From NCBI GenBank assembly GCA_937888365.1, contig CALBFA010000072.1, forward strand, positions 1-64,000: DNA of 64,000 nt, in the 5' to 3' direction. Position 1 is the first letter of the stretch. Each line of letters starts with the position of its first letter. Source of the stretch: an uncultured Fidelibacterota bacterium. Its GTDB lineage: Bacteria; Fidelibacterota; UBA8477; JABMPR01. The notes beneath the pieces were generated by a model. It made no database searches. It saw only the letters and a program-made list of their open reading frames with translations, and was not told the origin of the DNA. Below, in pieces: positions 1 to 64,000 of this stretch. Position numbers and translations under genes: made by a program.

Positions 1-92
1 TAATCATCAATCAATCGCCCATTCTTAACTTGCTTTTAAACACAGTACCTCTGTGTAATTCTCTAAGCGGTTCCTGAGGCTCTCGAAGGACT

Positions 93-219
93 GTGGTAAA
101 ACTTTTAAAAACACTACACCCAAAAAGATTTCTTGATTTGTATTTGATTTCAACAAAGTTAACCCGTCATTATGTGGGCACGACAATGAGGGATGAATTG
201 AAAATCATCAAATCAACCA
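93..219 (+). repeat. dispersed repeat, arm 1 (homologous to 49309-49434)
   Basis: gtggtaaaacttttaaaaacactacacccaaaaagatttcttgattt...gacaatgagggatgaattgaaa...aatcaacc. Confidence 0.85.
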
Positions 220-309
220 ATATTCTAATGAACAGAAGAATTGCCGTCCAATTATGGCCACATTCATCATAAATTATAAGTATTTAAAAATCAAAAAAAA
301 CAGCACCTT

Positions 310-702
310 ATGACTAAAACAGAAAAAATAGATGTCCATGGAATTTCCATTTCAATTATTAAAGGTGAAAAAGAAAACTACATTTCTTTAACCGATCTTG
401 CACGGTATAAAAATACAGCCCACACAGATGACATCATTAAAAACTGGTTGCGAAACAGAAATACCATTGAACTATTGGGTTTTTGGGAGCAGCTATATAA
501 CCCCGATTTTAAACCCGTCGAATTCGACGGGTTTAGAAAACAAGCTGGCTTAAACAGCTTTGTGATGACACCTAAAAAATGGATTGGAACCACCAACGCA
601 ATTGGTATTAATTCTGTTTTAATTCAGCAAGGACTGAATCAAAGCAAACGATTGACACAACTCAATCAAATTGCCATTTCCTAAATGACGTCTCTGGTTT
701 AA
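310..702 (+). pseudogene. KilA-N domain protein remnant (internal deletion plus nonsense codon)
   Basis: N-terminal ~97 aa read as KilA-N (ISLTDLARYKN...NWLRNRNTIELLGFWEQLYNPDFKPVEFDGFRKQAGLNSFVMTPKKWI); then jumps directly to the family C-terminus (INSVLIQQGLNQSKRLTQLNQIAIS). In-frame TAA at 682-684 is followed by ATG ACG TCT CTG GTT TAA (MTSLV). Confidence 0.7.
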
Positions 703-798
703 AAACACAGAGTTGAGAAAATTAAAATCATGATGGTTTCCATTTTAAAAACGTACAGAATATTTTTTAACTCTTTTAAATCGTATAGGAGGAGATTC

Positions 799-936
799 AT
801 GCCAAAACTTACAGATACACACCCAAATTGGAGGGCTAAATGGTTGTTTTCCCAAATTAACACTATAGTAGAAATATGCGTAATACGTTTAACCCTACGT
901 TACCCCCAAAACATCCTCCGCGGCCTTCGTGGTTAA
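799..936 (+). pseudogene. possible remnant of a small 'MPKLTDTHP...' family protein, running into a dispersed repeat
   Basis: AGGAGGAG upstream of ATG at 799; N-terminus MPKLTDTHP resembles a recurrent small-protein family from memory; C-terminus (NILRGLRG) is translated from a ctccgcggccttcgtggttaat repeat. Confidence 0.3.
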
Positions 937-1034
937 TATTTTTTGAACCACCCAAAAATCAATATTTTTTACCATAATGCCATGGTTTGAGTTTTCGTCA
1001 TTCCAATTGCTTAAGCGCCAACTATATTGCGCGC

Positions 1035-2834
1035 ATGAAACAAGAAAATATTCGAAACTTTTGCATCATTGCACACATTGACCATGGTAAATCCACACTC
1101 GCGGATCGCCTCCTCGAAGCAACACATACTTTAAAAGATAAACAAATGAAAGAGCAGGTTCTCGATTCTATGGATCTAGAGCGAGAGCGTGGGATTACCA
1201 TAAAATCACATCCCATTCAAATGCATTACAAAGCCAAGAATGGGGAAGACTACCTCTTTAATCTCATTGATACGCCTGGACATGTGGACTTCAATTACGA
1301 AGTCTCCCGAAGCTTAGCCGCCTGTGAAGGTGCTTTACTTTTAGTGGATGCGGCTCAAGGCGTTGAAGCTCAGACCGTTAGCAACACCATGCTCGCTATA
1401 GAATCTGACTTAGAAGTCATCCCTGTCATCAATAAAGTTGATTTGCAAGCGGCGAATATCCCCAGCGTGATTGCTCAAATTGGCGATTTAATGGGGGCAA
1501 ACGATGATGAAATATTGCGCACATCGGCACGTACCGGTTTCGGAATTGAAGAAACCCTCGAAGCAATTGTCGCGCGAGTCCCTCAACCAAAAATTATAAA
1601 TGATAAACCCTTGCGTGCCCTCATTTTTGATAGTGCTTATGATGTCTTTCGCGGTGCAGTTGCCTATATTCGCATTATCGAAGGCGAAATTAAAACCGGT
1701 GACGCGATTAAATTCATGCGAACAGGCTCAAATCACGAGGCTCAAGAAGTCGGTCATTTTCTCTTGGGACGTATTAAAGATAAATCCCTCCATAGTGGTG
1801 ATGTCGGCTATTTAATTGCTGGTATTAAAGACATTGCAGAGGTCAAAGTCGGAGACACCGTAACATTGGCAAAACACGGCGCAACCGAAGCTCTTGATGG
1901 ATTTCGTGAAGTGAAGCCTATGGTTTATTCTGGTGTTTATCCCATTATTTCAGAGGATTACGAAAACTTACGCTACGCCCTCGAAAAATTGACTCTCAAT
2001 GACTCTTCATTGAAATGGGAGCCTGAAAGTTCTGCAGCCTTAGGATTTGGATTCCGTGTTGGATATCTCGGCTTATTACACATGGAAATTGTCCAAGAAC
2101 GTCTGGAGAGAGAATTTAATGTTGATTTAATCACGACACAGCCAAACGTTGAGATTCAAGTCCACACACGCAATCATGAAGTCAAAATTGTAGACAGGCC
2201 TTCCGAGTTACCGCCAACAGGCGAAATTGATTATTTAGAAGAACCCTATGTTGATGCAGAAATCATTACACCCGTTGAATATATCGGCGGCTTAATGAAA
2301 TTGATTATGGATAAGCGCGGCACTTATAAAAATACGCATTATATGGATGAGACGCGGGTTCAAATTCATTTCGAAATACCCCTTTCGGAAATCATATTTG
2401 ATTTTTACGACATCCTTAAATCAATTTCCCGCGGCTATGCCTCATTTGACTATGAGCAGACTAGTTTTAAACGAGGTAAACTCGTCAAACTCGACATCCT
2501 CATTAGTAGCGAAAGAGTGGATGCTTTAAGCCAAATAATGCACGAAGATAAAGTTTATGAACATGCACGTAAGTTATGCGAAAAATTAAAAGAACTTATT
2601 CCGAGACAGCAGTTTGATGTTGCAATTCAAGGTACGATTGGCCATAAAATCATTGCGAGAGAAACCGTCAAAGCATTGCGTAAAAATGTTACAGCCAAAT
2701 GCTATGGTGGCGATATTTCGCGTAAACGCAAATTGCTCGAAAAACAAAAAGCTGGTAAAAAACGCATGAAACAAGTGGGTCGAGTTGAAGTGCCTCAAGA
2801 AGCTTTTTTAGCCGTATTAAAACTCAACGAGTAA
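1035..2834 (+). CDS. lepA: elongation factor 4 (LepA)
   Basis: [65 protein letters not shown]-terminal [25 protein letters not shown]. Start set at internal ATG 1035 rather than 987. Confidence 0.98.
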
Positions 2835-2880
2835 ATATTATTCTCGATTATTGAAACATGAATATAAAATGGCATAAATC

Positions 2881-3579
2881 ATGTTTTACTATATAAAAGT
2901 CAGCAAATCATTTCAATATAGTATCATTTTAACGGCTCCTTTGGCTGTATTTTATGAACTTTCGACGCTCTTACTTTTTAGCACACAATCCTACGAACTT
3001 AGAAATACAGCTGATATTTTCATTCGAGATTGGATAAACCAAATCGGTCTCGATGCACCATTTTTAATCTCAATATTGTTCGCGCTTCTGTTTATAATTA
3101 TGATTGGATTGGGGATTCAGAGAGAAGAAAAATATCCCATTATCTCGAAGTATTTCATGTTTATGATACTCGAAAGTATTGGTTTAGGCATCATACTTTA
3201 TTTATTGTTGATGGCTATTAACGGCGCTTTAACCATGCAAATGCTAAACTCAGATGTCGCGACGGTGCAGTTAAATCTCGCCATCGGAGCTGGCATCTAT
3301 GAGGAGCTCATATTTAGAGTCATTCTGATTCCTATTATTATGATGACATTCATGCGAGGATTTCAATTTAAAAAAGGGATGTCGGTGTTTTTGGCGATTG
3401 TTGGGAGTTCTACTATTTTCTCTTTTTTCCATTTACTCATTGAGCCTTTTACCCTACAAGCTTTTATGTCCCGATTTTTAGGCGGTATGTTTCTTTCTAC
3501 AGTGTACGTGTGGCGCGGTTATGGCATTACGGTTTATACGCATATAAGTTCGAACTTATTAACATTATTTGGGTTATAG
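2881..3579 (+). CDS. CPBP family intramembrane metalloprotease
   Basis: Polytopic; motifs YEELIFRVIL (EExxxR-like) and FSFFHLL. Confidence 0.75.
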   Translation: MFYYIKVSKSFQYSIILTAPLAVFYELSTLLLFSTQSYELRNTADIFIRDWINQIGLDAPFLISILFALLFIIMIGLGIQREEKYPIISKYFMFMILESIGLGIILYLLLMAINGALTMQMLNSDVATVQLNLAIGAGIYEELIFRVILIPIIMMTFMRGFQFKKGMSVFLAIVGSSTIFSFFHLLIEPFTLQAFMSRFLGGMFLSTVYVWRGYGITVYTHISSNLLTLFGL

Positions 3580-3653
3580 ATTTTACGCCGTATTGAGCGC
3601 AAAAAATATTATGATAGAAATCCATTCAATAACTCATAGTAAATACTAGAATA

Positions 3654-6600
3654 TTGACCCGTCAAACGAGACATATTATTTCATTGTCGATTCTGCTATT
3701 CATACTAGCGCCCAATATTTTATTCAGTCAAATGATGATGGCTGAAACCGATACGATAAGAACGAATTTCATTGAAATAGATTATCCTATTTACCATGCG
3801 AAATCCATCGATGACGTAGATTCGCTATACAATAAAGAAATAAAAATAAAGAATCAATCGTCAAATTTGAAAGCAGAAGGATCGATCTCTAGAGAAGTAC
3901 AGGTTTCAGGTGCATCGAATATTTCGGTGAACTCAGGGACTGATTTGATGATATCCGGTGAATTAATGCCACAAGTCATGTTTAAAGGCTTAATTCGAGA
4001 AAGCCAAATACCCTTGCAACCGATGGGAAATACCCAAGCGTTGAGGGATTACGATAAAATCCTCCTTGAGGTCACAAGTCCTTCCATTCATTTATTTGCT
4101 GGAGATGTTGATTACGTCGCTTCCTCAAACCTTTCACCATTAAAACGGCAGTTTCAAGGCATCCAAGCAAACTATATAAATGACAATATGTCGGCTGAAT
4201 CCTATGCAGGATTTACCGCCTACGAACGCCACACCGCCTTTTTTAATGGACAAGATGGGAAGCAAGGACCCTATCGTCTCTATGGTAAAAATGGCGAGCG
4301 ACAAGTCATCATTATTGCTGGCACCGAATCCATTTGGATTGATGGAAAGCTGCTAACGCGTGGTAAAACAAATGATTATATCATCGATTATAATAGTGCA
4401 GAAGTCGATTTTATGATTGAGAATCCTATTTCGAATGAAACGAAAATTCAAGTGGCGTATCAATATATTTCAGACCCATTTTTAGGCGCTATTGGCTATG
4501 CAAAAAATCATCTAGGCGCAAGAATTGAATATCGTCCTGTTTCATCCATTAATGTTGGACTAAAAATCAATCACAGATCTGATGATGCCAGGCATCCATT
4601 AGGAAATATTAGTCCTGATAGTTTGGAAATAATATTTAATTCGCATGACGTTGAGAATGGAAAAGTTCGTATTTCGACGGCCATCTTGGATACAATTCTT
4701 GGCGAATATGATTTAAATATGGACCAACAATATGTTTATGTGGGTGAGGGAAATGGTCTCTACCGCGTTCTATTTCAATATGTTGGTACAGGAAAAGGCG
4801 TGTACCGAAAGAGTATTGAAGCAGGGCATACTATCTATAGTTTTGATCCAGTTGGTGGTGACTATGTTACGTATCGAACGTGGCAAGCGCCTGAAACATC
4901 TCAAATAATTTCTGGAATGACGGAGATTAATGTCCAGCATTTTAAATCAAAAATTGAATATTCACTCATGCAAAAAATTGCAAATACTTATAATATCCAA
5001 TTCGAACCTGAAGTACGGAATGCATTTCTTTTCTCAAATGAAATCATGACTAAATATGTTAATCTTAGTGGAAATTATCGATATTTAAGCGAGGGATATG
5101 TGCCCTTTGATAATTTAAATCCCTTGGAATATTATTATAAATGGCAATTAAATCCAAGAATTGCTGAAATGGAAAAATGGCTGAATACAAAATTATTTAT
5201 CGGTGATAGTTTGACAAAACATATCTCGTTTCAAATAGAACAATTGTCGAGAGATGATGAAGGTAAAAGGCTACGAGGAAATATTTCATCCCATTATACG
5301 AATCGTCATCATGTATTATTGGATGCAAATGCTGCATTGTTTCGACAAAATGACTTGACGCAAGATGAAATGAATATTCAATTAACAATGCCAGTTCTCA
5401 ATGAATCGAATCGACTAAGCCTCGCTACAAATTGGCAAAGTGCTTCTGCAGTTCCACTCCAAATATATCAACCTTCATCGTTTACAATCAGAGGTGAATA
5501 CCAGTTAATTCATAAATATGTGCAATCGAATTTGCATATTTTAAACAGACGAGAGGCAGGATTGAACGAGCAATATTCACTCAATCAAACACTAAGAGAC
5601 TGGAAGAAAAATAGGCAGGAATTCGGTTTAGGCATCAAATCGAATAAAACTCCAAATCAATCATTTATTTTAGCTTCATCCCTACGTGAAGTCGAAACAC
5701 TTGATTCAATAGGTACGAATAAACAAAGATTTTTGCTCGGTAAAATGAAATATAATGGACGCTTTTTTGACGAACATTTAAATATTTCCACTGATTATGA
5801 AACCAATGAAGAACATTTGCCGCAATACGACTATTACTATTTACCCGTCGATTCAGGGTTTGGGAACCATAGTTATGATCCCGTAATACATGATTATATT
5901 CCAACACCAGGCGGACGATTTATTCAACAACGACTGTATAGTGATGTGGAACAGCAAGTTCGAAGTTCTAAAGGTAAGTATCATGTAAAATACAAATACA
6001 GTCTGATACACAACGAGATAGCTGGATTAAATACTTATGATATTCAGCTAAGCTATCGCAATGATGTGCGACAATCCTTAGATCAGAATAAAACATTAAT
6101 GGAAAATAGTTCGATTTATGGGAATCTTATTTTATCGAATTCAAAAAGCAATCAGCAATGGTATCGAGTCTATATGTCGAATGCATTATCAAAATCTCAA
6201 ATGCATACATCAGGCCTTGAATCGCGTATTAATCAGCGTAAAGGAATTGAGGGGAAATGGACATTATCTAGAGATTTACGAGTAAATCTAGTGTACGAAA
6301 AAACGTATCAGGAGAAGGAAATGGCGTTTAATATTGGTCTCAATGAAAAATTTAACAAACATCAACTTTCGAGTGTTGTTGAGAATCATTTTAAAATTCC
6401 TGGTAAAGTCAAACTCGCGATTGATTATGGTCAAGTACAAGAAATTAGCAGCGAACATAGTTGGGATGAAATGAAAATGAAAATTCAGATTAGTCCGAAG
6501 CTAAATAGGCGATCAATCCTTAGATTAGAAGGCGAGTATTCGAAAATAAATGGCTATATTACGCACTTATTGTACTCCTATTTTGACGGTCGGCAAGTTG

Positions 6601-6740
6601 GAGTGAATACGAAATACAGTCTTGATGGGCAATTCCGACTCAGTTCGCGACTCATGTTGACTCTAAATTCGAGTATTATGCAACGTGGTGACAACAGCCC
6701 TGAAAAATATTTACAGCTTAAAGGGAAAATGTTTTTTTAA
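3654..6740 (+). CDS. large outer-membrane beta-barrel-like protein of unknown function
   Basis: Signal peptide, 'EGSISREVQVSGASNISVNSGTDLMISGEL...IPLQPMGNTQALRDYDKILLEV...AGDVDYV' as in uncharacterised Bacteroidetes/Chlorobi-type OMPs; many alternating beta segments; C-terminal Phe. TTG start. Confidence 0.6.
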   Translation: MTRQTRHIISLSILLFILAPNILFSQMMMAETDTIRTNFIEIDYPIYHAKSIDDVDSLYNKEIKIKNQSSNLKAEGSISREVQVSGASNISVNSGTDLMISGELMPQVMFKGLIRESQIPLQPMGNTQALRDYDKILLEVTSPSIHLFAGDVDYVASSNLSPLKRQFQGIQANYINDNMSAESYAGFTAYERHTAFFNGQDGKQGPYRLYGKNGERQVIIIAGTESIWIDGKLLTRGKTNDYIIDYNSAEVDFMIENPISNETKIQVAYQYISDPFLGAIGYAKNHLGARIEYRPVSSINVGLKINHRSDDARHPLGNISPDSLEIIFNSHDVENGKVRISTAILDTILGEYDLNMDQQYVYVGEGNGLYRVLFQYVGTGKGVYRKSIEAGHTIYSFDPVGGDYVTYRTWQAPETSQIISGMTEINVQHFKSKIEYSLMQKIANTYNIQFEPEVRNAFLFSNEIMTKYVNLSGNYRYLSEGYVPFDNLNPLEYYYKWQLNPRIAEMEKWLNTKLFIGDSLTKHISFQIEQLSRDDEGKRLRGNISSHYTNRHHVLLDANAALFRQNDLTQDEMNIQLTMPVLNESNRLSLATNWQSASAVPLQIYQPSSFTIRGEYQLIHKYVQSNLHILNRREAGLNEQYSLNQTLRDWKKNRQEFGLGIKSNKTPNQSFILASSLREVETLDSIGTNKQRFLLGKMKYNGRFFDEHLNISTDYETNEEHLPQYDYYYLPVDSGFGNHSYDPVIHDYIPTPGGRFIQQRLYSDVEQQVRSSKGKYHVKYKYSLIHNEIAGLNTYDIQLSYRNDVRQSLDQNKTLMENSSIYGNLILSNSKSNQQWYRVYMSNALSKSQMHTSGLESRINQRKGIEGKWTLSRDLRVNLVYEKTYQEKEMAFNIGLNEKFNKHQLSSVVENHFKIPGKVKLAIDYGQVQEISSEHSWDEMKMKIQISPKLNRRSILRLEGEYSKINGYITHLLYSYFDGRQVGVNTKYSLDGQFRLSSRLMLTLNSSIMQRGDNSPEKYLQLKGKMFF

Positions 6741-7011
6741 GGGATAGGAACCACAGATTACACGGATTGCGCAGATTATTAAAAAATGAAAAGATTTAAA
6801 ATGATAACACAAAATAATTACCCCACCTTTTAAGGTGGGGGATAAAAACAACGAAAGAATGGGGCTTTAGCCCAACATTGATGCATTTTAAAAAACATTG
6901 GACTAAAGTCCTCTCAATTTTTGTACTAAGATACCCCAGCCTTAAAAGGCTGGGTAACATAAACGCATCCTTACTTTTCCCTCAGTACGCTCTGTGGTCT
7001 CTGTGGTTAAA
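6735..7011. repeat. palindrome-rich MITE/REP-like repeat, copy 1
   Basis: Near-identical to 7093-7369 (offset 358). Contains hairpins CCCCACCTTTTAAGGTGGGG, GGGCTTTAGCCC, GGACTAAAGTCC, CCCAGCCTTAAAAGGCTGGG; ends aaccacaga... / ...tctgtggtt are inverted. Confidence 0.9.
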
Positions 7012-7092
7012 TATTTATAATCGTCTCAAATATATTGTCCTTATTAATGGACGTCAACTTAGGTCAAATATGAATAAAGCATTTAACCCACC

Positions 7093-7369
7093 TTTTAAGG
7101 GATAGGAACCACAGATTACACGGATTGCGCAGATTATTAAAAAATGAAAAGATTTAAAATGATAACACAAAATAATTACCCCACCTTTTAAGGTGGGGGA
7201 TAAAAACAACGAAAGAATGGGGCTTTAGCCCAACATTGATGCATTTTAAAAAACATTGGACTAAAGTCCTCTCAATTTTTGTACTAAGATACCCCAGCCT
7301 TAAAAGGCTGAGTAACATAAACACATCCTTACTTTTCCCTCAGTACGCTCTGTGGTCTCTGTGGTTAAA
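7093..7369. repeat. palindrome-rich MITE/REP-like repeat, copy 2
   Basis: Same as copy 1 with few substitutions (e.g. ctgggtaacataaacgcatcc vs ctgagtaacataaacacatcc). Confidence 0.9.
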
Positions 7370-8744
7370 ATTTTTAATTATATCCTGCATTTTCATATTA
7401 CCCCTCACCGCACAAGACACAAGTCGCGTACATCTGAAAATAATCGACGGAGATAATCAAACGAATGTCCAAATTCAAAATTCAGAAATTGACTTCCAGG
7501 TTAAACAGATTTTATCTCAATACCATGACTTAGGGTTTTGGTGGGCTCGATTCCATTACGAATCTCGCGTGCTAGAAGATAGCATTATTGGCACCGCGAT
7601 ACTGGAGAAGGGAGACATTCCTCATATTAAAGAAATTGTTTTTCAAGGTAATTTGAACATAGAAGAGGCTTACATAAAGCGCTCTTTCATGCAATCCCAT
7701 GAAACTGTATTGTCAACTCAACTAGATGCGGCAGAGTCGCTCTTTAATCGAAAAAAAATGGGGCATATTTCGAATAGAGAAGTTTACAAAAACGATGATA
7801 AAGAATTTTTGCTGAGCTATAATTATAAGGCAAACCCATCAGTTTTAATGAATGCAATGCTTGGCTACAAGAGTGTTACGAAGGAAGATTCAAGCAATTG
7901 GGTTGGGTTTGTTAAGTTCAAGACCCGTCAAATTGGAGGATATCCGAGAGGATTTAGCCTGGAATGGGAAAAACTTACGCCAACTCGAGAAGTTCTTCAT
8001 TTAGCGTACTGGGAACCATGGCTTTTCTCAACAAATGCTGCTTTAAATTTAGGATATTCTCAGGAGATGATTAATGGGGAATATGTTAAATCGACGAAAT
8101 CTATGAATGGTATTTATCCACTCAATTGGAATCAGGAATTAGAAATTAATTACAATTTTCAATCAACGTTACTTACACCTTCAGGGCACATTAAATATCC
8201 TAACCAAACGAATAATAGTCTCCAGGCTTTGGGTTTTTCATTAAATTCCTATCAAACATGGCAAAAAGGAGCAATGCTGAAAGCGCGTGTGAGTATCTTA
8301 AATAAATATGAAAAGAATCGTAATGAAAATATTACAAAACTCAGCGGTATGATGGCTTTTACATCGGGTTTAGATCATTATTATCAATATTTTGGGAACA
8401 TAAGCGTGTTGCATCAAAACCTTGATAATGATAATATTCTGTACACGGATTATATAGGTGGAATTCATTCTATTCGAGGTCATTATGAAAGTCAATACCG
8501 AGTCGATTCCTATGTCGTTATGCAGAATGAGATACGAATCGTAAAAGATAAAAGCCAGTTTTTTGTCCTTTTGGACAGAGCTAAGTTAAATTTATTAAAC
8601 AAAACAACTTATGTATCAGGATATGGAATTGGATTTCGTGTACCGTCAGGTCGGCAGAAAATAGAAATTCTCCTCGCTACAAACCCGAGCTTGGGTTGGC
8701 GAAATGCTTTGTTACATTTAAGCTACGGAGGAGACATCAATTGA
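7236..8744 (+). CDS. Omp85/BamA-TamA-like outer membrane protein; N-terminus rewritten by the repeat
   Basis: POTRA-like IKEIVFQGNLNIEEAYIKRSF, IHSIRGHYESQYRVDSYVVMQNEIR, C-terminal GWRNALLHLSYGGDIN. First ~44 residues are repeat sequence; hydrophobic FLIISCIFILPLTAQ follows. Confidence 0.7.
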   Translation: MMHFKKHWTKVLSIFVLRYPSLKRLSNINTSLLFPQYALWSLWLKFLIISCIFILPLTAQDTSRVHLKIIDGDNQTNVQIQNSEIDFQVKQILSQYHDLGFWWARFHYESRVLEDSIIGTAILEKGDIPHIKEIVFQGNLNIEEAYIKRSFMQSHETVLSTQLDAAESLFNRKKMGHISNREVYKNDDKEFLLSYNYKANPSVLMNAMLGYKSVTKEDSSNWVGFVKFKTRQIGGYPRGFSLEWEKLTPTREVLHLAYWEPWLFSTNAALNLGYSQEMINGEYVKSTKSMNGIYPLNWNQELEINYNFQSTLLTPSGHIKYPNQTNNSLQALGFSLNSYQTWQKGAMLKARVSILNKYEKNRNENITKLSGMMAFTSGLDHYYQYFGNISVLHQNLDNDNILYTDYIGGIHSIRGHYESQYRVDSYVVMQNEIRIVKDKSQFFVLLDRAKLNLLNKTTYVSGYGIGFRVPSGRQKIEILLATNPSLGWRNALLHLSYGGDIN

Positions 8745-10909
8745 ACATTGAGCTAATTAAAAAAAAGACAATCGATTTTTTAAAGAAACATCATAAAAAA
8801 TCCTGGAAACGAAGAACAATCTTTAAAAATCTTATGCTTGAGACTGAACATTACAAAGCATTTAAAACAGGTTTATATGAACTGGAACTTGATGGTAAAC
8901 TCCATAAGGCCGCTAAAAATTTGTACCAATTCGAAAAAGTCATTAAAGCCGTTACGGGTGTTTTGGCCGTTACGACAAAGGGTTTTGGATTTGTAGAGCT
9001 TGAAGATGGCAGCGAGGTTTTCATCCCGTTGAGTAAAATGAATACTGCTATCAATGGTGATACGGTTTCCGTCGAGATAACCAAAATTATCGAAGGGCGG
9101 AATCCAGAAGGTCAAATTCTTGATGTCATTGCACGAAATAAAACAGAATTTGTGGGCACCTTCACGATGGACCGATTTGGCTCATGGGTGATTCCTGAAG
9201 ATAAATATTTTACGAAGCATTTAACAATTCCCCACGAATTTTTGCATGAAGCGAAAGATGGTCAAATTGTCGTGGTTGAATTATTAAAATGGGAAGCGCC
9301 TCAATATAGTCCCGTTGGAAAAATTATTGAAATATTAGGCGATGTAGGCGACAGTGAACTTGAGTATAAGAAGCTCATTCGCGAATACGATTTACCATAT
9401 GAATGGACCGATAAAGCACTCCAACAAGCCAAAAATTATTCACAAGATGATATAGCCAAGGAAACAAATCGACGTGTAGATTTACGGAATTTAGTTTGTT
9501 TTACCATTGACCCGAAAACAGCGAAAGATTTTGATGATGCCGTTTCCGTAGAAAAAGTTGGTAATGGGTGGCGGCTTGGTGTTCATATCGCAGACGTTTC
9601 ACATTATGTAACACCTGGCTCACCTATTGATATAGGAGCGCGTAAGCGAGGAACCTCGATCTATTTTGTTGGCTCCGTATTACACATGCTTCCTAATGAT
9701 TTATCTGAAACATTTTGTTCGCTAAAACCCAAAGTTGATAGACTGGCCATGACGTGTATGATGGATATATCATTGGAAGGATCTGTCACTGGCTATGAGA
9801 TATTTCCATCAACTATTAACTCGAATCAACGATTCACCTATGAAGATGTACAATCAATATTAAATGGTGATTTAAGCCATGGATTTTCGGAAACCCTTCT
9901 GGAAATGAATAATTTACGCAAAATGCTTTTCAAAATTAGGATGGGCGAGGGGTCGATAGATTTAGATTTGCCTGAATCAGAAATCATTTTGGCCGATGAC
10001 GGGTTTCCTATTGCGATTCATCCATCCGATCGATTAGAGAGTCATCGTTTAGTTGAAGAATTTATGCTTTTGGCAAATCAAACCGTTGCTGATTTTTTTA
10101 TGAAACATTCTTCAGAGCAGAAGAAAATCGGACTTTATCGAATTCATGAGGAACCGTCTCGTGAAAAAGTAACACGACTTAGTGATATATTAACGAAGCT
10201 TGAAATTAAAAGAGGCTTGAAGTATCCCGTAAAACCATCTGAATATCAGGAAGTTATAGAACTATCAAAAAATAGTCAATTCCGACATTTTATAGAAAAG
10301 GTCGCATTAACGTCAATGTCAAAAGCGTTTTATTCAACACGTCAGATTGGTCATTTTGGGCTGGCGTTTAAACATTATACGCATTTTACGTCTCCAATTC
10401 GCCGTTATCCTGATTTAATCGTACATCGTATTTTAAAGAGTTTACTCAAAACCGAAAATTGGGTTATTCCCAAAGAAGAAGATTTGGAAAAAACGGCCAA
10501 ACATTGCTCTGCACGTGAAATTATTGCGACGAAAGTGGAGCGAAACCACTTGAAGTATAAACAATTGCAATGGTTATCACATCATGTTGGAGAGGAATTT
10601 ACAGGCGTTATTTCAGGTATTTTACCCATTGGATTCTTTGTAGAATTGTCAGAAAGTTTAGTCGAAGGATTGGTGCATATGAAATCATTGACGGATGACT
10701 GGTATGAGCATCGAGAAGACGAATATGCGTTTGTTGGCCGTCGAACAGGTCAATCATATCGAATGGGAGACCAAGTTAATATTCGAGTCGCATCGGTTCA
10801 GCCATCACAAGGATTTGCTGATTTTGAGCTATTAAAGAGTGAAAAAGATATTAAAATAAAAACGCATCCTCGGACAAAACGTAAATATTACGGGAGTAAG
10901 AGGACCTAA
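8741..10909 (+). CDS. rnr: ribonuclease R
   Basis: RNB domain (CFTIDPKTAKDFDDAVSVEK, GVHIADVSHYV), HYTHFTSPIRRYPDLIVHR, C-terminal S1 domain. TTG start at 8741 with GGAGGA upstream. Confidence 0.95.
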   Translation: MNIELIKKKTIDFLKKHHKKSWKRRTIFKNLMLETEHYKAFKTGLYELELDGKLHKAAKNLYQFEKVIKAVTGVLAVTTKGFGFVELEDGSEVFIPLSKMNTAINGDTVSVEITKIIEGRNPEGQILDVIARNKTEFVGTFTMDRFGSWVIPEDKYFTKHLTIPHEFLHEAKDGQIVVVELLKWEAPQYSPVGKIIEILGDVGDSELEYKKLIREYDLPYEWTDKALQQAKNYSQDDIAKETNRRVDLRNLVCFTIDPKTAKDFDDAVSVEKVGNGWRLGVHIADVSHYVTPGSPIDIGARKRGTSIYFVGSVLHMLPNDLSETFCSLKPKVDRLAMTCMMDISLEGSVTGYEIFPSTINSNQRFTYEDVQSILNGDLSHGFSETLLEMNNLRKMLFKIRMGEGSIDLDLPESEIILADDGFPIAIHPSDRLESHRLVEEFMLLANQTVADFFMKHSSEQKKIGLYRIHEEPSREKVTRLSDILTKLEIKRGLKYPVKPSEYQEVIELSKNSQFRHFIEKVALTSMSKAFYSTRQIGHFGLAFKHYTHFTSPIRRYPDLIVHRILKSLLKTENWVIPKEEDLEKTAKHCSAREIIATKVERNHLKYKQLQWLSHHVGEEFTGVISGILPIGFFVELSESLVEGLVHMKSLTDDWYEHREDEYAFVGRRTGQSYRMGDQVNIRVASVQPSQGFADFELLKSEKDIKIKTHPRTKRKYYGSKRT

Positions 10910-10910
10910 C

Positions 10911-11927
10911 ATGAGAAACAAATCGGTATTATTCATAATTATCGCTATAATATTTTTGAATAATTGCGAACAAGAGAAACCGTATGCCATTGGTTATGAG
11001 GAAAAAGTCGTCGTTCTCGTAGAAGAAGACATGTGGGAAGAGGTCGAAGTTTTACTTAATACGCATGTAGGGAAGGATATTAAGACACCTATTTCTGAAC
11101 AATGGTATTATTTTCACAAAGCAACACCCGAACAGTTTGTGGCTCAGAAGAAAATGAAAAATTTAATGATTGTTTCAGACTTACGTCCTCATTCTAGTTT
11201 GACCAAATTCATTGAGCAAATGATACCTGATAGCACATTATTGAAATCCCAAAAGAATAAACGAAACATTATTAAAATAGAAAATCCATTTGCTCGTGAA
11301 CAGTCTCTTGTTGTTGTTTTAGGTGAAAATAGACAACGCACCTATGATAAAATATTTTATGAGGGTGGGAAAATTCTAAAATTCTTAGATGACGTTGATT
11401 TTAAGCGTCAAACTCGGTTCTTGTACAGAATAGGTGAGCAAAAGGAATTAGCTGAATCCTATTTTAAAACCCATGGTTGGTATATGCGAGTGATGCATGA
11501 TTATATTGAAATTGAAAATAAACCTGATGAACATTTCTTATGGATAGGTCGTGATATACCGTATCGATGGCTCATGGTGTATTGGGAAAATGTAAACGAC
11601 GCTGTCAATCAAGATGAATTAGCCCATAAAATGATGCATAAAGTTATGGGACGACTCGTCGATGATATCGAAATTAGCCCGCGATCTCCAATTTCTAGTG
11701 TTGAACAATGGATGGGGAGTTATGCCACGACAAAGTATAGTGGTTTGTGGCAACACCGCAAAGAAACTAAAGGAGGTCCGTTTATTGCGTACTCGTTTTA
11801 TGAGCCAGTACAAAATCGAATGTATTTAATAACGGGACTTGTATTTGCGGCTGGCCAAAAGAAACTTCCGCTGATTCGGCAATTGGATGTCATTATAAAT
11901 ACGTTTAATACCGCAGGGAAAGAGTAG
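10911..11927 (+). CDS. DUF4837-like lipoprotein
   Basis: Lipobox-like FLNNC; 'YAIGYEEKVVVLVEEDMWEEV' pattern of DUF4837 proteins. Confidence 0.6.
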   Translation: MRNKSVLFIIIAIIFLNNCEQEKPYAIGYEEKVVVLVEEDMWEEVEVLLNTHVGKDIKTPISEQWYYFHKATPEQFVAQKKMKNLMIVSDLRPHSSLTKFIEQMIPDSTLLKSQKNKRNIIKIENPFAREQSLVVVLGENRQRTYDKIFYEGGKILKFLDDVDFKRQTRFLYRIGEQKELAESYFKTHGWYMRVMHDYIEIENKPDEHFLWIGRDIPYRWLMVYWENVNDAVNQDELAHKMMHKVMGRLVDDIEISPRSPISSVEQWMGSYATTKYSGLWQHRKETKGGPFIAYSFYEPVQNRMYLITGLVFAAGQKKLPLIRQLDVIINTFNTAGKE

Positions 11928-12111
11928 GGGTTTGAATCGTATTAAATGTAGATGGAAAGCCTGTAACAAATACACAGAATATTTCAGGATATCTATTACT
12001 CGACATAATATACATTAACTCGTACTATGAATATATATATTTATACCGTCCACATCGTTGCGTTTATGCTCTCAATTTCCAAAACTATAATGTACGTATT
12101 AAAGAAAAAGA

Positions 12112-13743
12112 TTATTTATGTGAAAGTATATTTTTAACCTCATCAGGATGATGAATTAGTTCTAAAGCTTGTTCTATGACCAAATCATATTTTAAACTCG
12201 CTTGAATACGTGCACTTGTACCCGCCAATATCATTCCGGTTTCCATTGAAATTCCGCGCTTAATGCGCTCTTCATCAATCTCATAAATATAATCTTCAAA
12301 CAATGTTGGATCTAATTCTGAAAGATATTGTATCGCATTCATGATGGAATCATTCAAGGTTGTATCGTTATGAGAAAGTGCAAAATCTAGTTTAAGTAAA
12401 CCTATAAATGGATTATGTTTTTTATTTTCTGTAGAATCAGTGGACCATTCTCGAAAGTCTTGTATAACTTCTAAAGATGGCTCGTATGGTAAAATGATTG
12501 ATGTATTTTTCCGCGTTAGCTCTAGAGCATACTCATAAAATTTGCTCTGTTGCCATAATATGCGCTCTTCTTTCGCCATTAATAAGGGTGCAATCGTCAA
12601 ATCGGGTAAAATCCCATCGCCTTGTTGAAAAGTCCGTCCATGTAAAGTTTCAAACCATGTTGTATCTTTTGGGTTGATACCCCCCTCAACGACAGATTGG
12701 GCGAAATTTTGCCGTTGAATGAGCCGTCCAGATGGTAAATAATAATGCGCTGTCGTCATTTTGATGCGATAGCCGTCTGGAAGCCTAATGACGCTCTGTA
12801 CAAGGCCTTTCCCGTAAGATTTTGTACCTATAATAATGGCACGTTCGTAATCTTGCAAAACACCTGCTAATATCTCTGAAGCGGATGCACTGGAGCGATC
12901 CATCAGGATGATAAGATTCAGTTCTGGAAATATTTCTGGGCGATGCGTATAAAATCTATGATTCAAGCGATCTATTCGACCTTTCGTTTCAACAACCAAC
13001 GATCTTTCTGGTAAAAATAAGTCTGAAATTTCAATTGCTGCATGCAGCAATCCACCAGGATTGGATCGTAAATCCAAAATTAACCATTTCATCTGATTTT
13101 TCTCAAATTCGCGTAATCGTTTTTCTAAAAGTATGCTTGATTGTTTAGAAAATTTAGAGAATTTTATATAGGCGACACCAGGCTCTAGCATACCAGAATA
13201 CGTGATAATTGGAACCGTGATATGTTCGCGAATAATATTAAAAATTAAGTTTTCGTCAATTCCCCACCTCTTTACTAATAAAGTTTCCGTCGTTCCAGGC
13301 TTACCTCTTAGACGTTTTGAGATGTCTCGGGCACGAATATCAATAATATCAACAGAATCAATCTGAAGAATTTCATCTCCCGCCATTAAGCCCATTCTAT
13401 CGGCAGGAGTCCCATCCAATACGGTGACGATATTGAGTACGTTGCCTTGTTTGTGCACTCGAATTCCCAGGCCACCAAATCCATCGGTTTGAAGTTCATC
13501 GACTGAATGATCAATGTCTGGCGGTATAAGCTCTGAAAATGGATCAAGCTGATCAAATATTCGATTAATGCCATTTTCAGTCAGCACTTTTCCGTCAACT
13601 TCTTTTACATAATGGTCATTAATTTCCTTAAGTGTCGATTCGATTAATCGATTTTGACGAAATTCATCAACGGACTGTCCAAAAGACAAAATGCTTATAC
13701 ATAAAGAAAATAGTGTTAAGTAAACTTTCATTGAATATTTCAT
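12112..13743 (-). CDS. S41 family C-terminal processing peptidase (PDZ-containing)
   Basis: PDZ (GFGGLGIRV...GTPADRMGLMAGDEILQID), protease core LILDLRSNPGGLL, SASASEILAGVLQDYERAIIIGTKSYGKGLVQ. Confidence 0.93.
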   Translation of the reverse strand: MKYSMKVYLTLFSLCISILSFGQSVDEFRQNRLIESTLKEINDHYVKEVDGKVLTENGINRIFDQLDPFSELIPPDIDHSVDELQTDGFGGLGIRVHKQGNVLNIVTVLDGTPADRMGLMAGDEILQIDSVDIIDIRARDISKRLRGKPGTTETLLVKRWGIDENLIFNIIREHITVPIITYSGMLEPGVAYIKFSKFSKQSSILLEKRLREFEKNQMKWLILDLRSNPGGLLHAAIEISDLFLPERSLVVETKGRIDRLNHRFYTHRPEIFPELNLIILMDRSSASASEILAGVLQDYERAIIIGTKSYGKGLVQSVIRLPDGYRIKMTTAHYYLPSGRLIQRQNFAQSVVEGGINPKDTTWFETLHGRTFQQGDGILPDLTIAPLLMAKEERILWQQSKFYEYALELTRKNTSIILPYEPSLEVIQDFREWSTDSTENKKHNPFIGLLKLDFALSHNDTTLNDSIMNAIQYLSELDPTLFEDYIYEIDEERIKRGISMETGMILAGTSARIQASLKYDLVIEQALELIHHPDEVKNILSHK

Positions 13744-13757
13744 GCTATTAATTGACG

Positions 13758-14387
13758 CTAATATAATTTATTCTGTTTAACAATAGAGACAATTGCGTTA
13801 AAGATTTTACTTTTTGACAAGGTACCATCGACAACAAACACACGGTCGGGTTCTTCGTTTGCCAGTTTTAAAAAGCCATTTCTTACACGTTCTTTAAAAT
13901 CTGATACTTCCATTTCCAATCTATCTAAGTCCTTGCCGGATTGACGATTAGTCGCCGTATCTAAAGGAGTATCTACAACTATTGTTAAAGCGGGGCTTAG
14001 TCCTTCGACTGCGACATTTGCGACATCTTTTATATGCTGCAAATCAAGTCCACGTCCATAACCTTGATACGCCACCGTACTATCTACATAACGATCTAAA
14101 ATGACAACATCATTTCGTTTTAATGCCGGTAATACTTTTTCAGAAACTAGCTGGTTTCGACTTGCAAAATAAAGTAGCATTTCTGCAATTGGATTCATTT
14201 CTTTATTATTTTTGTCTAAAAGAATATCTCGAATTTGTTCTGAGATGGATGTTCCACCGGGTTCTCTAAGCACATGTACCGTTCGTCCCATGCTTTCGTA
14301 CCACGTTTTTAGCATCTGGCATTGGGTCGATTTACCCGAACCGTCGATACCTTCAAAGGTTATGAATAAGCCATCAAACTCTGTCAT
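13758..14387 (-). CDS. tmk: thymidylate kinase
   Basis: FITFEGIDGSGKSTQ, LREPGGTSISEQIRDILL, DRYVDSTVAYQGYGRG. Confidence 0.97.
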   Translation of the reverse strand: MTEFDGLFITFEGIDGSGKSTQCQMLKTWYESMGRTVHVLREPGGTSISEQIRDILLDKNNKEMNPIAEMLLYFASRNQLVSEKVLPALKRNDVVILDRYVDSTVAYQGYGRGLDLQHIKDVANVAVEGLSPALTIVVDTPLDTATNRQSGKDLDRLEMEVSDFKERVRNGFLKLANEEPDRVFVVDGTLSKSKIFNAIVSIVKQNKLY

Positions 14388-15017
14388 TTATCGAGGCTTC
14401 CTTCTAACAATTTGAATCATCGTCCAAAAATAATCATAAGCTGTTAAAACAAAAAGCCCCCACGCGCCAATTATTGGGAATAAAATCGATCGTTCTCCCG
14501 GTAGAGCCGCTAATAAAATCGTTACAAATAGCCATCCCAAACGATCGCGTCTATAAAAATAGAGCACGGGCAGAGCGAGCAATTTTAGGTCGTATTTGTT
14601 TTTCATGTTGCTTATAAAAAATAGTCCAGCAAGTCCTAGAATGGCCGCTAAAGTTGTAAAGACGTGACCTTGCATGCCCATATAGATCGTTAATGCGACG
14701 ACAAAAGGCGTCTCCCAAAAAAAGTGACGCAATTCCATATTGGGTGCATGAGGTTCATCAACAAAAATTCTGAAATAGAGATTTTCAATAAATATCCACA
14801 AGCCCAAACCAATTGCTGACACAATGTATTGATTAAAAATTAATCCCAAAAAACTCAAGCTTGTTAAAGCATATAGAATTCCTTCAACTTGCTTTATTGA
14901 AAACCCTGAATTGCGAATGATTGTTTCGCCAAGTCCAAGTTTCCAGAGGAGTAATTTCTGTAGCCAATTTGGAAAGCTAAAGTCATCTCTCGCGTATTCG
15001 TATTTTTTATCTGCCAT
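14388..15017 (-). CDS. hypothetical polytopic membrane protein
   Basis: Conserved-looking ORF between tmk and rsmI, several TM segments; start ATG at 15017. Confidence 0.6.
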   Translation of the reverse strand: MADKKYEYARDDFSFPNWLQKLLLWKLGLGETIIRNSGFSIKQVEGILYALTSLSFLGLIFNQYIVSAIGLGLWIFIENLYFRIFVDEPHAPNMELRHFFWETPFVVALTIYMGMQGHVFTTLAAILGLAGLFFISNMKNKYDLKLLALPVLYFYRRDRLGWLFVTILLAALPGERSILFPIIGAWGLFVLTAYDYFWTMIQIVRRKPR

Positions 15018-15696
15018 GTTTTTTCCCTTCGACAACCATTACTAGTTCACCTTTCCAAGTACGACTCGCTTTAGATAATGTTTCCAAGTCGCTATGTACG
15101 AATTCTTCAAATTTTTTTGTGAGTTCACGTCCAATTAGAATATTTCGATTACCGAAGTACTCCAATAGATGCGGTATTGTTTTTTCAATGCGTTGAGGCG
15201 ATTCATAGAAAATCATACTTCTCGCCTCGAGGGCTAATTCTTTAAGTCTCGTTTGTCTCCCCTTCTTTTTGGGCAAAAATCCTTCAAATGTGAAGCGATC
15301 CGAAGGCAAACCGGCGACAACAAGTGCTGTTAGTAATGCAGAAGCACCGGGTATCGGTATTATATTGATGCCTTGTGCGACAGCTTCGCGGACAAGATAA
15401 AAGCCAGGATCGCTCACCAAAGGCGTGCCTGCATCTGTCACTAGTGCAATGGATTCATTATTTTTTAATCGTACAATGATTTGTGGTGTTACTTTTTCTT
15501 TATTAAAATCATGATACGAAATCATTGGTTTAGAAATTTCATAATGTGATAGTAACCTTGATGTCACACGAGAGTCCTCAGCTGCAATTGCAGAAACGCC
15601 TTTTAAGGTATCAATCGCTCTAAACGTAATATCACCTAAATTGCCAATGGGTGTCGAGACGATATACAAACTTCCGTTTTGAATTTCATTTGCCAT
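15007..15696 (-). CDS. rsmI: 16S rRNA (cytidine(1402)-2'-O)-methyltransferase
   Basis: LYIVSTPIGNLGDITFRAIDTLK, AAEDSRVTSRLL, ALVTDAGTPLVSDPGF. Confidence 0.97.
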   Translation of the reverse strand: MANEIQNGSLYIVSTPIGNLGDITFRAIDTLKGVSAIAAEDSRVTSRLLSHYEISKPMISYHDFNKEKVTPQIIVRLKNNESIALVTDAGTPLVSDPGFYLVREAVAQGINIIPIPGASALLTALVVAGLPSDRFTFEGFLPKKKGRQTRLKELALEARSMIFYESPQRIEKTIPHLLEYFGNRNILIGRELTKKFEEFVHSDLETLSKASRTWKGELVMVVEGKKHGR

Positions 15697-16298
15697 TAAC
15701 GAGAGACATCCAATTGAAATTGCTTGTGTTGAGGACAAGAAACTAAGTGATCGTTCACCATTCCAACGCCTTGCATAAACGAATACATTATGGTACTTCC
15801 GACAAAGCTCATTCCGCGTTTTTTTAAGTCTTTTGATATCTTTAAACTAAGTTCGATTTGAGGAGGAATGCCCTTATCGAATTTCCATTGATTAACGATA
15901 GGTTTTCCGTCAACGAACGCCCAAATATATTTTGAAAAGCTACCGAATTCTTTTTGGATGTCGAGAAAGACGATTGCATTCTTCACAGATGTTCGGACTT
16001 TAACCTTGTTACGAATAATGCCTGGGTCATTTAAAAGGCTCTGAATCTTGGCTTCGTCATATTTTGCAACAATTTCAGGATCAAAACCATCATATACTTT
16101 TTGATAATGCGCCCGTTTTTTCAACACCGTTAACCAACTTAATCCCGCTTGAACACCCTCTATAATTAGCATTTCAAACAAATAATGATCATCAAATGAG
16201 GGTTTCCCCCACTCCATATCATGATACGCAATCTCAAGCTCATGTTTGGCCCAAGGACATCGGTGAGATTCGTTTAAATTGTTATTTGGAAGTGTCAT
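15696..16298 (-). CDS. tag: DNA-3-methyladenine glycosylase I
   Basis: RCPWAKHELEIAYHDMEWGKPSFDDHYLFEMLIIEGVQAGLSW, KRGMSFVGSTIMYSFMQGVGMVNDHLVSC. Confidence 0.96.
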   Translation of the reverse strand: MTLPNNNLNESHRCPWAKHELEIAYHDMEWGKPSFDDHYLFEMLIIEGVQAGLSWLTVLKKRAHYQKVYDGFDPEIVAKYDEAKIQSLLNDPGIIRNKVKVRTSVKNAIVFLDIQKEFGSFSKYIWAFVDGKPIVNQWKFDKGIPPQIELSLKISKDLKKRGMSFVGSTIMYSFMQGVGMVNDHLVSCPQHKQFQLDVSR

Positions 16299-16314
16299 GT
16301 TTTTGGCCCTTAAG

Positions 16315-16356
16315 AAAAGCAGGCATAAATTTAATAAATAAACATGCCTGCCTTTA
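16315..16356 (-). terminator. intrinsic-terminator-like hairpin downstream of the saccharopine operon
   Basis: Inverted repeat aagcaggcat/atgcctgcctt, followed on the minus strand by TTTTCTT. Confidence 0.55.
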
Positions 16357-16380
16357 ATATATTATAATTTGAGATGAAGT

Positions 16381-17898
16381 CTAAAAATCAAATTTAATAC
16401 CTTGCGCCAAAGGTAGCTCATCGCTCCAATTGATTGTATTTGTTTGACGACGCATATACGCTTTCCATGCATCCGAACCTGATTCTCGTCCACCACCTGT
16501 TTCTTTTTCGCCACCGAAAGCGCCACCAATTTCAGCACCCGATGTACCGATATTGATATTCGCGATTCCGCAATCACTACCAATAGCGCTTAAAAATCGT
16601 TCGGCTCTCTTGACATTTGTGGTAAACATAGCTGATGATAATCCCTGAGGAACACCGTTATGGATTGCAATTGCTTCGTCAAAATCTTTATAACGTATGA
16701 TGTATAAAATCGGTGCAAACGTCTCTTTTTGTACGATTTCCCAATCATTTTTAGCTTTAACAATTGTTGGCATCACAAAATTGCCATCACCTTCAATGGC
16801 TTTGCCGCCATATAGAACTTCTGTCCCTTGCTCTTGACCTTCTTTAAGCGACTGCTTATAAACTTCAACAGCGCCTGCATCGACCAGTGGTCCCATGAGT
16901 GTATCTTTGTCCAAAGGATTACCAATTCTTACTTGTTTATACGCATTAATCAACTTCTCGACAAATGCGTCTGCAATATCTTCTTGAATAATAATGCGAC
17001 GTGTTGACGTACATCGTTGTCCCGCAGTTCCAACGGCGCCGAATACAGTTGCGGGAATTGCGAGCTTCATGTCAGCTGTTTCGTCAATAATGATGGCATT
17101 ATTGCCGCCGAGTTCAAGAATAGTCTTACCAAAGCGTTTCGCGACAACTTCTGAAACGTGACGTCCCATCTCTGTTGAGCCTGTAAAAGAAATCAATGGA
17201 ACACGAGAATCGTTTATGAGTGTCTCACCGATTGTTCGACCACTGCCGATAAGAAGATTGAATATGCCTTTATATCCATTATCCGTTAAAACTTTGTTGC
17301 ATATATTTTGGATAGCAATACCGCAAAGGGGAACCGTTGAAGATGGTTTCCAAACGGTAATATCACCTGCGATGGCTGCAAGAAAAGAATTCCATGCCCA
17401 AACGGCTACGGGAAAATTAAACGCCGAAATAACGCCTACGACACCTAAAGGATGATATTGGTCGTACATTCTATGATGATAGCGTTCAGAATGTGTTGTA
17501 GAGCCATATAACATCCGGCTTTGACCCACTGCGAAGTCAGCAATATCGATCATTTCTTGAACTTCACCATCGCCCTCCGGTTTAATTTTTCCCATTTCAA
17601 GAGATACCAAGCTACCTAATGCATCTTTTTTCTCTCTCAATGCCTCACCCATTTTACGAACCAATTCCCCACGAACGGGAGCCGGAACTTCGCGCCATTC
17701 TTTAAATGCTTGTTCTGACTGCTGAATAACGCTTTCGTAATCCGCTTCAGAAGACATATAAACACTGCCAAGCAATTCGCCTGTAGCGGGATTGTATGAT
17801 TTTAGAATCCCTGCATCAGTAGTGTTAGACCATTCTCCTGCGCCTGTACAAGCTCCATAATTGACATCCTGAATACCTAGTTCTTTAAAAATATCCAC
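16381..17898 (-). CDS. ALDH7-like aldehyde dehydrogenase (probable alpha-aminoadipate semialdehyde dehydrogenase)
   Basis: ALDH7 signature sequence throughout; [27 protein letters not shown]; next to LKR and SDH genes. Confidence 0.88.
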
Positions 17899-17922
17899 CT
17901 TATCTCCTTTTAATCTGTGTAT

Positions 17923-19236
17923 TTATAATATTATTTCTGTTTCTTTAAATTTAATACCGACGGTTTCCAGCTCGTTTAAAACTGGTTCGTAAATATCAGG
18001 ATGCACAGGAATATGAATCCCAGTCATCTTAATTTTTTGATCAAGTATGAGTTTAACGGTTATTGCAACTGGCAAACTAACCGTTCGCGCCATTGAGCTA
18101 TCACCACCATCTATACCATAATCAATCAGAGTCGAAGTTATTTTTTTTCTCTTATTATTTTGCATGGCAACGACAAACTCATGATGCATAATAATCATAT
18201 CTTTTTCACCTTGATTATAACTCATTTTTTCTGACATCAGCTCAGCGAGACAATCGATAGATGGTTTGTTTTGCCAAGTATAGGGGATTTCACTAAAAAT
18301 CCCTAACCATTTCAATGCATCTATAATTTCTTTGGAATAACCATCAATAAGTAAGCTGTGGGCAAAATCATTCGCGTCGTTCGTAGTGTTATTAATACTA
18401 TTTAGGATTTCTAAGAAACTACATGTCTGTTCAGGGATTTCCTGATTCGTCAATATATTTAAATCTTTTAATGCATTTAGTAGGAGGCTCCAACCTTTGT
18501 ACCTCAATGTTCCTCGCATCATACTTTTGACGCCGTTTAATCCGTAAATATTGATATAATCTAAGGAATCTCTGTTTGGGTAGGCTTCATATTCTTTTTG
18601 ATTAATCTTAATATTTTTCGCATTATCGAAAAGATATTTCCCATCTATATTAATTTCTGAATCATTCTCAAGATATTTTGCCGAACTATTTCCAGCTATT
18701 AAAACGCCCTTGGGACTCCATGAAAATTTGTATTTAAATGGATTATTCGCGGCTTCTGGACTTGGAATTCCTCCGCAATAACTATGAAAATGTTCGATTT
18801 TATGACCGAGTTTTTGTTCGGCTCGAATGATTTTCATAGCCGACATATGGTCAATGCCAGGATCGAGTCCCATTTCGCACAATATGAGTATACCTGCATC
18901 CTTCGCTGATGCATCAAGCGCTTTGAGCTCGTCGCTAACATAGGATGCATTTACCATCGATTTCTTTAATTTAATGCAATGTTTTGCAACGATTGTATGC
19001 ATCGTGAATGGCAATAAACTCACGACAATATCTGATCCACTGATGAGCGTATCAAGGGAATCCGTATCATTTATATCAAGAGCTGTTGCAGCTGAATTAT
19101 GTTTGCCCACAAGATGTTTCTGTGCGTTTTCAATAGATATATCCGCTACCGTTAGAAAAATACCATCTTGTTGTGTTAGGTAGTCAATTATTGGATGTGA
19201 AACTAAACCAGCGCCAAGTAGAAGTACATGTTTCAT
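17923..19236 (-). CDS. saccharopine dehydrogenase (glutamate-forming)
   Basis: VLLLGAGLVSHPIIDYL, CEMGLDPGIDHMSAMKII, HSYCGGIPSPEAANNPFKYKFSWSPKGVL. Confidence 0.9.
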   Translation of the reverse strand: MKHVLLLGAGLVSHPIIDYLTQQDGIFLTVADISIENAQKHLVGKHNSAATALDINDTDSLDTLISGSDIVVSLLPFTMHTIVAKHCIKLKKSMVNASYVSDELKALDASAKDAGILILCEMGLDPGIDHMSAMKIIRAEQKLGHKIEHFHSYCGGIPSPEAANNPFKYKFSWSPKGVLIAGNSSAKYLENDSEINIDGKYLFDNAKNIKINQKEYEAYPNRDSLDYINIYGLNGVKSMMRGTLRYKGWSLLLNALKDLNILTNQEIPEQTCSFLEILNSINNTTNDANDFAHSLLIDGYSKEIIDALKWLGIFSEIPYTWQNKPSIDCLAELMSEKMSYNQGEKDMIIMHHEFVVAMQNNKRKKITSTLIDYGIDGGDSSMARTVSLPVAITVKLILDQKIKMTGIHIPVHPDIYEPVLNELETVGIKFKETEIIL

Positions 19237-19246
19237 ATATGAATCC

Positions 19247-20542
19247 TTATTTATTTTCGAGATATGAAGTGAGATAGGAAAATTCGGGAGTCAGTTTCCC
19301 TTTATGTGCTATGACCGCACATTTTAATTCTGGAGTGAGAACAAGTGAGTTAAAATCATTACTAAAATCACATGTAAATAAACTTTCCATTAGGGGTAAA
19401 AGTTTTTCGCCAAAGCCCATAGATGCCTCTCGCGGCAATTCTGCCGGTAGATTGTCAACGGTCATCATAGCGATACCGTTTTGCGTTAAACCGTCTTCAG
19501 CTTGGCCCGTTTCGGGGTTATAAGTATAAATTGGGTCATTGCTAATAGTCGCTTTAGTGGTGATTTCTATTCCACCCACGATATCGCATGAGATATCACC
19601 AATGGTTTTTAGGCCAATATTCTTTTGTTTAAAAAGCTTATCGATATCTTTTTTGTAGATCAAGCGAGGATATTTTGCCGTCCAATAAATGCAATTTACA
19701 AGTACAGAAATGTATGGTAAATATTGTGAGAATGCTGGCTTATATTTTTCTGGATTTTCATAATAATCTTGAAGCTCAAAAGATGCAGCTTCTTCAATAG
19801 TTTGCACAGAATCTTGCTCTTTAAATACGACTTTATATAAGCCAGGTTTTTTATTTGTCAAAAGTTTGGCTGGCGTAATGACCTGAGGATCAAGTAAATC
19901 CAACACTTCTTGAGCGCCTTTTGAAACATTACCATATCCCGCTATGCCAATAATGAGTGGCGCGTTTTGCTTGTTTGCAAATGAATGAATTTCTGCTTTT
20001 AGACTTTTTAATGATACAATTGCTTCATCAAAATCACGATAATCACGTGCCTGTTTAATCTTAAGAAATGGATTGTTGATGCCGTCTATTTGAAGTTTTT
20101 TTCCATACGTCCAGAGGGAATTTATCATACCTGCAATTCCGGCGTAACGACCAAAGAATACAAGACGACGACCTTGTGCATCACGAATAACTTCATAGTC
20201 AATGAGAGTGGCTTTAACATCCAAAACATGCTGAAGCATGTTCATATTATAGTCTTGACCTTTTATAGTATGGCTAAAGTACATATATGTTTTATCTGCT
20301 TCGATGCGCTGAATCGGAATTTCTTTTACTGCAAGAATAACATTTGCGTCTTCAGGAATTGAATCGATAATAATATTGTGTTCAATAAATTCATCGTTTG
20401 TAAAACTGCGCGTATCAGATGGCTCAACTGTTAGGTGATAGTCTGCGTTGTTGTTGATGGTTTTTATAAAACGAGGTGGTAACGCGATGCGTGATTCACC
20501 AGGTTTCTTTTCCGCTAGAATTCCAATACGATTTTTAAACAT
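19247..20542 (-). CDS. lysine-ketoglutarate reductase (saccharopine dehydrogenase, lysine-forming; AlaDH/PNT fold)
   Basis: RIGILAEKKPGESRIALPP, YMYFSHTIKGQDYNMNMLQ, LIDYEVIRDAQGRRLVFFGRYAGIAGMI, as in the LKR half of AASS. Confidence 0.9.
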   Translation of the reverse strand: MFKNRIGILAEKKPGESRIALPPRFIKTINNNADYHLTVEPSDTRSFTNDEFIEHNIIIDSIPEDANVILAVKEIPIQRIEADKTYMYFSHTIKGQDYNMNMLQHVLDVKATLIDYEVIRDAQGRRLVFFGRYAGIAGMINSLWTYGKKLQIDGINNPFLKIKQARDYRDFDEAIVSLKSLKAEIHSFANKQNAPLIIGIAGYGNVSKGAQEVLDLLDPQVITPAKLLTNKKPGLYKVVFKEQDSVQTIEEAASFELQDYYENPEKYKPAFSQYLPYISVLVNCIYWTAKYPRLIYKKDIDKLFKQKNIGLKTIGDISCDIVGGIEITTKATISNDPIYTYNPETGQAEDGLTQNGIAMMTVDNLPAELPREASMGFGEKLLPLMESLFTCDFSNDFNSLVLTPELKCAVIAHKGKLTPEFSYLTSYLENK

Positions 20543-20557
20543 AATTTCCTTAAAATA

Positions 20558-20875
20558 TTATTTTAATTTAACGGCTGTACCAACAACCATTATTTCTGCT
20601 GTACCTTGCATAATCATGGCTGTGGAAAAGCGAACACCTACAATTGCATCAGCTCCCATTTCTTCGGCTTGGCTTTGCATACGCTGGATGGCTTGTTCTC
20701 GTGCTTGAGCCATCATTTCTGTATATTCAGGCAGTTCCCCACCCACAAGCATACGCAATCCAGCCACAATATCTTTTCCAATATGACGCGCACGAATCGT
20801 GCTACCTAAAACAGATCCGATGGACTCTGTAATCGTAGATTGGGCAATCGTTTCTGTTGAATACCATTTTACCAT
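20558..20875 (-). CDS. YbjQ/UPF0145 family protein
   Basis: YSTETIAQSTITESIGSVLGSTIRARHIGKDIVAGLRMLVGGELPEYTEMM...GADAIVGVRFST. Confidence 0.9.
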   Translation of the reverse strand: MVKWYSTETIAQSTITESIGSVLGSTIRARHIGKDIVAGLRMLVGGELPEYTEMMAQAREQAIQRMQSQAEEMGADAIVGVRFSTAMIMQGTAEIMVVGTAVKLK

Positions 20876-21093
20876 TTAACACCTCCAAAGTCTTCTTTCT
20901 TTTTTGTTTTAATGCGATCATATAGCACATAGAAAAATGTGATTAAAAAACATGTAATGCCAACGAAACAAATAATTTTTGAATAAATAGGCATACTCTC
21001 ATCATATATAATTCCACGAATCAAAAAATAAATTGAAATATTGATGGCGATCCCAACCATTAATCCCAATGCTATAGGAAGCCAATATTTCAT
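20869..21093 (-). CDS. small two-TM membrane protein
   Basis: ORF overlapping the YbjQ gene start by 7 bp; two hydrophobic stretches. Confidence 0.5.
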   Translation of the reverse strand: MKYWLPIALGLMVGIAINISIYFLIRGIIYDESMPIYSKIICFVGITCFLITFFYVLYDRIKTKKKEDFGGVKW

Positions 21094-21096
21094 TAA

Positions 21097-21393
21097 TTAT
21101 TCACCCAGACTTTTTAGTAGTTCAAGCGTATAAATACCCGTGTTATGACCATCTCCCCAAGTGAATTGTAGGGCATAGTGGCCAACTTTAGATACTTTAA
21201 GAAGATTATAGGCTGTACCTGTTTTTAAAACAGGGATAATCTGAGTTTTATTCCCAAATAAATCGCTCTCACCTTGGCAAGATGCACAGGGACATTTGTC
21301 TCGTAATGTCTGGTAATCTATGAAAGAATCCGTTTCGTCACTCCACTTAATTGCAGTGCCGGTTGGGAAGGTTTCAAGTTGTTTTATTTGCAT
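21097..21393 (-). CDS. DUF971 (GBBH-like N-terminal) domain protein
   Basis: IKWSDE...YQTLRDKCPCASC...VGHYALQFTWGDGHNTGIYTLELL. Confidence 0.85.
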   Translation of the reverse strand: MQIKQLETFPTGTAIKWSDETDSFIDYQTLRDKCPCASCQGESDLFGNKTQIIPVLKTGTAYNLLKVSKVGHYALQFTWGDGHNTGIYTLELLKSLGE

Positions 21394-21505
21394 TATTATT
21401 GGCTCCGTTAATTCAGGTCGCCAATATAGAAGAAAGCCCCATCAACTCAAGGGAATACCCTATGAATTAGGATATCATTTACATGTGTTAAAGAATGTTC
21501 TCTCT

Positions 21506-22549
21506 TTAATAATAAACGCTTTGATTAAACACATTTTGCAGGAAAAATAATGAGATAAATGATATTAAAGCGGCTAAAACGGGGGTTGTAATCCATCCAG
21601 ACGCAATTTTTAGCAGCAATCCGTATTTAATGCCTTTTCCACCATTTACGATGCCAATACCAAGCACGGCACCGATTACGAGTTGTGAACTGGAAACAGG
21701 TACTAAAGGAATGGAAGGTAAATGATGGGCGAGGAGCCATGTTTCCAAACTTTTTGACGCAAATAAAAACAGAACGATGGATTGAGACAAAACGACAATA
21801 AGTGCTGTTTGAGGATTCAATTTAACGACACCGTCACCAACGGTTTGCATAACGCGTTTTGAATATGTGAAAATACCGACTGAGATGGCAATTCCTCCTA
21901 ATAAAAAAAGTTGGTCCGTACCAGATAATTCATACCCAAAAATACTAAAAGGAGTAAACGGCGTTACAGGAACAAAAACACCCATTACGTTTGCAATATT
22001 ATTTGCACCCAAAGAATAGGCACCGAATGCTCCGACTAATACGAGACCCACACGTGTATAGGCATCGAGGCGAAAAAGATGAAGTTTCCATATGTGCATA
22101 AGTTTTTTTAATATTAGATAAAATAATATTGAAAATACAGCGGCTAAAATAGGGCTCGCAACCCATGTAGATGCGATTCTTAAAAGTGCGTTAAAATCGG
22201 TTTCTTTCCCTGCAAACATATTCCAACCAACGATTGCGCCTACAATGGCTTGACTTGTTGAAACAGGCAAACCAAGTTTTGTCATCCAAAAAACGGTGAC
22301 GGCTGCCGACAATGCAACCATAAATGCACCGGCTATCATGTTGACGGCTCCAAGTTTCCCCAATGTGTGCGTCGTACCAGAACCAGAAATACATGCACCT
22401 AAAATGACGAAAATACTGGCAACAATGGCCGCTGTTTTAAATCGAATCATTTTGGTCGCAACGGCTGTCCCAAATATGTTTGATGCATCATTTGCACCTA
22501 GAGACCAACCGAGAAAAAGACCCGAGGAAAGGAAAAATAATAGAAGCAT
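21506..22549 (-). CDS. pit: inorganic phosphate transporter, PiT family
   Basis: GANDASNIFGTAVATKMI, LPVSTSQAIVGAIVGWN, SLGANNIANVMG. Confidence 0.95.
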   Translation of the reverse strand: MLLLFFLSSGLFLGWSLGANDASNIFGTAVATKMIRFKTAAIVASIFVILGACISGSGTTHTLGKLGAVNMIAGAFMVALSAAVTVFWMTKLGLPVSTSQAIVGAIVGWNMFAGKETDFNALLRIASTWVASPILAAVFSILFYLILKKLMHIWKLHLFRLDAYTRVGLVLVGAFGAYSLGANNIANVMGVFVPVTPFTPFSIFGYELSGTDQLFLLGGIAISVGIFTYSKRVMQTVGDGVVKLNPQTALIVVLSQSIVLFLFASKSLETWLLAHHLPSIPLVPVSSSQLVIGAVLGIGIVNGGKGIKYGLLLKIASGWITTPVLAALISFISLFFLQNVFNQSVYY

Positions 22550-22552
22550 GGA

Positions 22553-23194
22553 CTAAATACTTCTTTTTATGGTATAAATCGACAATCTGTCAGCAACATT
22601 TTCAGAATAATCCGCAATCATATCAACATGAAGCGCAAAATATCTTAAATGAATTTTTTCGCTTAGATCCAAAGATTCGCTGGCAAAAATGCCTCGCTTT
22701 AATTTCTCAGCCAAATGATCTGCTTCTTTTTCATGATGATAAACTTTATGCAAATAATTTCGCACACCGAGTGGGTCGCGTAAAAAAGAGCGCATCGCCG
22801 ATACCATTTCCTCAACAGCTTGGATGACATGATCACTCAATTTTAAAAATTGTTCATGAAATTCCTTGGGTATGTTTGGGACTTGTACAGAAAATTCGAC
22901 TAATGTATATTTAATAATATCAACTACATCGTCTGTCGTTTCCAATAATGCAAGGACATCACCCCTTGATTCAGGGATGAGCGTGTCCGTGTATAGTTGA
23001 ATCTCTATTTTCTTCCTTAAAAAATCCGCATCATTTTCAAGGATTCTCATTTTTTCAATTTGATGCTCAAATTCTTCCTTATCGTCGTTTAAATATGCTT
23101 TTACACCGACTAAAAATGTTAATCCCGCTTCACTCACTTTATCCAAAAATTGGTCTGTCTGCATTTCAAGTTTTTTTGTTTTTTTAAAGATCAC
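22553..23194 (-). CDS. DUF47/PhoU-like Pit accessory protein
   Basis: TIGR00153-like, directly upstream of pit; ETTDDVVDIIKYT, HHEKEADHLAEKLKRGIF. Confidence 0.85.
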   Translation of the reverse strand: MIFKKTKKLEMQTDQFLDKVSEAGLTFLVGVKAYLNDDKEEFEHQIEKMRILENDADFLRKKIEIQLYTDTLIPESRGDVLALLETTDDVVDIIKYTLVEFSVQVPNIPKEFHEQFLKLSDHVIQAVEEMVSAMRSFLRDPLGVRNYLHKVYHHEKEADHLAEKLKRGIFASESLDLSEKIHLRYFALHVDMIADYSENVADRLSIYTIKRSI

Positions 23195-23234
23195 AATGTC
23201 TCCTTGTGCCCCATATTGCGAACACGCGTTATTA

Positions 23235-23714
23235 TTATTTTTTCCATTTTGAAAAGGGATTGGAAACCAATTCGCTATTATAATACTTATATTGTCCCGT
23301 TACTTCTTCACCAATAAAACTTGGAATGTCAAAAGATTGATGCTCACTTTCTAATTCAATTTCAGCTATGATGAGTCCTTTGTTAACACCGTGAAATTCA
23401 TCAATTTCCCAAATAAAGCCATCATATTCGTATTGATATCTTGTTTTCTCTAGTAATGGAGTATCACATAATGACAATAAATTCAAAGCGTCAGCAAACG
23501 GTATAGATGTTTCAAATTCGTAGCGACTCATTCCTGACGAATTGCTTATTCCTTTAATAGTGATAAATCCTTTTGGACCCGATTTATTTTGAACGCTACG
23601 AATTCTTACAGTGCGTGACGCGTCCGTTTGTAAATAGCCTTGTTTAATGTTCACGGATTTAAGATTATTTGGAATCTCGAGTACTAAATATTTCCGTTCA
23701 ATTTCTATAGCCAT
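23235..23714 (-). CDS. CYTH domain protein (triphosphate tunnel metalloenzyme)
   Basis: MAIEIERKYLV; QGYLQTDASRTVRIR; WEIDEFHGVNKGLIIAEIELESE. Confidence 0.9.
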   Translation of the reverse strand: MAIEIERKYLVLEIPNNLKSVNIKQGYLQTDASRTVRIRSVQNKSGPKGFITIKGISNSSGMSRYEFETSIPFADALNLLSLCDTPLLEKTRYQYEYDGFIWEIDEFHGVNKGLIIAEIELESEHQSFDIPSFIGEEVTGQYKYYNSELVSNPFSKWKK

Positions 23715-23735
23715 TGTTAAGGATTCACAATACTT

Positions 23736-23918
23736 TTAATAGCCATCACGCGCATTAAAATCTTCTTGATCTATTATTTCTTTTAATAATTGCCTCGCCA
23801 TTCCACGTGTTTCACCATCCACAGATAGGGTAATCTTAGGCTCCCGCGTCGTTACACGTTTCAATAAGGTTTTGAGTGCTTCTAATTCATGTTTGTCTAG
23901 ATCGATTTTGAATTTCAT
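23736..23918 (-). CDS. hypothetical small protein
   Basis: 60-aa ORF in operon-like context with the CYTH gene. Confidence 0.4.
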   Translation of the reverse strand: MKFKIDLDKHELEALKTLLKRVTTREPKITLSVDGETRGMARQLLKEIIDQEDFNARDGY

Positions 23919-24109
23919 TTATTATCTCCTATGGTTCGAAATATTTTCATAGGGCACAAGATAGAATATTTGAATAGATTAATAATAGAATTATTTTGAT
24001 TCTACGTAAAAAGTGAAAATTGAGCGCTAAAAACGAAGTTCTTGAAAATCAATTCTTGAATACGTCCATGAATTTATTAGACTGCCTAAAACAAAGATAG
24101 GAATAGAAA

Positions 24110-25618
24110 ATGCCCTTACTCTATAGTTTCTCAAATGATTGGATCGCCATACTTGCTTTTGTAGTTCTCATATTTTTCGTCATTGGTTTAGCCGAATTTG
24201 CTAAGAAAACTTTAAAATGGAAAAACGAATTTTCAAGGAAACTCGTCCATGTTTTGGTGGGTGTCTTACTCACTTTGTCTCCTTTTTTCGTTAAAGATGC
24301 GTTCCCCATATTTTTATTAGGTGTATTTTTTGTGATTGCGAATTATGCAAGTCTTAAGCAAGAAGCCTTTAAAGGGATGAATACAAACGATAGAATGTCT
24401 TACGGGACGGTCTATTTCCCTATCGCTTTTGTCATATTAGTTATTGTTTTTTGGGAAAGGAATCCAACCATTTTTTTAACGTCGATGCTTGTCCTCGCAT
24501 TTGCCGATACAGCGGCATCAATTGTGGGAGAGAAATTTAAATCTAAAGTATTCGTGCTTTATCAGGATAAAAAATCAGTTTATGGGAGCTTGGCTTATTT
24601 TTTTGTCGCACTTATCATCATTATAATTTTCTATCCGTTTTTCACTCGCCTGGATAAGAATGGACTAGAATTGCCACTACTTGCTATTTTTAGTGTGGGC
24701 GTTATCGCAGCTTTTATTTCAACTATCGCTGAAGCTGTCTCTAGCAAAGGCTCTGATAATCTGACACTTACCATATCCACCGCTATTATGCTTGATTTAG
24801 GCTTTACGTTTTGGAGCAATGGTGAATTTCACATATTACTTTTCTGGATATTTGCATCATTTGTTCTTGCAGCTACCGCTTATAAATTGAAATCACTCAA
24901 TGCTGGTGGATTTGCAGGTGCTTTTATTATGGGTAGTATCATGTTTGCGATAGGCGGGTTTGATACATTTTTACCGTTACTCGCATTTTTTGTTCTCTCT
25001 TCTCTACTTTCCAAAATAAAAGATCGATACTATAAAAATGACGATAGCATTTCTAAGAAAGGGTCAAATCGCGACGTCTCACAAGTTTACGCTAATGCAG
25101 GATGGTCCCTCCTATTCATTATTGCCTATCACTTTAGCCCAGACACACTATGGTATATACTATTCTTAGCGTCACTGGCAGCTGCAACAGCTGATACTTG
25201 GGAATCCGAAATTGGACAGTTTTCTCGGAAAAATCCAATTCATATTTTCAATTTTAAGCGCGTTGAAAAAGGTACTTCTGGCGCAATTTCTTTTTTAGGT
25301 AGTTTTGGAGGCATTGTGGGTGCAATCATTATTGCCTTTATTGGCTATCATTCCGGAATTGATATTACCTTGAAACACGTCATTCTAATCTCCATGGGAG
25401 GTTTTATTGGGAGCGTAATTGATAGTGTCGTAGGTGCAACGATCCAAAGCAAATTCAAATGCGCCAAATGTCAAAAAGATACTGAAAAACATATCCATTG
25501 CGAATTGCCCACTTATCATTCCAGTGGCATTCCATATATCGACAATGATATCGTAAATTATATTTGTACAGGTAGCTCAGCGATTTTTGTCGGTTTGTTC
25601 ATTTTGCTGACGAACTAA
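24110..25618 (+). CDS. fusion: phytol/dolichol kinase-like (VTE5-like) N-terminus and DUF92 (VTE6-like) C-terminus
   Basis: N-terminus FSRKLVHVLVGVLLTLSPFFVKD...LAFADTAASIVGEKFKSK...KKSVYGSLAYF (kinase family); C-terminus LNAGGFAGAFIMGSIMFAIGG...AAATADTWESEIGQFS...VEKGTSGAISFLGSFGG...NDIVNYI (DUF92). Confidence 0.85.
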   Translation: MPLLYSFSNDWIAILAFVVLIFFVIGLAEFAKKTLKWKNEFSRKLVHVLVGVLLTLSPFFVKDAFPIFLLGVFFVIANYASLKQEAFKGMNTNDRMSYGTVYFPIAFVILVIVFWERNPTIFLTSMLVLAFADTAASIVGEKFKSKVFVLYQDKKSVYGSLAYFFVALIIIIIFYPFFTRLDKNGLELPLLAIFSVGVIAAFISTIAEAVSSKGSDNLTLTISTAIMLDLGFTFWSNGEFHILLFWIFASFVLAATAYKLKSLNAGGFAGAFIMGSIMFAIGGFDTFLPLLAFFVLSSLLSKIKDRYYKNDDSISKKGSNRDVSQVYANAGWSLLFIIAYHFSPDTLWYILFLASLAAATADTWESEIGQFSRKNPIHIFNFKRVEKGTSGAISFLGSFGGIVGAIIIAFIGYHSGIDITLKHVILISMGGFIGSVIDSVVGATIQSKFKCAKCQKDTEKHIHCELPTYHSSGIPYIDNDIVNYICTGSSAIFVGLFILLTN

Positions 25619-25661
25619 ATAATATTTGTAATTTAGCAGACTCATTGTAGTATCGGACATC

Positions 25662-27443
25662 ATGTATAATTTTGAAATTATTTTATTTATTGCCGTAGCT
25701 TTATTTTCAATATTGGCATTTGTACGTGAATGGTTTCCGATTGAAGTCACAGCCTTATTGACCCTTGGCATTTTACTCGTAACGGGCCTCATTACTGAAA
25801 CGGAGGCTGTTAGTGGGTTTTCAAATCACGCCGTTATTACGATTGGAGCCATGTTTGTCATAAGCAAAGCAATTTCAAAAACGGGTGTCATCGAAAGTTT
25901 CACGATGTTTATTGAGAAATTAGGAAAAGGAAAAACGTGGTTAGTGTTACTCTTATTTTTCCTCGCCGTCAGTTTTTTTTCAGCATTCATCAACAATACA
26001 GCGACGGTCGCTTTGCTAATACCCGTTGGGATGCAATTAGCAATCAATCTTAAAATTAGTCCTTCAAAAGTAATGATGCCTTTATCTTTTGCTGCCATTG
26101 TAGGCGGTACTACAACAATTATTGGGACATCTACAAATTTAATCGTGGCCGATTTAGCCAAAAATTCTGGTATTGAAATCAGTCTTTTTGAAATGAGTAA
26201 ATTGGGGATTATATTTGTCGTCATAACATTGATTTATAATTTGTTTGCAAGTAAATATCTTTTATCAAGTCGTATTCCTATTTCAGGTTTGACCAAAAAA
26301 TATCATATGTCAACGTATTTAACGGAAGTACAAGTTTCAGATGACTCCCCTTTAATCGGTGCAACATTACTCCAATCGGGCATTGGGCCTAAATATGATA
26401 TAATTGCCCTAGAGATTATTCGAGATGGACGTCACATCAATACGAATATTCGTTTTGAAATTATTAAGGAAAATGATATTCTGCTTATACAATCCCCTGT
26501 CGAGAACTTACTCAACTTTAGAAATGAACAGAACGTACTCCTTCTTAGCGACATTAAACTCAACGATAACGAACTCAATCAAAATGATAACGTACTCATC
26601 GAAGCGCTACTTTCAACAACCTCAAGTCTGGCAGGAAAATCTTTAAAGGATATAGATTTTCGCAAAAAATATGGCGTATTTGTTTTAGCAATAAAAAGAC
26701 AGAATGCTATTATTCGAAAAAAAATAGCGTATGTCTTTTTAAAAAACTTTGACTCGATTTTAATTTTTGGGAGTCGTACACGTGTAGAGGCCTTAAAAAA
26801 AGATTCAGATTTCATCCTGCTTGATGAGATTGATGTCAATTTACACAAAATTAAATATTGGTGGTTTGCCTTGGGGTTGATTCCAGTGGTTGTACTGCTG
26901 ACTCTATTCAATATTGTGTCCATTATGGAAGCGACGTTAATAGGGGCAATACTCGTTATCTTGCTCGGTATCGTTCCAATCCAAGAAGTCTATCGATCCA
27001 TCAACTGGACGGTCATTTTTTTAGTAGCCGCGTTTATTCCCATGGGAGCCGCAATGAACCATGTTGGACTCGATGTTACTTTAAGCAAATCATTCATACA
27101 TCTGTCCGAATATTTTGGACAACAAGGCATTGTCAGTATTTTCTTTTTCATCACCATGTTATTGACGGCATTCCTCTCAAATAATGCAACAGCAATCATT
27201 ATGACTCCAATAGTCATGCGAACGTCGGCCTTATTGGGCGTTTCAGCTGTACCTTTAGTGATGACGATTATGTTTGCAGCATCCCTTTCATTTATAACAC
27301 CGAATGGCTACCAAACAAATGCAATGGTGTATTCCCCAGGTGGCTACAAGTACAAAGATTTTATTAAAGCTGGATTGCCATTACATATTATTTTATGGCT
27401 TATTGGGAGTTATTTAATTCCAATATTTTGGCCACTTTACTAA
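25662..27443 (+). CDS. SLC13/DASS-type permease with two TrkA-C-like domains
   Basis: Polytopic; FFSAFINNTATVALLIPVGMQLA, IIGTSTNLIVADL, FLSNNATAIIMTPIVM; central RCK_C-like repeats (DDSPLIGATLLQSG..., TSSLAGKSLKDIDFRKKYGVFVLAIKR). Confidence 0.88.
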   Translation: MYNFEIILFIAVALFSILAFVREWFPIEVTALLTLGILLVTGLITETEAVSGFSNHAVITIGAMFVISKAISKTGVIESFTMFIEKLGKGKTWLVLLLFFLAVSFFSAFINNTATVALLIPVGMQLAINLKISPSKVMMPLSFAAIVGGTTTIIGTSTNLIVADLAKNSGIEISLFEMSKLGIIFVVITLIYNLFASKYLLSSRIPISGLTKKYHMSTYLTEVQVSDDSPLIGATLLQSGIGPKYDIIALEIIRDGRHINTNIRFEIIKENDILLIQSPVENLLNFRNEQNVLLLSDIKLNDNELNQNDNVLIEALLSTTSSLAGKSLKDIDFRKKYGVFVLAIKRQNAIIRKKIAYVFLKNFDSILIFGSRTRVEALKKDSDFILLDEIDVNLHKIKYWWFALGLIPVVVLLTLFNIVSIMEATLIGAILVILLGIVPIQEVYRSINWTVIFLVAAFIPMGAAMNHVGLDVTLSKSFIHLSEYFGQQGIVSIFFFITMLLTAFLSNNATAIIMTPIVMRTSALLGVSAVPLVMTIMFAASLSFITPNGYQTNAMVYSPGGYKYKDFIKAGLPLHIILWLIGSYLIPIFWPLY

Positions 27444-27450
27444 ATATGAT

Positions 27451-27486
27451 ATAAAAAAAATAGCTCATCATTTCTGATGAGCTATT
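27451..27486 (-). terminator. rho-independent terminator after the tRNA-Ser pair
   Basis: Minus-strand reads AATAGCTCATCA-GAAA-TGATGAGCTATT followed by a T run. Confidence 0.8.
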
Positions 27487-27489
27487 TCG

Positions 27490-27572
27490 CGGAAGCGGGG
27501 AGACTCGAACTCACAAGTCCTTACGGACGGCGGTTTTCAAGACCGCTGCCTTACCAATTAGGCTACGCTTCC
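27490..27572 (-). tRNA. tRNA-Ser(UGA)
   Basis: Minus strand GGAAGCG...GCGGT CTTGAAA ACCGC...variable arm GTCC-GTAA-GGAC...CGCTTCC. Confidence 0.9.
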
Positions 27573-27581
27573 ATACTAATG

Positions 27582-27669
27582 CGGAGGAGGCGAGATTTGA
27601 ACTCGCGGTACAGTAAAACCGTACAACAGATTAGCAATCTGCCGCCTTAAGCCGCTCGGCCACCCCTCC
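27582..27669 (-). tRNA. tRNA-Ser(GCU)
   Basis: Minus strand GGAGGGGTGGCCGAGCGGCTTAAGGC GGCAGATTGCTAATCTGT ... GAGTTCAAATCTC GCCTCCTCCG; anticodon GCT. Confidence 0.92.
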
Positions 27670-27744
27670 ATTTTAAAAAAGCCGTCGAATATAGCCTGTG
27701 CAAAAGAAAACACAAACTGATTCTAATTCATAGTTTTAATAATA

Positions 27745-28464
27745 TTATTGCAGTTCTTTTGGTTTAAAATAATGACTTAAATAGATAAATGGCGTGTCTA
27801 ATAATGCTACCATCACTTTAAGAACAAACGTTGTAATGATGATATCAAGAAGAATATCCATTGGAAATATTTCGCCATTACTCGATATAATCGGTGGCAA
27901 AATCACAAATGCTAGAAAGCAAAATATTATCGTATCAATAAACTGACTCACAATTGTGGATAAATTATTCCTAAGCCATAAGTACTTTCCATCAAATCTT
28001 TTTTTCCATAAAGTAAAAGCCCATACATCATGTAATTGAGATGCCAAATAGGCGGCTAAACTCGCAATGACAATACTTGGTGACAACCCAAAAAGCGTAT
28101 CCATCGCAGCGGAGGCTCCCCAATCACTGGAACTAGCGGTGTATGCCGTTATAAATTGCGACATTATTAAAAAAATAAAGGCTGCCATAAACCCTATTAA
28201 TACACCCTTTCGTGCCGATTCTTTTCCATAATGTTCGGACAATAAATCAGTACTTAAAAAGATTGCTCCATATAAAACATTTCCACCCGTAGCTTCAAAT
28301 CCAAATAAAGTAATCGTTTTCGTTACAAAAATATTTGCCAGAACGATAAATATTCCAATTGTCGCATAGACCCAACTTTCGCCAAGTCGAAATGCAAATA
28401 AAACTATGAAAAGACCCATTAAGGTTTGTAATATAAAAATTATCTCATTCATCATCAAAATCAT
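27745..28464 (-). CDS. queuosine precursor transporter (YhhQ/VUT family)
   Basis: LYGAIFLSTDLLSEHYGKESARKGV, ASQLHDVWAFTLWKKRFDGKYLWLRNNLSTIVSQFIDTIIF. Confidence 0.9.
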   Translation of the reverse strand: MILMMNEIIFILQTLMGLFIVLFAFRLGESWVYATIGIFIVLANIFVTKTITLFGFEATGGNVLYGAIFLSTDLLSEHYGKESARKGVLIGFMAAFIFLIMSQFITAYTASSSDWGASAAMDTLFGLSPSIVIASLAAYLASQLHDVWAFTLWKKRFDGKYLWLRNNLSTIVSQFIDTIIFCFLAFVILPPIISSNGEIFPMDILLDIIITTFVLKVMVALLDTPFIYLSHYFKPKELQ

Positions 28465-28867
28465 CTCCCCACGATTTATGTAAAATATCCTGAACCATAC
28501 CAGGGATCCTTAATTTTCGACCACCTGCATTTACAAATGAGTGGACGGTCTTGCCTTCAGCAATTTCATCGATTTCATTTTCCCCACGTCGTACGATATA
28601 AACGACTTGTAAGCGATTATGATGTATGTCTCGAATCTCAGAAACAACTTCAATTTCTTCATGAGACCTCAACATCGTTATGTAACTCGCTTTAGCGGTA
28701 GAAATCAAAAAATGGATATCATTGTCGACCATGGTATTCTGATCAAGTCCTATTTCCTCTAGTAATTTTATCCTCGCAAGTTCAAAATATTCAAATATTT
28801 CATAATAAGGGATACTCTTTTCAGTATCAACTTTTGATGTTGTTAATTTTAGAATTGATCGTATCAT
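28445..28867 (-). CDS. acyl-CoA thioesterase, 4HBT family
   Basis: IPYYEIFEYFELARIKLLEEIG, hotdog-fold length and spacing. Confidence 0.75.
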   Translation of the reverse strand: MIRSILKLTTSKVDTEKSIPYYEIFEYFELARIKLLEEIGLDQNTMVDNDIHFLISTAKASYITMLRSHEEIEVVSEIRDIHHNRLQVVYIVRRGENEIDEIAEGKTVHSFVNAGGRKLRIPGMVQDILHKSWGDDFDDE

Positions 28868-28871
28868 TTAT

Positions 28872-29825
28872 TTATCCCCAAGATCCAATATTTTCTAGTT
28901 TTGTTATTCTTTCAGAAATCAATGTCTCTTTATCTTTATCAATTAGTTTATGTAATTCTTCTATGATTACATCTTTAATAATATGTGCCATCTTTTCGTA
29001 ATTTCGATGCGCTCCACCCAATGGTTCTTCAATAATTCGGTCTGCAATTCCCATTTCAAGCAAATCGAGTGCAGTCACTTTCATGGATTCAGCCGCGAGT
29101 TCTTTTTTAGAGGCATCATGATATAATATTGATGCACAACCCTCTGGCGATATGACTGAAAACCAAGTATTTTCGAGCATCAACAGTCTGTCACCAACGC
29201 CAACACCTAATGCACCCCCAGAAGCACCTTCGCCAATCACAATGATTAAGATAGGAACCCTGAGTTTGCTCATTTCAAAAAGATTTCGCGCGATTGCCTC
29301 GGCTTGCCCACGTTCCTCTGCTTCAATACCAGGAAACGCTCCAATTGTATCGACAAATGAAACGACAGGTATGTTGAATTTCTCGGCCATTTTCATGACG
29401 CGTAATGCCTTGCGAAATCCTTCGGGACTCGCCATACCAAAATTTCTGTATATATTATCTTTTGTCGAGCGACCTTTTTGCTGACCTATAATGGCTGCCT
29501 TAAATTCACCGATATGACCGATTCCTGCAACAATGGCATGATCGTCACCAAAATATCTGTCACCATGTAATTCATTCCATTGGGTTACAATTCGTTCAAT
29601 ATAATCAAGCGAATGAGGTCGATCTGAGTGGCGTGCCAATTCTACACGTTGCCAACGCGATAATTTTTTGTTGATTTTGATGGCCATATCATGAGATTTG
29701 TTCCGAAGTTTTTCAATTTCAGAACTCAAGTCTTTTTCACCAGTCGTATTTAATAATTCCATCTCTTGAATTTCATTTTCGATTTCGATTAATGGCTTTT
29801 CAAATTCTAATATTGTTTTTGTCAT
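28872..29825 (-). CDS. accA: acetyl-CoA carboxylase carboxyltransferase subunit alpha
   Basis: WQRVELARHSDRPHSLDYIERI, GDRYFGDDHAIVAGIG, SFVDTIGAFPGIEAEERGQAEAIARNL, GEGASGGALGVGVGDRLLMLENTWFSVISPEGCASIL. Confidence 0.97.
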   Translation of the reverse strand: MTKTILEFEKPLIEIENEIQEMELLNTTGEKDLSSEIEKLRNKSHDMAIKINKKLSRWQRVELARHSDRPHSLDYIERIVTQWNELHGDRYFGDDHAIVAGIGHIGEFKAAIIGQQKGRSTKDNIYRNFGMASPEGFRKALRVMKMAEKFNIPVVSFVDTIGAFPGIEAEERGQAEAIARNLFEMSKLRVPILIIVIGEGASGGALGVGVGDRLLMLENTWFSVISPEGCASILYHDASKKELAAESMKVTALDLLEMGIADRIIEEPLGGAHRNYEKMAHIIKDVIIEELHKLIDKDKETLISERITKLENIGSWG

Positions 29826-29828
29826 GTT

Positions 29829-31766
29829 TTATCCTGTAATTGCCTTAAGCATTATTTCTAAATCAAGAAAAATAGACTGGTTCTTTAAGTAGAAATTGAC
29901 GAGTGCCAAGCGTTCACTTTCATTTCGATTCATGTTAGGCGTGATGTCCTCTAGACTTAATAGTCCACTTTTATTAAGCCCCTGAAATTCTTGAATCATG
30001 TCTTTAGGGAGCCCAATTAAATTAAATTCTCCTCGGATGACATCGTTTAGTTTTGATTTTATCTCAATCCAGCGGTCAGTTTTGAAACGCGTGTTTGAGA
30101 AAAGAAACAAAAGGACACATTTCAAAACAATTGTTAACAAAAGGTCTTCAATTCTTTTGCCCATTTGTGTTAAGGGATGGAAATACTTGTAATCCATGTG
30201 AATAAGCTGTCCCTGCTGTAATTCTTCTACAGAGGATTTGCCAATGATAACCGAGAGATTGCCGGGTACAAGGCGAATTTTCACGCCCATTTTTGTGAGT
30301 GTTGGCAGAATTGAAAAAAGCCATTTTAAATCAAGATGATCGGATTCGAAAATGAGGTACTCAATTCTATGGAGGAGAATCAATTCAACGATGTCTTCAT
30401 AATGCCCAAGAACAGGATCATTTCTCGATTTGATGCTTTTTGATGGCGTAACAATCCCCACAATTTGATAATCAAAAGGGAATGAGTCTTTGATTTTTTG
30501 GGCAATTTTATTGGCTGTAGTTTCATCACCAATAACAATCGACTTCTCCCCTTCAAGTCGATGTTTTCCTGATACTTTTTGATAAATGAATCGTGAAATT
30601 GGTATCCAAAATAATGAGCCCGCGAAACTAACAGCCATCACAAAGCGACTAAATGCATATTGTTTAAAGAAATAAGTGAGGGAAACATTGACCAAAAAGC
30701 CAAGGGTAATAGCCGTAAATATTCGTCCAATTGAAATTTTTGATTTCTGATAAAGACCTATTATGCCAAATGAAATAAGCCATATTAATAAATATAATGG
30801 TAAGATAAATGCATAATTATTAAGGACTTCAAATGTATGAAATTTTAAATATATCGCGATAAGGGTAATAGATAATAAACTTATAGCGTCTAAAATCGGC
30901 AGGGTGCTCTGTTTGGCTAAATTTCCAATGAGTGATGAGAAATATCGAAACCAAATGCCCATTTTTAATAAAAGTCTCAGTGGGCCTTTTGATAATCTTG
31001 AATAATGTTTATCCGCGAATAATTCCATTGCATGATAAAAATTTGTGAGGGCATCAAATTTAACGGCGTTTGAAGCTTCGCCTTTATAATGGATAATTTG
31101 CGTTTTTGGTGTGTAAACAATCTTCCAACTAGCCTGTGTAAATCGATAACACCAATCTAAATCCTCTCCATACATAAAAAAACGTTCGTCAAATACACCA
31201 ACTTCATCGAGAGCCGATTTTCGCACAAACATATTCGAACCTGAGATGGCTTCAACTTCATATTCATCTTCGGGATTGAGAAATGTAAGGTTATATCGAC
31301 CGAATATCTTGGATTTTGGGAAAAGTGATGCTAAGCCTGAAAGTTTAGTAAATGCAACCCAAGGTGTCGGAATACTTCGGCGGCACGCCAATTGTAGGCT
31401 TCCATCATGATTTAATATTTTGCTCCCTAACATCCCTATCGATGGATTTTTATCCATGATATCAATGAGAATTCTGGCTGTATTGTTTTCAACAAGGGTG
31501 TCTGGATTGAGGACCCAAACATACTGACCCTTCCCTAACTTTATAGCTTGATTATTTGCCTTCGAAAATCCGACATTGTCCTTATTCGCAATAACGTTTA
31601 CGCTTGGAAATTCGCTATCCAACATTGCAATGCTTCCGTCAACAGAATGATTATCCACAACCCATATTTCTGATTCAATATCGTTTAGGGCTGATTCTAA
31701 ACTTATCAACGCTTGGCGTAAGAATGATTTTACATTGTAATTTACAATGATAACAGATAATTTCAT
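29829..31766 (-). CDS. GT2 glycosyltransferase fused to a degenerate polyprenyl-P sugar-phosphotransferase-like region
   Basis: GT2: LSVIIVNYNVKSFLRQAL...NVGFSKANN...ISGSNMFVRKSALDEVGVFDERFFMYGEDLDWCYR; then TM segments, GEKSIVIGDETTANKI (nucleotide-binding-like), C-terminal LNDVIRGEFNLIGLPK. Confidence 0.8.
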   Translation of the reverse strand: MKLSVIIVNYNVKSFLRQALISLESALNDIESEIWVVDNHSVDGSIAMLDSEFPSVNVIANKDNVGFSKANNQAIKLGKGQYVWVLNPDTLVENNTARILIDIMDKNPSIGMLGSKILNHDGSLQLACRRSIPTPWVAFTKLSGLASLFPKSKIFGRYNLTFLNPEDEYEVEAISGSNMFVRKSALDEVGVFDERFFMYGEDLDWCYRFTQASWKIVYTPKTQIIHYKGEASNAVKFDALTNFYHAMELFADKHYSRLSKGPLRLLLKMGIWFRYFSSLIGNLAKQSTLPILDAISLLSITLIAIYLKFHTFEVLNNYAFILPLYLLIWLISFGIIGLYQKSKISIGRIFTAITLGFLVNVSLTYFFKQYAFSRFVMAVSFAGSLFWIPISRFIYQKVSGKHRLEGEKSIVIGDETTANKIAQKIKDSFPFDYQIVGIVTPSKSIKSRNDPVLGHYEDIVELILLHRIEYLIFESDHLDLKWLFSILPTLTKMGVKIRLVPGNLSVIIGKSSVEELQQGQLIHMDYKYFHPLTQMGKRIEDLLLTIVLKCVLLFLFSNTRFKTDRWIEIKSKLNDVIRGEFNLIGLPKDMIQEFQGLNKSGLLSLEDITPNMNRNESERLALVNFYLKNQSIFLDLEIMLKAITG

Positions 31767-31779
31767 GAAGGAGGCAAAG

Positions 31780-32505
31780 CTATAATTTACCGAGTATAGA
31801 CATCATTCTCATCCACCAAACGCGATAGATTGCTTCACGAACGATAGCCTTTGACATTTTACTTTGACCCACTGTTCTGTCCATAAATATGATAGGAATT
31901 TCTTTGATTTTGTCGGGTCGTTTAAGCCAAGCGCGATAATGCATCTCAATCTGAAAAGAATATCCTTCGCTTCTAACACTGTCAATATTGAGGGTTTTAA
32001 GAAATTCTGTTTTCCACGTTTTAAAGCCTGCAGTACCATCGTGAATAGGCATACGTGTGATAAATTGTATGTATTTACTCGCAAAATAAGACAACATTAA
32101 TCGCTTAAGAGGCCAATTTACGACTGATATTCCGTTTGTATAACGGGAACCAATGACAAGATCATAATTATTTTCACGAATTTCCTGCACCATGTTTACA
32201 ATTTCATCAGGATCATGACTAAAGTCACCATCCATCTGTGCAACCGTGTCGTAGCCATGTTCAATGGCAAAATGAAAACCGACGACATAAGCCGTCCCTA
32301 AACCCAATTTTCCAGGGCGTTCAATGAGATGAATACGTTTATTAGTAGCCTGTTTTTCTTTAATGATTTTGGCCGTACCATCAGGTGAACCATCGTCAAT
32401 AATCAAAATATCTGTGTCTAGATTCAAGGTCATGACCTTGTCAATGACTGCTGAAATATTTTCGACTTCGTTATAAGTTGGAGTTATTATTAAATTCGTC
32501 GCCAT
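31780..32505 (-). CDS. polyprenol monophosphomannose synthase (DPM1-like GT2)
   Basis: LIITPTYNEVENISAVIDKV, LIIDDGSPDGTAKII, MDGDFSHDPDEI, VIGSRYTNG. Confidence 0.92.
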   Translation of the reverse strand: MATNLIITPTYNEVENISAVIDKVMTLNLDTDILIIDDGSPDGTAKIIKEKQATNKRIHLIERPGKLGLGTAYVVGFHFAIEHGYDTVAQMDGDFSHDPDEIVNMVQEIRENNYDLVIGSRYTNGISVVNWPLKRLMLSYFASKYIQFITRMPIHDGTAGFKTWKTEFLKTLNIDSVRSEGYSFQIEMHYRAWLKRPDKIKEIPIIFMDRTVGQSKMSKAIVREAIYRVWWMRMMSILGKL

Positions 32506-33373
32506 AAATCTCTCGTTTTAAAAGTTGGAGTTCTTCTCTTGCGGACAGAATAGCAAATTTTAGTTCCGATGCTACTTTTTCTGTTTTTAAGCCACTTCTC
32601 ATGGGTCGTGGTGCTTTTTGTGTAAATTCGTTGGATGAAACACTTTGAATAATGTCTTTAGGCAGATTGAAAACGTCGGCAATTTCTAATGCAAATTCAT
32701 ACCGGCTCATAATTTTGTCGCATCCAAAATGCCAAATTCCCCACGCATCTTTTTCAATGATGTCTTGAATCAATTCCGCGAGGCGATACGCATAGCTTGG
32801 GTTATTAAATTGGTCATTGACAATTTTAACAGCATTCCCCTTCTGTAATTGACTGATAAGCCATTCAACAAAACTCGATTTTAGATTATAGCCAAAACCA
32901 TATAAAACATTTGGACGCACAATCGCCGTCGGTATTTTTGCGGCTTGAACCTCAAGCTCTCCGAGCCATTTGCTTTTTGCATAGACGCCATTTGGATTCC
33001 CTTTATCCTCTTCTCCGTAGGGTCCGTTATGACCATCAAAAATATAATCGGTTGAAATATGTACGAGTGGAATATTTAGAGGTGTCAGGATTTGGAGTAT
33101 GTTTTTCACGCCTACTTGGTTGATTTCATAGGCTAAATCAACATTATCTTCTGCAGCATCGACATTTGTAAAAGCTGCTGTATTGATGACTACATCGGGT
33201 TTCTCTGCGATAATTACATCATTAAGTTCATTAATATTTGTAATATCTACAGGGAGTATTTCATCCGTTGCTGCAATTTTATCAAATAGAAGTACACGAT
33301 GCTTTTGTCTCAAAACACGTGTTAAGTTTTGACCTAATAATCCTGAAGCGCCAATGATTGCAATCGTTTTCAA
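32471..33373 (-). CDS. RmlD-like SDR (dTDP-4-dehydrorhamnose reductase family)
   Basis: IGASGLLGQNLTRVL, VDAAEDNVDLAYEINQVGVKNI, HISTDYIFDGHNGPYGEEDKGNPNGVYAKSKWLGE. Confidence 0.88.
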   Translation of the reverse strand: MKTIAIIGASGLLGQNLTRVLRQKHRVLLFDKIAATDEILPVDITNINELNDVIIAEKPDVVINTAAFTNVDAAEDNVDLAYEINQVGVKNILQILTPLNIPLVHISTDYIFDGHNGPYGEEDKGNPNGVYAKSKWLGELEVQAAKIPTAIVRPNVLYGFGYNLKSSFVEWLISQLQKGNAVKIVNDQFNNPSYAYRLAELIQDIIEKDAWGIWHFGCDKIMSRYEFALEIADVFNLPKDIIQSVSSNEFTQKAPRPMRSGLKTEKVASELKFAILSAREELQLLKREIYGDEFNNNSNL

Positions 33374-34032
33374 TTATTAATATCCTCGATTAGCGCTTCA
33401 GATTCTTCATTTGAACCCAATTTTTCTAATGCGCGTTTGATTTGGTCTGAAGTAAACCCATGTCGTGTCATGGCGTTCCATAATTTATTTTTATGATTCC
33501 GATCCGACAGGTCTAAAAGCTTACTCTTTTTAAGTGCATATCTTAATGCAGAGTCATCCACGCTATGTTCTTGAAAATACGCGTCAAGCATTTGGATGGC
33601 TGTTTCTTGAGGAATTCCCTTATTATGAATAAGTTCATTTTTTATACGAGTGGGTCCCCATCCCTTTATTTTTGCTCTATCTCGAATAAAGGCTCTTGAA
33701 AAACGTTCGATATCAATAAAGTTTTTTCCTATTAAATAATCGATGAGATCCTCGGAATGCTTTATCCACTCTCGCTGACGTAATTTGTTAGAAATTTCCT
33801 TTGGTGAATATTCACGTTGCGCCAAAAGCTTCAGTACATATTCGCGAGCCTCAAAATAGGAAACATCATTGCGAAGATTTTCAATTTCGATTTCATTAAG
33901 AACAGCATTGACGGAATATTCAGGATGTTTTAATAAAAGGTTTGCCGTTGTCCCAATAAAAAACTCTCCATCGATAAATATGGAGAGTCTATTGATTCTT
34001 TTTTGGGATTTTATGGCTGTTATTTTTGGCAA
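33370..34032 (-). CDS. recX: regulatory protein RecX
   Basis: ALKLLAQREYSPKEI-type repeats, KGWGPTRIKNEL; immediately downstream of recA. Confidence 0.88.
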   Translation of the reverse strand: MPKITAIKSQKRINRLSIFIDGEFFIGTTANLLLKHPEYSVNAVLNEIEIENLRNDVSYFEAREYVLKLLAQREYSPKEISNKLRQREWIKHSEDLIDYLIGKNFIDIERFSRAFIRDRAKIKGWGPTRIKNELIHNKGIPQETAIQMLDAYFQEHSVDDSALRYALKKSKLLDLSDRNHKNKLWNAMTRHGFTSDQIKRALEKLGSNEESEALIEDINN

Positions 34033-35034
34033 TTACGCTTCGGTCATCCCAAGAAATGCTTTTACTTCATTTTCAATTTTACCAGCCAACTCAGGATTTT
34101 CGTTTAATAATTTTTTAACTTTTTCACGACCTTGGCCGAGACGTTCTTCTTTATAAGAAAACCATGAACCACTTTTTTGAATTATTTCACCTTTTATAGC
34201 AAGTTCAAGCATGTCACCAAAATAGGAAATACCTTCTCCAAACATGATGTCGAGTTCGGTATTTTTAAAAGGAGATGCGAGTTTATTCTTTATGATTTTG
34301 ACGCGTACTTTATTTCCGACATCATCAGTCCCCTCTTTAATAGCACCAATTCTTCGAATATCGATGCGAATTGAGGCATAAAATTTAAGGGCGCGTCCAC
34401 CTGTAGTTGTCTCAGGATTTCCGAACATAACGCCAATTTTCTCGCGAATTTGGTTGATGAAAATTACAGACGTATTGGATCTTTTTACTACACCTGTCAA
34501 TTTACGAAGTGCTTGAGACATCAATCGAGCGTGGAGACCCATATGTGAGTCGCCCATTTCACCTTCTAGTTCGGCACGTGGAACAAGGGCTGCTACAGAG
34601 TCAATGACGATAACATCAAGAGCATTACTTCTGACGAGGGTTTCGACAATTTCCAAGGCTTGTTCACCTGAATCAGGTTGAGAAAGCAATAGATTTTGCG
34701 TGTCCACGCCCAGCTTCGCTGCATAGATTGGATCAAGGGCATGTTCGGCATCAATAAAAGCAGCGTAGCCACCTGTTTTTTGAGCATTAGCGATAATATG
34801 CAAACTGAGGGTCGTTTTACCAGATGCTTCAGGTCCGTAAATTTCTGTAACTCTTCCTCTGGGTATGCCCCCTATTCCAAGTGCAGCATCAAGTGACAAC
34901 GCACCTGTCGAAATAACTTCTGCAGGCACATTTGCACCACTCCCTAAACGCATAATAGCGCCTTTTCCGTGTTGGCGTTCAATTTGACCTAAGGCAAGTT
35001 CAACCGCTTTATCTTTTTCTTTATTCTGCGTCAT
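34033..35034 (-). CDS. recA: recombinase RecA
   Basis: [66 protein letters not shown]; no intein. Confidence 0.99.
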
Positions 35035-35617
35035 GAGAATCCTCTCCAATTAAAGGGAATGTTTTTAGGGTTTTATATACAGGTCCTTGCTGAGTCAAAG
35101 TACTCTCAATCCAAACAAGTTCCGATAATTTAAATTGCAATGGAAATACGTCCGTTTCCATCACACTATGTGCGAGCTGATGGCTGGGTTGTTTTAGATA
35201 TTTTACGCGACCCAACGTTATATGGGCTTGAAATTTGCGTTTATCTGTTTCAAATTCGAGTTTTTCTAAAACGCCATCGACGAGTTTTTTAAAGTCATAT
35301 AATTTGTCTAATTCGCCATTTATACCCATCCAAATAATTTTTGGATCATTGGCATGTGGAAACATACCCGTCTCCGATAAACTCACATTGATAGGTGAAA
35401 ATAAATTTACAAGCTTATTAAATGGATATGTCACATCATTTAATAATAATTCATCGGGTTCACCTAAAAAGGCTAATGATAAATGCATATGCTCAGGTTT
35501 CACTAAACTAATTTTGCCTAATTTATGGGTGTTCCATTTTGTTTGGATGTCTTTTAAATATTGCTGAACCCTCGGTTCCAATGTCATCGCGATAAACGAA
35601 TGTTTTTTGATGTCCAC
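35021..35617 (-). CDS. thpR: RNA 2',3'-cyclic phosphodiesterase (LigT-like)
   Basis: Two HxT/S-type motifs: [12 protein letters not shown] and [11 protein letters not shown]. Confidence 0.9.
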
Positions 35618-36865
35618 TTATTCTCCGTAATCCGCTATGATCTCTAAGCGAAGTAAATTAAGTGCCGCTGATGCAGCGGCTTCCTTGTTGATAATCCGAT
35701 CTTTAAAAAACTGAAATCGTTTGATTGTTTTCTTTGTTTTTGAACCGCAAGCAATATAGACAAGTCCGACTGGTTTTTCAATAGTTCCTCCATCTGGACC
35801 TGCAATTCCTGAGATGGCGATGGCATAATCAGCGCCTGAGTATTTCAAAGTCCCATCAAGCATTTGCGAAACCGTTTCTTCGCTAACAGCGCCATGTTCT
35901 TTAAGACTTGATTCACTTACATCCAATAATTTGATTTTCGCTTCGTTGGAGTAAGTAATGTAAGATGTGTTGAAATAATATGAACTTCCAGGAACATCTG
36001 TAATGTGACTCGCTACAAGTCCACCCGTACAGCTTTCAGATGTACTCACTGTTAAGTGATGTTTTGTTAATAAAGCACCAACAACAGAACTTAGTGTCAT
36101 TTTTCCAATAGCATATATTTGATTTGGTAGCATTTCTTTCATTTTTAAAGCTATTGAATCCAGATACCTTTGTGACCTTTGTTCATCTAAGGTTCGCTGG
36201 GATAATCGAACGGTTACGCCTGTATGTCTTGGAAGGTAAGCCACAGTTATATCGTTATATAAAGATAATACATCATGTATCGCTTTAAATAACATCATTT
36301 CTGTAATTCCAATTGTTTTAATATTTAAACTAACAATTCTTTCATCACTCAATGATGTAAATTTAGGAATAAACGCTTCAACTAAAATAGCTTTCATCTC
36401 TCTTGGGACGCCTGGCATGGATAAAACAATCGTGCCATCTTTTGATAACAAAATACCTTTAGCGGTTCCTTTGGAATTATGTAGAAGTGTTGCGTTTTCA
36501 GGATATTCACCCTGACTTTTATCTAAAATATTTGGATTACGCCCGAGAGATACGATCCATGTTTGTATTTCGTTAAACACATCATCATAATATTTTAATG
36601 AAGTTTCAAAATAATCACATAAAGCGACTTTTGTAACATCATCATGCGTCGGACCCAAACCACCTGTAATCGTCACTAAATCAGCGTTTTTAATGGCATA
36701 ATTTAGCGACGATAGAATTGATGCTTTGGTATCGCCAGCCGTTAGACGCATGACGGTTTCATAGCCAACATTATTCAGTTCATTCGAAATAAAATTGCAA
36801 TTGGTATCCAATTTGGATCCATTCAGTAACTCGTCACCTATTGAAATTGTGGCGAGTTTTTTCAC
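35618..36865 (-). CDS. cinA: CinA family protein (N-terminal MoaB-like plus nicotinamide-nucleotide amidase domain)
   Basis: ISIGDELLNGSKLDTNCNFISNEL, TGGLGPTHDDVTK; C-terminal STSESCTGGLVASHITDVPGSS. GTG start at 36865 preferred over the longer ORF. Confidence 0.95.
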   Translation of the reverse strand: MKKLATISIGDELLNGSKLDTNCNFISNELNNVGYETVMRLTAGDTKASILSSLNYAIKNADLVTITGGLGPTHDDVTKVALCDYFETSLKYYDDVFNEIQTWIVSLGRNPNILDKSQGEYPENATLLHNSKGTAKGILLSKDGTIVLSMPGVPREMKAILVEAFIPKFTSLSDERIVSLNIKTIGITEMMLFKAIHDVLSLYNDITVAYLPRHTGVTVRLSQRTLDEQRSQRYLDSIALKMKEMLPNQIYAIGKMTLSSVVGALLTKHHLTVSTSESCTGGLVASHITDVPGSSYYFNTSYITYSNEAKIKLLDVSESSLKEHGAVSEETVSQMLDGTLKYSGADYAIAISGIAGPDGGTIEKPVGLVYIACGSKTKKTIKRFQFFKDRIINKEAAASAALNLLRLEIIADYGE

Positions 36866-37326
36866 TAAATAATCCAGCCAATAATTAAAGTTAAAATAAT
36901 ATTTGTGACGACGCCAGCGAGAATATCGTCCATCATGATACCATATCCACCTTCCAAATCTTGAGCTTTGCCAATGAGCCAAGGTTTCCAGATATCAAAA
37001 ACGCGAAAGAGAATAAAGCCTATTCCCCATGCAACAATATTGAAAGGTATAAATAACAATGCTATCCAGAGTCCCATCATTTCATCAATGACAACTTCTT
37101 GAGGGTCGTGTTTTCCAGTCATTTCTTCCATTTTTGTCGATAACCATACACCAAGAATAAAAATAATGACTAGAGCCAACAATGTCGCAAAAGGCATCAA
37201 GGCAAATTTCAGTTGCCAAAAATACAACAAAACAGCTGCAAGGAAAGAACCTACTGTACCCGGTATTTTGGGTGTATAACCCGAAAAACCAAGTGTCGCT
37301 AAAAATTTAATGACTAACTGCATCAT
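36865..37326 (-). CDS. pgpA: phosphatidylglycerophosphatase A
   Basis: FLATLGFSGYTPKIPGTVGSFLA, HDPQEVVIDEMMGLWIALLF, FILFRVFDIWKPW, GGYGIMMDDILAGV; start at internal ATG. Confidence 0.93.
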   Translation of the reverse strand: MMQLVIKFLATLGFSGYTPKIPGTVGSFLAAVLLYFWQLKFALMPFATLLALVIIFILGVWLSTKMEEMTGKHDPQEVVIDEMMGLWIALLFIPFNIVAWGIGFILFRVFDIWKPWLIGKAQDLEGGYGIMMDDILAGVVTNIILTLIIGWII

Positions 37327-37907
37327 GCCTCCTTTTGAAATATATCTCGATTGACCCAAAAATAATGAAATCCTGTGGCGGCAGTAATAATACCTGTCGA
37401 GATAAAGATTATGTGAGATACGGACCACTCCTCTATAAAGTGTGCCAATGCTTGTGTCGCAGGCCAATCATTCAGCAAAATATATACGAGACCCACATAC
37501 ATGCTAATATATTGAAAAGTTGTTTTCCATTTTGCAAATTTGCTCGTTTCCATTGATTCGCCATTATTAATCATATACCATCTAAGAACGGTCACGGCAA
37601 GATCCCGTAGAATAACGATACCTGTTACCCAGATAGGAACAATTTCTAAAACATTGAGCGTAATAAACATACCATTTACTAATATTTTATCAGCGAGTGG
37701 ATCCATAAATTTACCAAACTCACTGACAACTTCATATTTACGGGCAATCATGCCATCAAATAAATCTGACAAAGAAGCCGTAAGGAATAGTAATAGAGCG
37801 ATAAGATGAAATGTAAAACCATTGAAAGCAAGTAATAGCCATATAATTACGGGTGACATTACAATTCTATAAATTGTCAGTGCATTGGGAACGGAGTGCA
37901 TGAACAT
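37323..37907 (-). CDS. pgsA: CDP-diacylglycerol--glycerol-3-phosphate 3-phosphatidyltransferase
   Basis: SDLFDGMIARKYEVVSEFGKFMDPLADKIL (CDP-alcohol phosphatidyltransferase motif). Confidence 0.95.
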   Translation of the reverse strand: MFMHSVPNALTIYRIVMSPVIIWLLLAFNGFTFHLIALLLFLTASLSDLFDGMIARKYEVVSEFGKFMDPLADKILVNGMFITLNVLEIVPIWVTGIVILRDLAVTVLRWYMINNGESMETSKFAKWKTTFQYISMYVGLVYILLNDWPATQALAHFIEEWSVSHIIFISTGIITAATGFHYFWVNRDIFQKEA

Positions 37908-38497
37908 AGGCTATGCCTTTCTTCTAGAGCTCTTGTTAGAGTCGCAACATCTGTGTATTCGAGCTCGCCTCCAACGGGGATGCCTCTAGCTAATCGTGTA
38001 ATATGTTTAACGTCTTCAGATAATAATCGCTGTAAATAGAGAGAAGTTGTCTCTCCTTCGACACTCGTATTTAAGGCAAAAATAATTTCTATATCTGCAT
38101 GAATTCGAGCCTTAAGGTTTTGTAAATTTAGCTGTTCAGGGCCAATACCATCCAAGGGTGAAAGATGTCCACCAAGTACGTGATAGTAACCATTGAAAAG
38201 ACCCGTTTTTTCGATGGCTAAGACATCCATGGAGTCTTCTACAATACAGAGGATATTTTCATCGCGTCCCTTATCTTGACAAACGGGGCAAAGATTTTCT
38301 GATGCAATCAAATGGCATTGTTCGCAAAAACCAACGGAAGATGCACTTTCTTGGATAAGGAGACCCAAGCGTTCTATATCGTCTTTGTCCCAACGAATGA
38401 GATTTAAGGCCATACGCTGAGCCGTTTTTCCGCCAATCCCTTGAAAACGCGTAAATTGATTACTAATAAGCTGAATTGTCTCGGGTAGAATATTCAT
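37877..38497 (-). CDS. recR: recombination protein RecR
   Basis: FQGIGGKTAQRMALNLI, zinc finger CEQCHLIASENLCPVC, TOPRIM VEDSMDVLAIEKTG. Confidence 0.96.
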   Translation of the reverse strand: MNILPETIQLISNQFTRFQGIGGKTAQRMALNLIRWDKDDIERLGLLIQESASSVGFCEQCHLIASENLCPVCQDKGRDENILCIVEDSMDVLAIEKTGLFNGYYHVLGGHLSPLDGIGPEQLNLQNLKARIHADIEIIFALNTSVEGETTSLYLQRLLSEDVKHITRLARGIPVGGELEYTDVATLTRALEERHSLCSCTPFPMH

Positions 38498-38820
38498 TAA
38501 AAGCCAGGAATCCCCATATTCCCAAGTCCGCCTGTGATGCCAGCCATTTTTTCAGAGGCGGCATCTTGTGCTTTCGTTAATGCTTGATTGACGGCTGCAA
38601 GAACTAAGTCTTCAACCATTTCAGAATCATCTTTTAAAACATCTTCTTCAATTTTTATACTTAATATTTGAAGTTTTGCGTTGGCCTTAACCGTCACCAT
38701 TCCACCACCAGAAGTACCTTCGACTTCAATAAAGACCAGCTCTTCTTGAGCCTTTTGCATATCTTTTTGCATTTTCTGGGCTTGTTTCATTAAACCGCCC
38801 ATTCCGCTTTTTGGAAACAT
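38497..38820 (-). CDS. YbaB/EbfC nucleoid-associated protein
   Basis: MGGLMKQAQKMQKDMQKAQEEL, between dnaX and recR. Confidence 0.95.
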   Translation of the reverse strand: MFPKSGMGGLMKQAQKMQKDMQKAQEELVFIEVEGTSGGGMVTVKANAKLQILSIKIEEDVLKDDSEMVEDLVLAAVNQALTKAQDAASEKMAGITGGLGNMGIPGF

Positions 38821-38834
38821 ATATTTTTTCTCCG

Positions 38835-40484
38835 TTATGTATTGAGGATTTCACCATCAAATAAACTAATGATGTGCTGAGACGTTGGATGACCCAATAT
38901 TTCATCCTCTTCACGTTGTTTCACGTCTTGGTTTTGATCCGTTTTAAAAATAAACTTCATTTTTTTATTAAATACTTTTTTCCCGACATCAACTAATTCA
39001 CTGATATTTGATTTTAATTTATCAACTTGAAAACTTAATTGATTCGAAAAGATCAATACTATTTCATTGTTTTCAATACCTTGTAATTCACCTTCTTGCA
39101 GAAAGGTTCCAACCATGGGAGAATTCTTTGAGAGCATTTCAATAAATTTTGGCCAACGTTCTTTACATTGTCCGTCTGTTAATATTTCTTTTCCACTGGA
39201 CGTTGATGGAGGCGTTATTTCTTTTGTCGTTGCATAACTGCCCGTATTCTCGGTGACATTATTTACAATCGGTGGTGCAATCTTCTCCTTAACTTTTTGA
39301 ACGGGCTCAACAATTATGGATGTTTCTTTCGTAGTGACTTGAGGAGAAACAATGTTTTCATTTAAAATCGTTTCGATACTTATAGACGGTGTCATTCGAA
39401 CAAATTTTAAGAGTAATAGTTCGACAAATACACTTTGATTGGATACAAATTTAATCTCTCTCAAACTGCTTATGAGGAGATTTTGCCATCTAAGGATGTC
39501 TCTTTCATCTAGTTGCGAAACATATTCTGCAATTTGTTTTGATTCTTCTGTCCCCATTTCTAAGAGACTCGCATCCCCTGCAATTTTTACGACTAATAAA
39601 TCCCGAAAATATTGAGATAGACCATCTAAATATTCGTTAATATCAATCCCATTATTCAGCAAATCGTTCCAAAAAGTTAATAAACCTTTGCCATCTCGAT
39701 TGATGATGTATTTCAAAGTATTTTCGTAAATCTTTGAGTCAAGTATGCCTAATATGTGTCGAATCGTTTCAGGCGTCAGTTCAAGTGTTGAATGTGCAAA
39801 AACTTGATCAAGAAGACTGAAAGCGTCGCGCATACTGCCGTCACCTTTTCGTGCGACAATGCTTAAGGAATCTTCAGGAATATTTATATTCTCATCTTTT
39901 GATATCTGATTAAGCTTTTCGATGATGGTGTTCATTGGAATTCGCTTAAAATCGTAGCGTTGACAACGTGAATGAATCGTAGGTGGTACTTTGTGAGGCT
40001 CTGTTGTGGCGAAAATAAACATCACATGTGGTGGCGGTTCTTCGAGAGTTTTTAAGAGTGCATTGAACGCTTCTTTGGTCAACATGTGAACTTCATCAAT
40101 GATATAGACGCGTTTACTTGCGTGCATGGGAGGATATTTCACCATTTCGCGTAATTCGCGAATCGCGTCAATACCACGGGTCGAAGCGCCGTCAACTTCC
40201 ATCACATCCAGATGTCGCCCATCAGTAATTTCAATACAATGCGTACATTTATTACACGGATCGCCATTCTTTAATGCCGTACAATTGGCGGCTTTGGCTA
40301 ATAGACGAGCGCAGGTCGTTTTTCCTACACCGCGTGGACCTGTAAATAAGTAGCCATTGGCGAAACGATTTTGTACAATGGCATTTTGCAGGGTTAAGGT
40401 TATATGATCTTGACCCACAACATCTTCAAAATGTTGAGGTCTGTATTTTAAGGAGAGTACTTTGTAAGATTGATGTGCGATCAT
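38835..40484 (-). CDS. dnaX: DNA polymerase III subunit gamma/tau
   Basis: LKYRPQHFEDVVGQDHITLTLQNAI, FTGPRGVGKTTCARLLAKAANC, IIDEVHMLTKEAFNALLKTLEEPP. Confidence 0.97.
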   Translation of the reverse strand: MIAHQSYKVLSLKYRPQHFEDVVGQDHITLTLQNAIVQNRFANGYLFTGPRGVGKTTCARLLAKAANCTALKNGDPCNKCTHCIEITDGRHLDVMEVDGASTRGIDAIRELREMVKYPPMHASKRVYIIDEVHMLTKEAFNALLKTLEEPPPHVMFIFATTEPHKVPPTIHSRCQRYDFKRIPMNTIIEKLNQISKDENINIPEDSLSIVARKGDGSMRDAFSLLDQVFAHSTLELTPETIRHILGILDSKIYENTLKYIINRDGKGLLTFWNDLLNNGIDINEYLDGLSQYFRDLLVVKIAGDASLLEMGTEESKQIAEYVSQLDERDILRWQNLLISSLREIKFVSNQSVFVELLLLKFVRMTPSISIETILNENIVSPQVTTKETSIIVEPVQKVKEKIAPPIVNNVTENTGSYATTKEITPPSTSSGKEILTDGQCKERWPKFIEMLSKNSPMVGTFLQEGELQGIENNEIVLIFSNQLSFQVDKLKSNISELVDVGKKVFNKKMKFIFKTDQNQDVKQREEDEILGHPTSQHIISLFDGEILNT

Positions 40485-40501
40485 ATTGATTCCAGTTTGT
40501 T

Positions 40502-40635
40502 TTTAATAGATGGCGCGTTAAAAGATAAACTCAAAACACATAAATAATTTACTGACCGCTGCTTCCTTCCGGACCTGACGGGGTTGGGTAAAAATCCATC
40601 GTAAAGAGGTCAATTAACAACGCCATCTATTAAAA
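40502..40635 (-). ncRNA. ffs: bacterial small SRP RNA (4.5S-like)
   Basis: Minus strand contains the conserved apical segment CCGTCAGGTCCGGAAGGAAGCAGCGG; bounded by a 15-bp inverted repeat TTTTAATAGATGGCG...CGCCATCTATTAAAA; sits just upstream of dnaX. Confidence 0.93.
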
Positions 40636-40735
40636 ACAAGACGAGTTAATTAGTTGTTATTATAGGAGTTACTGAACTCCTAATAATCTTTAGAAAAAGC
40701 CACTTAATGTAGGGTTTCAATAAGGTAAACCAAGC

Positions 40736-42049
40736 CTATTTTATGTGATATAAATCTAACTTTTTAAAGAAATGATTCAATACCCTTATCATCATCATTT
40801 GATCTTTTGAACCTGCAGTCTCGCGAATACTATGCATCCCCAACATGGCGGTTCCCACATCTACAACGGGGATTCCTAATCTTGCTTCTGTGATGGGACC
40901 AATCGTTGATCCACATGCTAAATCTGTCCGATGGATATATTCTTGGACAGGTAAATCGATGTCTTGACATAAGGCCTTAAACACGGCGATAGAAGTTAAT
41001 GAGGAAGCATAACGATGATTTGCGTTGATTTTGACAACAGGTCCTCCATTCAAATTAACATTGTGATGCGGTTCATATAACTCTGCGTAGTTTGGATGTA
41101 TTCCATGGGCGCCATCTGCGGAAATGCAAAATGATTTTGCAAAAGCTTGGGCTTTTTCTTCTACGTTTGATGACTTTAAAATGCGATCAAGGATGCTATT
41201 AATCATCGATCCTGAGGCTCCATTAATGCTTTGGGAACCGATTTCTTCATTGTCAAATAATGCGACGATACTCGTATGAGCCTGATTTGTTTGCTCAATT
41301 AATGCCGAAATTGAGGCATGACACATGGCTAAATTATCAATGCGTGCTGAGGAAATAAATTCCTGATTTAACCCGATAATTTGACCATCAGACGTATCAA
41401 AAAGCTCTAAATCCCAATGCAAAATATTGGCGGCATCCACCTTAAGTTCGGCCGCTAAAAATTCGTTCATTATTGTAGAATCGATATTTGATTCCCCAAT
41501 TTGAAGACCGAATATCGGTGGCGTTTGCGTTTGTTTATTAAGTAGAAGTCCTTTTTCATTCACATCACGATTAAGATGGATGGCGGGAATTACAATTTTT
41601 GTGACTGCATGTTGGCTGCGATATAGCTTGGTAATAATTGCACCATTCTCCCTCATTGCGACGCGGCCAGCAATGCCTAAATCTCTATCGGCCCAAGAGG
41701 CTATAATGGGGCTACCATAGATTTCAACACCCAGTTGTAGATAGCCATTTTGTTCATAAGGAGAATGACTTTTTATGTGAAATCCTGGAGAATCCGTATG
41801 GGCACCCACTAAACGAAATCCCGTATTAAATAGAGGTTTGTCCCCCATAATCCATGCGACAAGTGCTGAACCATGATGGATTGTAAAATATTTATGATTC
41901 TTTTCCAGTTTCCATGATTCAACGTCATTTAATTTTGAAAAGCCAGCATTTAATAGACGTTGAGAGACTGTATCGACAGTATGATGAGCCGTAGGATTTT
42001 GGTTTATAAAATTGAGCAGATCGCGACTTACATCGAGTTGATTTTCCAT
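40736..42049 (-). CDS. apeB: M18 family aminopeptidase
   Basis: GAHTDSPGFHIKSHSP, FDNEEIGSQSINGASG, SADGAHGIHPNY, TDLACGSTIGPITEARLGIPVVDVGTAMLGMHSIRE. Confidence 0.96.
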   Translation of the reverse strand: MENQLDVSRDLLNFINQNPTAHHTVDTVSQRLLNAGFSKLNDVESWKLEKNHKYFTIHHGSALVAWIMGDKPLFNTGFRLVGAHTDSPGFHIKSHSPYEQNGYLQLGVEIYGSPIIASWADRDLGIAGRVAMRENGAIITKLYRSQHAVTKIVIPAIHLNRDVNEKGLLLNKQTQTPPIFGLQIGESNIDSTIMNEFLAAELKVDAANILHWDLELFDTSDGQIIGLNQEFISSARIDNLAMCHASISALIEQTNQAHTSIVALFDNEEIGSQSINGASGSMINSILDRILKSSNVEEKAQAFAKSFCISADGAHGIHPNYAELYEPHHNVNLNGGPVVKINANHRYASSLTSIAVFKALCQDIDLPVQEYIHRTDLACGSTIGPITEARLGIPVVDVGTAMLGMHSIRETAGSKDQMMMIRVLNHFFKKLDLYHIK

Positions 42050-43146
42050 TATGGATTTCTCCTTATAAAGTATTTTCCTGGTAGTTGAGAAATATGTCCT
42101 CTCATTTCCAATTGCAATAAATTAGGCATCAAACTAAAGGTTGATGTCTCTAAGGTGTGGGCAATTTCATCAATATGGACAGGTTCGAGAGACAAAATAT
42201 TATAAATTTTTTGATCGGGTTCACTCAATGATAATACGAGTGTTTGTTGATTGGCTGTCGTATTTCCTATATGCCCGCTTATTTCTTCCAAAATATCATC
42301 AACGCTTTGTACAAGTTTTGCGCCTTGTTTAATAAGGAAGTGCGGACCATTACTATTTTTTGAAAAAATAGATCCAGGCACTGCCATGACTTCTTTTCCT
42401 TGATCCAAGGCATAGTACGCCGTGATGAGGGCCCCACTTTTTTCCCCGGCTTCAATAACGACAACCGCTTTACTTAAAGCCGAAATAATACGATTTCGCT
42501 TCGGAAAATTTTTAGGATCGGGATGCATGCCCATCATAAATTCCGAAAGCAAAAGATTATTCTCAATCATTTGTTCAAATATTTTGGCATTGTCTTTGGG
42601 ATAAATTCTATCGACTCCGTTCCCCAAAACGCCGATAGTGGGTGCATTATTTTCTAAAGCAATGCTATGAGCCAAGCCATCTATCCCTTTTGCCATTCCG
42701 CTGATGATACCGAATCCAGCATTACATAAGGCTGTGACAATATTTTCTGTAACGAGTTTCCCATAGGTGCTTGGGTTTCGTGTCCCCACGATGGCAACAT
42801 AATTATCTTGATGTAGAAGCTCGGTATTTCCTCTTAGAAATAATCCTACAGGCGCGTCATACGTATTCTTTAACTCTTCGGGATAATCATCTGATAGATA
42901 GTGACTTACATTGACATTATATTTTTCGACTAGCTTTTTCTGGCCTGAAATAAGTGCCAAATCTTCGGGTGCTAATAAGGAGTCTACGTCTTTAGGCGAA
43001 ATGCCTTTTATGTTTGTAATATCATGAGGGGATGCAGAGAATATGCTCTTAAAGGAGCCAAATTTTGATAAAAGTGAAACTGCTTTTTTGGGACCTATTC
43101 CTTGTATAGAAAGTAATCTATAAAAATGATGCAATTCACTCATCAA
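42049..43146 (-). CDS. dprA: DNA-processing protein DprA
   Basis: VAIVGTRNPSTYGKLV, GFGIISGMAKGIDGLAHSIAL, FPKRNRIISALSKAVVVIEAGEKSGALITA. Confidence 0.96.
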   Translation of the reverse strand: MMSELHHFYRLLSIQGIGPKKAVSLLSKFGSFKSIFSASPHDITNIKGISPKDVDSLLAPEDLALISGQKKLVEKYNVNVSHYLSDDYPEELKNTYDAPVGLFLRGNTELLHQDNYVAIVGTRNPSTYGKLVTENIVTALCNAGFGIISGMAKGIDGLAHSIALENNAPTIGVLGNGVDRIYPKDNAKIFEQMIENNLLLSEFMMGMHPDPKNFPKRNRIISALSKAVVVIEAGEKSGALITAYYALDQGKEVMAVPGSIFSKNSNGPHFLIKQGAKLVQSVDDILEEISGHIGNTTANQQTLVLSLSEPDQKIYNILSLEPVHIDEIAHTLETSTFSLMPNLLQLEMRGHISQLPGKYFIRRNP

Positions 43147-44107
43147 TAATATCTTGGATCCTAAAGATTAATTTTTCCAATCCTATTTTAGCATGTGAGC
43201 TAATGGCAAATAGTTCGGCACCTTCGTCAAGTTCAATGTTGGGGACGTCCTGAAACGAATCTGTTTTCGTGATGGCTACAATGCGTTTCCGCTTCAATAG
43301 TGACGCTTCATGTTTGTCAATTTCATGAAGTAAAGCTTTGTACGAAGCCGTTGGATCTTCGTCGTTTCCGTCAATAAGGAATAGCAAAACAGAACACCTT
43401 TCAACATGTCGTAAGAATTGATGTCCTAAGCCTTTACCTTCGTGGGCTCCTTCGATTAAGCCTGGAATATCCGCCATGACAAATGACCGAAAGGGTCCCG
43501 ACTTGACAATGCCAAGATTGGGTGTCAAGGTCGTAAAAGGATAGTCTGCGATTTCTGGTTTAGCTCTGGAAACGACAGAAAGTAAGGTGGATTTTCCTGC
43601 ATTGGGAAAGCCTACTAATCCAACGTCTGCAAGGACTTTAAGCTCGAGGTCGATATCAAAGGCTTCGCCTGGTTTTCCTTCTTCAATGCGTCGTGGAGCT
43701 TGATTGGTAGGTGATTTGAATCGCGCATTTCCGCGCCCTCCGCGCCCGCCTTTTGCAACGATAATGCTTTCGCCATCGAGCTGTAAATCAGCAATAATAT
43801 CGCCGGTTTCGCGGTTTTTAATAATGGTTCCAACTGGCACGAGTATTTCGATATCTTTACCACTTTTCCCATGCCGATTTCCACCTTCACCATGATTACC
43901 TCTATCTGCCTTGTAGGATTTATGATACTGCAAATCCTGCAAAGTATGTAGCTGTGCATCGGCTTTAATCATAACGCTTGCGCCGCGACCTCCATCACCA
44001 CCAGAAGGACCGCCTTTAGAAATAAATTTTTCACGGTGAAAAGCTAAGCAACCACTGCCGCCATTTCCAGCTTCAACTCTAATTTTTACATAGTCTATAA
44101 ACTTCAT
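43136..44107 (-). CDS. obgE: GTPase ObgE
   Basis: Gly-rich Obg domain (GNGGSGCLAFHREKFISKGGPSGGDGG), DVGLVGFPNAGKSTLLSVVSRAKPEIADYPFTTLTPNLG. Confidence 0.98.
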   Translation of the reverse strand: MKFIDYVKIRVEAGNGGSGCLAFHREKFISKGGPSGGDGGRGASVMIKADAQLHTLQDLQYHKSYKADRGNHGEGGNRHGKSGKDIEILVPVGTIIKNRETGDIIADLQLDGESIIVAKGGRGGRGNARFKSPTNQAPRRIEEGKPGEAFDIDLELKVLADVGLVGFPNAGKSTLLSVVSRAKPEIADYPFTTLTPNLGIVKSGPFRSFVMADIPGLIEGAHEGKGLGHQFLRHVERCSVLLFLIDGNDEDPTASYKALLHEIDKHEASLLKRKRIVAITKTDSFQDVPNIELDEGAELFAISSHAKIGLEKLIFRIQDIIDE

Positions 44108-44184
44108 AATATGTTATTAATATCTCTTATACTATTAAACGCAAGCATCATTGACTTACATTTTTGTTCTTTATTTGCTGCGAT

Positions 44185-44745
44185 TTAATTATTGAGTGCT
44201 GATTGCATAGCAGGCGCTCGCAATAATAGCCAGTCCGTAAAATTATATTCATTAATCAACGCTTCATTATCTAAATCAATCTGGATATAATTATGCGCAA
44301 TTTTTGTCAGTTCAGGAAGTGGTATTTTAATGAGTATTGCGAGGCGATTGTCTTGCTTCCAGCCATCCATAATATAAGCAATACTCAAAATATTATCGAT
44401 CATTTCCGGTAGAATTTTATACATCGTAAAAATAAGTTCACCATTTTTATGATTGCCGGTGAGGGCAACATAATCCAATAATGTTTGAGAAATAACATAG
44501 GGCAATTTATTTGATAATTCCCCCATGGCAGCCTGTACACCCTCATCTAAGGATAGATTTCTCGTATATGTCGAATCGAGGACATAGTATATACTAAGGC
44601 TTGATTCAGGTGGTGTAAATATCCAATCTGGTTCTTTTTCGTTATCCATGCTTAAAAAATTGTATCGACTGCTCGTGCTGCAAGTGATAAAACTTAAAAT
44701 CACGATAATAAGTAAAAAAGGGATTTTTAATGTTGATAGTTGCAT
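44185..44745 (-). CDS. hypothetical lipoprotein
   Basis: Lipobox-like LSFITCSTS; PDWIFTPP near the N-terminus as in LPP20-type lipoproteins (weak). Confidence 0.5.
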   Translation of the reverse strand: MQLSTLKIPFLLIIVILSFITCSTSSRYNFLSMDNEKEPDWIFTPPESSLSIYYVLDSTYTRNLSLDEGVQAAMGELSNKLPYVISQTLLDYVALTGNHKNGELIFTMYKILPEMIDNILSIAYIMDGWKQDNRLAILIKIPLPELTKIAHNYIQIDLDNEALINEYNFTDWLLLRAPAMQSALNN

Positions 44746-44748
44746 CGT

Positions 44749-45429
44749 TTAATAGCCAAACTTGATTTCGCGGGATCTTTTTTCAATATCCATAATTTTT
44801 TCGACTCTACTTTCGTGTCGTCCTCCTTCGAAATCAGTTTTGAGGAAGATTTCAACGATTTGTTTAGCAACCGACATACCAATTATGCCTGAGCCTAAAG
44901 TCAAAATATTTGCATTATTGTGTTGTCTCGCATTGTTTGCCATGGTTGTGTCTGTACAAAGAGCGGCTCGAATATCGGTAACTTTATTCGCCGCCATGGA
45001 GCTGCCAATGCCTGCGCCATCAATGATGACACCACGCCAAGAATTGCCGCGTGATACACTCAGGGCGACTTTTTCGGCAAAATCTGGGTAATCGACTGCT
45101 TCTTCACTGTGTGTCCCAAAATCTTCAATTTCGTAGCCCAGTCCTCGAATAAACGGCTTGAGTTTTTCTTTCATAGAAAAACCACCGTGATCAGCACCTA
45201 AAGCAACAATCTTGAGACTGCGTAAATGCGCTGAAGATTTGTCTTGAGGGAAACTTGTTATCGGCTTGTCTTGAAAACCTTTCCTCACAAGAGGGATATT
45301 GAGTGCTTTGATTAAATCTTTGGCAGCAGGTGTAATAATAGAATTTTCATGAAGAAAAAGGGCTGTTTTTTTACGAGCGGCAATGCGGACAGCCGATTCA
45401 GTAATAACACGTGTTTCTCTCTTATGCAT
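44749..45429 (-). CDS. rpiB: ribose-5-phosphate isomerase B with N-terminal extension
   Basis: IVALGADHGGFSMKEKLKPFI, DFGTHSEEAVDYPDFAEKVA, AGIGSSMAANKVTDIRAALCTD, ARQHNNANILTLGSGIIG; ~70-aa N-terminal extension. Confidence 0.92.
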   Translation of the reverse strand: MHKRETRVITESAVRIAARKKTALFLHENSIITPAAKDLIKALNIPLVRKGFQDKPITSFPQDKSSAHLRSLKIVALGADHGGFSMKEKLKPFIRGLGYEIEDFGTHSEEAVDYPDFAEKVALSVSRGNSWRGVIIDGAGIGSSMAANKVTDIRAALCTDTTMANNARQHNNANILTLGSGIIGMSVAKQIVEIFLKTDFEGGRHESRVEKIMDIEKRSREIKFGY

Positions 45430-45485
45430 GTGAGCACAAATTAATTTTTATCGTCCAATTAGGAAGTAATTAAAGCGACTATCTT

Positions 45486-46154
45486 TTATTGAGCATGTAT
45501 AGATTTTTCAAGTCCAAATAAATCATATGGTTTCTCACTAAATGGTTCATTAAAAAGATAGACGGTCAATGCCATGTACAGTACAAACCCTAGGACAATA
45601 AGAATTTGCCATTTTGATGTCTTTTGAATGTCTTGACGATCCTTTAATTCGCAGACTTCGCCTGGACAGTATTGAGCTTGTTCTTTATAAAATATTCGAT
45701 AAGCTTTACAGCCTAGGCAGATGCCAAAAGCCGATTCAAAGAAAAGGAAAATAAGGCAAATAAAGCAAATGATTCCGGTGATGGGGCTATATGAGTTGAC
45801 GACAACTAGCAGAATAAACATAGTGCTGGCCATTATAATTCCAATTATCCAAGCAATTTTCTTTTGCTGAGCCCCTACATATTCGGGAACCTGGTTCCGA
45901 ACAATCCATCGGCCAATAATTAATGTTGGCGAAAATCGAGGATTAATAAAAACGCGGATTAGAATATCAGTCAGAAAAAGTATAACAGCATACTTAAGAA
46001 GCAAAAAATTGCCTTGAGTCGCGGCAGCTTGTATTGATATGAACATAAGTAAAAAGAGTATGCCAGCTGCAGCTCTAATTTCACGTTCATTTAAAACGGG
46101 GATATTATATCCCTTAACATCTTCACCAAATTTAATAATATTTTTCATGTTCAT
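45486..46154 (-). CDS. DUF4395 family membrane protein
   Basis: VLNEREIRAAAGILF...FINPRFSPTLIIGRWIVRNQVPEYVGAQQKKIAWIIG...FESAFGICLGC. Confidence 0.8.
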   Translation of the reverse strand: MNMKNIIKFGEDVKGYNIPVLNEREIRAAAGILFLLMFISIQAAATQGNFLLLKYAVILFLTDILIRVFINPRFSPTLIIGRWIVRNQVPEYVGAQQKKIAWIIGIIMASTMFILLVVVNSYSPITGIICFICLIFLFFESAFGICLGCKAYRIFYKEQAQYCPGEVCELKDRQDIQKTSKWQILIVLGFVLYMALTVYLFNEPFSEKPYDLFGLEKSIHAQ

Positions 46155-46286
46155 CTCACTCCTTAATCAAGTGCACAGTATAGTTTTATATAGAGCCATG
46201 AAAAGTATTTTATCACCAACAACACCAATTCTATTTAAGGGAATACTTCCTAAAATTCATGTCACAGTTTTTAATATTAAATCCTT

Positions 46287-46523
46287 TTATTTGAGGGGTA
46301 GAGCTTCAAATTCTTTCTTTTTTTCAGCCATCCATTGTTTCATAGCATCAGGGTTTTCCATAAATTCCTGCATTCGTTGCATGGCTTTTAAATGTGCTTC
46401 ATCGCCAATTTTAAACATCTCCATGGCATGCTTACGGCTTTGTTCTGCAAGTTCTTCGAATGTATCTGCATGAAATGCTTCATCGCATACACCACCGAGT
46501 TGTTTACACGTCATTGTTTTCAT
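46287..46523 (-). CDS. DUF1059-like small protein
   Basis: MKTMTCKQLGGVCDEAFHADTFEELAEQSRKHAMEMF; internal ATG chosen as start. Confidence 0.7.
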   Translation of the reverse strand: MKTMTCKQLGGVCDEAFHADTFEELAEQSRKHAMEMFKIGDEAHLKAMQRMQEFMENPDAMKQWMAEKKKEFEALPLK

Positions 46524-46551
46524 ATGATCCCTTTCATTAAAAAACACTCTA

Positions 46552-46600
46552 AAATAAGTATGCCTTCAAGACCAACTCGGTTTTAAAGGCATACTTTTAT
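46552..46600 (-). terminator. terminator-like hairpin downstream of the MFS gene
   Basis: aagtatgcctt / aaaggcatactt inverted repeat followed on the minus strand by TTATTTTA. Confidence 0.5.
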
Positions 46601-46620
46601 TTAAATAAAGATATTATTTT

Positions 46621-47958
46621 TTAGCTTAAGCTTTCGTATTCAGCCGCTTCTTTGATACCTTTTTGTTCATCGACGAAATAGAATAAGATTCCACCAATGA
46701 TAAAGAGAAGTAGAACGGATCCTATTCCCCATCGTGATGCAATCATGGATATTTCGTGATGTTGCTCGGGTGTGCTGGCGAGTGGAGACAATGTCCCTTT
46801 TATCATAAGACCGACAACACCCATCAATACAGGACCAATAATGGCGGCAAATTTGCCAAGCATATTATAGAATCCATAGAACTCACCTTCTTGGCCTTTG
46901 GGTACGAGGCGTGAGAAGAATGATCGACTCAAAGCTTGAATGCCACCTTGGACAAGTCCAATAACGACGGCAAGAATGTAAAACTCGTAGGCTTCCGTCA
47001 TCATAATACCCCAGATGGTTACAAACATATAAACAATAATACCGATATAAATAGAGCCACGCACGGACCATTTTTGACCGAGTGTCCCAAAAACCCAAGC
47101 GGCTGGAAAGCCAACAAATTGCGTGATAAGCAATGCAATAATGAGCGAGTTAGAGTCGAAACCAATGGACATACCATAGTCAACTGCCATGCGGATGATG
47201 GTATCAACACCATCGATATAAAACCAATAAGCCCCCAAAAATAAAAACAATGTTTTTAAATGACGGATTTTTTTAAAGGTGCTGGTATATTGTTTAATAC
47301 CTGATTTTATAAGTGCAAATAAACTTTGTTCTGCTTCGGTTTTCTCTTCTTTAACCCAGAAAATAGTAAAGAGTGTAAAACCTCCCCACCAGAGTGCGAC
47401 GGTTAAAAAGGAATAACGTACGGCTTCACCTGCATCTGCAAGACCAAAGGTTTCGGGTGACAAGGTCATAAATACATTGAGGGCGAATAAAAGTCCACCA
47501 CCGAGATAACCCATTGAGAATCCAAGCCCCGAGACATAGTCAATGTTCTTTTCATTAGCGACGCTGGGTAAAAGGGCATCATAAAAAGTATTAGCGCCTG
47601 AAAAACCAATGACACCCACAGCATAGATGACACTAGCCATGACCCAATTCCCTTTTTCTACTAGGAATAATGACGCTGTCATCAATACACCGAGGTAGGC
47701 AAAAAATATTAACAATTTCTTCTTTGAGTTTCCTTTGTCAGCGATGGCTCCTACGACCGGTGCCATAATCGCGACAAATAAACTGGCTAATGAATTTGTC
47801 AGTCCCAATAAAGCAGTCGATTCATTGACATCTGCTCCGGCGCTCCAGTACTGTTTGAAAAATATGGGGAAAAAACCAGACATGACTGTTGTGGCAAAAG
47901 CTGAGTTTGCCCAGTCATACATGGTCCACCCATATATTTTTTTCTTATCTGCGTTCAT
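46621..47958 (-). CDS. MFS transporter, UMF1/Atg22-like family
   Basis: KKIYGWTMYDWANSAFATTVMSGFFPIFFKQYW, MAPVVGAIADKGNSKKKLL, GGIQALSRSFFSRLVPKGQEGEFYGFYNMLGKFAA. Confidence 0.93.
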   Translation of the reverse strand: MNADKKKIYGWTMYDWANSAFATTVMSGFFPIFFKQYWSAGADVNESTALLGLTNSLASLFVAIMAPVVGAIADKGNSKKKLLIFFAYLGVLMTASLFLVEKGNWVMASVIYAVGVIGFSGANTFYDALLPSVANEKNIDYVSGLGFSMGYLGGGLLFALNVFMTLSPETFGLADAGEAVRYSFLTVALWWGGFTLFTIFWVKEEKTEAEQSLFALIKSGIKQYTSTFKKIRHLKTLFLFLGAYWFYIDGVDTIIRMAVDYGMSIGFDSNSLIIALLITQFVGFPAAWVFGTLGQKWSVRGSIYIGIIVYMFVTIWGIMMTEAYEFYILAVVIGLVQGGIQALSRSFFSRLVPKGQEGEFYGFYNMLGKFAAIIGPVLMGVVGLMIKGTLSPLASTPEQHHEISMIASRWGIGSVLLLFIIGGILFYFVDEQKGIKEAAEYESLS

Positions 47959-48135
47959 CTCTCTCTCCTATTTGATGACTTTTGTTGACCCAATTTGTTT
48001 TTCTTGTGCGCAATATACACGCGCGAATCTACTTATCTATAAAAATAATTCTATTGGGGAAAAAGTCGGTGAGATATTGCGGAAATAAAAATTTGAAGTG
48101 GAGGAGGGTTTGGCATATAAAAAGTTCAATAATTT

Positions 48136-48288
48136 TCATGATACAGGCTTATTTTCATTTCCCGACCATTCGATTAAAGCTTTTTCTAATTTTTCTTTGG
48201 TGAATATGAATAAAATAAGTCCTAATAGGCCATATTTGTTTTTAGCTACTTCAATGCTTGTTCTAAGTTTATTCGCTGACGTCCATTG
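48136..48288 (-). pseudogene. possible remnant of a type I restriction-modification methyltransferase (HsdM N-terminus)
   Basis: Minus-strand translation QWTSANKLRTSIEVAKNKYGLLGLILFIFTKEKLEKALIEWSGNENKPVS*, resembling 'LW..A.KLR..I...YK..VLGLIFLKF' of HsdM; no start codon, in-frame TAA just upstream. Absent from the ORF track. Confidence 0.45.
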
Positions 48289-48304
48289 CTTTTTTTAAAA
48301 AGAA

Positions 48305-49210
48305 TTAATTAAATTTCAATAGTTTCTTTTTAAAATTATAAATCCACCCGAGCGCGCCACCAGTTTGATGCCATATTATCCAAGCATCATTTACGTATGA
48401 GATTGCCTCATTTTCATCACCAAACCCAATATGTCGAGGCAATTCGTCTGGCATTTCTTTATTGCCTAACATATAGTCAATCACAAATACATTACTTTTG
48501 TACGCCCTCATTAATGTTTTTTCACTTTTTATTGTTTGTCCTAACTTTTTAAAGCTATACAAAGCGTTATTGTAATTCCATACGGCGGAATTCTCATCTT
48601 CACTTTTCTTTATAAAGTTTTCATATTTTCCCAAATCTGTTTTCCCTAGCAATAAAGTTGACAGCAAATATCTAATTCCTTGATTATCATTAGGGTTAAG
48701 TTCTAACATCTCTTCATAAATTTCAATTGCTTTATCGGTTTCATTTTTAGCATTTAAACAGTCCGCGAGTCCTGCTTTTGCACGCATATAAGGTCGAGTT
48801 TCAAATATTCCCCAAAAATGTCCTTTCCCTTCTTTGAATTTTTCGGCACCTATTGATTTCTCACCTGCTTCGATCGCTTTTTTAAATTGCTTTATTGCGT
48901 TATCAATATCTTTTTCAATACTCGCCAAATAATTATAAGCATCTGCGTTATTGGGATCTAATTCAAGAGCTTGTTTGACTAATTGCCTTCCTTTGGATAT
49001 CGACTGCTCGTAAGCCTCATATACTAAATCTTGTGAACGAGCTTTTTTGTCAGTTCTTTCAGGCAAATCATCTAGTTTTTTTCCAATGAATTTGTTCATG
49101 AAATCATTCATTGTATCAACAGACCTAAAATCTTGTTTATTAATTTCTTCCATTAATTTGGAAATGTCTTTTTCTACATTCATTCCCATAGTCTTTTTCT
49201 TTTTGCTCAT
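48305..49210 (-). CDS. tetratricopeptide-repeat protein
   Basis: GRQLVKQALELDPNNADAYNYLASIEKDIDNAIKQFKKAIE, KAIEIYEEMLELNPNDNQGIRYLLSTLLL. Confidence 0.8.
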   Translation of the reverse strand: MSKKKKTMGMNVEKDISKLMEEINKQDFRSVDTMNDFMNKFIGKKLDDLPERTDKKARSQDLVYEAYEQSISKGRQLVKQALELDPNNADAYNYLASIEKDIDNAIKQFKKAIEAGEKSIGAEKFKEGKGHFWGIFETRPYMRAKAGLADCLNAKNETDKAIEIYEEMLELNPNDNQGIRYLLSTLLLGKTDLGKYENFIKKSEDENSAVWNYNNALYSFKKLGQTIKSEKTLMRAYKSNVFVIDYMLGNKEMPDELPRHIGFGDENEAISYVNDAWIIWHQTGGALGWIYNFKKKLLKFN

Positions 49211-49308
49211 ACTTTCCTCTTATTTTTCTTCTTACGCATGGGACCCATTGCTTCTTTCTAGCGCTTTTTGAATTTGGAGAACCTTGTGAAAATGTTTCTA
49301 GCAATTAT

Positions 49309-49434
49309 GGTTGTTTTGAGTGGTTTCAATTCGTCCCTCATTGTCCTGTCTACTGAATGACGGAATAACTTCGTTGAATTCTGATTTAAATCAAGAAATC
49401 TTTTTGGGTGTAGTGTTTTTAAAAGATTTACCAC
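49309..49434 (-). repeat. dispersed repeat, arm 2 (homologous to 93-219, opposite strand)
   Basis: Reverse complement gtggtaaatcttttaaaaacactacacccaaaaagatttcttgattt...gacaatgagggacgaattgaaa...aaacaacc. Confidence 0.85.
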
Positions 49435-49449
49435 GGAGAACATAAAGTA

Positions 49450-50200
49450 CACGGAGAAAATTAGGATGGATTTAAGAATATCGATTAACGATTGTTGATT
49501 TTAGAGCTTGTCATTCTGAGTGGAACGAAGAATCTCATACGTCGTATTGGATTATTATTATGAGACTTTAAGAGACTCTTCTCCGCCTACTGGCTGATCA
49601 GAGCGATAGGTCACTTTGTGGCTTTGTGAGAATCTTTAAAAGTATACCACCGAGAGCACGGAGAAAATTAGGATGGATTTAAGAATATCGATTAATGATT
49701 GTTGATTGTAGAGCTTGTCATTCTGAGTGGAACGAAGAATCTCATACGTCGTATTGGATTATTATTATGAGACTTTAAGAGACTCTTCTCCGCCTACTGG
49801 CTGATCAGAGTGACAAGTGGACCCAATCTTTTTGCTTTTTTTTCTTTGTGAATCTTAGCGCTTCTTCGTGTGCCTTGGTGTTAGACTTTTTTTAACCACA
49901 GAGGAAGCAGAGAATTACACAGAGTACACGGAGAAAATTAGGATGGATTTAAGAATATCGATTAATGATTGTTGATTGTAGAGCTTGTCATTCTGAGTGG
50001 AACGAAGAATCTCATACGTCGTATTGGATTATTATTATGAGACTTTAAGAGACTCTTCTCCGCCTACTGGCTGATCAGAGCGATAGGTCACTTTGTGGCT
50101 TTGTGAGAATCTTTAAAAGTATACCACCGAGAGCACGGAGAATTTTTTTAGGGATTTAAGAATATCGATTAACGATTGTTGATTTTAGAAAGATACGCTC
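49450..50200. repeat. tandem/nested repeat array: three full cores and one partial
   Basis: cacggagaaaattaggatggatttaagaatatcgatta...gagcttgtcattctgagtggaacgaagaatctcatacgtcg...ctggctgatcagag starts at 49450, 49657, 49927 and (partial) 50134; spacings 207, 270, 207. Confidence 0.92.
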
Positions 50201-50305
50201 ATTGCAATCATTCGTAATTAATAATTTGTAATTCTAAGCCAAACCCACCCCTAACCCCTCCCTAAAGGGGAATCAATTTATCGCTTTTCTTCGTGGAGCG
50301 GCGCC

Positions 50306-50328
50306 TGTCCTGAGCTTGTCGAAGGGTG
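50306..50328. repeat. copy of the widespread CCTGTCCTGAGCTTGTCGAAGGG repeat
   Basis: gcctgtcctgagcttgtcgaaggg, a sequence recurrent across many bacterial genomes. Confidence 0.75.
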
Positions 50329-50362
50329 GTAGAATTTTTTCCGCAAGCAAGCGTATAAACCA

Positions 50363-52807
50363 CTAATTCGCTACAATATTGACCAATTTATTCGGTATGA
50401 TGATCACTTTACGAACTGTTTTGCCCTGTGTGTGCGTCATAATATTTTCGTTTGATAATGCTAGTTTTTCCAGTTCAGATTTATCATAATCTTTAGCAAC
50501 TTCGCATTTTGCACGCACTTTTCCATTAACCTGCATAACAATCGTAAGCGTATCTTCTTTCAAATATGTTTCATCAAATGCTGGCCAAGGTACATACGAT
50601 ATTTCATTCGTATGTCCGTTTCGCTCATATAATTCAGCGGCCAAATGTGGTGCAAATGGACTCAAGAGTTGAATGAAAACATTGAATGTGCTTGACGGAA
50701 TCTTGTCCAATGTCCGTAAATGATTATGGAAAACCATTAGTTGCGAAATACCCGTATTAAACGAATAATTATCAAGGTCAAAGGTGACTTTTTTTATGGA
50801 TTCATGCATAATTTTTAGGGTATCGTTGGATGCCTCAATATCGGCAATATTGATTAGTCTGTCCTCGGTAATACTATGACGCCATATACGATTTAAGAAA
50901 CGAAATACGCCTTCAATGCCGCTGGTGTCCCAAGGTTTAGATTTCGTTAGAGGGCCCATGAACATTTCGTACAAGCGCATGGTATCGGCGCCATATTGCA
51001 TAATAACTTCGTCAGGATTAATGGCGTTACCTTTGGATTTAGACATTTTTTCGCCGTCGGAGCCTAAAATCATTCCTTGATTAATCAATTTTTGGAATGG
51101 CTCCTTCGTATGCACTTCGCCTATATCGTAAAGAAATTTGTGCCAGAATCGAGCGTAAAGCAAATGCAACACAGCATGCTCTGCCCCACCAATATATAAG
51201 TCAACGGGCATCCAATATTGTTCATTCTCTTTTGACCAAGCTCTGTCATTATTGCGTGGATCCGTAAAGCGCAAATAATACCAACAACTTCCAGCCCATT
51301 GTGGCATTGTGTTGGTTTCGCGGCGATACACTTCTCCTGTTTCGGGATCAACAACTTTGAGCCATTCGTGAGCATTTGCAAGGGGTGATTCCCCCGTTCC
51401 GCTTGGTTTAATTTGTTCCAATACAGGCAAGGTTAATGGTAAATCGTCCATGCTAACGGCAATATCTTTTCCATTTTCACCGTGTAAAATGGGGATTGGC
51501 TCGCCCCAGTACCGTTGGCGACTAAACAACCAGTCGCGTAATTTATAATTGATTGAGCCTTTCCCCTTACCCGTTATTTCCAACCAAGCAATCGTTGTTT
51601 TTATAGCAATGGACGGCTTTAAGCCATCAATAGAGAAATTTAATTCTGGATTTGATGAGTTGACCATGACGCCATTTTCAATCGCGGTAAAAGCCTCTTT
51701 TGTGATGTCTCCACCCGAAACGACTTCTATAATTGGCAAGTCAAAGGCTTGTGCAAAAGCATAATCTCTTTCGTCATGACCAGGGACTGCCATAATAGCG
51801 CCAGTGCCATATGACATCAATACATAGTCACTTATCCAAATGGGAATCTCTTTGCCATTGACAGGATTTACAGCGAATGCTCCAGTAAAAACGCCGGTTT
51901 TATCTTTGGACAATTCAGCGCGATCTAAATCGCTTTTTTTCGAAGCATTAAATTGATAATCCTTGATCTTTTGCTTCATTGAATCAATAGTTATGTCATT
52001 TACAAAAGGGTGCTCAGGTGCTATAACCATGTAAGTTGCACCAAAAAGAGTGTCAGGGCGAGTCGTAAAAACCGTTAAAGATTTATTTACGGATGGCACT
52101 AAGAATGCGACGTTTGCACCTTCACTCCGACCTATCCAATTGCGCTGCATACCTTTTACGGATTCGGGCCAATCTAAGGCGTCTAAATCGTCAATAAGTC
52201 TATCGGCGTAGGCTGTGATTTTTAACATCCATTGACGCATGGGTTTGCGAATAACGGAATAGCCGCCTCGGTCGCTTTTACCATCAATAACTTCTTCATT
52301 TGCGAGGACGGTGCCTAATTCTTCGCACCAATTGACGGAAACTTCTGCTTCGTAGGCCAAGCCTCTTTCATATAATTTTAGAAAAATCCATTGCGTCCAT
52401 TTGAAATAGGCTTCGTCTGTTGTATTGATTTCGCGATCCCAATCATAAGAGAATCCAAGTGATTGAATTTGGCGTTTGAATGTCGTAATATTTTCAGCCG
52501 TTTTTTCTTTTGGATGACGTCCTGTCTCAATGGCAAATTGCTCAGCCGGCAGTCCAAAGGCATCCCAACCCATAGGATGCAAAACATTAAAACCTTTCAT
52601 ACGCTTGTATCTCGCAAGAATATCCGTGGCTGTGTAACCTTCTGGATGACCTACATGCAAACCAGCACCCGATGGATATGGAAACATATCTAAAATATAA
52701 TATTTGGGTTTTGTCTTATCTAAATCAATTGATTTAAAGGTTTTATTTTCAAGCCACCTAGCCTGCCATTTTGGTTCAATCTTTCTAAAAGGGTAGTTTT
52801 CTGCCAT
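50363..52807 (-). CDS. leuS: leucyl-tRNA synthetase
   Basis: [72 protein letters not shown]. Confidence 0.99.
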
Positions 52808-52947
52808 TGTAAATCCTATTTATTTTACGTGAGAATAATACTATCAAAAAAACGTTCTATATTAACATATCATTGCGGTGGCGCAATCGTGATTACTATA
52901 GTGTTTCTCTATGTTAAATCTATGATTATATGGGAAATGTCATCCTA

Positions 52948-53565
52948 TTAAAAAATGACTTTTAATACATAAAATCCACCCAAAAGTAAAACGACGAAGG
53001 CAATACTAAATGTATTAAAATGTTTCTCAATAAAGTCATGAATGGGCTCACCATATTTCCAAAGGAGTGCAGCGACCAAGAAAAATCGTGCGGCTCGTCC
53101 AACGGCTGATGCGATAATAAATAATGGGAATGATAACTCAAAAGCGCCGGCTGAAATTGTGATAATTTTATAAGGTATGGGCGTAAATCCCGCTGTAAAG
53201 ACCACGACAAATCCATAGTGAGTATATAAATCTTGGATATGAGCAAACGCTTCTTGCGTAAATCCAGGAATATTATTAAAAAACCATGCGGCAATTGAAG
53301 AGAATTCACCATTCGTCCACCATAAGTAATAACCAATGCCATATCCTAATATGCCACCAAATACGGAAAATACGCTCGCCATGGTCGCAAATTTAAAAGC
53401 TTTTTTTCGCGCGCCCAAAACAAGAGCGATTAGAAATGGATCAGGTGGGATTGGGAATATGGAACTTTCTGCAAATGTCCAAATTCCCAAAATAATACCA
53501 CCATAAGGCGTTTCAGCCCATGATAAGAGCCAGTCATAAAATCTTTTCAACCATTTCATTATCAT
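52948..53565 (-). CDS. VTT/SNARE-associated (DedA/YqaA-like) membrane protein
   Basis: WTFAESSIFPIPPDPFLIALVLGARKKAF, VFTAGFTPIPYKIITISAGAF. Confidence 0.85.
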   Translation of the reverse strand: MIMKWLKRFYDWLLSWAETPYGGIILGIWTFAESSIFPIPPDPFLIALVLGARKKAFKFATMASVFSVFGGILGYGIGYYLWWTNGEFSSIAAWFFNNIPGFTQEAFAHIQDLYTHYGFVVVFTAGFTPIPYKIITISAGAFELSFPLFIIASAVGRAARFFLVAALLWKYGEPIHDFIEKHFNTFSIAFVVLLLGGFYVLKVIF

Positions 53566-54236
53566 ATATCCTTTACAATACTGGTCATCAGTAACTTAAC
53601 AAACTTCAGCGTATCATTAATATAGTCCATATGACTCGATTCATTCCCGTATATAACAGGTATTTCGACCCATTTTAGGGGAATAGCTAATTTCTTGGCT
53701 CTAAAGAATATGGCACTTTCAAATTGAAAACCGTCCTCATTAATTGTCCATAAAGAGTCTTGTTTTAAGGGGTATAATCGAAAACCAACCTGTGAATCAT
53801 AAATCCGTGTACCGACAAATAGTGAGAGTAGCGCGCTGGTCACGATATTTGAGAATCGTCTATCAAGAGGCATTGCGCTACCTTTTATATTTCGTCGTCC
53901 ATAGATGAGTGATTGAGGTGAGGATTTTGAGGTTTCTAAAAAAGAACCAATTGATTCGGGAGCGTGTTGTCCATCTGCATCCATTGTAATGGCATGAGAA
54001 AAGCCATTGCCTTTGAGCCAATTCAATCCGGTTTGCAAAGCGGCGCCTTTCCCCCTATTTATCTCATGCGTCAATAAGGTAATATTGGGGTCAAAATCAT
54101 CTGCCCTGATGCCATCGCTTGAGCCATCATCGACGATTACGATTTTAATATCCCATTTTTGAATTTCAGGTATTAATGCAATGAGGCGATGACGTCCCTG
54201 GTAAACAGGAATTACTATGGCGTAGTCGAATTTCAA
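53562..54236 (-). CDS. family 2 glycosyltransferase (DPM1-like)
   Basis: YAIVIPVYQGRHRLIALIPEI, IVDDGSSDG, INRGKGAALQTGL, TMDADGQHAPESI. Confidence 0.88.
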   Translation of the reverse strand: MKFDYAIVIPVYQGRHRLIALIPEIQKWDIKIVIVDDGSSDGIRADDFDPNITLLTHEINRGKGAALQTGLNWLKGNGFSHAITMDADGQHAPESIGSFLETSKSSPQSLIYGRRNIKGSAMPLDRRFSNIVTSALLSLFVGTRIYDSQVGFRLYPLKQDSLWTINEDGFQFESAIFFRAKKLAIPLKWVEIPVIYGNESSHMDYINDTLKFVKLLMTSIVKDI

Positions 54237-54271
54237 TTAATTCAAGAAGTTATGAGATAGTTTGTATCAAA

Positions 54272-56743
54272 TTAAAATACACTATCCGCTACAACGCGTG
54301 TTTTTTTAGGCGTCTTTTTTATTTTAAAGTTCAGTTCATTTTTTCGTAAATCTATTGAAACTGCATCACCGGGATTTATTTCTCCTTGTAACATTTTCTC
54401 AGCAATAATATCTTCTATTTTAACTTGAATTTCTCGCTTCAAAGGGCGTGCACCATGATGTTTTTCCTTGATGCCTTGCACAATAAACTTTTTTACGCGT
54501 GCCGAGACTTTTACATCAATTTGTTGCTCTTTTGCATAGCGTTGAACTTCCGAAAAAATATTGTCAAAAATTTTAATCAACTCTTTTTCACCCAATGAGT
54601 TAAAAATATGCGATTCGGTAAGGCGGTTCAAAAATTCGGGTTTAAAGGTATGTTTCATTTCCTTCAAAATGGTTGCTTTTTGTTCTTCCATTTTAGCTGA
54701 ATCATTTTTATCCCCAAATCCAATGGATGGTGTTGAAAGATTTTTTACGCCTAAATTTGAGGTCAAAATGAGAATCGTATTTCTAAAATCTATTTTATTA
54801 CCCAGAGAATCTGACAATGTCCCTTCATCCATGATTTGAAGGAGCATATTGTAAACTTCGGGATGCGCTTTTTCGATTTCATCAAATAGCACGACTGAAT
54901 AAGGGCGTCGTTTGACGGCTTCTGTCAATGTCCCCCCTTCTTCAAAACCGACATATCCAGGAGGGGCGCCAATTAAGCGGGAGACATTGAATCGCTCCAT
55001 ATATTCAGACATATCCATCTTAATTAACGCTTTTTCATCTTGATAAATATATTTTGCCAAGACTTTTGCGAGTTCCGTTTTCCCAACACCTGTTGGTCCT
55101 AAAAACAAGAAACTGCCAATGGGCATTTTGGGATCTCTCAATCCACTACGCGAACGACGAATCGCTTTAGACAATGCCGAAACAACATGGTCTTGGCCAA
55201 TTAAATGTCGGCTAATTTCTTTCTCAAGTTTCAGCAGTCGTTTGGCTTCTGTCTTTTTAATATTGTCAACGGGAATGCCGGTAATAAGGGCAACGACTTC
55301 CGCCATGTCTTGCTGGGTTACCTTAGGCGGATTTGTCTTAAGACTAACTTCCCAATCTTCATTTGCTTTAGCAAGTTTTGCAGAAAGCTGACGTTCCATG
55401 TCTCTCAAACTCGCTGCTTTTTCAAATTCTTGTGTTTTAACGACATCTTCTTTTTCAAGACGTAGCGCTTCGATTTCTTTTTCAATGGCGAGTATTGATT
55501 TAGGGACATCAACGTTGGCAAGACGGACACGTGAGCCACTTTCATCCATAATGTCGATGGCTTTGTCAGGATGATGTTTATCCGCGATATAGCGCGTCGA
55601 AAGTGAAACAGCCGCCTCTAATGCATCCTTTTCGTATTCTACATTATGATGCGCTTCATACCGATCTTTCAATCCCAATAGTATTTGCAATGTCTCTGCG
55701 GAACTGGGTGCTTCGATATTCACTTTCTGGAATCGTCTATCTAATGCACCATCTTTTTCAATATTTTTACGATATTCATCTAAGGTTGTCGCACCAATAC
55801 AATGGATGTCGCCGCGAGCTAATGCAGGCTTAAACATATTGGCGGCGTCTAAAGAACCACTCGCCGAACCAGCGCCGACAATTGTGTGCAATTCATCAAT
55901 AAAAAGGATGATATTGGAATTCGTTTCCAATTCTGTCATGATGGATTTCATCCGCTCTTCAAATTGACCTCTGTATTTTGTTCCAGCGATTAAACCCGAC
56001 AAATCGAGATTGACGATGCGTTGATTATACAAAACCCGCGGTACTTTACGATTGATGATGCGTAATGCCAAGCCTTCGGCGATGGCTGTTTTACCAACGC
56101 CAGCTTCCCCTATCAACACAGGGTTATTCTTTTTCCGACGCGATAATATTTGTGCCACGCGCTCAATTTCTTTATTGCGACCAATCACCGGATCTAATTT
56201 TCCACCTCGAGCTAATGCGGTCAAATCACGACCAAAATGATCGAGAGAGGGCGTTTTGCTAGTAGATGAACTCTTTAATGGCTTTTCAACTTCCAATTCG
56301 TCGTCTTCAATTTTAGGCGAAAATTCTAATTCATCACGAATAACTTCATAATCCAATTTAAAATAAGTTAGGACTTCGGCTGCAATACCTTCATGCTCAC
56401 GTGCAATGGCCAATAATAGATGTTCGACATCAACAGTTTCTGCACTTAAATCTTTCGCTTCTTGATAGGTATTTCGTAAAATACGCTCTGCTCTTTTTGT
56501 AAAAGGCAAAGTTCCAAGAACCATCGTTCCACCATTTGTGCGAATTTGGTCCTCAATATGCATCTTTAGTTCTGCAATATCGATTGAAAGATTAACCAAT
56601 ATTGAAATAGCTTTGTTATTATGCTGATTTATGATGCCCAACATAAGATGCTCGCTTCCGATATAAGTGTGTCCTAAACGAACAGCTTCTTCTTTGGCGA
56701 GTTGTATAACTTTTTGGAGTCTGCTATGAAAATTTGTTTTCAC
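54272..56743 (-). CDS. clpC: ATP-dependent Clp protease ATP-binding subunit ClpC
   Basis: Clp N-domain; [42 protein letters not shown]-like segment ([24 protein letters not shown]). Confidence 0.96.
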
Positions 56744-56856
56744 AATTATTCCTTTATTGTAATTTGATGATAGTGATTATTGATCGTTGCATTTGAATAG
56801 TTTGTTCCCCATTTAATATTATGATGTCTTTGTCCTTTTTGTTCCGCTATCTTAAA

Positions 56857-59706
56857 CTAATTATCTTTGGTCTTAAACCAATTTGTCACACCGTCAATAA
56901 GCTCATTTTCATTTGAAATTGAAACATGCGGAATTTCACATGAAATTCGGAATGCACTTCCATAGCGCTTGGTAAATATTCGATCGTCTAAAGAAATTAC
57001 AGCGCCAAAATCTTTGGTACTACGGATAAGTCGTCCAATACCCTGCCTATATTTCATGACAGCTTCAGGAACAGAATATTCCATAAAATCCTGGCCACCA
57101 CGATTTTTTATGGCTTCAGAATTCGCTTTAACAATTGGCTCAGATGGGACTAAAAATGGCAATTTTGCGATTACAAGGAGTTGCAATGCTTCGCCAGGTA
57201 CATCAATTCCTTGCCAAAAGCTGTCAGTCGCCAAAAGGACGGAGCCTTTTTTCTTCTTGAATTCGTTAACAAGAGCAATACGAGAGGTTCGATTATTTTG
57301 TACGAGAAGTGTTCGTTTTTTATGTTTAAAATGAGGTTCAAGTGCTTTTTCCCAACTCATTAACATAGAATAAGACGTAAAAAGAATGAGTGTCCCAACT
57401 TCATTTTTTTCCCAGATTGCATCCAGAACATTCAACACGCGTCGATTGTAATCAGGTTGATAATTGTTACCGAAAAATGTTGGGACAAAAGCTCTTGCTT
57501 GTTTTTCATAATTGAAAGGCGATGAATACTCCCTTGTAACGCATTTTGGATGATTTAACAGTCCAACTCGTTTGAGAAAATATTCAAAATTGTTATTTAT
57601 TTTCAAGGTGGCCGATGTGAGAATAGCCGCGTCAATATCTTGAAATAATTTGCTATGTAATTCCTCACCAATATTGAGTTTGACCTGAATAAAACGTATC
57701 TGAACATCGCTTTGATTAGGGCTTATTTCCAACCAATAAATCATTTCTGGTTTTTCCGCTGACGTGATGGAATCAATAATATTGAGGCTTCCTTCAATTT
57801 CCATAGATGTACTTAACGCTCGCGTTAGCCATTCTTCTATGCTAGGTGCATCAATTTCTTCTTGTACATTTTGGATGGCTTTTATAATGCGCTGGAGACT
57901 ATTCGAAACTTCACTCAACTCTGTCACGAGTTTATAGAGCTCGGGACGCGTATTTTCAAACACCCCGTCATGAGCATGGAACAATCGTTTATAGGTAAAT
58001 TTGGCGTTTTGCAGCTCATTGTCGTAATCCAAACGGAATCGTTTGAAAAACTCGACTGTTGTGCTTTGAAGGCCATGAATGTCGTCTTGTAAATAGTCAA
58101 TTTGATCCGCGACTTTATTTTTCCAGCTTCCATCATGTTTGACTAAATGATGTTTTAAATCGACGAGTAGTCCCGTTTTTTTACGACCCTCATAGAATAA
58201 AGTATCAAGATGTTGCTTGATGGAGAAATATGAGAATTCGTTGGCAAAGAATTGATACGCACTTTTTTCTAATAGATGCGCTTCATCAACGATAAGCCTT
58301 GAATAACCGGGTAAAATGGCATGATCGGCTGAGGCATCACTCAATAATAAAGAATGATTAACGACAAGAATATCAGCGGAATATGCAACTTTTCGAATTT
58401 TTCCTAAGTAACAATATCCATTTCCAGAACAAATTGAGGTCGTGCAGAAGCCAGGTTCACAACAGAGTTGCGACCAAACTCTATTTCGAGCTACGGAGAA
58501 ACCGTTGTGCTCATCAATATCGCCCGTCAAGGTTTCATAAACCCACATGACAATTGTGGATAGATTGAGTTTATCCGAGTCCGTAAAGCGCCAATCAATA
58601 TCTCGCAAGGATCGTTGCCATTTAGTTTTGCATAGATAGTTGGATCGTCCTTTTATTAAAACAGCCTTAACAGGTTGTTTTAATTTGTGTTGAATAAAGG
58701 GGATTTCCTTGTGAAAAAGTTGATCCTGCAAATTCTTTGTATTACATGAAATGACGATGGGTTCCGTTTCTTCGAGTTCTTCGCGAAATAGTATTGCAGG
58801 AACCGTATAGGCCAGCGATTTACCAACACCCGTACCTGCCTCCGCTATCAATATTTCTTTATCGATAAAAGCATTCTTTACATCATTCGCCATTTCAATT
58901 TGAGCGGGTCGTGCTTCGTAATGATCTAATTGTTGGGATAAAATGCCATTATTTTCAAAAATTTCGTCAATAGAATGTATCGAACTATCATCATCGGATT
59001 CGCGAATGTTGGGCAAATTATGAAGGGTTCTATTTTCCCATTTTTCATAAATTTCCAAAGCATGGCCTTGAAGCATCCAATTGACCATATTGACAAAGAG
59101 ATATTGATTCGGATGGCTGGTACTTTTGAGAATGGAGATAATTGTTTGCAATTGTTCAATCGTCATTCTCGCCATTTCTGATAACAAATGCAAAAATATT
59201 TCGGCGACTAATTTTGCATCGAAATCAGCGCGATGAGCACCTTCTGCACTAACGCCATAAAATTCTGCAACGGTTCCTAATTTATGATTGACTAAATCAT
59301 AGCGAAATGTCTGTGCTAAAGGCAATGTGTCTAAAAGTTCGTTATCGAGACTTGCGCCATCAATTTGAAGTCTTTTCTCTCGAAGGAAACCGACGTCAAA
59401 AGCAATATTGTGAGCGATGAGAGGTAAATCACCGAAGAAATCCCACCACTCGTCGATTAAATCGTCAATTTTAGATGCATTTTTGACCATTGCATCGTCA
59501 ATACCTGTAAGTTTAATAATAAATTCTGGTATAGGAATCGGGGGTTTTACGAGATGATGCATCGTATCAACAATGACGCCGTCTTTCACCTTTACGGCAC
59601 CGAATTCTATGATATAATCCGATTTATTATTAAGTCCGGTAGTTTCTAAATCAAACGAAACAAACTCAGATATACCAATACCTTTTAAAAACTTTTTATA
59701 AGACAC
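56857..59706 (-). CDS. dinG: DnaQ-like 3'-5' exonuclease / DinG-family helicase fusion
   Basis: Exonuclease FVSFDLETTGLNNKSDYIIEFGAVKV; helicase AEAGTGVGKSLAYTVPAILF, cysteines CEPGFCTTSICSGNGYC, VDEAHLLEKSA, YRQGIGRLIRSTKDFG. Confidence 0.93.
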   Translation of the reverse strand: MSYKKFLKGIGISEFVSFDLETTGLNNKSDYIIEFGAVKVKDGVIVDTMHHLVKPPIPIPEFIIKLTGIDDAMVKNASKIDDLIDEWWDFFGDLPLIAHNIAFDVGFLREKRLQIDGASLDNELLDTLPLAQTFRYDLVNHKLGTVAEFYGVSAEGAHRADFDAKLVAEIFLHLLSEMARMTIEQLQTIISILKSTSHPNQYLFVNMVNWMLQGHALEIYEKWENRTLHNLPNIRESDDDSSIHSIDEIFENNGILSQQLDHYEARPAQIEMANDVKNAFIDKEILIAEAGTGVGKSLAYTVPAILFREELEETEPIVISCNTKNLQDQLFHKEIPFIQHKLKQPVKAVLIKGRSNYLCKTKWQRSLRDIDWRFTDSDKLNLSTIVMWVYETLTGDIDEHNGFSVARNRVWSQLCCEPGFCTTSICSGNGYCYLGKIRKVAYSADILVVNHSLLLSDASADHAILPGYSRLIVDEAHLLEKSAYQFFANEFSYFSIKQHLDTLFYEGRKKTGLLVDLKHHLVKHDGSWKNKVADQIDYLQDDIHGLQSTTVEFFKRFRLDYDNELQNAKFTYKRLFHAHDGVFENTRPELYKLVTELSEVSNSLQRIIKAIQNVQEEIDAPSIEEWLTRALSTSMEIEGSLNIIDSITSAEKPEMIYWLEISPNQSDVQIRFIQVKLNIGEELHSKLFQDIDAAILTSATLKINNNFEYFLKRVGLLNHPKCVTREYSSPFNYEKQARAFVPTFFGNNYQPDYNRRVLNVLDAIWEKNEVGTLILFTSYSMLMSWEKALEPHFKHKKRTLLVQNNRTSRIALVNEFKKKKGSVLLATDSFWQGIDVPGEALQLLVIAKLPFLVPSEPIVKANSEAIKNRGGQDFMEYSVPEAVMKYRQGIGRLIRSTKDFGAVISLDDRIFTKRYGSAFRISCEIPHVSISNENELIDGVTNWFKTKDN

Positions 59707-59726
59707 AAACTCTCTTTTCTTTTATT

Positions 59727-60899
59727 TTAAAAACCAATGTAAGCCTTTGTCACATCAATCAATACTTTTGGACGAATCATGGCAAATTGTGTAAAGATTT
59801 TTAATAAGGATAATTCTTCAGCAGGATATTTTTCCAACGAAACTGCTATTTTATTAAAATCATCATCTTCAAGCGTCGCAAGTGCATTGGCAATGCGATA
59901 TAGACGTCTATGATTCGTTCCCGCAGCTTTATCCCATTTATCTTCATAGGGTTTAAGGTTTTGAGCTGAGACGTCATTTTTAGCGATTGCTTCCACTGCT
60001 GTTAACGCTGCCAATTTTCCACCGTGCATACCGGCGATAATACCGCCACCCGTCACTGGATTGACCATTCGAGCCGCATCTCCCGTTAGCATTATACCAT
60101 TAGAGACAATTTTCTTCAATGTATGCGAAACCGGTACCAATCCACAAACGGACGTTAATGGCGAGGCTTTTGGGTATTGTTCTTGCATAAATTTGTTGAG
60201 CAAATCAATGGCCTTAATATTTTTACTATCAAATCCGTTTACACCCAAACCGATATTCGCCTGTCCATTTCCCTTCGGGAAAACCCATAAATAGCCACCA
60301 GGCGCAATCTTTTTGCCAAGATAAAACTGGATTATTTCTTCGTCAATATCAATATTTGAAACCGTATATTGAAAACAAGAATCAGCGTCACCCAATTTTA
60401 AAGCGGTCCGCATCCCCGCCATCCTTCCAACTCTGGACTCAACGCCATCGGCTGCAATAACGACCTTGCTACGAACTTCAAATTTTTTACCTAAATGTTC
60501 GTATTTTACGCCAACGACGGTATCATTTTCCATAATGACGTCATATACATAGGCTTTTGTCAGAATTTCGGCACCTGCTTTGGCGGCATAATTCGCCAAT
60601 TGATAATCAAAAATTCGACGATGGAGTACAAAGCCTTTGTGTTTGGATTCAAACGTAATCTTTGTTCCGCCCGGGGACTGCATACTTATTTTATGTATCG
60701 TTGATGCAATCCACGATGGCTCTGGTTCGAAAAATTGTCTTAAGCCTGCTTCAGACGTCGCTTCGCCGCATCGAACAGGCATACCGATATCGCGATCTTT
60801 TTCAAGCATTAAAACCGTTAGCCCCGCTTTGGCGGCAAAATAAGCTGCAGTAGAACCGGCAGGTCCTCCACCAACGACGATTAAATCAAACGTTTTCAT
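59727..60899 (-). CDS. geranylgeranyl reductase family FAD-dependent oxidoreductase
   Basis: DLIVVGGGPAGSTAAYFAAKAGLTVLMLEK, YLWVFPKGNGQANIGLGV, MLTGDAARMVNPVTGGGIIAGMHGGKLAA. Confidence 0.93.
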   Translation of the reverse strand: MKTFDLIVVGGGPAGSTAAYFAAKAGLTVLMLEKDRDIGMPVRCGEATSEAGLRQFFEPEPSWIASTIHKISMQSPGGTKITFESKHKGFVLHRRIFDYQLANYAAKAGAEILTKAYVYDVIMENDTVVGVKYEHLGKKFEVRSKVVIAADGVESRVGRMAGMRTALKLGDADSCFQYTVSNIDIDEEIIQFYLGKKIAPGGYLWVFPKGNGQANIGLGVNGFDSKNIKAIDLLNKFMQEQYPKASPLTSVCGLVPVSHTLKKIVSNGIMLTGDAARMVNPVTGGGIIAGMHGGKLAALTAVEAIAKNDVSAQNLKPYEDKWDKAAGTNHRRLYRIANALATLEDDDFNKIAVSLEKYPAEELSLLKIFTQFAMIRPKVLIDVTKAYIGF

Positions 60900-61086
60900 T
60901 TTTCATCTCATTCGATTTTTTAAGGGAAAGTACTGATATTGGACACACCCAAATACACAGTTGACAATCGGTACAGGTAATAGGGTTTATGATAATTTCC
61001 GCTTCTTTGAGTTCGATTGCATCAACAGGGCAAACAGACACACAACCTCCACAGAAATCACATAGATTATCTTTTATTTCAATCAT
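60886..61086 (-). CDS. 2x[4Fe-4S] ferredoxin
   Basis: CDFCGGCVSVCPVDAIEL...CTDCQLCIWVCPISVL. Confidence 0.95.
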   Translation of the reverse strand: MIEIKDNLCDFCGGCVSVCPVDAIELKEAEIIINPITCTDCQLCIWVCPISVLSLKKSNEMKNENV

Positions 61087-62027
61087 GTTTGATCCGTTTT
61101 TAAAGTTGGATAATTAAGATTAAACCTTTGTTTATAATACCATTTAGAGAGGAAATAAACAAAAGCCAGTAAGACAAAATAGCTGGGAAAAACGAGGGCT
61201 ATTATCGCCGATAGCAATCCAATACTATATCGAATTGATTTTAAAGTAGATGCGACCGTTCTGGTATTAAACATCTCGCGATAAGCAGGAATACTTAAAG
61301 CGCCTGCAAGCCCAATGACCCAATCCCATGTCAAAGCAGAGAAAAAAAGCGACAAGCCAAGTAATAAATAGCCAATATCTTGCGTTTTCTCAATACCATG
61401 TTTTACCGATACAGTTTCCTTCGCTTCGTGAGTATCGCCCTCTTTATCGGGAATCGTTGTTAAAAGTGAAACTGAAACCCACGCTAAAACATAGGGTAAG
61501 GCATACCATAAAAATACGGGATTCAGTGTATTGCTTTGCAAATACCAACCAAAGCCAAAGGTCATAAAGCCCGATACAATTGAAACGACGAGAGACCCAT
61601 ATACTGAATCTTTGAGCTTAAAGGGTTTTGCACTGTAGATATATCCCGTTATTAAAAACGATGCGACAAGCCAAAGAAAAAGCTTAAATGAGGCAAAAAA
61701 AGCTAATAATAAGCCAATAGAAAGTAACAAAAATAGATACCGAGTTGCCTGCTTTTTTGTGAAAAAACCATCTTGAATAAGTAACACTTTCCTATTTATT
61801 TTATCACCAGCAGCATCTTCAATATTATTTAACAAATAAACAGCCCCAGATGTCACCGTTAAAAGAATAAAGGAGAGAATGATAAATGTAGTATCTTGTG
61901 CTACTTCAACATTGATATTGCTCTCAGAACTATAATATCCACATAAAATGAGAGTCCAAACGGGGAAAAACAGAATAGGCCGAAGGACAAATAGATAATC
62001 AAGGTATTTCAATACTTTATTCAACAT
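61083..62027 (-). CDS. UbiA-family prenyltransferase
   Basis: First motif LNNIEDAAGDKINRK, second motif TTIPDKEGDTHEAKETVSVKHG, polytopic, YSAKPFKLKDS. Confidence 0.9.
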   Translation of the reverse strand: MLNKVLKYLDYLFVLRPILFFPVWTLILCGYYSSESNINVEVAQDTTFIILSFILLTVTSGAVYLLNNIEDAAGDKINRKVLLIQDGFFTKKQATRYLFLLLSIGLLLAFFASFKLFLWLVASFLITGYIYSAKPFKLKDSVYGSLVVSIVSGFMTFGFGWYLQSNTLNPVFLWYALPYVLAWVSVSLLTTIPDKEGDTHEAKETVSVKHGIEKTQDIGYLLLGLSLFFSALTWDWVIGLAGALSIPAYREMFNTRTVASTLKSIRYSIGLLSAIIALVFPSYFVLLAFVYFLSKWYYKQRFNLNYPTLKTDQT

Positions 62028-62093
62028 TAATTCCTCTGAAACTCTAGTACGTTCGTTAAAAATAAATTTGGGATTGTAGAGATCATATAATTC

Positions 62094-63452
62094 TTAGAAA
62101 AGTCCTATGGAATGAAGGAAGATGATAAAAATAAAGACGGGAGCGACAAATTTTAGGAAAAATTTCCAACTCATTAAAACCATATTATTATGAGACATCT
62201 TTGTAGCTCCTTTTAAAAGAGCGGGTATTGCTTTTTCAAAACCCCATATCCATGCGACAAAAATAGAAATGAGTAATCCTCCCAAAGGCAACAAAATATT
62301 AGATGCAAGGAAATCCGCTAGATCAAAAAAGTTTAAACCATTGAATGTATAATCGCTTAAAAGATTAAAACTAAGTCCAGAAGGAATACCCACGAGGTAA
62401 ATAATACCACCAAAAATGAAAACAGCTTTTTTCCTCGACCAATTGAGTTCGTCAACAAAATATGCGACGACAACCTCTAATAACGAAATGGCCGATGTCA
62501 CAGCAGCAATTGAAAGTAAAAGGAAGAAGAGAATCCCGAAAATATATCCGCCTGGCATTTCGGCAAAGACAATGGGCAATGTTTGAAAAATTAATCCTGG
62601 ACCTGAGCCTGGGACTAAACCTGAGGCAAAAACAGCGGTAAAGATTGCGATGCCTGCCATAATAGCAATGAGTGTATCTAAAAATACAATTTGAAGGGAG
62701 GCGATTGTAATATCACTATCCTCTGGCATATAGCTACCATACGTTAACATGGCTCCCATTCCAAGACTCAGTGTAAAAAATGCATGTCCTAAGGCAATCA
62801 AGATAGAATCTCCCGTAATTTTACTCCAATCGGGTTTAAACATAAAATTTAAACCTGCTTCAGCGCCTTCTAAAGTGATGCCTCGAATCATAAGAATCAC
62901 GAGTATTACAAATAGTAAAGGCATGAGAATTTTGCTCCCAAATTCTATACCCCTTTTTACTCCGAAATAGACCAGGCTCATGACCAGCCCAAAAAAGATA
63001 GTGTGCATCCCAATGACCCATTTTGCATTGCCAATAAGTTGTCCAAATAAATCGCCTGACGCTTCAGGCGTTTCAAATGAAGCGAACGTACCATTTATGG
63101 CTTCTACAACGTAACCGACTGCCCAACCACCAATTATGGAATAAAAAGAGAGTATAACAAAGCCGGCTAAAATGCCCATTCCACCGACAATCATCCACAA
63201 TTTATTGGATGCTAATTGCTTAAATGCACCAATGGAATTACGCTGTGTTTCTCGGCCTAATAATATTTCAGCAATAAGTACGGGTGTTCCGATTAATAGG
63301 ATAAATACAAGATAAACGAGCACAAAAGCTGCTCCGCCATTTTCACCTGCGATATAGGGGAATTTCCAAATATTGCCTAATCCGATGGCTGAACCAGCAG
63401 CGGCTAAAATAAATCCAATTTTTGATCCCCATTGTTCTCTCTTTTTTAACAT
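62094..63452 (-). CDS. sodium-dependent transporter, NSS/SNF family
   Basis: WGSKIGFILAAAGSAIGLGNIWKFPYIAGENGGAAFVLVYLVF. Confidence 0.96.
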   Translation of the reverse strand: MLKKREQWGSKIGFILAAAGSAIGLGNIWKFPYIAGENGGAAFVLVYLVFILLIGTPVLIAEILLGRETQRNSIGAFKQLASNKLWMIVGGMGILAGFVILSFYSIIGGWAVGYVVEAINGTFASFETPEASGDLFGQLIGNAKWVIGMHTIFFGLVMSLVYFGVKRGIEFGSKILMPLLFVILVILMIRGITLEGAEAGLNFMFKPDWSKITGDSILIALGHAFFTLSLGMGAMLTYGSYMPEDSDITIASLQIVFLDTLIAIMAGIAIFTAVFASGLVPGSGPGLIFQTLPIVFAEMPGGYIFGILFFLLLSIAAVTSAISLLEVVVAYFVDELNWSRKKAVFIFGGIIYLVGIPSGLSFNLLSDYTFNGLNFFDLADFLASNILLPLGGLLISIFVAWIWGFEKAIPALLKGATKMSHNNMVLMSWKFFLKFVAPVFIFIIFLHSIGLF

Positions 63453-63461
63453 ATCATTTCC

Positions 63462-63872
63462 TTATTTTGTAAATACGAGGCTGTCAGGCAAACTTTCACC
63501 ATTTATATCATATTTCTCAAAGTCAGCTAATTCTGCTTCGACATAGGCATCCACCATGCTCATAATATACGTTAATGAGAGTAGCCATATTTTATTGTTT
63601 CGTAAACGATGTGTTGTTTTTGTTGGACTTGCCTCGTAATCCGATTGTGTTTCGACAAGTTTTGCGGAATAATAAATGCCAACTGAAATGTACACAAGAC
63701 CGCGCACATAACTGCCATTATAAATTTGCCCTGCACCCGGAACTATGGAAATAAATAAGGCTTTTTGCCCCGATTTTTCTTTCGTTTCATCAGCAAAAGC
63801 CATCATGGAGAAGCTTAAAATGATGATGATAATTATTTTACGAATGATAAGATTAATGTCCTTTAAATGCAA
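63462..63872 (-). CDS. DUF5683-like membrane protein
   Basis: Signal sequence; QKALFISIVPGAGQIYNGSYVRGLVYI; SLTYIMSMVDAYVEA. Confidence 0.65.
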   Translation of the reverse strand: MHLKDINLIIRKIIIIIILSFSMMAFADETKEKSGQKALFISIVPGAGQIYNGSYVRGLVYISVGIYYSAKLVETQSDYEASPTKTTHRLRNNKIWLLSLTYIMSMVDAYVEAELADFEKYDINGESLPDSLVFTK

Positions 63873-64000
63873 TCATGTCAATTTCCACATCGGTCCCCAA
63901 TGGAAGTGCGGCAACTTGAACCGTTGCGCGAGCCGGTGGATTAATAACAAAATACTTTGCGTATATTTCATTTAATATTTGAAATTTACTTAAATCAGTT
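63853..64000 (-). CDS. ridA: RidA/YjgF-family protein, 3' part only (truncated by window edge)
   Basis: Not in ORF track; minus-strand translation ...TDLSKFQILNEIYAKYFVINPPARATVQVAALPLGTDVEIDMIAFKGH*. Confidence 0.9.
   Translation of the reverse strand, partial: TDLSKFQILNEIYAKYFVINPPARATVQVAALPLGTDVEIDMIAFKGH

Follow-up and report, generated by a model that had tools for sequence, protein, structure and literature searches.

A short inverted-repeat element separates the probable former start of an Omp85-superfamily gene from the rest of its reading frame in the genome of an uncultured Fidelibacterota bacterium. The element is present twice in the 64,000-nucleotide stretch of contig C72 that was analysed (the window), and its second copy lies between ATGAATAAAGCATTT at position 7070 and the codons of FLIISCIFILPLTAQ. 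The reading that we prefer, with a confidence only a little better than even, is that this copy inserted after codon 5 of the gene, that the gene is now started from within the repeat, and that the protein is still made with a 58-residue leader. The locus would then illustrate a recent event in which a small non-autonomous repeat severed the start of a gene together with part of its export signal and left the fused frame open, and it lets one ask directly whether such a repeat can supply both start and leader.

The Omp85 Locus

The two copies of the repeat were located by BLAST at 6735–7011 (copy 1) and 7087–7369 (copy 2), both on the plus strand, and by ungapped comparison at 6735–7016 and 7093–7374. 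Their alignment over 277 positions shows 2 differences, and BLAST found no further full copy in the source genome (2.53 Mb in 110 contigs). The start of copy 1 coincides with the stop codon (TAA 6738–6740) of the upstream gene (3654–6740, plus strand), which encodes a barrel-like protein of 1028 aa without a Pfam match; the C-terminal half of this protein aligns with the product of the gene 5′ of the orthologues, and both end at the same position. A spacer of 58 nt (7012–7069), without counterpart in relatives, leads from copy 1 to ATG 7070. Copy 2 sets in 17 bases past this ATG, and its end directly abuts the codons of FLIISCIFILPLTAQ. The present open frame (7236–8744, plus strand; 502 aa from TTG 7236 or 501 aa from ATG 7239) is followed by the gene for RNase R (8741–10909, plus strand), which overlaps the end of the Omp85 gene. 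The Omp85-superfamily gene has a conserved gene on its upstream side and RNase R on the other, and because the order barrel gene, Omp85 gene, RNase R is conserved in relatives, the two flanks of the insertion belong together.

This conserved order of the outer flanks also makes it very improbable that the arrangement is an assembly artefact in which the two copies or the intervening spacer were mis-joined. Such an error would suit a genome in 110 contigs and copies that share long identical stretches, but the copies differ internally, the junctions differ on both sides, and there is no other full copy with which a misjoin could have occurred.

Two other accounts of the duplicated arrangement were tried and rejected. 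The spacer was considered as a piece of another repeat, but it had no good match elsewhere in the genome, the best being 18 nt long (E 0.016). A simple tandem duplication of the repeat plus the spacer was dropped, as the similarity between the spacer and the sequence that follows copy 2 extends over only about a dozen AT-rich bases.

Omp85 proteins combine POTRA domains with a barrel that carries a (V/I)RG(F/Y) motif. It was found that PF01103 (Omp85) matched all 16 orthologues (best value 2.1e-12) and that the best solved relatives of the family profile in the PDB were BamA and TamA. The window protein itself falls below the PF01103 threshold, but it aligns with the orthologues over its length; it is divergent (20–23% identity) and keeps the invariant columns. 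At the position of the (V/I)RG(F/Y) motif, the orthologues have LGGVNSVRGYEE and the window copy has IGGIHSIRGHYE. The label Omp85-like, which the initial annotation had given to the gene, is therefore supported by the matches of the orthologues, though not by one of the divergent window copy.

The Probable Former Start of the Gene

From ATG 7070, the old frame reads ATG AAT AAA GCA TTT AAC CCA CCT TTT AAG GGA TAG, with its stop codon at 7103–7105, and the old start now encodes an 11-residue peptide, MNKAFNPPFKG. This agrees with the initial annotation, in which MNKAF (7070–7086) was said to run into the repeat and then stop. Removal of 7087–7369 gives MNKAFKFLIISCIFILPLTAQ in frame. The probable former 5′ end of the gene, ATGAATAAAGCATTTAA (7070–7086, plus strand), joined to 7370 onward encodes MNKAFKFLIISCIFILPLTA|Q, a signal peptide of 20 residues. 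The proposal that removal of 283 bp would restore a signal peptide in frame thus stands, but the left boundary of copy 2 is ambiguous, since CCCACC (7087–7092) is missing from copy 1.

Protein relatives of the Omp85 gene product were found in 41 of 60 genomes, and the N-termini were compared in 16 orthologues in which they were readable, all of other genera. A repeat-derived leader was present in none of the 16. Eleven orthologues had a clear signal peptide, taken as a leader ending in A, G or S before Q, and its length was 20 residues in 10 of these and 21 in one, so that the rejoined peptide has the modal length. Together with the conserved gene order, these comparisons with orthologous loci bear out the claim that the repeat was inserted into a signal peptide. 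An in-frame ATG at a suitable distance would arise by chance in 9% of shuffled spacers and 13% of the time in the window background, and it is therefore the agreement in signal-peptide length that carries the argument for MNKAF as the old start. We conclude that ATG 7070 is the probable former start of the Omp85 gene.

The region upstream of ATG 7070 differs from that of the relatives. The junction of the two genes was readable in 15 same-family genomes, and in 14 of them the start codon shares 1 nt with the upstream stop (TAATG or TGATG); in the window, the upstream stop is 329 nt from the old ATG and 498 nt from the new one. Since the relatives have this overlap and no spacer, any ancestral arrangement proposed for the DNA ahead of ATG 7070 is tentative. 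The overlap also fits an alternative in which the whole block 6741–7369 (copy 1, spacer and copy 2) entered an old TAATG junction, as one unit or stepwise, MNKAF being a fortuitous in-frame ATG of the kind expected in 9–13% of spacers and the old leader being MKFLIISCIFILPLTA. We think this unlikely, as the TG of the old start would have to have been lost in addition and the signal peptide would have 16 residues, compared to the 20 of the orthologues; moreover, the overlap is not universal, as an order-level relative (L013) shows. An insertion within the signal peptide, with ATG 7070 as the former start, is therefore preferred.

Among the relatives, the TAATG overlap of the barrel gene and the Omp85 gene (L004–L021) is apparently a conserved translational coupling. 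In one of them (L004), the leader comprises 52 residues from the overlapping ATG or 19 from an internal ATG, and the possible 52-residue leader means that the family may allow some variation in leader length. The extra leader stretch of L004 was considered as a separate insertion of this kind, an idea that was rejected because the stretch is not repeated in the genome of that relative.

Boundaries of Copy 2

The right boundary of copy 2 is set by the end of the match between the copies (7369/7370), and the frame-restoring removal of 283 bases runs from CCCACC through the last base common to both. At the left junction, CCCACCTTTTAAGG reappears within the element at hairpin A, and this recurrence hints at template switching during copying.

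The best candidate for a target-site duplication was TTAA, which flanks copy 2 at 7083–7086 and 7365–7368 with a spacing of 282. Excision of the TTAA type, removing 282 bases, would leave the frame broken (MNKAFKIFNYILHFH...), and GGTTAA also occurs in the right end that the copies share, including that of copy 1. There is no secure target-site duplication around copy 2, in line with the initial annotation.

The Present Reading Frame

The only conventional starts of the frame 7236–8744 are TTG 7236 and ATG 7239, and both lie within copy 2. It had been noted earlier that no start is available nearby downstream of the repeat and that the long frame must consequently start inside it; both points hold, as these two codons are the sole in-frame ATG, GTG or TTG before the mature part. 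ATG 7239 lies 7 nt past hairpin B. With a start inside the repeat, the leader would comprise 58 residues before Q, MHFKKHWTKVLSIFVLRYPSLKRLSNINTSLLFPQYALWSLWLK followed by FLIISCIFILPLTA. The repeat encodes 44 of these residues and the hydrophobic core is unchanged, in agreement with the leader of more than 40 residues that had been predicted in front of the hydrophobic segment.

The remaining 458 codons of the gene are intact, with no stop and no frameshift, and all invariant residues are kept. The right part of copy 2 can be read in three forward frames, of which a single one both stays open and contains an ATG. The gene is joined to precisely this frame, and we take this as a mild argument that the fusion may have been selected. 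In copy 1, the repeat frame (ATG 6881, MHFKKHW...) is open across the spacer and continues in frame into ATG 7070 (MNKAFNPPFKG), so that 6881–7105 forms one frame. Given this open frame, a longer frame may already have been fused to the gene before copy 2 arrived.

A possible but doubtful account is that the same insertion took place and the gene is now inactive, either because ATG 7239 does not work as a start or because the long basic leader blocks export, the recency of the event being the only reason for the intact frame. With so few differences between the copies, there was little time for decay, and the intact downstream frame consequently also fits a recently silenced gene; the gene no longer has the conserved stop/start overlap with its upstream neighbour, and ATG 7239 lies directly behind a hairpin. 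However, the one frame of the element that is open and has an ATG is also the one that continues into the gene, for which the chance is 1 in 3, the 458 codons have been preserved as described above, and RNase R, whose gene overlaps the end of the Omp85 gene, may require translation of the latter, to judge from the gene order. Between the two accounts, a protein started within the repeat is slightly preferred to an inactive gene.

The course of events that we propose would begin with a non-autonomous mosaic inverted-repeat element of ~270–283 bp inserting after the fifth signal-peptide codon of the Omp85-superfamily gene, with a near-identical copy adjoining upstream at the stop of the preceding gene. 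Copy 2 would be the later arrival, and its source was most likely local, the element having either moved or been copied by a Y1 transposase acting on single-stranded DNA or by a template switch, in an event that leaves no target-site duplication. The insertion would have cut the start codon and the first five codons off the gene, and the remaining frame would run back into the element to the in-frame ATG there. The protein would most probably still be made, perhaps at a reduced level, and exported with a leader of 44 repeat-encoded residues plus FLIISCIFILPLTA.

Composition of the Repeat

Judged by its matches elsewhere, the repeat is a mosaic inverted repeat of two separately dispersed modules. 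For most of their length, its two halves form an imperfect inverted repeat (none of 500 shuffles was as good), and as single-stranded DNA it folds better than 200 of 200 shuffles (z −3.5). In copy 2, with the positions in copy 1 given in parentheses, the parts on the plus strand are a left end of the type that flanks GxxExxY genes, AACCACAGATTACACGGATT, at 7107–7126 (6749–6768); hairpin A, CCCCACCTTTTAAGGTGGGG, at 7179–7198 (6821–6840); hairpin B, GGGCTTTAGCCC, at 7220–7231 (6862–6873); hairpin B′, GGACTAAAGTCC, at 7258–7269 (6900–6911); hairpin A′, ACCCCAGCCTTAAAAGGCTGAGT, at 7291–7313 (6933–6955), in which one stem base differs from copy 1; and a right end, CTCTGTGGTCTCTGTGGTTAAA, at 7348–7369 (6990–7011). 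The outer ends match those around GxxExxY (PF13366) genes, and the two double hairpins between them correspond to sequences that flank IS200-like Y1 transposase genes.

The repeat contains neither a transposase frame nor a GxxExxY frame, a search of it against Rfam gave chance-level matches only, far under the gathering scores, and no promoter-like site was found on the coding strand of the element. A search with the whole element in 245 genomes of the phylum returned mostly partial matches, many of them at query positions ~12–62 or ~78–149; the former kind corresponds to the end AACCACAGATTACACGGATT, and the latter to hairpins CCCCACCTTTTAAGGTGGGG and GGGCTTTAGCCC. Miniature inverted-repeat elements (MITEs) are short, do not code for a transposase, have terminal inverted repeats and a target-site duplication, and occur in dispersed copies. 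The repeat resembles them in its shortness, its lack of a transposase frame and its inverted halves, but just two full copies exist, which are adjacent, and it is the modules that are scattered separately.

One GxxExxY gene (PF13366, TIGR04256) in the source genome is bounded by TTAACCACAGATTACACAGAT and ATCGGTGTAATCTGTGGTTAA. In relatives, a GxxExxY gene was found within 1.5 kb or less of 4 of 12 matches of the end type, compared to 0 of 17 other matches. Several head-to-tail units of the CCCTTCGTGGTAAAAAAGAAACCACAGAG-type repeat follow the GxxExxY gene on contig C53 of the source genome (L054), and adjacent copies seem typical of repeats of this type. At two loci (L067 and L071), the GxxExxY genes beside matching repeat ends appear to be split over two frames, which suggests that some such genes are decaying.

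Other repeats were observed in the window. Inverted arms of 132 nt, 83% complementary, lie 49 kb apart at 93–224 and 49303–49434; as they begin in CTGTGGTAAAA and CTCCGTGGTAAA, they possibly represent a further pair of repeat ends of the GTGGTAAA type. A short gene with a KilA-N domain (PF04383; 310–684), possibly truncated, lies beside the arm at 93–224 near the contig edge. Three direct copies of a 273-nt unit (49440–50189; 68–96% identical), without a long frame of their own, lie upstream of a minus-strand gene for a leucyl-tRNA synthetase-like protein.

Hairpins CCCCACCTTTTAAGGTGGGG and GGGCTTTAGCCC match (72%) a stretch directly upstream of a Y1 transposase gene on contig C95 of the source genome, where the comparison covers the upstream side, the contig ending before the downstream side. 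The arrangement [A][B]-gene-[B′][A′] was found around a 65% identical transposase in a relative, and both sides are present in L091 and L092; the window element has the layout [A][B]-[B′][A′] without the transposase gene. The core palindrome occurs at 17 genome sites, compared to 3 for a reversed control. IS200-like Y1 transposases with a Y---Q--H motif at L091–L098, L101, L102, L110 and L117 have upstream and downstream flanks that are significantly inverted relative to each other and often form double hairpins, and a second inverted pair in the source genome (L043, contig C44) has the same double hairpins in the opposite arrangement, [B′][A′]...[A][B].

REP sequences and REPINs of the GTAG class carry a GTAG or GTGG tetranucleotide 5′ of the hairpin and have a cognate REP-associated tyrosine transposase. 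In the window element, AATTA precedes hairpin A and AGAATG precedes hairpin B, and there is no GTAG or GTGG foot. The linked transposase passes the IS200/IS605 model of NCBIfam (70.6 against a cut-off of 55) and fails the REP_Tyr_transpos model (22.8 against a cut-off of 80), and a classical RAYT/REP parentage was therefore dropped. Its motif, YIQNQEEHH, fits the Y---Q--HH signature of TnpA-Y1 subclass 1.2. We read the inner part of the element as a putative non-autonomous derivative of an IS200-like Y1 element, one that would work like a BIME or REPIN yet lie outside the GTAG class.

There is a slim chance that a deleted IS200-like transposase once began at the ATG that the Omp85 gene can now use, with the host protein still exported. 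The comparison is between ATGCATTTTAAAAAACATTGG, MHFKKHW, in the element and ATGGGTTTTATAAAAATTTGG, MGFIKIW. Against the transposase of the source genome, a relic at ATG 7239 beats shuffles only at p 0.02–0.05, and we regard it as speculation. If it were true, a gutted transposon would have donated a translation start, behind its own hairpin, to an outer-membrane protein.

Relationship to Known Systems

Two repeat types that are widespread in uncultured bacteria and poorly understood come together in the mosaic, namely the ends of GxxExxY genes and the double hairpins of IS200-like elements. No description of a mosaic of these two modules was found in the literature searched, nor one of the GxxExxY flanks or their end sequences, and the combination of GxxExxY ends with Y1 hairpins appears to be undescribed. 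The window element resembles the GxxExxY flanks in that a GxxExxY gene of the source genome is immediately bounded by AACCACAGATTACAC.../...GTGTAATCTGTGGTT ends, and it differs from them in having a hairpin module between the ends in place of the gene.

In-frame capture of small palindromic elements is already known: Rickettsia palindromic elements, ERIC and BOX are small palindromic repeats that have been captured in frame by protein genes (PMC10969869). The present case is similar in that a small, palindromic, non-autonomous repeat entered a protein gene and left an in-frame fusion. Unlike those elements, it removes the start of the gene, splits a signal peptide and would have to supply the start codon; furthermore, its sequence combines two other repeat types, and it has only two full copies.

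The element also shares features with BIMEs, REPINs and REPtrons (PMC6006769; Ton-Hoang et al. 2012, cited there), namely two inverted hairpin units without a gene and hairpins that match those flanking a Y1 (HuH) transposase in the same genome. It differs from BIMEs and REPINs in that the GTAG/GTGG foot is absent, each unit is a double hairpin, and the transposase is IS200/IS605-like rather than of the REP type. TnpA-Y1 subclass 1.2, with its Y---Q--HH signature, was described as having, in general, no typical terminal structures (PMC6006769). The linked transposase resembles this subclass in its motif, its low copy number and its relationship to IS200, whereas significantly inverted flanks were found here at 12 of the 17 tested loci of such Y1 transposases.
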